Source of the DNA: a virus
IMG/VR virus record: IMGVR_UViG_3300030329_004561
Location: 1-28,457 of that record
Reading direction: 5' to 3' (one strand)
DNA: 28,457 nt
In this document: positions 1-28,457 of the stretch, piece after piece
Layout: each line of letters begins with the position of its first letter
Numbering within the stretch: the first letter of the stretch is position 1
Translations under genes and position numbers: made by a program
The notes under the pieces: model-generated
Databases searched by the model: none
Told to the model about the DNA's origin: nothing
What the model saw: only the letters and a program-made list of their open reading frames with translations

Positions 1-359
1 TTGATAGTTGCGCGGATCACGGGGCGTCTTACCGAGCAGGGAGGCCTCCCGCCCCCTCCCCCGGGCTAGGAATCTGCTGGGAGGGCAATCCTCAGCTTGC
101 GCCGTTGGCGCAGGGGGACGCAACGGGATGACCCGGGAGTGTAAAACGCGAAAGCGTATGGCTGGCCCGGACGGTGGTCACAGTTGCGCGGAATTGCAAT
201 CGACCGACTGCCGATGGTGCATCACGACCCGCCGCTCCCCTATGGTTCCTTGGGGGACTATAGGGGGCACTGCGAAGCTCTCTCCCTCCTACCTCTGGTG
301 CATTTCCACCCGCGCCAAGCGTGATAGCTTGATCCGTTTGTCTGTGAAATTTTTTCAGG
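1..359. other. GC-rich structured non-coding region upstream of the early block
   Basis: No convincing gene is seen here; open frames on both strands have no recognisable protein character. The stretch is dense in inverted repeats: GGGAGGCCTCCC (39-50), GCTG/CAGC with AGG/CCT around 77-97, TGCGCC-GTT-GGCGCA (98-112), ACGC-GAAA-GCGT (146-157, a GNRA-type tetraloop) and the long stem at 237-266. Such packing suggests either a structured leader RNA or a DNA site such as an origin or packaging signal. I found no tRNA, RNase P, tmRNA or group I intron signature. The function is unknown. Confidence 0.5.
237..266. other. 10-bp inverted repeat (hairpin) before the early operon
   Basis: CCCCTATGGT (237-246) pairs with ACTATAGGGG (257-266) with one G-T wobble, leaving a 10-base loop. 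The right arm contains ACTATAGGG, the same nine bases as the core and start of the T7 RNA polymerase promoter, but the rest of that promoter is absent. It could be a terminator-like or regulatory stem. No T-run follows it, so terminator function is not supported. Confidence 0.45.
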
Positions 360-421
360 TCTGCACGTTCAAAACGTGGGAAATCGAATGAGTCTGCGCG
401 TTCAAAACGTGGGAAATCGAA
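360..421. repeat. Two 29-bp direct repeats, 33-bp period
   Basis: Copies at 360-388 and 393-421 are identical except one A/G difference: TCTGC(A/G)CGTTCAAAACG followed by TGGGAAATCGAA. Each holds the imperfect palindrome ACGTT-CAA-AACGT. They lie directly upstream of a promoter-like sequence at 440-468 and the first early gene, so they look like paired operator or activator sites spaced about three helical turns apart. On the minus strand they would encode a repeated peptide, which I take as a by-product. Binding by a phage or host regulator is inference. Confidence 0.6.
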
Positions 422-439
422 CAAACTTCCAAATAGTGC

Positions 440-468
440 TTGATCTCTATTGTCCCCCTGTTTATACG
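440..468 (+). promoter_or_regulatory. Candidate sigma70-type promoter for the early operon
   Basis: TTGATC (440-445) and TATACG (463-468) match the -35 and -10 consensus at four of six positions each and are separated by the ideal 17 bases. The site sits about 40 bases before the first early gene and 18 bases after the direct repeats. A transcript from here would carry a short leader without a Shine-Dalgarno sequence before the ATG at 510. Confidence 0.4.
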
Positions 469-509
469 CTGTCTCAGCATCTAACTCCAACATCTAGAGC
501 CCACTTACA

Positions 510-2207
510 ATGCCAATAGCAGACGATTACAACTTCCACCCGACCCCCCTTTGCCAGCAAACTGATCAGGCCGTAGTATTGCATGAACACTACGTCTCAA
601 CCTCTGGCCTAGCGTTTTGCTTTCAGAATAATCTTTCGCCATGTGTCGTCCCAAAGGACATTGGCCGCTGGGGTTCCAGTAGACACATCTGGTCGTATAT
701 GCTCAAGGTCGCCCTTTCGGACGGGGCTGAGAGCCTGACTAGGGTATTCACTATGAAAGCCCTGCAAGAGAAGGCTCGCAAAAGCAAACAAAAGAGGCTG
801 AAGCCCTCCAAGGACTCTCCTTTTGCAATGATTGACGTAGATACAATCATTCATGAACGAGCTGGCTTCACTCCAGAAGAAACCAAAAACCCGGAAGCCC
901 TGTTCTCTCGATTGCTGGACATTAAAAACACCTTAAACTCCCAGCTCGCATCAGAGTTCATCAGTAAGATCCTCACCCTGAGGTCTTACGACGAGGCGAT
1001 TTTGGCGCACTCCCCCAAAGGCAGAACCGGGTCAAAGGGGAAAAGAGATAAGAGCTTGCCAATTATCCCCACGATGGAGGACTTGGATGAATGGGTATCC
1101 GCCAATGGCATTGGCTTTACTCGATGGATGGGGGATGGGAACTTTTTTGGATGGGATGGAAACCCGGACTCCCTTTCCTTGATCAACCCCACCGCAACCG
1201 CTCAGTATGAAGATGTGGGCAAAGTGGCCGGGTGCCCCCTTCCCCCGGTTGGAATGCATATTCTGGGATGGGTCGGAGAAAAAAACTCCTATGATGAGTC
1301 TGACGGGAATAGCCACATAGTTGCCCTTTTGAGCGTGGTAGATGACTCTTCTCACCGCCGATACAGGGAAATGCATTGGCACCTAGAAGATAAACCCTTC
1401 AGAGAAGATCCGCATAGCGCCAACCTAAACAAGCTGGAGGACAATTTGTGGTCAACAAAGTGGCACAACTCCCCTGAGTTTGACGCCGGAAAGGCTTGGA
1501 TGGGGGGCTCTAAAAGAATGCGCTACCTCATTGAAGAGGGCATAAGCAGACACATGAACCTTTTTGGGGGAGTAATTCTCGGGGACTCCTTCCACGAAGC
1601 CGCCGATGCAATAGGGGCGCACTCTAGGACATACCCTGTTGGATATGAACATTCTGACCAGTTCTGGATCAATGCTCTGGCCGGGCTGGCAACGAGAATG
1701 GTTGCAAACTACGGTCTTACTGGAGCCTCCATCGTGGAGGCCATGATGCCCGGATACCTCCTTATCCCATCCCCGGCGCAAATGGATATCGGAGGAGGGG
1801 AGGACGAAATAAAAGCCATCAAGAAAATGAAGGAAAGGCCGTTCCTTTTGGAGCCAATCCTAAGCAAGGAGGTTATTTCAAGGCTTTCGGAAGAAGGGGA
1901 GGACAGGGATAACTTTGTGGAGATCATTCACTACACCCATCTCTCTCACATGGATTACGGCGAGGTGGAGGCAGAAGTTGCCTGCGCTCTTGCAAAGGTT
2001 AAGGCAACAATAAAACGGGGTCATTATGATAACTGGATGGACCGTTGCTCTGAAATCGTATGGGAAGACAGCGATAATAACGACAGCCCGGCGGTAAAGT
2101 TCAGCGAAGGACTGGACAGGTTCATCGAGAATTCCATGATGGACTGGAGAGAGTCGGCTGCAAGAGTTAGAGCTGAAAAAGAAAGGATCTCGGAATGGGC
2201 AAAATAA
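510..2207 (+). CDS. Unrecognised 565-residue early protein
   Basis: I do not recognise this protein. It is the first and largest gene of the early block, with no signal peptide or membrane segment. A basic Lys/Arg-rich stretch lies near residues 85-100 and again near 165-180, the middle is rich in Trp, His and Asp, and the C-terminal 80 residues look helical and acidic. No Walker, TOPRIM, nuclease or polymerase motif is visible. The start at 510 has no Shine-Dalgarno sequence (the upstream bases are CCCACTTACA). The gene overlaps the next by 13 bases. Its place at the head of a replication operon suggests a role in takeover or replication initiation, but this is only inference. Confidence 0.8.
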   Translation: MPIADDYNFHPTPLCQQTDQAVVLHEHYVSTSGLAFCFQNNLSPCVVPKDIGRWGSSRHIWSYMLKVALSDGAESLTRVFTMKALQEKARKSKQKRLKPSKDSPFAMIDVDTIIHERAGFTPEETKNPEALFSRLLDIKNTLNSQLASEFISKILTLRSYDEAILAHSPKGRTGSKGKRDKSLPIIPTMEDLDEWVSANGIGFTRWMGDGNFFGWDGNPDSLSLINPTATAQYEDVGKVAGCPLPPVGMHILGWVGEKNSYDESDGNSHIVALLSVVDDSSHRRYREMHWHLEDKPFREDPHSANLNKLEDNLWSTKWHNSPEFDAGKAWMGGSKRMRYLIEEGISRHMNLFGGVILGDSFHEAADAIGAHSRTYPVGYEHSDQFWINALAGLATRMVANYGLTGASIVEAMMPGYLLIPSPAQMDIGGGEDEIKAIKKMKERPFLLEPILSKEVISRLSEEGEDRDNFVEIIHYTHLSHMDYGEVEAEVACALAKVKATIKRGHYDNWMDRCSEIVWEDSDNNDSPAVKFSEGLDRFIENSMMDWRESAARVRAEKERISEWAK

Positions 2208-2425
2208 TAAACGTAGGAAAGTGGCTCCCAGCAATGCAACGAAAAGCATCAGATGTGGTCCTCCAAGGAGAGCTGAAAAAACTGCGAGAGAAACTTGCAA
2301 GCAGGGGCGATTGCCGCGACGAGGTTAAATTGGTGCAAGAGATCGAACTTCTGGTCACCAACTCATCAAAGATTTGGGATAGCAAACCGCTATCCCACAA
2401 CCACAAACCAGACAGAAAAAAATAG
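2195..2425 (+). CDS. Small basic helical protein of unknown function
   Basis: This 76-residue protein overlaps the end of the previous gene by 13 bases. Its middle (about residues 20-55) is a charged helix rich in Lys, Glu and Leu that could form a short coiled coil, and the C-terminus is basic. A weak AAGGA Shine-Dalgarno-like sequence lies before the ATG. No family is recognised. Translational coupling to its neighbours and a one-base gap to the next gene support it being real. Confidence 0.6.
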   Translation: MGKIINVGKWLPAMQRKASDVVLQGELKKLREKLASRGDCRDEVKLVQEIELLVTNSSKIWDSKPLSHNHKPDRKK

Positions 2426-2426
2426 T

Positions 2427-2837
2427 ATGTCCTTAAAAGCGAACATAAGAATAGGGGATAAGTGCAGCATCGTTGTCGAGGCCGCAGATCCAGTTGACCT
2501 GATCAAGAGAGCCAGTCAATTCACCCAGCTACCGCAGAAATGCGGCCACTGTGGAAGCGACAACCTCTCCTTCATGCACCGAACGGCAGGCGGGTCAGAC
2601 GAGTTTGACTACTTGCATGTCAAGTGCAACGAATGCGGAGCCCAGTGTGACCTTGGGCAAAAGAAAAAGCCCCTTGGGGACATTTTCTTCCGACACCAAC
2701 CAAAGGACAGGTCCGGGGTTAAGGACGGGTTCTACAAGTATTGGGAGCAGGACAAGCAGTCCTCCTCATCGCAGGTCCCCGGGGACGAGCATCCTGTCGA
2801 GGTTGACTCTGACCCCGATGACGAGATTCCGTTTTAA
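2427..2837 (+). CDS. Zinc-ribbon protein with SSB-type acidic C-terminal tail
   Basis: The ATG at 2427 follows the upstream stop by one base, giving 136 residues. A CxxC pair (Cys39, Cys42) and a second CxxC (Cys67, Cys70, with Cys74 nearby) form a probable zinc ribbon. The last ten residues, DSDPDDEIPF, closely match the acidic tip of bacterial single-stranded DNA-binding proteins (E. coli SSB ends DDDIPF), which docks partner enzymes such as PriA, RecQ, RecO and exonuclease I. A Ser-rich disordered linker (about 111-125) leads to the tail, as in SSB. I infer a phage ssDNA-binding or replisome-recruitment protein. The OB-fold itself is not evident from sequence. Confidence 0.7.
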   Translation: MSLKANIRIGDKCSIVVEAADPVDLIKRASQFTQLPQKCGHCGSDNLSFMHRTAGGSDEFDYLHVKCNECGAQCDLGQKKKPLGDIFFRHQPKDRSGVKDGFYKYWEQDKQSSSSQVPGDEHPVEVDSDPDDEIPF

Positions 2838-3085
2838 TGAGCAAAAACCCTTTGCAAGATGAATACAGGCGATCCAAGCAAGAGGCCCACCCCGTTCAGT
2901 TATGCGCGGTGTGCAATGAGAGATCGCCAAAGGCAGAGATGGAGCCTCACCACCCGAGTGGTCGTCGGGGCTCTGATCTGCTTCATTATATATGGCTGCA
3001 CCCGCTCTGCCACCGATGGGTCCACGACAACCCAAAAGAGGCAGAAAAACAACAACTCCTGATCAAAGGAAGAAACAGAACATGA
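2837..3085 (+). CDS. HNH-type zinc-binding protein, possible endonuclease
   Basis: This 82-residue protein shares one base with the preceding stop (TAATG). Its pattern is Cys23-x2-Cys26, His38-His39, then Cys58-His59-x3-His63 followed by NPKEAEKQQLL. That layout is typical of small phage HNH / endonuclease VII-like domains, in which the cysteines and late histidines hold zinc and the central His pair lies at the active site. It would cut or bind DNA during replication or recombination. The 3' end overlaps the next gene by four bases (ATGA). Whether it is an active nuclease cannot be judged from sequence. Confidence 0.65.
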   Translation: MSKNPLQDEYRRSKQEAHPVQLCAVCNERSPKAEMEPHHPSGRRGSDLLHYIWLHPLCHRWVHDNPKEAEKQQLLIKGRNRT

Positions 3086-3429
3086 GCAACAACTACAAAC
3101 ATCTCGGGCCACTATTTGATGCTGAGGCCCACGCTGCCGAGGTGGCAATCAAGAGGGTGGAGGATGCAAACTCTCCCGATCCCATCGACGAGGCAGAGGC
3201 TGACGCAATCGCCGCGCTCGCATCTCTGCCAGAACTCGTCTCGTCAGACACCATCCTTCCGGACCTCTCACGCTACGGATTCACTGATAATCGAGCAATG
3301 GGGCCGATCATGCGGAGGCTGGTAGCCAAGGGATTTATCGCCACGACTGGAACATTCCGTAAATCAGAACGACAAGGGAGCCACCGAAGGCCCACGGCTG
3401 TATATCTCAACACGACGATCACACCATGA
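3082..3429 (+). CDS. Winged-helix DNA-binding protein
   Basis: The ATG at 3082 overlaps the upstream stop by four bases, giving 115 residues; an in-frame upstream start at 2992 would only add residues overlapping the previous gene. After an acidic N-terminal half (to about residue 55), the C-terminal part reads as a winged helix: helices around 60-72, a recognition-type helix ending in MRRLVAKGFI, and a basic wing with KSERQGSHRRP. It probably regulates early genes or acts as a replication accessory. A weak AAAGGA lies 12 bases upstream. Confidence 0.6.
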   Translation: MSNNYKHLGPLFDAEAHAAEVAIKRVEDANSPDPIDEAEADAIAALASLPELVSSDTILPDLSRYGFTDNRAMGPIMRRLVAKGFIATTGTFRKSERQGSHRRPTAVYLNTTITP

Positions 3430-4502
3430 ACGCCCCAAGCCATTACGACATCGCGGACATTAAGGACCGCGTCAAAATCTGGAACGTCCTGCACCACTTT
3501 GGGCACGACTGCCCGGAAACTTGCAAAGCAATCAAATCCCCCCTTAGGGACGAGCGCCACCCCAGCTTCTCCATCTTTGCCGATGGGGCCATGGCCAAGG
3601 ATCACAGCACGGATGATAGCTTTGATGTGATTGGTCTTTACCAGACGCTTGCTGGTTGCAACACGCATGAGGCCATAGTCGGATGCGGGAAACTGGCGGG
3701 TCTCGCACCATCAGACCTCCCCCCGCATTTGTCCGTCCCCCCAGCCCCAAGATCCCGTCTCTCTCCCTCCGGAGGGGGGTCATCCAAGATGAAGGACATG
3801 CTGGGTGATTATACCGATGGCCGCGTAGCAGAAATGCAAGACGCCGCCCACATGTCCCTGAGAGACCCGGAAAGCATTTTGTCCAAGTTCTGTGAGAGCA
3901 AGAACCTCACCAAGGAGTTTATTGAAGCAATGATAAGGCACGGTCTGGTCGGAGTCCTTGACGACAAGAGCTTGGGACGCCCGGCAATTGCTTGGATGTT
4001 TGAGAACAGTCATTTCGGGAAGGCTTGCAAACTGAGGCTTGCATCTGACTCGTCTCATAAAACCGTGTGGTGGCACGGGAAAGCGCAAGAGCATTTGTTT
4101 GGAGAGCAACTAATGCTCCACGGGTCTGGGTGTGCCGCAATCCTCACCGAGGGAGAATCAGACACCCTGTCTCTTCTAAGCATGTCCATACCCGCCTTGG
4201 GCGTAACAGGAGCAGGAATACTCCCCAGCCCCAAAGTCATTCACTACTCTTGCAGCTACAAAGATATCGGCGTCTGGATGGATAGCGACGAGGCTGGGCG
4301 GAAAGCCACAGTGAAATTGCAAGAGCATGTTGCAACTCACGCCACAAACTCCAAAGTTCACGAAGGGGTCGGCAGCAACGTGCCAGACGGAATGGATATC
4401 GGGGACTGCCTCGTAAAATGGCCCACACGATTTGCGCGTTACGCCAATCAAGAGCTTGACAGAATCACCACAGAAACTACATCGACTAAACAACCATTAT
4501 GA
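3426..4502 (+). CDS. DnaG-like primase with TOPRIM domain
   Basis: This 358-residue protein has a DnaG-type layout. Residues 35-90 match the CHC2 zinc-finger domain fold (SPLRDERHPSFSI, then DVIGLYQTLAG), but the zinc-binding Cys/His positions of that domain are absent. A Pro/Ser/Gly-rich linker follows at 95-121. The catalytic TOPRIM domain has the metal-binding Glu in TEGESD (241-246) and the acidic motif DSDEAG (286-291). It should make RNA primers for the phage fork with the DnaB-like helicase encoded at 7540. It overlaps both neighbours by four bases. The linker contains one copy of the CCCTCCGGAGGG palindrome (3765-3776). Confidence 0.85.
   Translation: MNAPSHYDIADIKDRVKIWNVLHHFGHDCPETCKAIKSPLRDERHPSFSIFADGAMAKDHSTDDSFDVIGLYQTLAGCNTHEAIVGCGKLAGLAPSDLPPHLSVPPAPRSRLSPSGGGSSKMKDMLGDYTDGRVAEMQDAAHMSLRDPESILSKFCESKNLTKEFIEAMIRHGLVGVLDDKSLGRPAIAWMFENSHFGKACKLRLASDSSHKTVWWHGKAQEHLFGEQLMLHGSGCAAILTEGESDTLSLLSMSIPALGVTGAGILPSPKVIHYSCSYKDIGVWMDSDEAGRKATVKLQEHVATHATNSKVHEGVGSNVPDGMDIGDCLVKWPTRFARYANQELDRITTETTSTKQPL
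3765..3776. repeat. CCCTCCGGAGGG palindrome, copy 1
   Basis: Perfect 12-bp palindrome inside the primase linker, encoding part of SPSGGG. Identical copies occur at 24085-24096 and 27051-27062. A related 20-base form occurs at 5838-5857 and 19424-19443. Confidence 0.6.
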
Positions 4503-5491
4503 GCAAAACAACAACCAACATAGTAAGGCCTAACAGCGCGAGCCACTGGTATAAGGTGGACGACAAAAAGGTCACCGCTTTTCACTCTGTCCCCTACGCG
4601 GGGAAGCGAGGAAAAGACGGAGAAACCCGGAAGACAACCCTGAGAGACGCCAGAAAGGTGGGGGCCTTCCCCTCTGTTACAAACGTCCTCTCAATCCTCC
4701 ACAAGGAATTCCTTGAGGCCTACAAGATCAATCAGGCCATTCTCGCATCTTTGACCTTGCCCCGCATTGATGGGGAAAGCGAAGACGAGTTTGCTCGCAG
4801 AATAGTGGGCGACTCAAAGGAACACGCAAGTTCTGCTGCTCGACTTGGTAGCAGTATTCACGAATACGCCGCCAAAATACTGACGGGGGAAGACCCCGGG
4901 TCTTTAGCCTTTGAGGTTGTTGAGGGCAGGAACCTTCTCTCCATCTGCGAGCCCATGGTCAACGTGATCAACGGCCTCACCCCGGCAAAAAGGAAGACAG
5001 ATAAGGAGTTTTCGGAGTTTTATGTCGCTCACAACATGGGCTTCGCAGGGACTTGTGATGCCTTGGTGTGGCTGGACACCGGAGTTGAGAGAGTGCAAGA
5101 GATGCTCAACGCAGCCGGATACGGATACACTGAAGGGAAACATCAGCTCGCCGTGGTTGATATTAAGTCCCGTGGGTCCGAGGCGAAAAAGGCCCCGATC
5201 TACGAAACGGACCTTTTGCAACTAGCCGCATACCTTAACGCGATTCCCAAGACAGTTGGTTTGGATATGGACAACTGGAACACCTCCAAGGTCCCCGTTG
5301 CAAACCTCTTGCTTAACACCTCTCCCAACGCGGGGGAAAACGGGGTGTGGTCCTCCGAGCTTGTTATCCATCACAAGGACGATGTGGACAAGGCGTGGGA
5401 AGCGTTTACCTGCCTTCACAAGGTGTGGACTTGGATGAAGAACTACAACCCTCTTACAGAGACAAACAACAACAACAAGCCAGAAGCATGA
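4499..5491 (+). CDS. PD-(D/E)XK nuclease (RecB/Cas4-like exonuclease fold)
   Basis: The 330-residue protein shows the ordered motifs of the PD-(D/E)XK superfamily: RLGSSIHE (His121), an acidic residue at Glu170, GFAGTCDAL (Asp187), VVDIKS (Asp221 and Lys223 of the D-x-K pair) and QLAAY (Gln241...Tyr245). These match RecB-motif exonucleases used by phages for recombination and end processing. A partner ssDNA-annealing or recombination protein may be the neighbour at 5488. The N-terminus is rich in Ser, Thr and Lys, and the C-terminus ends in an Asn run from a CAA tract that also forms the leader of the next gene. It overlaps the next gene by four bases. Confidence 0.8.
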   Translation: MSKTTTNIVRPNSASHWYKVDDKKVTAFHSVPYAGKRGKDGETRKTTLRDARKVGAFPSVTNVLSILHKEFLEAYKINQAILASLTLPRIDGESEDEFARRIVGDSKEHASSAARLGSSIHEYAAKILTGEDPGSLAFEVVEGRNLLSICEPMVNVINGLTPAKRKTDKEFSEFYVAHNMGFAGTCDALVWLDTGVERVQEMLNAAGYGYTEGKHQLAVVDIKSRGSEAKKAPIYETDLLQLAAYLNAIPKTVGLDMDNWNTSKVPVANLLLNTSPNAGENGVWSSELVIHHKDDVDKAWEAFTCLHKVWTWMKNYNPLTETNNNNKPEA

Positions 5492-6471
5492 ACCTAGCAG
5501 ACATCAAGGAAAGCACAGACAAAACCGCAGTTGACTCCCTTCGCGGGACCGTTGACAAGCAGTATCCTCCCCTGACCCAAACCGACAACGATCTCAAGTG
5601 GCAGCAGCACAGGCAGTCCATCTTGCTCCGCGACGAAGACGGGACCAAGCTCATGATCACCCTCATGAAGGCACCCATGCACATTCTGGATGCAATCGAA
5701 GGGCAGGAGATCGTTCTCACCGCTGGCACCAACGACAAGGGCGAGAAGCGCGGCCTTGTGGTAAATAGGTGGCAAAAAGAGGGGAGCCAATATCCTACCA
5801 TAGTGGTAAAGGTCTATCCTGAGGCGACCATGCGCGTCCTCCCTCCGGGGGGAGATCCCGGGGTAAAGGCGACGAACAGCGAGGAGGACAAGCCTATTGC
5901 AATTAAAGCAGCCAGCCACCCCCCAGCCCATACGTCCAACCCCGGGGGTAGCGCGTTTGATGAAAGCATTGATCTTGCTGCCAGAGGGTTTGCTATCTGC
6001 TTAGACAGGGTAGATGAGTTGCTGGAAGAAAGGCCCGAGCTACAAACCCCGGAAAACCACAGGGTCATTGCAACAAATCTGTTTTTGCATGCAAAACACC
6101 ACCTTCACACCATAGGGGAGACCGAGAAACCAAAGGCTTCTCCCAAGAGAAAAAAGGAGTCTCCAGAAATGGATGACGCAATCCTTATCCAGCGTTGCAT
6201 GAAGGGTCACGCCAAGCTGGAAGAGGATGAAAACCTGAGCCCCAAAGCCCAAGAGGTTCTTGCGGACCTTGATCGCCTAATGGACGAGAGGGGTTTGTGG
6301 GATGCGGCTTACGACGAGCTGAGGTCTACCGCCAACGCAGATGACGATGCTGTGAATGCGGTTTATGACCACCACAAGGAGAAGATGGGAGACTGTGTGG
6401 AGAAATTCTTCGTTGGGGCCCCCCTGTATTGGAGGGAACAAGTAACCGAGCAGGCGGGACGCAACGGATAA
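5488..6471 (+). CDS. Possible OB-fold ssDNA-binding/recombination protein
   Basis: The start at 5488 forms a four-base ATGA overlap with the nuclease stop, giving 327 residues. Residues about 35-118 alternate short beta-like stretches (QSILLRDEDG, LMITLMK, GQEIVLTAG, PTIVVKVYP), suggestive of an OB-fold. A Gly/Pro linker with the 20-base palindromic repeat follows (about residues 117-125), then a mainly helical and acidic C-terminal domain with a Lys-rich patch near 215-225. Position directly after an exonuclease suggests an ssDNA-binding or annealing partner. I cannot assign a family, so the role is inferred from fold hints and context only. Confidence 0.65.
   Translation: MNLADIKESTDKTAVDSLRGTVDKQYPPLTQTDNDLKWQQHRQSILLRDEDGTKLMITLMKAPMHILDAIEGQEIVLTAGTNDKGEKRGLVVNRWQKEGSQYPTIVVKVYPEATMRVLPPGGDPGVKATNSEEDKPIAIKAASHPPAHTSNPGGSAFDESIDLAARGFAICLDRVDELLEERPELQTPENHRVIATNLFLHAKHHLHTIGETEKPKASPKRKKESPEMDDAILIQRCMKGHAKLEEDENLSPKAQEVLADLDRLMDERGLWDAAYDELRSTANADDDAVNAVYDHHKEKMGDCVEKFFVGAPLYWREQVTEQAGRNG
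5838..5857. repeat. 20-bp dispersed repeat, copy A (CCTCCCTCCGGGGGGAGATC)
   Basis: The 20 bases recur exactly at 19424-19443 in the same orientation. CTCCC and GGGAG arms can form a hairpin. The copy lies in the codons for the Pro/Gly linker of the putative OB-fold protein. It is related to the CCCTCCGGAGGG palindromes elsewhere. Confidence 0.65.
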
Positions 6472-6484
6472 ATAGCAACAGACA

Positions 6485-7543
6485 ATGGTAACCCCGGTGG
6501 TGGCAATCCCTCTGCTGCCGCCGGGGAGCCCAAAGAAAGCAATGGACACATATTTCAAACTCTCTAACGCGCCAGCAGACCAGCCCCTCGCCTTCGATCT
6601 TGAGCAGAAGAAGCTATACATGGATCGAGACGCGGAAGACGACGACAGCGTGATAGACCTTGCCAGCACGAACTTCGTTGCATCCATGAGAGCCACTCTC
6701 TCGCATTCTAGGCCAGAATGGCTGCAACAGTTTTTCTCCCAGATGAACTCATATGTGGCCAAGTCCTCAAGCAACGCTTCCGTAGACGAGAACACGGGTC
6801 AACTGGAGCTTGGGGCTAACATTGCAAAATCGGATCTAAAAAATGTTTGCGACAACCTAGCTTGGCTTGTTGAGGCCCAGAACAGGCAGAATAAGGAAAT
6901 TCTTTTGTGGATAGGCGAAATCATCTTGGACTACATGGCCCGGGACACAAGGGACCTGTCTATCGAGGAGGCGATTGAGGAGCTTGGGCTTCTCAAAAGA
7001 GAGAACGGGGTCAAGTGGACTACCAAGACGTTGGCCAAGTGGCCCATAGTTGTTCAAAAGATTCCCGCTCCCATCAGGCAGTTGCCAATACCTCACACGT
7101 ATTTGACCGAGGCTGCTCTTTTTTCCCAACCGGAAGACCCGGGCGACAAAATACAATTTAACAACGCTAGGGACGCAATGCTTGTAGCTGTTTCGGAAAA
7201 GCCCGACTCGTGGAGCAGGGAGAGGTTTGTCTCGTGCATGAAGGAGCTACAGGAACACTTTGGTGTTGAAAGAATAAGAAACGAAGGGGTCGCGGCCCTG
7301 CAAGAGCGGCTAATTTCCTATTACAGGATACGAAATGCAGCATATGCATCCGGAGGGGTTCAATCCTTTTACAAGGAAAACAACATCCCGTCCAAGGATG
7401 TTGCAACTTGGATTTACAACATTGAGGCAGAGCTAATCAGAAGGCAGAGGCTTCCAGAAGACCCTTTGGGAAAAATACCAAGGGGGGACGGGCTGACAGT
7501 TACAGCCCGATCAAGAATTGAAAAACAACAACAACAACAATGA
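6485..7543 (+). CDS. Unrecognised protein encoded next to the helicase
   Basis: The 352-residue protein ends in QQQQQ, encoded by a CAA tract that doubles as the leader of the helicase gene. No domain is recognised. The N-terminal half is acidic and helical, residues about 150-230 contain a basic/hydrophobic helix-rich part, and no membrane segment is present. The four-base overlap with the DnaB-like gene suggests a helicase partner such as a loader, but no AAA+ Walker motifs are visible. The start is uncertain: 6485 follows the upstream stop by 13 bases and has an A-rich leader, while the ATG at 6542 has GGGGAG upstream. Confidence 0.7.
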   Translation: MVTPVVAIPLLPPGSPKKAMDTYFKLSNAPADQPLAFDLEQKKLYMDRDAEDDDSVIDLASTNFVASMRATLSHSRPEWLQQFFSQMNSYVAKSSSNASVDENTGQLELGANIAKSDLKNVCDNLAWLVEAQNRQNKEILLWIGEIILDYMARDTRDLSIEEAIEELGLLKRENGVKWTTKTLAKWPIVVQKIPAPIRQLPIPHTYLTEAALFSQPEDPGDKIQFNNARDAMLVAVSEKPDSWSRERFVSCMKELQEHFGVERIRNEGVAALQERLISYYRIRNAAYASGGVQSFYKENNIPSKDVATWIYNIEAELIRRQRLPEDPLGKIPRGDGLTVTARSRIEKQQQQQ

Positions 7544-8865
7544 GCAGCACAAAGAAGAAAGCCAGAGACACCCTTTACGACCTGCAATCCGAGGAGGGGT
7601 TCATAAGTCACATTTGCAATAACCCTAAAATTCTTTCCGAGGAACACGATGTTATCGACTCCCTGACCGCAGAGAGAAAGGAGCTTGCTGAAGCCCTCTA
7701 CGATTTGGCCTCCCAAGGAGAGCCCTTGACAGATGAGGCGCTAAGGGTCCACGGGTCCCCGGAAAGAGTCCGTGACCTTTTTGGCAAGCTGGCCCCAATA
7801 ATCCCCCCTGTAAGCTCTCGAAAGCTGGCCACAGCCCTGAGAGAGGTCGCGGCCCGGAGGGAGGTCGCCACAGCAGCCTCTCAGGCCTTTTCTGACGCCA
7901 CCGAGGGGAAAGATCCAGCTCTGACCCCCATTGAGGCCCTAGAGGCCGCTACAAGCCGATCTCGGGCCATTCTCCAAGGGAAGACCCTGTCGGGAGGGGT
8001 GTCTCACATCGGGGACCTAAACGACCTAGTAGAAGACATCGCTTGGAGGGCCAAGAACCCCAACCAGATAAAAGGAACTCCTTTTGGCTTTCACAAACTT
8101 GAGGGTCTGGTGGACGGCCTGCAATCTTCCAAGCTATATCTGATCGGAGCAAGGCCAAGCGTTGGCAAAACCGCCTTTGCTGGAGACATTGTCGTCAACC
8201 TTGCAAAGCAAGGAATCGGGTCGATATTCTTTTCCTGCGAGATGTCCGATTTGCAATTAAAGCAAAGGCTTCTTGCAACCCTTTCAGGAGTAAACCCCAC
8301 CAAGTCCCTGCAAGGGGCCTTGATAAAATCAGAGCTGGACGACCTGAGGCACGGGATCAAAGCAATGAAAGACTGGCCCGTATGGATTGACGACACAGAT
8401 AGGATCAACATTGACCTTTTGCGGTCTCGTGCCCGACGAGCCGTATCTAAAGACGGGGTTGGATGCGTCATAGTTGATTACATTCAGCTAGTTAAAGGGG
8501 TCGAGCCCAAGAGCAGGATGTCCAAAAGGGAGGAGGTCGGAGAGGTTAGCGGAGCCCTCAAAGCTATGTCCAAGGAGCTTGGTGTCCCGGTCATAGCGTT
8601 GGCCCAGCTCCGGAGAACCGGAAACGCCTATAACAGCAGCAGTGGATCTACGGAGATACCTAAGCCCAACTTGGAAAGCCTGAAGGAATCCGGTGACCTA
8701 GAGCAGGACGCTGATTGTGTGATTCTACTGCATCGAGACATGAGCAAAAACGCAAGCGAGGCCCATGCCATCGTGGCCAAAAATAGAAGCGGGGCTTGCG
8801 GGGAAGTTTTGCTTTCTTTTGCAAACGACACAACGTCATTCAGGGAATCTCTAATTGCTGCCTAG
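7540..8865 (+). CDS. DnaB-like replicative helicase
   Basis: The 441-residue protein has the DnaB layout: a helical N-terminal domain and linker (1-175) and a RecA-type motor. Walker A is GARPSVGKT (203-211), the next motif is FFSCEM (230-235), Walker B is CVIVDYIQL (309-317), followed by AQLRR (355-359) and the ESGDLEQDADCVILLHRD region (383-400) with the arginine-finger area near the end. It unwinds DNA ahead of the phage fork and should work with the separate primase at 3426, unlike the fused T7 gp4. It starts right after a long CAA repeat with no Shine-Dalgarno sequence. Confidence 0.93.
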   Translation: MSSTKKKARDTLYDLQSEEGFISHICNNPKILSEEHDVIDSLTAERKELAEALYDLASQGEPLTDEALRVHGSPERVRDLFGKLAPIIPPVSSRKLATALREVAARREVATAASQAFSDATEGKDPALTPIEALEAATSRSRAILQGKTLSGGVSHIGDLNDLVEDIAWRAKNPNQIKGTPFGFHKLEGLVDGLQSSKLYLIGARPSVGKTAFAGDIVVNLAKQGIGSIFFSCEMSDLQLKQRLLATLSGVNPTKSLQGALIKSELDDLRHGIKAMKDWPVWIDDTDRINIDLLRSRARRAVSKDGVGCVIVDYIQLVKGVEPKSRMSKREEVGEVSGALKAMSKELGVPVIALAQLRRTGNAYNSSSGSTEIPKPNLESLKESGDLEQDADCVILLHRDMSKNASEAHAIVAKNRSGACGEVLLSFANDTTSFRESLIAA

Positions 8866-8867
8866 AA

Positions 8868-9296
8868 ATGAATAAGTCACCCAACGTCCCAGCAGATATT
8901 CAAAACAATCCAGCAGTAAAGTTTGTTTTGCAACAAAGGTCCGCAGCAGAAAAGACGATTGAAAATTGCGACAAGCTGCTCACGCAATACATGGTGGATC
9001 ATCTTCCTGAAGACGAGATGAACATCATGCTTCCGGATTTGACATCAACGCAAGATGCGTCTCTATGCTTTATTGTCCACAACTACATAAGCAACGGGGC
9101 ATCTCCCACCCTCAGGGAGATCATGAATCATATGGGGTGGCACTGGACGAACTCTGCCAGCAATGTCGTAGCCGCCCTTGAAAGAAAAGGGTATCTACAG
9201 AAAACAAAGCACGGTCGCAGGTCAATTGTGCCTCTTTACAACAGGGAAAAAAGAAAGGTCCCCTCAAATGAAAGGAAGCAGGGAGGAGGCGTATGA
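8868..9296 (+). CDS. LexA-type winged-helix regulator without protease domain
   Basis: The ATG at 8868 lies two bases after the helicase stop, giving 142 residues. The C-terminal half (about 68-125) follows the LexA DNA-binding domain pattern: SLCFIVHNYISNGASPTLRE, a recognition helix with TNSASNVVAALERKGYL and a basic wing with KHGRRS. The LexA S24 protease part is missing, and the N-terminal 60 residues look like a helical extension. It could repress early promoters or act as a host-SOS mimic. The last 29 bases overlap the next gene. Confidence 0.7.
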   Translation: MNKSPNVPADIQNNPAVKFVLQQRSAAEKTIENCDKLLTQYMVDHLPEDEMNIMLPDLTSTQDASLCFIVHNYISNGASPTLREIMNHMGWHWTNSASNVVAALERKGYLQKTKHGRRSIVPLYNREKRKVPSNERKQGGGV

Positions 9297-9687
9297 TCTC
9301 TTACACAGCAAAGGTTTTGAGAAGGGCCCTGATGGAGTCTGGCGCAAAAAAGGTAGCGCATGTGGTGATACCACAGGTGGGGCCGACCCTAAACCTGCTA
9401 AAGACAAACCGAAGCGTAGGAAAAGAATTCAAAGCAAGGCAAAGCCAGTATGCCGCACTATTGCAATCGTTACCGTCAGAACCGTCCGATCCCGCGACTA
9501 CGATGGATTGGGAGCCGCCTCAAAGCACTATCTGGACGGACTTCGACAAATCGGAATGTTTGAAGATGATTCCCCCGAACATCTTGAAGTCCTCGCAGTT
9601 GCAGAACGTGTCAGGCATTTTCGGGAAGAAGAAACGATCATCGAACTCTTCCAAGTAGAGCTTGCGGAATTGCAACATTCTAAATAG
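9268..9687 (+). CDS. RusA-like Holliday-junction resolvase candidate
   Basis: This 139-residue protein starts at ATG 9268 inside the end of the previous gene. After an N-terminal segment (AYDLLHSKGFEKGPDGVWRK) and a basic linker, the C-terminal domain shows IAIVTVRTVRSRDYDGL, then LDGLRQIGMFEDDSPEHLEV and a terminal ETIIELF strand. This matches the RusA pattern of an Asp-bearing strand, a helix, then a D-D acidic pair and a closing strand, as in phage RusA-family crossover junction nucleases. It would resolve branched DNA before packaging. Another frame in this stretch (9293-9658) lacks such features. It is the last gene of the plus block. Confidence 0.65.
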   Translation: MKGSREEAYDLLHSKGFEKGPDGVWRKKGSACGDTTGGADPKPAKDKPKRRKRIQSKAKPVCRTIAIVTVRTVRSRDYDGLGAASKHYLDGLRQIGMFEDDSPEHLEVLAVAERVRHFREEETIIELFQVELAELQHSK

Positions 9688-9757
9688 CTTCAACTTGGAC
9701 AGCAGGGGGTCGATTGCGTGTTTCAGCAAGAGTCAATCCTCCCCCACCCCTTATAAA

Positions 9758-9793
9758 GAGGCCCCGACTCCCACGAATGGGGGCCGGGGCTTC
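9758..9793. terminator. Bidirectional intrinsic terminator between convergent blocks
   Basis: GAGGCCCCGACTCCCA (9758-9773) and TGGGGGCCGGGGCTTC (9778-9793) form a 16-bp stem with two G-T wobbles and one mismatch around a CGAA tetraloop. Short T-rich sequence follows on both strands. It sits between the plus block ending at 9687 and the minus block ending at 9816, where it can stop both transcripts. Confidence 0.85.
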
Positions 9794-9815
9794 TTAATGC
9801 CAGTCCTGCTAAGAA

Positions 9816-10082
9816 CTATTTGGACTTCTTGCCGCCCAGTGACCTGTTGAGTCTTTTGCTAATGATCCTTGTCTTGGAGTTATCCAAGCTACCTGTTGTG
9901 CTGGCTCCGACATGATCGACCTCTTTACCCCGGAGGGAACGCTTCCCGTGAATCCTTATAGCGGCTCTTCTCGCTCCATTTCTCTGGCCCCTGCGCTTCT
10001 TTTGCTCAGGACGGGAATTGTAGGACCTTTGCCTTATCGAATCAGCCTTTGCCCCGGGCTTAAATTGTCCTAGCTTTGGCAT
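9816..10082 (-). CDS. Small basic HNH-like protein of podovirus type
   Basis: The 88-residue protein is very basic. It contains RPEQKKRRGQRNGARRAA followed by KEVDHVGASTTGSLDNSKTR and SKRLNRSLGGKK. This layout (basic RNxARR helix, then D-H, an Asn about 12 residues on, and a basic Asn-Arg end) resembles short HNH nucleases found near head genes in podoviruses. It may help DNA packaging or nicking, but only part of the HNH metal site is visible. Its start has the best Shine-Dalgarno sequence of the window, AAGGAGG seven bases ahead, and it overlaps the upstream stop by one base (TAATG). Confidence 0.6.
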   Translation of the reverse strand: MPKLGQFKPGAKADSIRQRSYNSRPEQKKRRGQRNGARRAAIRIHGKRSLRGKEVDHVGASTTGSLDNSKTRIISKRLNRSLGGKKSK

Positions 10083-10348
10083 TATTTCCTCCTTGGTCCC
10101 GTGTTTTCCACGGGAGGCTTGGCCACCCCCTTCTTGAGACCCTTCTTGGCGGCATCCAAGGCTTCAGCAATATTTGGCTTCAGCCCCTTAGGCCGGAACT
10201 CATCAAGTGCCTCCTCCGCTGCCTCCCGCGCCGCCCCCCGCGCCGCCTCATTGATCGGTCGTTTGCGGCGCCCTAGGGGTCTCCCGCGTCTGGGGGCGAA
10301 GCCATACACGCCGGGTGGAGCCGCCTTTCCTTTCCGTTGATTTGACAC
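10082..10348 (-). CDS. Small basic Ala/Pro-rich phage protein
   Basis: I do not recognise a function. The likely start is GTG at 10348, just after the upstream gene's stop and with GGAG ahead of it; a GTG at 10399 would overlap that gene by 50 bases. The 88 residues begin with a basic RGRPLGRRKRP segment, continue as an Ala/Glu-rich helix and end PPVENTGPRRK. The same motif, as PPVENAGPK, is in the neighbouring protein at 10350, so the two share a peptide element or an ancestor. A perfect CCCGTG/CACGGG hairpin (10098-10114) lies in the last codons. Confidence 0.6.
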   Translation of the reverse strand: MSNQRKGKAAPPGVYGFAPRRGRPLGRRKRPINEAARGAAREAAEEALDEFRPKGLKPNIAEALDAAKKGLKKGVAKPPVENTGPRRK

Positions 10349-10349
10349 C

Positions 10350-10652
10350 CTAGTAACTCCGACGTCTATTCTCAGCCATCCGGTCTCGCCTAGCCTCACG
10401 CTTTTTCCACGCAGGCACTAGGGTCTCAGCAGGAGGCGTGTATGAGGTTTTACGGCGGCGACGAACAGCCTTGGTTTTGGGCCCCGCATTCTCCACTGGA
10501 GGGCGAAGCCGGGGGTCGTTGCCTCCCTCGATTGGCGCTTCAGCCCACTCCTTAGCCATATTCCGCGCCTTATTTGCGCTGGCGGCGGCTGCTGCTGCTG
10601 CTTTCTTCCCTGCTTCAGTGTAAGGGAATTTCTTTTTTCCTACCGTTGGCAT
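10350..10652 (-). CDS. Small basic protein with VGKKKFPYT N-terminus
   Basis: The 100-residue protein starts MPTVGKKKFPYTEAG, a signature I associate with short basic proteins of T7-like phages of unknown role. A poly-Ala helix (about 18-26) follows, then PPVENAGPK and a basic tail with RRRRK. It is probably a DNA- or RNA-binding virion or late protein. It shares the PPVEN motif with the gene at 10082. No Shine-Dalgarno sequence is seen at the start. Confidence 0.6.
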   Translation of the reverse strand: MPTVGKKKFPYTEAGKKAAAAAAASANKARNMAKEWAEAPIEGGNDPRLRPPVENAGPKTKAVRRRRKTSYTPPAETLVPAWKKREARRDRMAENRRRSY

Positions 10653-10734
10653 AACCTGTGTATTATGAGGACTTCTTGCAAGTTTGCAAGAAGCGATTAG
10701 GCGCTTCGCTGTAATTATTTTGCAAGCTGCAATA
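10653..10734. other. Intergenic spacer with TTGCAA-built hairpin
   Basis: CTTCTTGCAA (10672-10681) and TTGCAAGAAG (10684-10693) form a perfect 10-bp inverted repeat with a two-base loop. GAAGCG/CGCTTC (about 10690-10707) offers a competing stem, and a third TTGCAA follows. No long T-run is present. The spacer separates the metallopeptidase gene from the two small basic genes and may reduce or process read-through mRNA. Confidence 0.5.
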
Positions 10735-11055
10735 TCAAGTCTTTTTCCTGTTTAGGTTCCGCAAAAACCTTTCGTAGGCCGGGAAGAAGATTTCCTCCAT
10801 GCACCGCACGACTGCCTCCTCCTCAAAATGCTCAAGATGATCCAGACCAGACATGGCCAAAGCGGCGTGGATCATTTCGTGCCGAATTGTATCCCGGGCC
10901 GCAGCAGGGGTTAGCCCCTTGTCAATCGCTATGACCCTGCGCTCATGGGAGTAATAGCCAAAATACCCCTTAGGGTGGTGGTCCTCATCTCTAAGGTCCT
11001 CCCTAATGATTTTCACAAAAACTCCTGCAATTGTTACGCCTTTGGGGATGTTCAC
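10735..11055 (-). CDS. Small zinc metallopeptidase-like protein (HExxH)
   Basis: The 106-residue protein carries RHEMIHAAL, a clear HExxH zinc-peptidase motif (about residues 58-66), with a Glu-rich helix EEEAVVRCME about 15 residues later that could supply the third ligand. Size and layout fit the small SprT/ImmA-IrrE-like peptidases often seen in phages. Possible targets include a host regulator or a virion protein. It probably starts with GTG at 11055 (TAGGAA eight to nine bases ahead), downstream of a terminator that separates it from the terminase gene. Confidence 0.7.
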   Translation of the reverse strand: MNIPKGVTIAGVFVKIIREDLRDEDHHPKGYFGYYSHERRVIAIDKGLTPAAARDTIRHEMIHAALAMSGLDHLEHFEEEAVVRCMEEIFFPAYERFLRNLNRKKT

Positions 11056-11075
11056 GGCACGTTCCTAATCATAGC

Positions 11076-11107
11076 AAAACCCCCCGGAGTTGCAACTCTC
11101 CGAGGGG
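11076..11107 (-). terminator. Intrinsic terminator after the terminase gene
   Basis: On the minus strand CCCCTCGGAG and CTCCGGGGGG pair over ten positions with one mismatch, followed by TTTT. The loop and inner stem form the perfect 12-bp palindrome GAGTTGCAACTC (11087-11098), another copy of the over-represented TTGCAA. It lies about 75 bases past the terminase stop and before the peptidase gene. Confidence 0.8.
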
Positions 11108-11183
11108 CTGGCTGTGGACAGCAAGTCGATTTCCTATGAAGATATCGACACGTTTCTGAGGTGTGTCGATCAAATCGACGTAT

Positions 11184-13031
11184 TCAGTAGAATCCCCTTC
11201 TTCCAAGGTGTCCAGTGGCAATGCCTCTTTTTCGCCTATTTTCTATTTTTTTCAGGTCACGCGGCAGGGGGATGTCGTCATACCTGTTTCTGTATCTGGT
11301 AGCCTGTTCGATAACGCATAGCCCAATTCCCGCAGACATTACGTCATCATCGTGGGCCCCCCTCAAGGCCTCAGCCTTCCCCTTGTCATTCACGCAAAAC
11401 GTCTCGCATTCTGAGACGAGGTGTAAGCAGTTGAGGTGAACACCCCCTCCGTCTTCCCCGTATCCCCTGATGCTTCGGGCCATTGTTTCCTCAATTTGCA
11501 ATCTTGTGGAACTGGAGGTGTGCCACCCAAAGGCCTTGGACCTCTTTTGGTTCACATGGTTAAATATCTCCCTTTGGTAAATGGGGATGTCTCCTTTGGC
11601 CCTGATAAGCTCCACGAACCCCCGGTCGCAGTTTATCTCAGACACTAGAAGGCACTTCCCATACCAGTGGGCCAGCCTGTATGTCCACTCAGCCAAAACA
11701 TCTATATCCCACCTGCACTCAGGCTTTAATCTTGCAACCATAGACGGCGGAATCCACCCGCGATCACGATCAAAAAAACCTTTTCTCCAAACCAAAACCG
11801 AATGGCAATCGGGATCTTTGCCTCCAACTTGTGACTGCCCGGTCATCAAATCTGCGCTTATTAGGTAATGGTATCCTTCTCGGGGCCTCTCAAAACAGTG
11901 GACAATAGCCTCCTCCAAAGAAGATTGCCTAAAGTTTACCAGCTTACCGCTCTCGGATAGCTCAGGAATGCCGTAGATTGGCTTCTGAGCGGTCGCATGG
12001 GTCCTTTGCCAGTCGAGGCCATCACGGGAGAACCTCGTCCTAGCAGACGCTCTGAAGGCGTGTTGCGAGGTGGTGGGGAACTCCCTGTCGAACTTGGTCT
12101 CATCTCCATCGCACTCGCTTTCCAGAATCTTTCTTCTCCAGCTAATATGGCTAATCGTGATAGTGTGTTCGTTACCCGATTTGTCCACGCACTTGTAATC
12201 CGCCAAAAGCTCCCTTTCCGTGGGGGTTAAAGATCGCCTGAGGTCCTCAACCTCTACGGCAGTAAGGTTGTCTTTGGCGTCCTCGAAAGCATACCAAGGA
12301 GCAAATATCCTTATCCACCGCCCTTTCCACTCGCCTTTTGCAAGGGTCTGGACATGCTCCCAGTCGTCAGCGTCATTCCAGCGGTCATAGAAAACCCCTG
12401 CCGGGCCTTGCGCGGTTGATTCAAGAACCACCGCTGTGTCTGGAAGGTCGGGAACACAGGCCATCACCCCGGTCAGGATTTCAGCGGAGTTTCTGGCCGG
12501 GGTGTCTCTCCAGCGTCCAATTTCCGTTGCAAGGACGAAGTGAAAAGTTCCTGATCTTCCGGCTTCTGAGTCCTGCGCCGTCTCCTTTTCAAGAATGGAG
12601 CCGTTACCAAAGGCCCCTCTTTCGTTTGTGATCCTTGGTCTTTCGTGGGGCCACTTCATTTTGTCGTAATCCGAATACCTTCTGGTAATTTTCCACAAGT
12701 TATCCGTTTGACTAAATTCGCCGCCAATAATTAGTCCGTTGGACTGCCTCCTCTGCAACATGTGGTATAGACAGGCCGTGGTAACAGTAGAGGACCCTTT
12801 CTGGCGTGGCTTGAGGATAATTATCCTACATGGATATTCATTCTCTCTGCACCATCTTATTGCGTCACAGACCTGCTCTTGCAAATAGTTAAGGACGGGA
12901 GTCTCTACAGCCCCGTCCTTTTTAAGGATCTTGCCAAACTGCTCGACCCAAGCGTCTTCATTTTCCATGCAAGCAGCACGAAGAAGCTCGTCCGCTTGAT
13001 CGTCGGTAAGTTGCACCTCTATCTCGCCCAT
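11184..13031 (-). CDS. terL: Terminase large subunit (packaging ATPase/nuclease)
   Basis: The 615-residue protein has the TerL two-domain layout. The ATPase part has a phage-type Walker A, KPRQKGSS (74-81), a Walker B region TFHFVLATEIGRW (162-174) with catalytic Glu170, and coupling motif ESTAQGP (204-210). The C-terminal RNase H-like nuclease domain begins near YLISADLMTG (about 390-400), whose Asp is the probable first metal ligand. The enzyme pumps phage DNA into the prohead through the portal and cuts the concatemer. Its start overlaps the PAS gene by 13 bases, with AAAGGA ahead. It lies at the 3' end of the late block, as in T7-type phages. Confidence 0.93.
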   Translation of the reverse strand: MGEIEVQLTDDQADELLRAACMENEDAWVEQFGKILKKDGAVETPVLNYLQEQVCDAIRWCRENEYPCRIIILKPRQKGSSTVTTACLYHMLQRRQSNGLIIGGEFSQTDNLWKITRRYSDYDKMKWPHERPRITNERGAFGNGSILEKETAQDSEAGRSGTFHFVLATEIGRWRDTPARNSAEILTGVMACVPDLPDTAVVLESTAQGPAGVFYDRWNDADDWEHVQTLAKGEWKGRWIRIFAPWYAFEDAKDNLTAVEVEDLRRSLTPTERELLADYKCVDKSGNEHTITISHISWRRKILESECDGDETKFDREFPTTSQHAFRASARTRFSRDGLDWQRTHATAQKPIYGIPELSESGKLVNFRQSSLEEAIVHCFERPREGYHYLISADLMTGQSQVGGKDPDCHSVLVWRKGFFDRDRGWIPPSMVARLKPECRWDIDVLAEWTYRLAHWYGKCLLVSEINCDRGFVELIRAKGDIPIYQREIFNHVNQKRSKAFGWHTSSSTRLQIEETMARSIRGYGEDGGGVHLNCLHLVSECETFCVNDKGKAEALRGAHDDDVMSAGIGLCVIEQATRYRNRYDDIPLPRDLKKIENRRKRGIATGHLGRRGFY

Positions 13032-13678
13032 CCGTATTCCTTTGCTATTTCTTCTGCTACTTCGTCCTCAGGAAACACTCTTCCTCCCCATATCTGATTG
13101 TGTGCTTTATATGGGCCAAGGGGCACAATGCGGACAAACCATTCTCCCCGGTAATTTCCATGAGAATCTTTGTATTTCAGGTTTCCTGCAAAGTGCGAGC
13201 CCGTTTTCGCAACTTGCAACCACCTTTGATAATAAGTGTCCCCCTCTTCGCTGTCGTAAATGAATGACTGCCAGCCAAGCCCAACCAACTTGGAGTCGTC
13301 GTCATCAACCAAGGTCTCATAGGCCCTGTTGACGAAGATAGCCTCCCCGTTTGATGTGCATCTAAAGGCCGGGTATGGAGCCTCTTGCAATTCCATCAGC
13401 CTCTCGCTAACCAACAGCCTTACCTCATCTTTTAGCGAGGTTCCTCCATTTGTCTTCAGCTCAGCAGTGAAAAACTCCTGCCTATCCGCGACTTTCTGAA
13501 GCTCTTCTTTTATAGACAGAAGCAACTGCGGCATTTGCCTCCTCTGCCTTCTTCTTATCCACCATTCTTTCCACGCGGACCTCCCCCTTGTTGTTAGCGA
13601 CCAAATCGCCAGCACAGCGGAGGCTGCCGCCCCTAAAGCGGTCAGTGTTGTGTAAAGGTCTATATGCACAGCGGTCAT
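13019..13678 (-). CDS. Membrane-anchored PAS-domain protein
   Basis: The 219-residue protein has a hydrophobic helix at residues 10-28 rich in Ala and Leu, then a strongly basic segment (WIRRRQRRQ, 40-48) that places the rest in the cytoplasm. A helical linker (50-98) could form a coiled coil. Residues about 100-195 read as a PAS fold: PAFRCTSNGEAIFVNRAYE, LVGLGWQSFIY, YYQRWLQVAKTG, GNLKYKDSHGNYRGEW and FVRIVPL. No kinase, cyclase or other output domain follows, so it would act by protein contact or through its membrane helix. It sits between the phosphoesterase and terminase genes and may sense redox state or a ligand during late infection; that role is inference. Confidence 0.75.
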   Translation of the reverse strand: MTAVHIDLYTTLTALGAAASAVLAIWSLTTRGRSAWKEWWIRRRQRRQMPQLLLSIKEELQKVADRQEFFTAELKTNGGTSLKDEVRLLVSERLMELQEAPYPAFRCTSNGEAIFVNRAYETLVDDDDSKLVGLGWQSFIYDSEEGDTYYQRWLQVAKTGSHFAGNLKYKDSHGNYRGEWFVRIVPLGPYKAHNQIWGGRVFPEDEVAEEIAKEYGWAR

Positions 13679-14550
13679 TCATCGTTAATAACGGGAATAT
13701 CTGCCTTGGGGGGCTTGAATCCCCTCCAGCAAGACGAGAACATTACTTGGTCTTCAAAGGCCCTGCACTCGATTATGTGGGCCCCTGTATGTGCGGCTAA
13801 GCCATTTCGCATCATAAATTGCGACTGCCTCTGAGTGCATCCAGCAAGCACCGCAGCAACGCCCCTATAGGCTGGCAACGTAAACGCTTTGTGGAAGTGC
13901 CCGATAAGCAGGATGTCTGGCTTTTGGCCCGACTCAATCTGCTCGATTATCTTTTGAGGCTTGTAGCTTAGAGCGTAGCTACTCCCCCCTCCGGGGTGTA
14001 GCATGTCTATCCTAATGTCCTTTTCACCCTTTCTCTCCACAACCCACCGGGCCGCATCTGACCCTAGATAATTGATGTCCTCTCTCTTTTCCGCGATTCT
14101 CGCGCAGACATCTGTGCCGCCATTCTTCATGTGGGCCTCGTCATGGTTTCCAGAGATCAAGTGAGTCTTAATCCCTTTGATGTATGGGTAATGCTCAACC
14201 GTCCAATCTATCTGGGCGTCAGCCCCGTGCTTATGGACTTCATGCTCATGCCCTTTCCTCATCTGGACGCCCTCGGTCATGTCCCCGCAATGGTAGACGG
14301 TTTTAATACCCTCCTGCTCAAACCACTCGTAAATGGCCCGAGTCATTGCAACTTCCTCGTAGATTGACCCAAAGTGGGTGCAGCTCAAAACCCCGAACTT
14401 AAACGCGGGGGCCTTTTTGGGAAGGGAGATCCTTTGCAGGGCTCGCTCATTTGCAAGCGTCTCCAACTGATCCCGAAGAGACAGGATCTTGCTGGCGTGA
14501 CCCTTGGCAAACTCGTCAATAGATTTTCCTTTTTTTCTAGGCATCTTCAC
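13675..14550 (-). CDS. Calcineurin-like metallophosphoesterase
   Basis: The 291-residue protein has the metallophosphoesterase series: SCTHFGS (56-62), HCGDMTEG (87-94), SGNHDEAH (133-140), HPGGGS (185-190) and GHFHKA (217-222). The first motif normally reads D-x-H; here Cys57 replaces the Asp metal ligand. The fold cleaves phosphodiesters or phosphomonoesters using two metals, and phage members may act on DNA, cyclic nucleotides or RNA ends. A helical N-terminus (1-45) precedes the core. It begins with GTG in a four-base GTGA overlap with the upstream HTH gene, with ATG at 14544 as an alternative, and ends four bases into the PAS gene. Confidence 0.85.
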   Translation of the reverse strand: MKMPRKKGKSIDEFAKGHASKILSLRDQLETLANERALQRISLPKKAPAFKFGVLSCTHFGSIYEEVAMTRAIYEWFEQEGIKTVYHCGDMTEGVQMRKGHEHEVHKHGADAQIDWTVEHYPYIKGIKTHLISGNHDEAHMKNGGTDVCARIAEKREDINYLGSDAARWVVERKGEKDIRIDMLHPGGGSSYALSYKPQKIIEQIESGQKPDILLIGHFHKAFTLPAYRGVAAVLAGCTQRQSQFMMRNGLAAHTGAHIIECRAFEDQVMFSSCWRGFKPPKADIPVINDE

Positions 14551-14990
14551 ATGATCCCGAGGATCTTTTTCATTTGCAGGATTATGTGCTTAGGCCCCCA
14601 CACATTAAGGCTTCCCTTCCTCAACCTGTATTCATCAAAGTCTGGCGAGTCGGAGTGCCTTCTCCAGCCTGTAACAGGAACCTCGCATATCTCTCGGAAG
14701 TCATGGTCATCAAAATACTCCTCATGGTCTTCAGATAGATACTCCATCACCTTGGTCCTGATGATGAGATCCACATCGTGCTTGGCGCGAAACTGATCAA
14801 GACCCTTTCCCCTTGAGGCAGGTTTCCTTTTCCCTCTTGGGCCAGAATGAACCACCTCAAGACCAAGGTCGGTTCTTACTTTCTCGACATCGGCTACCTT
14901 GCAATTGCAATTGTGGGCTATTTTGCCATTAGTGAGTGTCGGGTGTTTGTATGCCGCTTTTTCTATTCTTTTTCTCAGATCGCTGTCCAT
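14547..14990 (-). CDS. HTH protein, candidate small terminase subunit
   Basis: The 147-residue protein has an N-terminal helix-turn-helix-like region (about 16-42: HPTLTNGKIAHNCNCKVADV then a helix), a basic linker with RGKRK and an acidic middle (EYLSEDHEEYFDDHD). Size, an HTH N-terminus and a position close upstream of TerL in a T7-like late order fit a small terminase subunit, which recognises viral DNA and hands it to TerL. It could equally be a DNA-binding partner of the coupled metallophosphoesterase. No family is recognised with certainty. Confidence 0.55.
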   Translation of the reverse strand: MDSDLRKRIEKAAYKHPTLTNGKIAHNCNCKVADVEKVRTDLGLEVVHSGPRGKRKPASRGKGLDQFRAKHDVDLIIRTKVMEYLSEDHEEYFDDHDFREICEVPVTGWRRHSDSPDFDEYRLRKGSLNVWGPKHIILQMKKILGIM

Positions 14991-15014
14991 TGCTTTGAGT
15001 TTGTGGGGTTTGGT

Positions 15015-16031
15015 TTAGTTTCTCATTTTAAGACCTCTTTCAAAAAGACCAGCCTCTGCATCCCTTCTCTTAATAAGACCATCCAGCCCTCGTCCCTGCC
15101 ACAGCCTCTTCATAGACCTGATTTCCCGGGGGACCCTTCCGGCGTAACCTGCCGCTATGTGATCCCTGATGTTTGCCATCTCCCTTCTTCTGCTTCCCTT
15201 CATGCTTGCGCCCCTGTTGAACACAATCGACACAAGGGCTCCGTTGCTGTGCGGGTGAAGCCTGTCTTCAGACAGCCCAAATGCCGTTTGGGTTGTTTTT
15301 GCAAACCTTGGCAAAGTGGAGCCATCAAACACCTCTTGGGCCTCGTCCCATGAAACCCTCACCCTGTTCTTTACTGAAGCTAGGGCGTATTTCCCGGCAC
15401 CCCCCTTTCTTCCTGATACGCTAATGAGCGCGTTCACCTCAGACGAAGAAAGAAGACCTCCCCAATCTTTGCGAATCTGGGTTGCGTTGTTATACCCTAG
15501 ATCGTAGCCAAACCCTATGGTCACTCCGCTTGCGCCCCCGGGCCATGTGGGCCCCGAGAGATACTTCTGGTAATAGATTTTCCCTCCCACCTCGTATCCA
15601 ACGATGAGGTCCCGGGCCTCGTCGCTGACTGGCAGCGAGAGGCCGGGGATTACACCGCTTCTTTCCACGGAGAGGTCTCTAAGAGAGGCGCTGGCTCCGG
15701 AAAGCATAATGCTGGCGAAGAACACCAGCACCGCGATAATAATAAGCCTTGCCTTATTTGGGGACGGAGTTTCATCCCAGCCCTCATCAAAGGTTTTGCC
15801 TATGTCTCTTCCAAGCGTATGCCTAAACCCAATCTTGAGCAGGGCAAACGCTAATGCGCTGGCAACGAGGGTTTTCGTTACCGTTGACGCGATGTCCACG
15901 AACGTGAACGCTTCGATAAGGCCAAAGGCCCCATCAAGCCAGTTTGCAACGCCCAGAACGGCGTAGAAAATGGCTATTCCAATAATAGCGAAAACAATGT
16001 CCCGCCTTATGCTATTGTCGCTTTTTTTCAT
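15015..16031 (-). CDS. Lysis protein: three membrane helices fused to a muramidase
   Basis: This 338-residue protein joins a holin-like membrane part to a lysozyme domain. Membrane helices lie at about 12-32, 45-69 and 94-112. A basic N-terminus and the charged 70-93 loop place the C-terminus in the periplasm. TM3 ends in SGASASL, a possible signal-peptidase site (ASA). Residues 136-338 resemble pesticin/GH24-type muramidases: GYEVGGKIYY with catalytic Glu147, then SGVTIGFGYDLGY (Thr171, Asp177) and a FNRG segment late on. It would cleave peptidoglycan glycan strands. The export route and a pore function for the helices are inferred. Confidence 0.75.
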   Translation of the reverse strand: MKKSDNSIRRDIVFAIIGIAIFYAVLGVANWLDGAFGLIEAFTFVDIASTVTKTLVASALAFALLKIGFRHTLGRDIGKTFDEGWDETPSPNKARLIIIAVLVFFASIMLSGASASLRDLSVERSGVIPGLSLPVSDEARDLIVGYEVGGKIYYQKYLSGPTWPGGASGVTIGFGYDLGYNNATQIRKDWGGLLSSSEVNALISVSGRKGGAGKYALASVKNRVRVSWDEAQEVFDGSTLPRFAKTTQTAFGLSEDRLHPHSNGALVSIVFNRGASMKGSRRREMANIRDHIAAGYAGRVPREIRSMKRLWQGRGLDGLIKRRDAEAGLFERGLKMRN

Positions 16032-16048
16032 ATAGCTTTATGTATCGG

Positions 16049-16360
16049 TTAAGCCCCCAGAGCCTCCCAGTCTTCCTTGGTGTGTTCAGTCACGCTGGAA
16101 ATGTCAGAAATATCGTGGGGCTGGCTGAGAGAGAACAAGTAGGATAGTTCGTCCCCGGAGACTGTCGCGTTGGACTTCTCGGCAATCATTCGCAGAGTTG
16201 GGGCAATGGTATCTTCGTCCGCAGGCAAGCCATATTTCGTGTTCAGGTCATCTGAAACTTGGTCATAGTCTGCGCGAGGAACAGAGTAATACCTGCGCCC
16301 TGTCAAGACTCTGGACAGCTCGATGGGGGTGAGTTCTGGTTCTGCTTCTTCGGAAGTCAT
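16049..16360 (-). CDS. Small acidic protein of unknown function
   Basis: The 103-residue protein is acidic, with no membrane segment or recognised motif. It contains RRYYSVPRADYDQVSDDL and several Ser/Asp-rich stretches. Its start overlaps the stop of the large LamG-type fibre gene by one base (TAATG), so it may be translated with the fibre. A fibre assembly chaperone or a small virion protein are reasonable guesses from position alone. Confidence 0.6.
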   Translation of the reverse strand: MTSEEAEPELTPIELSRVLTGRRYYSVPRADYDQVSDDLNTKYGLPADEDTIAPTLRMIAEKSNATVSGDELSYLFSLSQPHDISDISSVTEHTKEDWEALGA

Positions 16361-18399
16361 TAGTATATTTTGAATCGTTCGTTTAAGATGGCCACCACTG
16401 AAGCGGCCTCTGAGTCGCTCATGCTGTCCGGGTATAGGGCTACGAACTCTACGTCGATTGCCGAGTTCCAGTTTCCGTTATCAGCGCCTCCTGCAATAGC
16501 GTATTTATTTGAGTTCAATCCTGACCAATCGGCTGTGGCCGTCTGAAGGTTGGCGTCATTAGTTTTGGAGCTTTGGGAAGAAGCGGAGAAGTCTACCTGT
16601 GCAAGAATTCGACCCGTGTATTTGCCACTCTGCTCAACAGCAGCAGAACCATTATGGTATGACCACCAATCAGATGTTGCTACTTCCCTGATAATTAGCC
16701 CAGCACCTGTAGTGCTAGCAGTAACAGAGTCAGTATCCTTGGTTACATTAAAAACTCTCGCATGGGATTCCCCTCCTCCTCCTAGAATGGTGCCGACCAC
16801 AAACAGCCTTCCTTTAGTTAGGGAAGGGATAAAATGCCCGGACAAGTAGTTGTCAACGCCATCAAAACGAATAACAGGATAGCCTATGACGCTACAAGGG
16901 TTATCCCCGGAAGTGTTTACGGTAACAGTTTGTCCTGTAGTCGCGGTGAAAGACGAATCTCCGTGGGTGGCATCCACCTCAAAATTTACGTCTAAGATGG
17001 GGCTTTCTGTTGGGTTTGCGGGATTAGCAACGGCAGAGTTCCACACCCTAGCCCTAGTGTATTTGCCTGTCAGCGGCGATCCTGTAGTATTGTAGGCCAT
17101 GCCCAGCCTAACTGGTGCGCTTTTCGAGGCAACAGAAGTTGTGACTGCGGTTTTGTCGGTCCCTAACTGCACACCATTAACGTAAAACTTAACATCAGTT
17201 CCGTTCCTCATTACCATAAGGTCTGCGGTAGAATCGTTCGACAAACCAGTAGAAGATGTGGACTCATAACCCGTATTGCTGGAGCCATTAAAGGAGAGGT
17301 AGAGAATGAGTTTGCCATTAGTCTTTAAGTCAAACCTCCAAGACCTCTGGGCTCCAGAAGAAGTCCACTTCGACACAAGACCCATATTAGACGAAGGAGT
17401 CCAATCTGTGAGGGTGACTCCCTTTGCTTCTATCGTAAAATCTCCCCACCCATCCAGATTTGCGGCATCTGGGACACTGTAGAAATTACTGCCAACGCCG
17501 GGAAAGTGACCCACAGGCAAATTATTAGCACTTGGGGTTAGATACTTACCGCGATAGGAGTAGGTTGTCTGGACAGCATCAGAAGCAGTAGCCTGCTGTA
17601 TAGCAACACCATCGCCTTGCAAGTAAATGGTTTGCCCGGTTGTAACGGCAAAGGATCTGTCTGTCCGAGTAGCCAAAGAAAAATCAACAGAGAAAACGGG
17701 AGAAGACGAATCTGGAGTTGCTGTGTTGTAGACCTTGGCCCCGCCTACTTGGCCTTTAAGAGGGTAGGAGTATGAGCCTCCTTCTTTATTGCCAATCTCT
17801 AGGTTAGAATATACGGAGTCATAGAGTGTCGTGCTTACCCCTGCCACTGTGGTGCCTAGCGCAGCAAACCCTGACCCGGTGTCGATCTCAAAGGATATAG
17901 TGCTGCTGTTTCTTATCGCCCTAACTGAACACGTTCCTCCATCAGAAACACCTGTGGCTACGGTTGATTTGTAGGTGGTGACATTGGTCCCGTCGAAAGA
18001 AAGATCAATTCTGAGCTTACCATCTGTATCTACACCGAACTCCCATGATGCGTAACCATACGATGGATACGTTTTGGAAATTAAAGGGGTGTGATTGGAT
18101 GGGGTCCAATCGGGCATAAGAACATCATTTACTTCAAAACAAAAGTCATCGAACGCATTCAAATTGCTATTATGGGAAACATAAGCATAAGAGTAAACCG
18201 TTCCCGGCATGAACAAGAAGTTCTTCGGGCCAATCGCCTTATTCTGCCACGCTGCCACAGTATCCAGATATCCCGCCGCAGAGCCGCCCGTCTTTAGCAC
18301 ACCTTCATTGGCGTCTAAAACAAGTAACCCCTTACTAAAATAATAGGGGTCTGAGGCGCTGCGAGCATCAGAGACGCCCAGTCTGGGGAATATTCTCAT
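16360..18399 (-). CDS. Tail fibre/adhesin with three LamG-like domains
   Basis: The 679-residue protein is rich in Ser, Thr, Gly and Asp. It contains successive concanavalin-type (LamG) units at about 60-255, 290-480 and 510-679. Units one and two repeat the signature (L/M)xDWTPSxxxxLxSK, then (G)KLxxxLSFDG/NG, a short V-x-FEI/KFYVNG strand, and a closing VYN/VWNxA-x-P strand with a V/LDVNF/VDFS stretch. Such jelly-roll domains bind sugars, so this is a likely receptor-binding fibre or virion-surface adhesin. The third unit starts IRFDGVDNYLSG and ends in an ALYPDSMSDSEAASV segment typical of LamG units. It is followed by a probable helper gene. Confidence 0.75.
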   Translation of the reverse strand: MRIFPRLGVSDARSASDPYYFSKGLLVLDANEGVLKTGGSAAGYLDTVAAWQNKAIGPKNFLFMPGTVYSYAYVSHNSNLNAFDDFCFEVNDVLMPDWTPSNHTPLISKTYPSYGYASWEFGVDTDGKLRIDLSFDGTNVTTYKSTVATGVSDGGTCSVRAIRNSSTISFEIDTGSGFAALGTTVAGVSTTLYDSVYSNLEIGNKEGGSYSYPLKGQVGGAKVYNTATPDSSSPVFSVDFSLATRTDRSFAVTTGQTIYLQGDGVAIQQATASDAVQTTYSYRGKYLTPSANNLPVGHFPGVGSNFYSVPDAANLDGWGDFTIEAKGVTLTDWTPSSNMGLVSKWTSSGAQRSWRFDLKTNGKLILYLSFNGSSNTGYESTSSTGLSNDSTADLMVMRNGTDVKFYVNGVQLGTDKTAVTTSVASKSAPVRLGMAYNTTGSPLTGKYTRARVWNSAVANPANPTESPILDVNFEVDATHGDSSFTATTGQTVTVNTSGDNPCSVIGYPVIRFDGVDNYLSGHFIPSLTKGRLFVVGTILGGGGESHARVFNVTKDTDSVTASTTGAGLIIREVATSDWWSYHNGSAAVEQSGKYTGRILAQVDFSASSQSSKTNDANLQTATADWSGLNSNKYAIAGGADNGNWNSAIDVEFVALYPDSMSDSEAASVVAILNERFKIY

Positions 18400-18411
18400 T
18401 TCCTATTGGGT

Positions 18412-18678
18412 CTAAAAAATTGCACTAATGTTGGCTGCGGTCGTTCCTGTTCTGAACACTTTCGTGACACAGAGAGGCAAGACCCCAGCGGGGACACCTA
18501 CAAGCGTCACAGTGTTGCCTTGCAACGTGGTCACTTTAAGGTTCCCGGCAGTCCCGATGACCAAAGCTCTAGCGACCTGCGACAGAGTCTGATCGGTTGA
18601 GCTTATGTCCACGGGCAGGGCATCAATGCCGCTATCCTTGAACTTGGCCTTTACGTTTGCACTTTGGGTATATTCCAT
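18412..18678 (-). CDS. Small beta-rich virion protein (spike/decoration type)
   Basis: The 88-residue protein has the pattern ARALVIGTAGNLKVTTLQG followed by GNTVTLVGVPAGVLPL and VTKVFRTGTTAANISAIF. This matches a common small phage protein in which a short beta-barrel ends in a TGTTAxNI strand; members are thought to be head decoration, spike or fibre-tip proteins. The gene lies between the spanin candidate and the LamG fibre. No Shine-Dalgarno sequence is seen. Confidence 0.6.
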   Translation of the reverse strand: MEYTQSANVKAKFKDSGIDALPVDISSTDQTLSQVARALVIGTAGNLKVTTLQGNTVTLVGVPAGVLPLCVTKVFRTGTTAANISAIF

Positions 18679-18695
18679 TGGATTCAGTTGGTTGG

Positions 18696-19421
18696 TTAAA
18701 AAAGTATTTTAGCAATTCGTCCTTGCGGTGTCCAAGTTCCAGTTGCAACAACAACTTTCAGGACAAGATATAGCATCGCCACGGCTACCGCAATCCACAC
18801 AAACCTTTTATATTTAAGGGCTTCATCTCTTTGGGACTCCACTTTTGCTACCTTTTCCCGAGCCGCGTCTCTTTCAGCAGCAATTTTAATCCCTATTTTG
18901 ATGCGGGAGTTTGCCTCCTCTAGCCTTTCCAGTAAGCCTTTGTTCTGGACGGCCATAGCCTCTATCTCAGATCGCAACTGGAGGTTTGCTTGCTCTGCCT
19001 TGGTTAGAGCCGCTTTGGTCTCGTTTAATGCTGCAACGGCAGACTCCCTAGCGGCAATAGACGAGTCTAACTCTGCCCTAAGGTCTACCACAAAGCCCCG
19101 AAGCTCGTCAGCGGCAGCAGATCCCGCCTCTAGCCCGTTTGCGTAAGCCTCTTCAACAGCCTTTTCTATGGCTTCTGTGGTCACTTTGGCGGCGTCGAGC
19201 TTGTGCCCAACATCCCTTACCGCGTCTTCCACCTCTCCAACTTTAGCCTCTACCTTTCGGACCTGCGCCTCCGTATTGGCTATATTGGGCTTTGGAGATA
19301 ATTTGGGAACCGCTATGGCCGGCGGTGCCTGTGTGACCGGGGGAGAACACGACACAAACGCAAAGCAGCTTGCAATAATTGCAAGCGCCACGCAGGACCT
19401 GTTTGTTTTGGGGGTTCTCAT
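18696..19421 (-). CDS. Candidate unimolecular spanin (lipoprotein, coiled coil, C-terminal TM)
   Basis: The 241-residue protein begins with a lipoprotein signal peptide: basic MRTPKTNR, a hydrophobic core and a lipobox-like FVSC with Cys25. A Pro-rich segment follows, then a long charged helix (about 40-200) with heptad-like Ala/Leu spacing. A single hydrophobic segment, about residues 207-226 (WIAVAVAMLYLVLKVVVA), sits near the C-terminus. An outer-membrane lipid anchor plus inner-membrane helix is the layout of u-spanins such as T1 gp11, which fuse the two membranes at the end of lysis. The chosen start has GGAGG in good position, inside the 20-base repeat; ATG at 19445 overlaps the fibre stop and is the alternative. 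Confidence 0.7.
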   Translation of the reverse strand: MRTPKTNRSCVALAIIASCFAFVSCSPPVTQAPPAIAVPKLSPKPNIANTEAQVRKVEAKVGEVEDAVRDVGHKLDAAKVTTEAIEKAVEEAYANGLEAGSAAADELRGFVVDLRAELDSSIAARESAVAALNETKAALTKAEQANLQLRSEIEAMAVQNKGLLERLEEANSRIKIGIKIAAERDAAREKVAKVESQRDEALKYKRFVWIAVAVAMLYLVLKVVVATGTWTPQGRIAKILF

Positions 19422-19423
19422 AG

Positions 19424-19443
19424 CCTCCCTCCGGGGGGAGATC
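19424..19443. repeat. 20-bp dispersed repeat, copy B, at the spanin start
   Basis: Exact second copy of CCTCCCTCCGGGGGGAGATC (first copy 5838-5857). It spans the end of the tail-fibre gene and holds, on the minus strand, the GGAGG Shine-Dalgarno sequence of the spanin gene. Its hairpin could mask that site. Confidence 0.65.
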
Positions 19444-21367
19444 AATCCATGGGGATCAGGGTTAGCGAAATATCGGTAACAGTGGGGTTGTCTGAGCCGG
19501 TTTCGTTAGCAATCCAGACCTCCACAGTATTCGTGTTAGCGAGACTCATCACGTTTTGCACGGTCATCGAGTCTTCGTGGGTATTATTCAAAAACGTCTG
19601 GCTTACCTCTGAAGTGGAGATGGTGGCATCGTTTTTGCCCAGCCGAGCAGAAACAGTCACAGTCCCAGAGGCCCCGCTCTTGACGGTCATAACGGCTGTG
19701 ACCAAAAAGTTTGATGTCACAGAGCCGCCATAAGTAACCTTGGCTTCCGAGCTGGATGGGACGCTGAAGTTGGCCCCACTAACTACGGCAAAGGTTCCCG
19801 GGTGAATTTTTGCAAAAGACCCTGTAGATACAGAGGTCGCATTGGTGTTATTCCTTGTTCCGGCGATTACACCAAATCCAAGGGTTGCTGATTGGGTTGA
19901 CGCGCTCAGAGCCGCCCTTCCTGCTGCCGCATCTGCTGCGGTCATCAGCGATCTTCCCGTGGCGGTGGAATCGGTTACATCTGATGCAACAATTGCCCCT
20001 GCCCCGCTGGCGCATACGGCTAGATTTCCGGTGGCATCTGGGACCGCAAGGCTCCTAGTGGTGGATGAGTCAAAAGTAAGCAGGGCGTATCCACCAGAAG
20101 GCCCGTCCATCCTAATCATGTTGGAGCCACTCGCGGGGTCGATTACGACAGTCCCTGTAAACGTGTCCCCGGCGATGTTGGGAGACCCAATTGCGGTCCT
20201 GAATGCCGCAGCATCAGTAATGCCTCTGCCGTCCCCGTCCACCAGCTTTTCTGTGCTTCCTCCCCCGTGAGGGAGTTGAAACTTGCTGGTATTGGCGGCG
20301 TTTTCTAGGGCAATTTTAGCTCCAGAGCTAAAGTTGTATCCTTCAGAAGTGGAGGAGGTTACGGAGGTCTTAGTGAACGAGGGAGAGTCGCCTGTGCCAA
20401 CCCCCAGAGCCGTTCTGAACGCCCCTGCGTCAGTGATCCCCCCTCCGTCTCCAAGAGTAACTGTCCCGGTAGCATCCGGCCACGTTATCGTTCTGTTGGC
20501 CGTTAAAGTGCCGTGGTCGATCTCAGAATAATATGATGAAGCAGTGTTATACAGTCTCACCTTTGATCCGGTGAGAACGGTAAACATTGGGTTGGTTGAG
20601 TGCCTTGCTTCAAGGATGATAGCTGAGGTCTGGTTGTTATCGGCAATAAGCCCTTTTCCGCTGGAAGCACCATTGGAGAAGTGGCCAGCAGTTCCTCCTG
20701 TCCCTGTGTTAAATCCAAAAACGGAATAGCTGGTGTTCCCTGTGGAGGCCCCATATACCCCGTATCCATTGGTTCCAGTTGATGACGCGCTAACAGCTTT
20801 GTTTGTCCCGGTAGACGCGAATGACGCGGCCCCTGTTGCGCTTCGTTTTACAACCTTGCTAACTGTAGCCGCATCTGTTGCGTCAGTAATGTCAGCACTT
20901 GTGTGGGTGTGGGAAGTGGCCGCCTTGCCTGAGATGGCAGAGGTGTTTGTTGCAACATTACTGGTTATCGTTGCAAGATCACTCACAAGGTCTGTGACAG
21001 TGCTTTGGGCCTGAGCGCCTGTGTGGTTAGCTCTATCGAGCAGGGTTGCGGTAGAGTGACCACTATCCTCAATAAGCCCCCCAGCTTTAGACTTAAACAG
21101 GTTCCCGGCAGTAGGGGAGCCGTGGATTTTTGTGTAAATCCCGGTAAGAAAAGTCGTCACCCATGCCGTAGTTGCAATGTGTGTGTCGTTGTCAGAGCTT
21201 CCCGGCGTGGGAGCCTTAGGGGCCCCGGTAAATTCGGGAGACGCCAAATTTGCAACTGGGTTCCCGTTTTGGTAAATTGTCTGCCCCCTAACCTCGGACC
21301 ACTGGGTCCCAGATTTTCCTAATTTGCCTTCGTTGTTGGCGTTGGGGATTATGTTTGGAGTGGCCAT
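19442..21367 (-). CDS. Tail fibre protein
   Basis: The 641-residue protein is rich in Ala, Gly, Ser and Thr and shows typical phage fibre repeats: ATTAWVTTFL near the N-terminus, ANHTGAQAQSTVTDL, ATSHTHTSADITDAT, two GITDAxAFRTA units (near 315 and 385) and TITWPDATGTVTL / SLAVPDATGNLAV beta segments. These form trimeric shafts in known fibres. The N-terminus (MATPNIIPNANNEGKLG) probably binds the virion and the last ~130 residues form a separate beta-rich tip. No enzymatic motif is visible. It overlaps or abuts its neighbours. Confidence 0.85.
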   Translation of the reverse strand: MATPNIIPNANNEGKLGKSGTQWSEVRGQTIYQNGNPVANLASPEFTGAPKAPTPGSSDNDTHIATTAWVTTFLTGIYTKIHGSPTAGNLFKSKAGGLIEDSGHSTATLLDRANHTGAQAQSTVTDLVSDLATITSNVATNTSAISGKAATSHTHTSADITDATDAATVSKVVKRSATGAASFASTGTNKAVSASSTGTNGYGVYGASTGNTSYSVFGFNTGTGGTAGHFSNGASSGKGLIADNNQTSAIILEARHSTNPMFTVLTGSKVRLYNTASSYYSEIDHGTLTANRTITWPDATGTVTLGDGGGITDAGAFRTALGVGTGDSPSFTKTSVTSSTSEGYNFSSGAKIALENAANTSKFQLPHGGGSTEKLVDGDGRGITDAAAFRTAIGSPNIAGDTFTGTVVIDPASGSNMIRMDGPSGGYALLTFDSSTTRSLAVPDATGNLAVCASGAGAIVASDVTDSTATGRSLMTAADAAAGRAALSASTQSATLGFGVIAGTRNNTNATSVSTGSFAKIHPGTFAVVSGANFSVPSSSEAKVTYGGSVTSNFLVTAVMTVKSGASGTVTVSARLGKNDATISTSEVSQTFLNNTHEDSMTVQNVMSLANTNTVEVWIANETGSDNPTVTDISLTLIPMD

Positions 21368-21369
21368 TT

Positions 21370-21624
21370 CTATGTTGCGTTAGTGACTAGGTCTGATCCA
21401 GAAACTGTAAAATGAGAGTCGCTTGCGGGGGCGGCAAGAGGGGAGAGGTCCCCAGTGGAGTCGTCTTCTTTCCACGCTGTAGAGACTCCTAAGAGTCCGT
21501 TAAATGGAGTGCATGGATGAAGATCGTCAGCAGCATAACCGTCACCAGAAAGCGTCCATGCGGCTTCTGTTCCTGAGGCCCCCTTTCCGGAGGCTAAAAG
21601 TTCTCTTCCTGACCTTGTAAGCAT
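21370..21624 (-). CDS. Small virion-associated protein, unknown
   Basis: The 84-residue protein has no recognised motif. It is Gly/Ser/Ala-rich with a conserved-looking SGDGYAADDLHPC and ends in a short beta-like SHFTVSGSDLVT. It lies two bases upstream of the tail-fibre start, so it may be a small fibre-attachment or baseplate-type component. No Shine-Dalgarno sequence is seen. Confidence 0.55.
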   Translation of the reverse strand: MLTRSGRELLASGKGASGTEAAWTLSGDGYAADDLHPCTPFNGLLGVSTAWKEDDSTGDLSPLAAPASDSHFTVSGSDLVTNAT

Positions 21625-21654
21625 AACTTGGTAAGTTGGCTAATAGTATTGCAA

Positions 21655-21957
21655 TTACTCCGATCTAACAATTGGATTTCTCTGTTGGATGGGGATGGTA
21701 AACCTCAAGACCACGCCCTTGTCCTCGTTTGTAGTGGTAACAGTCCCCACTCCTGACGAGGTTCGCGTTTCTGTTACATCGCCAACTTTTCTTTCGCTTG
21801 TATTGGCAGTGTCATCAAGCTGGGTCGTAGTCTCCTTTGTAAGGGTCGGAGTGGTTACGGTCCTTGTTGTTTGGCTGTCATATGACTGCGCCGATATTTG
21901 GCCTTTAGTGGCCGTAGTATCGGTTACTCTTGTAATTATATTGTCTGAACTAGCCAT
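21655..21957 (-). CDS. Thr-rich small structural protein
   Basis: The 100-residue protein is very rich in Thr, with TKETTTQLDD, TETRTSSGVGTVTTT and a C-terminal hydrophobic VVLRFTIPI strand. Composition resembles the C-terminal half of the neighbouring protein encoded at 21961, with a three-base gap between the genes. Both probably belong to the virion as beta-rich connectors or neck/tail components. No enzyme motif is seen. Confidence 0.55.
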   Translation of the reverse strand: MASSDNIITRVTDTTATKGQISAQSYDSQTTRTVTTPTLTKETTTQLDDTANTSERKVGDVTETRTSSGVGTVTTTNEDKGVVLRFTIPIQQRNPIVRSE

Positions 21958-21960
21958 GGC

Positions 21961-22377
21961 TTATGCGTCCCCGTCTCCGTAGGTGTAATTTACAGTTTCG
22001 TCCCCAGTATCCTGACCGCTTCCAGTCGTCGTAACTGTAGGGTGTTTGATTTTGGTTGTTTCAGTGAGAGTGGTATATGTCCTGTTTGTCTCCCTGTTGT
22101 CGTTCGTCTTGGTGGATACCTCCTGTTCGTGAGGGCCTGCGGTAAGGTCAGCAGCCCCAGAGGTGCGAGTTGTAGTAGTTGTTCCGTTATTCTCGCTCTC
22201 GTTATTGGTCCTTGTGACAACATTGATGTCTGTCCCTATGACCATGTTCACCTCAAATTCAACAGCTTCCGGCATGAGGACGACAACTCCCTCTTGGCGC
22301 ATTTCGTAACATGCGTCATTGATCTCCTGTAGGGCCTGTTTAACTGCGGCCTTTAGCTTTGTGGCGTCTGCAATCAT
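21961..22377 (-). CDS. Structural protein with helical head and Thr-rich tail
   Basis: The 138-residue protein starts with an amphipathic helix (IADATKLKAAVKQALQEINDA), then a beta stretch VVVLMPEAVEFEVNMVIG and a long Thr/Asn/Glu-rich tail with TTTTTRTSG and TYTTLTETTK. The helix plus repetitive tail suggests a virion protein that docks by its N-terminus. The stop lies close upstream of the Thr-rich gene at 21655. Family unknown. Confidence 0.55.
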   Translation of the reverse strand: MIADATKLKAAVKQALQEINDACYEMRQEGVVVLMPEAVEFEVNMVIGTDINVVTRTNNESENNGTTTTTRTSGAADLTAGPHEQEVSTKTNDNRETNRTYTTLTETTKIKHPTVTTTGSGQDTGDETVNYTYGDGDA

Positions 22378-22378
22378 T

Positions 22379-23314
22379 TTAATATCCGGGTCTGGTTCTC
22401 ACATAATTGGAAGGAGATCCCCTGTTGGGCTGCATTGCCCTATTTATTGCGGCAATAGCAGATATCCCCCTCTGGATGGTGGCGTCTCTCTCCTCTTTTG
22501 ACCCCTCCCAGATCGGGGTCATAACCAAGTCGCTTAGCGCCAACGGAAGAACATGAGGCAAAACATATTGATCCGGAACGGCAACGGCCACACTCCCGTC
22601 CATATCTGTCAAATCATGAGAAGGCGGGTCCAGCACGGCATCGAACACCACAGTCATCTCCTTGTCCGGAATGGGGTCGAGCCTAACCATTAGTCTGGCT
22701 TCGTCTTTCTGGGATACCCCGGTGTTTTCTAGAACATACCTTGTGGGGTCTCCAAAGGTTTGCACAGAACTTGAGGCTGCTGTGGTCCCAAGTATTCCGG
22801 AAAACGCCCTCATCCTTCTCTCCGGTCCAACGAATCGAAGGCCGTCTTCGTCCCTGAACAGGGTAACTCCCGTATCAAGCACTCTAGGATGGCTTACCAG
22901 CCTGTTGACGCTGTGATCCGTGAGCATAATAGTGTCAAAGTGGACACTTGCGGACACGGAGCCAGTTGATCCGCGAAACTGGTTAAGCATTTTAGGAGTC
23001 CCAGAAACCGAAACGATTTCATTCATGTTTTTCTCCCCTGCAATCTCCAAAGCCGCTCCTAGATGATAGTCTTGCAACGAAGCGCCAGTCATGTCGTTTC
23101 CTCCGTTGGTGGCGGTAAAGCTGATGGTCTCCTTCGCCCTTATTAGGTGCGAGATCGTGGTCATCCTCAGGTTTTCCGGGGCCGTGACAAACCAGTTAAA
23201 AACAGCGGAGTTGACACAATCCAGCAGGATCAAACGATCCTCAACGCTCATTTGCGAGAGCGTCTTACTGGCTGTCCATCTTGCAAGCCTTTGAGCTAAT
23301 TCTTGAACAGTCAT
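22379..23314 (-). CDS. Tail/connector protein related in layout to the adaptor gene
   Basis: The 311-residue protein has a helical N-terminus (about 1-45, RLILLDCVNSAVFNWF), a beta-rich middle and a C-terminal segment VPDQYVLPHVLPLALSDLVM (about 250-270), followed by a helix with RGISAIAAINRAMQPNRGSP. The neighbour at 23311 has a parallel layout: an N-terminal INSALQLMHQSPLDYF helix and a C-terminal VPADAVETILLPLARMYAM. The two are probably diverged copies of a head-tail adaptor fold. It overlaps the adaptor gene by four bases. A tail-tube role is a weaker alternative. Confidence 0.6.
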   Translation of the reverse strand: MTVQELAQRLARWTASKTLSQMSVEDRLILLDCVNSAVFNWFVTAPENLRMTTISHLIRAKETISFTATNGGNDMTGASLQDYHLGAALEIAGEKNMNEIVSVSGTPKMLNQFRGSTGSVSASVHFDTIMLTDHSVNRLVSHPRVLDTGVTLFRDEDGLRFVGPERRMRAFSGILGTTAASSSVQTFGDPTRYVLENTGVSQKDEARLMVRLDPIPDKEMTVVFDAVLDPPSHDLTDMDGSVAVAVPDQYVLPHVLPLALSDLVMTPIWEGSKEERDATIQRGISAIAAINRAMQPNRGSPSNYVRTRPGY

Positions 23315-24075
23315 TCTTCTTCAGACGCAAATTGTTTCCTAAGCTGCTCAGCCATGTGGCTCTTTGTCCCCATTTCGGGGTCAGAGACTTGCAACGATTG
23401 CATCGCTCTGGCTGAGTCCTGCTCAAACATGGGGATCTTGTCTTTCTCAAAGAAAAAGTGAGACCTCATTGCATACATTCTAGCAAGCGGCAGGAGGATT
23501 GTCTCTACCGCGTCTGCCGGGACGGGAGTTACCTCTGATCCTGACAGGGCCTTGATGTAGCTTGTTTCAAAAACGGCAGCCTTTCTGGCGTAAATTAGAC
23601 TGATGGTTACGTTTGTTGTTGGGGTCGGCTTGATCTCGATATACGCACCAGACGAGTCCCTTCCGGAGTCTTCGGCTGCTTCTCTGCGAGTTTTGACGAA
23701 GTAGTAACTTGGAGCGGGAACCCCGTCAGCTACGGCCTGAGCTTCAGTTTTCCCATAAAACCTTGGGAAGAATTGATTAAACTCAGACTCATCGGTGATC
23801 CTATGAAGCTCCCTGTTGTTCTCTGCCTCGATCCAAACGGGCCCAATAAGCTCGTTTGCTCCATACAGAGTGTTGAGGTTTGCCGATGATGTTCCCGCAG
23901 AATAGTATAGCGTCCCCTCCTCTTTGCGGAAATAGTCCAGAGGGCTCTGGTGCATGAGTTGCAACGCAGAATTGATGGCCGTGGTGGCATCCTCGTAAAT
24001 ATAGTCAGGAATCGTCCCAGCTCCCTCCATCCAGAGGACCCGCAACACGTTGTCTCTAAGCTCTTTAAGAGTCAT
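23311..24075 (-). CDS. Head-tail connector/adaptor-like protein
   Basis: The 254-residue protein sits two genes after the coat protein, where T7-like phages encode tail tubular protein A. The N-terminal helix pair (MTLKELRDNVLRVLW, then DATTAINSALQLMHQSPLDYF), the beta middle and the C-terminal LLPLARMYAM helix match the adaptor pattern by eye. It would sit under the portal ring and receive the tail. Its GGAGGG Shine-Dalgarno sequence lies about nine bases ahead, inside the CCCTCCGGAGGG palindrome at 24084-24097. Confidence 0.6.
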   Translation of the reverse strand: MTLKELRDNVLRVLWMEGAGTIPDYIYEDATTAINSALQLMHQSPLDYFRKEEGTLYYSAGTSSANLNTLYGANELIGPVWIEAENNRELHRITDESEFNQFFPRFYGKTEAQAVADGVPAPSYYFVKTRREAAEDSGRDSSGAYIEIKPTPTTNVTISLIYARKAAVFETSYIKALSGSEVTPVPADAVETILLPLARMYAMRSHFFFEKDKIPMFEQDSARAMQSLQVSDPEMGTKSHMAEQLRKQFASEEE

Positions 24076-24081
24076 GGCTTA

Positions 24082-24408
24082 CTACCCTCCGGAGGGTGGC
24101 AAAAGTTTTTCTGGCAGCTCTTTAGCCGCCTTTTTCTTGGCTGTCTTTTTAGCAGCCACAGGATTCAAAATAACCGGAACCACTCTCATTTTTCTTCCGT
24201 GGCAAAAGGGGATAAGAGTGGCGCAGTCTGCATTGAACTCTTCCCTGTCTTTAGCTTTAGAAAGGTCATATGTGCGCCCACCAAGGACCCAGATTTCCTC
24301 CTCCATTCCCGGCACCTTGGACCTCAAAAAGTCCCCATGCCGAGTTCCGTATTTTGCCGGGGCATACGTTCCGCGATCAGGATACTGCAATACTGCTAAA
24401 ATAGGCAT
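24082..24408 (-). CDS. Small basic-tailed head protein, unknown
   Basis: The start at ATG 24408 gives 108 residues (MPILAVLQYPDRGTYAPAK...). It has a basic RHGDFLRSK patch, two cysteines and a Lys/Ala-rich C-terminus (KKTAKKKAAKEL) that ends in PPSGG, encoded by one palindrome copy at the gene's 3' end. Family not recognised; position after the coat gene suggests a decoration or DNA-contacting head protein. The gene lies downstream of a strong terminator, so its transcripts should be fewer than those of the coat gene. Confidence 0.6.
   Translation of the reverse strand: MPILAVLQYPDRGTYAPAKYGTRHGDFLRSKVPGMEEEIWVLGGRTYDLSKAKDREEFNADCATLIPFCHGRKMRVVPVILNPVAAKKTAKKKAAKELPEKLLPPSGG
24084..24097. 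repeat. ACCCTCCGGAGGGT palindrome, copy 2
   Basis: Perfect 14-bp palindrome that contains the CCCTCCGGAGGG core. It closes the upstream gene as PPSGG plus stop and carries the GGAGGG ribosome-binding site of the adaptor gene. Confidence 0.6.
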
Positions 24409-24422
24409 ACTCAAAGTATAGC

Positions 24423-24462
24423 AAAAGGGGCCCCGGTTGCAAGAATTGCAACTCAGGGCCCC
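24423..24462 (-). terminator. Intrinsic terminator after the coat gene, built from paired TTGCAA
   Basis: On the minus strand GGGGCCC-TGAG-TTGCAA pairs with TTGCAA-CC-GGGGCCCC through a TTC loop: about 16 pairs with one bulged A and one G-T wobble. TTTT follows the stem. It lies about 42 bases past the coat stop. The inner six pairs of the stem are two facing TTGCAA copies. Confidence 0.85.
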
Positions 24463-24467
24463 CATAA

Positions 24468-24506
24468 TTGGGTTCTTGATCCCAAATCCCTGATTTCTCA
24501 GGAATT
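24468..24506 (-). other. Two small hairpins overlapping the coat stop codon
   Basis: CCTGA-GAAA-TCAGG (plus AAT/ATT on the outside, one mismatch) sits immediately at the coat stop and has a GNRA-type GAAA loop on the minus strand. A second stem TTGGG/CCCAA with an eight-base loop follows. Together with the terminator they form a compact 3' structure likely to protect coat mRNA from exonucleases; protection is inference. Confidence 0.55.
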
Positions 24507-26034
24507 AAGCAGTGGTGACTGTCGGGAACGGAACTCCAGCGTATTGCAGTGCGTGTGTCAGGATAAGGTATCCCGGCCTGCGCCCAGCAGCATCCTGCAC
24601 TGGCTCCTGCCCGAAGACAGAGGTCACGAAGATGTCCTTCACGAAGCCGCCCTCATGGGAGTCTTCGGAACGCTGGTTGCGATACTTGCCGTATGCGCGA
24701 CGAGCAGCCTGCTTACCCATGAACAGAGTGTGGCCGTAAGGCACACCGTGCTGGTTCACAAGGTAGATGCTGGCTGTTCCAGCATCGTGGGTGTTGGTGT
24801 GGATATCGCTGTCGAAAGCGGGAAAGGAGCCAAAGGCGTTGTTGGCGTCTCCCGACTCATGCTTGTCGTTCACGGTCAACAGGTTCCCGTCATTGGCGTT
24901 AACTGAGTAGAAGCCAATCTTGTTCGGGTCTGTGGCCGCATTGGGGTGGTTTACAACCGCTACATAGAACGACCCACTTCCATACAAGCTGGCCGCAAGA
25001 GACAGGGTGTCCGTTGCAAGGAACTTGAACGCGTAGAGCGGGAAGTATTTGAAGTAAGCGGGAGCCGTAAGAGCCCCAGCAGTTGCAGATCCGCCGCCAG
25101 CGATTTTGGTTGCCGCAACACCAGTGGTGGTGTTGTTGGTAAACCCATCGACGGTCGAGCATCCAAGCTCTGCCTTGGGGTTCAGCGGAGAAGCAATCGC
25201 ACCGTATCCGTCATGGTCGATGGGATTGTATTTCTTGATGATATTACCCCGGACATCGGAGTAGCCACCCGTAAACAACTGGTTGGAGTAGGCGTTTGGC
25301 CCACCCTCTTCGTGTGCATCCTTGTAATCAGCGTCCTGCTCAAGAGAGAACAGAGCGTCAGTGGTTGCAACGGAGCAGTAGCGATGAATGGCGTTACCGT
25401 TCTGATCCCGGCCCAATTTAGCAGGGCTTCCGCCAAGGCGGGAGAGCTGCGTCTGAGCGGAGACGATGCCGTCCCAATCAAGGGTGTCAGCAGTAAACAG
25501 ATCGTCCGCGCTGGCCTTGCTGTTTGCAATAATTTGGTTTGCGCCTGCGCCGTGGTGCAAGAAGCTCATAAACAGCTTCTCACTCTTGTTGCGGCCCATC
25601 CACTTGCCAAGCTCGCGGGGGATGCCTACGGCGATTTCGCCGCGCATTCCCATGAACTCTTCAGCTCGTTCGGTATAACGAACGCCGTGGCGCATGAAGT
25701 CCACGGACAGGGTTGCGGAATTGATCTTGATCGACTCGAAAGCATCACCGTCATCAAAAAGCTCGTCTCCGTGCTTGGGCTCATTGTAGAGACCAGCCAT
25801 GGTGGTGAACGTAATTTTCTGACCGCGACCTTTGGTCGTGTCGGTAACGGTTTGGATAATGCTGTCGTTGCCGCCCTCGAAAGGAGCAAAGAAGTCTGCG
25901 GTCTGTTCATAGACCTCAACTCCTTTGCGCCAAAGTTCGCGGACTGCCCCAGCGTTACCAAATGCGTTTGCGGGGTCAGCGGAAAGGGCGTTGCCGATTC
26001 CCTGACCAGTAACATTGGAAGTATGGAATGCCAT
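24505..26034 (-). CDS. Major capsid (coat) protein, N4 gp56 / P22-like family
   Basis: The 509-residue protein matches the N4 gp56-type (DUF4043) coat family by eye: RELWRKGVEVYEQTADFFAPFEG near the N-terminus (about 32-54), TTKGRGQKITF, the NEPKHGDELF loop, RHGVRYTERAEEF and GKWMGRNKSEKLFMSFLHHG, then a long beta-rich middle and a C-terminal GYLILTHALQYAGVPFP. The fold is the HK97 type; the protein forms the icosahedral shell around the scaffold encoded upstream. It is followed by a strong terminator. The start lacks a Shine-Dalgarno sequence. Confidence 0.88.
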   Translation of the reverse strand: MAFHTSNVTGQGIGNALSADPANAFGNAGAVRELWRKGVEVYEQTADFFAPFEGGNDSIIQTVTDTTKGRGQKITFTTMAGLYNEPKHGDELFDDGDAFESIKINSATLSVDFMRHGVRYTERAEEFMGMRGEIAVGIPRELGKWMGRNKSEKLFMSFLHHGAGANQIIANSKASADDLFTADTLDWDGIVSAQTQLSRLGGSPAKLGRDQNGNAIHRYCSVATTDALFSLEQDADYKDAHEEGGPNAYSNQLFTGGYSDVRGNIIKKYNPIDHDGYGAIASPLNPKAELGCSTVDGFTNNTTTGVAATKIAGGGSATAGALTAPAYFKYFPLYAFKFLATDTLSLAASLYGSGSFYVAVVNHPNAATDPNKIGFYSVNANDGNLLTVNDKHESGDANNAFGSFPAFDSDIHTNTHDAGTASIYLVNQHGVPYGHTLFMGKQAARRAYGKYRNQRSEDSHEGGFVKDIFVTSVFGQEPVQDAAGRRPGYLILTHALQYAGVPFPTVTTA

Positions 26035-26089
26035 GATTCTTGGTGGTTAATTGAATTGCGGTTTTCGGACCCGCGACAAACACAACCAA

Positions 26090-27379
26090 TCAATCAGCAA
26101 TGCCAGACCGGAAGACTTGTTCGGCTAATTCGTCAAAGTCATCAGGGTTGGATATATTCGCCACTTGATCAGCAAGTGTAGCCGCTTGTCCGGTTTGGAC
26201 GCCAGCAGTGCGTGAAGCTCCACTGGCTGCGGGTAGTTGGCCGGGCTTTTCGGTCCTTGGGGGCTGGGGCGAAGAGGGTGACTGTTGCTGAGGCGCAGCT
26301 TTTTGCTTCTGCTGGGGGGCCTCCTTGGCTGGCCCTCCCGTGTTTGGAGCTATATTCAGCTCCTTTGCTACCATTTGGGCAATCAGAAGCGGTTTATTAG
26401 CATCGAAGTAGCGATTGTCTTCAGTATCCCGCAGGGCCGCGTCGATCTCTGCTGCTCTAGCGTAAAAGTCTGAGCCTTCATTCCCGAAATCCGGGTAAAG
26501 CTCGTTTGCTTTTGCAACTGAGGAATCAAAAGCATGATCATGCTCGTTTACTGCCGCTGTCGCTTCTTGTTCTTCACGAACAGACAACAATTCAACAAGC
26601 TCTTCAGTTTCACCAAGCTGATCCATTACGTCTGCGGCCTCGTCAAGGTCGCCGTCACGGAGTGCTTGGCTATGCTTTTTGCGAAGGTCCTTTAGTTCCT
26701 GTTTGGCCTCAGCATACGTTACATCAGATATCGGGTCTTCCTCCTCTGCCTCCTCCTCTTCGGAGTATTGAGTGTCGTTTTCAACTGGCTCAATTTTGGC
26801 TGTCGGTCTCTCTTCAATACCTAACCGCTGTTTTGCAATACTAAGCGCCTGTTCAAGGTTTATAGGTGCATCAGCGGCGTCTGCGGCCTTCATTATTCGC
26901 AATGCCTCAGCATCCACTTGCTCTGTTGGACGCAATCGGAATTGGGGGATTTTGTCCCCCTCATCTACTACGTCTCCGGCTTCGTCTGGCTGACTTTGCT
27001 CTGCAACTTGCTCTTGCTCAACGGGTTGCTCTTCTCGTTGCTCTGGCTCTCCCTCCGGAGGGGCCTGCGCCTCCTCCTCATTCGTAGCCGTTTCTTCAGA
27101 ACTCTCTTCATTTGGGTCAAGTTCTTGCAAGAGGTTGGGGTTTTGCTCAATCTCAGACATTAAAGCCTCGTATTCAGCTATGTCCCCAGCTTCAGATATC
27201 CTGTCTGCCATAGACGGCGTGGCTTGTTCAGCAGCTTCCTGCTGTCCATCCACCTCGCCCGAACCCCCCAGATCGTTATTTCCGACCTCGGGTGTATCTT
27301 CTTGGATGCTTTCAGTGTCTGGGGCGTCTGCCTCCTCAACTGCTGTATTTTGTCCCGAATGGGCGTCTGCCTCACTCAT
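26090..27379 (-). CDS. Scaffolding protein (acidic, disordered, helical C-terminus)
   Basis: The ATG at 27379 gives 429 residues; an upstream start at 27430 would place extra residues across the divergent spacer. The protein is highly acidic and rich in Gln, Pro and Glu with few hydrophobics. The middle (about 215-290) is charged helix (AKQELKDLRKKHSQAL) and the C-terminus has a small helical segment ending QVFRSGIAD. This composition and place just before the coat gene fit a phage scaffold that nucleates prohead assembly and is then removed. A PPEG palindrome copy lies near residues 106-110. No Shine-Dalgarno sequence is seen. Confidence 0.8.
   Translation of the reverse strand: MSEADAHSGQNTAVEEADAPDTESIQEDTPEVGNNDLGGSGEVDGQQEAAEQATPSMADRISEAGDIAEYEALMSEIEQNPNLLQELDPNEESSEETATNEEEAQAPPEGEPEQREEQPVEQEQVAEQSQPDEAGDVVDEGDKIPQFRLRPTEQVDAEALRIMKAADAADAPINLEQALSIAKQRLGIEERPTAKIEPVENDTQYSEEEEAEEEDPISDVTYAEAKQELKDLRKKHSQALRDGDLDEAADVMDQLGETEELVELLSVREEQEATAAVNEHDHAFDSSVAKANELYPDFGNEGSDFYARAAEIDAALRDTEDNRYFDANKPLLIAQMVAKELNIAPNTGGPAKEAPQQKQKAAPQQQSPSSPQPPRTEKPGQLPAASGASRTAGVQTGQAATLADQVANISNPDDFDELAEQVFRSGIAD
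27051..27062. repeat. CCCTCCGGAGGG palindrome, copy 3
   Basis: Perfect 12-bp palindrome inside the disordered acidic segment of the scaffold gene, where it encodes PPEG-like codons on the minus strand. Identical to copies at 3765-3776 and 24085-24096. Confidence 0.6.
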
Positions 27380-27432
27380 TATCCCGGGATTTTGGGCTTT
27401 ATTTGATCCTTTGCAAGAATTAAATTGCAATT
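27380..27432. promoter_or_regulatory. Divergent spacer between scaffold gene and plus-strand genes
   Basis: Only 53 bases separate the ATG of the scaffold gene (minus) from the GTG of the next gene (plus), so any promoters must overlap each other or the coding regions. It is A/T-rich and contains two TTGCAA copies 13 bases apart. TAGACA on the minus strand (27440-27445) resembles a -35 box, but no good -10 box follows. A bidirectional control region is inferred from orientation. Confidence 0.4.
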
Positions 27433-28134
27433 GTGTCTACACCAGTAATCCCGTCATCTGATTTCACCTTCCCCAAGCTGTTCCCTCCACCCCCGGGAAT
27501 GGAGGCTGACGAGCTGGATATTGGAGAGCGATTTGCCCAAAACGCCAACACCACCAATGAAGGAATAGATAAGTTGAGGTCTCTTTTGATGTATCTAGCA
27601 ATGTTTGAAGAGGTGGAACTCGTTGATGCTAATGGGTTTAAGAGGGTTTGCTTGGTCAGGAGAACAGGGAAACAGGAAGTTTCAACGACATGCTCCTTGG
27701 GGACATTGCTCACCGACCCGTCAGATTCCGATAAGAGATATTTGCAACAGGGAACGGTAAACTATGTAGATAGCGATTTTGTTACGGCTCACACAACAAT
27801 AGGGGGAGAAAGCACCACCTTTGACCCCCACACCAGCAGCCTTTATGTGAAGCTGGAAATAACCATGGAGACCGATTCCTCTGGAGATACGACATATCTC
27901 ACTGGAAGATGGAGCGCCACAGGGCCCCCAATTCTGGAAAACGGGCCATCAACTCCTGTAGATAGCGAGTTATCCGCCTCCCAGCCTACAGGGTTCATAT
28001 ACGCCCCCTTGGGTAGCTGGTCTGAGAGCATCAACGGGGATTTGGTTTGGAACACCGAGGGGTGCGGGGCGGTCACCTTCCAGATATGCCTTCTGGACGC
28101 ATATAGAGCCACGGCACATTACTTTAGGTCCTGA
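27433..28134 (+). CDS. Unrecognised protein, start of the second plus-strand block
   Basis: I do not recognise this 233-residue protein, which starts with GTG and no Shine-Dalgarno sequence. After a Pro-rich N-terminus (FPKLFPPPPGMEADELD) it has a helical stretch near 37-60, then beta-rich sequence with many Thr and Ser (SSLYVKLEITMETDSSGDTTYLTGRW). The C-terminal third is hydrophobic-aromatic. It shares its stop codon's last base with the next ATG. The beta-rich composition suggests a virion or host-interaction protein. Confidence 0.65.
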   Translation: MSTPVIPSSDFTFPKLFPPPPGMEADELDIGERFAQNANTTNEGIDKLRSLLMYLAMFEEVELVDANGFKRVCLVRRTGKQEVSTTCSLGTLLTDPSDSDKRYLQQGTVNYVDSDFVTAHTTIGGESTTFDPHTSSLYVKLEITMETDSSGDTTYLTGRWSATGPPILENGPSTPVDSELSASQPTGFIYAPLGSWSESINGDLVWNTEGCGAVTFQICLLDAYRATAHYFRS

Positions 28135-28457
28135 TGTCTTACGAAGTATACGGGAGAGCAAGCACTGAGAAGTTCCCAGACCAGCAATGCGTGTGCTGTG
28201 CGGAGTTAGAGTGCCCTGCTCCGGAATTTCACATAGAGCAGACCAATGGCCTGTATCTTGGCTTTCAGGCCAGCCCGGCGGGGTTTGACCCCTCGATAGT
28301 CAACGCCATGCCCCCGAGCGGGTTTCGTATGCTTTGGCTGACTTATGTAAACCCAGTCTATCATAATGGGACCGTTACTACGACTCCCTCTGGGGGGGCG
28401 GCCTCTGTCCACACCAAGACAGATGTGATTGATTATGATCAATACATCTTTAGTCCG
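28134..28457 (+). CDS. Partial gene, Cys-rich N-terminus, cut by the window end
   Basis: An uninterrupted frame of 108 codons starts at ATG 28134 (TGATG junction) and runs off the window edge, so the gene is partial. The N-terminus has a Cys cluster (CVCCAELEC, about residues 19-27) that could bind metal, followed by aromatic and Thr-rich beta-like sequence (LWLTYVNPVYHNGTVTTTP). A variant of the palindromic repeat (CTCCCTCTGGGGGGG, 28383-28397) encodes PSGG. No family is recognised. Confidence 0.6.
   Translation, partial: MSYEVYGRASTEKFPDQQCVCCAELECPAPEFHIEQTNGLYLGFQASPAGFDPSIVNAMPPSGFRMLWLTYVNPVYHNGTVTTTPSGGAASVHTKTDVIDYDQYIFSP

Follow-up and report, generated by a model that had tools for sequence, protein, structure and literature searches.

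A three-helix holin-like domain joined in frame to a pesticin-type muramidase, a probable natural holin-endolysin fusion of a phage

Described lysis proteins with a membrane part

Phage lysis is usually described with the holin and the endolysin encoded by separate genes, the membrane protein controlling when the enzyme meets the wall. A natural holin-endolysin fusion is known from Clostridium sporogenes, built on a one-helix holin of the TpeE family (PMC9527704), and an artificial holin-lysozyme fusion has been made from an Aeromonas phage (PMC12817945). The gene described here lies in a 28,457-nucleotide stretch of viral DNA (IMG/VR record IMGVR_UViG_3300030329_004561), referred to as the window, and parallels the TpeE/BhlA type (PMC9527704) in that a putative holin is fused to the N-terminal side of the endolysin, making holin and cargo one molecule. 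The TpeE/BhlA-type proteins, however, carry one short transmembrane (TM) helix plus an amphipathic helix, occur in Gram-positive genomes and belong to another holin family, whereas the window fusion combines three helices, of predicted N-in/C-out topology, with a pesticin-type muramidase, in phages that bear candidate spanins and have split relatives. With three helices and no match to a Pfam or PHROG holin family, it is an analogue of the TpeE/BhlA type and not a member.

SAR endolysins that work with pinholins or a releasin (P1 Lyz, 21 R, Mu gp22; PMC9239132) are likewise exported enzymes of the lysozyme superfamily at the inner membrane, but they use a single weak SAR helix able to exit the membrane together with a separate pinholin or releasin, whereas the membrane part of the window protein is polytopic and strongly hydrophobic. 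In Oenococcus phage fOg44 the signal-peptide enzyme Lys44 is encoded beside a separate membrane protein (PMC6116005), an arrangement like that of the split cassettes described below; the window enzyme, in contrast, has no signal peptide and its membrane protein is covalently joined. M4Lys of Salmonella phage BSPM4 is an endolysin with a TM segment of its own, needed for holin-independent lysis (PMC7143992), but that segment is C-terminal, the enzyme is a Sec-independent endopeptidase, and no kinship to the window helix family is shown. Pesticin and the GH24 phage lysozymes (PDB 4aqn, 4epf, 1xjt) have the same enzyme fold and the same Glu/Thr/Asp set as the window protein, but at about 18% identity, without an N-terminal three-helix domain and with other modes of delivery.

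The same muramidase family also occurs just downstream of a gene for a small polytopic membrane protein in Xanthomonas phage AhaSv (OR820514) and in Xanthomonadaceae prophage cassettes (L133, L144, L149, L153), where, however, the enzyme is a lipoprotein. In AhaSv (L009, 3297-4573) the two genes overlap by 4 bp, with an overlap also in the prophage cassettes; a lipoprotein endolysin of this type is unusual. Kinship of these membrane genes with the window domain is not supported, there being no detectable homology and profile scores at the level of unrelated controls.

No description of a three-helix holin-endolysin fusion, or of this helix family, was found in the literature searched; new here are a three-helix fusion, its occurrence in phages bearing candidate spanins, and a membrane-protein family that neither Pfam nor PHROGs contains. 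For quality control, a 2025 lytic-protein survey discarded endolysins that contain TM regions (PMC12596118), a filter by which such fusions would have been removed, and this constitutes a blind spot.

The fusion gene and its muramidase domain

A sequence-only reading of the window had proposed three membrane helices ahead of a complete lysozyme-type domain, and the minus-strand open reading frame, its hydrophobicity and its Pfam match agree on that arrangement (Table 1). Kyte-Doolittle maxima are 2.43 for TM1, 1.70 for TM2, the weakest, and 2.52 for TM3. The signature TLGxDxGxxFDxGW in the loop after TM2 is common to fused and free three-helix proteins, and TM3 of the fusion is the counterpart of the last helix of the free proteins, whose ends fall there. 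Four basic residues precede TM1, none lie in the TM1-TM2 loop, which holds three acidic residues, and six lie in the TM2-TM3 loop; the trend is repeated in nine other family members, most weakly in L288, with one basic residue ahead of TM1. Because of this charge distribution, the positive-inside rule predicts an N-in/C-out topology with the muramidase in the periplasm, and the periplasmic C-terminus that had been proposed thus stands on a rule-based footing. Class I holins of the lambda S topology have three TM helices arranged N-out/C-in; the fusion also has three, but its charges point to the opposite orientation. AlphaFold pLDDT in the helix region is only about 50-72.

Table 1. Features of the fusion gene and of associated candidate lysis genes
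Feature	Coordinates	Strand	Basis
Fusion gene, three-helix holin-like domain plus pesticin/GH24-type muramidase	15015..16031	minus	ORF and translation, ATG start, 338 aa
TM1, residues 12-31	15939..15998	minus	Hydrophobicity; AlphaFold helix 4-35
TM2, residues 47-66, weakly hydrophobic, K53 inside	15834..15893	minus	Hydrophobicity; AlphaFold helix 42-72
Cytoplasmic-loop signature TLGxDxGxxFDxGW, residues 72-85	15777..15818	minus	Invariant alignment columns
TM3, residues 96-115	15687..15746	minus	Hydrophobicity; alignment with free three-helix proteins
Putative signal peptidase I site A113-S114-A115 / S116	15687..15695	minus	Inferred; invariant motif, then variable linker
Muramidase domain, residues 133-336	15024..15635	minus	Pfam Phage_lysozyme; AlphaFold; Foldseek best match pesticin
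Catalytic Glu E147 (pesticin E178 equivalent)	15591..15593	minus	Invariant in 76 relatives
Catalytic Thr T171 (pesticin T201)	15519..15521	minus	Invariant; aligned with T201
Catalytic Asp D177 (pesticin D207)	15501..15503	minus	Invariant; aligned with D207
Candidate unimolecular spanin	18696..19445 (listed also to 19421)	minus	Lipobox FVSC, long coiled coil, C-terminal TM
118-aa one-helix protein	G001:21580-21936 (L172:2580-2936)	minus	95% identical and open in contig G004

The assignment of the enzyme is based on profile, catalytic set and fold. Pfam Phage_lysozyme (PF00959) matches at 1.4e-6, with 29 bits against a cut-off of 22.3, while the score for PF16754 (13.4 against 25.8) is below threshold for that model alone. 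Eleven positions are invariant across 76 relatives, E147, T171 and D177 among them; a profile alignment places SGVTxGxGxDLG on pesticin residues 198-209, so that T171 corresponds to T201 and D177 to D207, and pesticin E178, T201 and D207 are the residues that matter for catalysis (PMC9927483). The AlphaFold pLDDT of this domain is mostly above 95, and in a Foldseek comparison with the PDB every one of the eleven matches with E below 0.001 is a pesticin chain (best E 1.4e-5), GH24 lysozymes coming next. By these measures the enzyme is a member of the pesticin/GH24 muramidase superfamily, and it is predicted to hydrolyse the glycan strands of peptidoglycan.

The muramidase domain is widespread, with 330 viral stretches (492 with a broader query) and 71 bacterial-genome loci, and its usual N-terminal partner is a peptidoglycan-binding domain, a lipoprotein or signal peptide, or none. 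Three helices precede it in five distinct sequences among 164 distinct ORFs, all from one N-terminal family, and are absent from the other approximately 159 examined. A viral structure library returned domain-level matches only, none of them shown to have the helices in common.

Fused and free relatives, and other candidate lysis genes

Full-length homologues of the fusion are present in eight other viral contigs and comprise three sequence types, of 97-100%, 83% and 64% identity; queries with the whole protein, or with a first N-terminal alignment, recovered only these near relatives. Two further, more distant phages (L288, L289) encode the same fusion, which is thus recurrent, being found in the window clade and in both of these. 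An assembly or frameshift artefact is rejected by its presence in eight contigs, in three diverged types and in the two distant fusions. Compared with the 83% relative, the dN/dS values are 0.066 (helices), 0.19 (linker) and 0.052 (enzyme). In the comparison with the 64% relative synonymous sites are saturated; there the helices and the enzyme both have a dN of 0.27 and the linker has 1.37. These substitution rates indicate that the membrane part is under constraint as strong as that on the catalytic part, and this equality argues that the helices are not a passive anchor.

Free versions of the three-helix domain surfaced only with a degenerate DNA pattern built on the loop motif TLGxDxG..FDxGW, which matched 15 viral stretches. 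Seven of these lie outside the window clade; two carry the further fusions and five carry free proteins of about 116-163 aa that end directly after TM3. The split versions that the sequence-only reading had suggested looking for in related phages thus exist, the three-helix gene standing free in the lysis cassettes of four phages (L275/L192, L276/L185, L277/L187/L190 and L279/L193). All four cassettes have the order candidate unimolecular spanin, three-helix gene, muramidase with its own N-terminal signal peptide; the junctions between the last two genes are 0-4 bp, the spanin-type gene has a lipobox, a coiled coil and a C-terminal TM and, in three cassettes, a one-helix gene ahead of it. The free homologues are therefore what is expected of a holin, a small membrane protein encoded with an endolysin and a spanin, while in the window the three-helix part belongs to the endolysin itself. 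The free protein of L192, used as the first query sequence, recovers the fused proteins at 38-47% identity; E-values from the family HMM are inflated because members were included in the model. In a locus from an Akkermansiaceae bin (L122, 3507-3872) a free three-helix gene (WRDITAFILIG...FQDGWAALTLQQK) directly precedes a signal-peptide muramidase and looks analogous, but homology to the window domain is not supported, its profile scores being no better than those of unrelated controls; no viral relative of the L122 protein was found.

In a tree of 48 enzyme sequences a single clade (SH-aLRT 98) unites all ten muramidases associated with three helices, whether fused or split, and therefore the helix domain and the enzyme have travelled together. 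Within it four split enzymes group (88) beside two fused ones, with the window clade apart; the N-terminal tree places every fused row on one side with support of only 71/74. Both one fission of an ancestral fusion and repeated fusion are compatible with these trees.

The candidate spanin of the window is of the same protein type as that found directly upstream of the free three-helix gene in the split cassettes. Its C-terminal TM is present, its FVSC lipobox is atypical (FVGC is among the deviating lipoboxes already described; PMC6139136), and a spanin profile search gave no match for it. The periplasmic part of T1 gp11 is mainly beta (PMC6139136), and with its coiled coil the window candidate would represent a different spanin type.

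The genome to which the window belongs is also represented by contig G001, which is 64,943 bp long and at least 99.6% identical. The first 98 bases of this contig are repeated exactly at its end, and the genome thus appears complete at about 64.8 kb; window positions 10514-10611 match both ends of the contig (the exact 98-bp direct repeat), which places the join of a circular or circularly permuted assembly inside the window. Every ORF in G001 with at least 30 aa was screened for hydrophobic segments, and besides the fusion no second multi-helix protein was found on a plausible coding strand of the complete genome. The single-helix candidates were the spanin-like protein, a PAS-domain protein and the 118-aa protein of Table 1; the last matches only PHROGs of unknown function and could be a rival holin, releasin-like or i-spanin-like. 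The case that had been named as speaking against a fusion, a separate holin elsewhere combined with helices that only anchor, was thus not encountered, as there is no other multi-helix protein and the helices are constrained, with the 118-aa one-helix protein as a caveat.

Three other genes of this genome deserve mention in their own right. Outside the window, a single 5,900-aa ORF at 26114-43816 of G001 (the contig of L002) takes up 27% of the genome and lies upstream of a portal-like gene; for the first 4,295 aa the only matches are to function-unknown PHROGs (phrog_3842, E 5e-25), and the product is probably a giant virion or ejected protein. In the window, the gene at 13019-13678 (minus), between those for the terminase and a metallophosphoesterase, encodes 219 aa with a single TM helix at the N-terminus and a weak match to the PAS fold (E 0.005), an odd place for a sensor-like domain. 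Next but one to the lysis gene, a 679-aa protein (16360-18399, minus) has two similar halves that by eye resemble LamG-type repeats, and only weak PHROG matches; it is probably an adhesin.

Readings of the fusion gene

The comparisons show that a three-helix domain is joined in frame to a predicted muramidase, and that members of the domain's family also occur free in spanin/three-helix/endolysin cassettes. The gene is probably a natural holin-endolysin fusion, with presumed holin activity of the three-helix part and a possible cleavage behind TM3. Of the three options originally offered, a self-exporting endolysin, a holin-endolysin fusion and a SAR-like enzyme, the free cassette gene, the constrained helices and the absence of a separate multi-helix holin from the genome scan favour a fusion with self-export, and the SAR-like option is disfavoured. 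The label 'holin' rests on gene neighbourhood and topology, since the three-helix family has no annotated holin member: it has no match in Pfam or PHROGs (holin families included) and no homologue in cultured phages among 50,697 phage records, collections that are partial. Holins are very diverse, and a missing family match is therefore weak evidence against holin identity. Further observations count against the reading as a holin fusion, namely the 118-aa one-helix protein, the one-helix genes ahead of the spanin in most split cassettes, the low model confidence in the TM region, that C-terminal fusions impair the T4 holin T (PMC12162936) and that the candidate spanin lies three genes from the fusion and not adjacent to it.

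One plausible sequence of events is that the fusion is inserted into the membrane during synthesis, TM3 serving as export signal or anchor of the enzyme in place of the signal peptide of the split enzymes. The three-helix part would gather in the membrane and, at its own time, depolarise or open it, its assembly setting the timing of lysis. The muramidase would be restrained at the membrane, or released by signal peptidase behind A-S-A, and then cut the wall; its activation may be brought about by loss of the membrane potential, the route of secreted endolysins (PMC6116005), or by cleavage after A-S-A, and the candidate unimolecular spanin would disrupt the outer membrane. That the split enzymes have their own signal peptides suggests that in this lineage the membrane protein is not needed for enzyme export and that its role is triggering and not passage; the three-helix part would to that extent resemble a pinholin, though the system would not be of the SAR kind.

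In a special case of the holin-endolysin fusion the protein is a polyprotein, cut by host signal peptidase behind A-S-A so that the three-helix holin and the periplasmic muramidase become separate molecules, as they are when the split cassettes encode them in two genes. This is a real possibility, if one short of an even chance. The possible signal-peptidase site that had been pointed out at the end of TM3 is indeed there as a putative motif: A-S-A at 113-115 is unchanged throughout the window clade, down to 64% identity, whereas hardly any of the 14 residues behind it are conserved (linker dN 1.37, flanks 0.27). The distant fusions also have small-residue ends behind TM3 (GRAS, GAKG), these are missing from the free three-helix proteins, and the split enzymes carry signal peptides of their own. 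TM3, however, is long and strongly hydrophobic (about 17-20 residues), closer to an anchor helix than to the core of a signal peptide, AlphaFold extends its helix to residue 121, and A-S-A, a candidate cleavage site, may just mark the helix end. Internal starts for a free enzyme (in-frame GTG101, GTG103, ATG109 and GTG122) are not supported, none having a clear Shine-Dalgarno sequence.

It is unlikely that the protein is a membrane-tethered endolysin whose helices only anchor and export the enzyme, the true holin being another protein such as the 118-aa one-helix protein. The conservation of that gene (95% identical and open in G004) and the one-helix genes ahead of the spanin in three of the four split cassettes fit such a scheme; but a mere anchor would have no need of a sequence-specific loop (TLGxDxG..FDxGW) that the free proteins also have, of constraint equal to that on the enzyme, or of existence as an enzyme-less free cassette gene. 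Very improbable is a SAR-like endolysin whose helices exit the depolarised membrane and free the enzyme: the lysozyme-superfamily enzyme recalls known SAR endolysins and the topology makes membrane-held export plausible, but SAR domains are single, weakly hydrophobic, Gly/Ala-rich, uncharged N-terminal helices (PMC9239132), whereas this anchor is polytopic, TM3 is uncharged with a Kyte-Doolittle value of 2.5, and the exit would involve three helices with charged loops. Scarcely credible is a virion or entry muramidase, as opposed to a lysis protein of the infected cell: the gene does lie among tail and adhesin genes on the late strand, but the fusion has three TM helices, relatives have spanin-type cassette neighbours, and the split enzymes have a signal peptide.

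Returning to the holin-endolysin fusion, its fullest form would be a lysis clock in a single polypeptide, in which the last helix of a three-helix holin is the export signal of the endolysin, signal peptidase cuts the product into a 1:1 pair, one gene sets both timing and enzyme dose, and the family moves between fused and split states; we offer this only tentatively. Both parts of lysis are seemingly one molecule here, and the homologous split cassettes provide ready-made controls for direct comparison. With this fusion one can test whether holins have to be separate molecules, whether they need to export anything, and how a periplasmic muramidase stays quiet until lysis.
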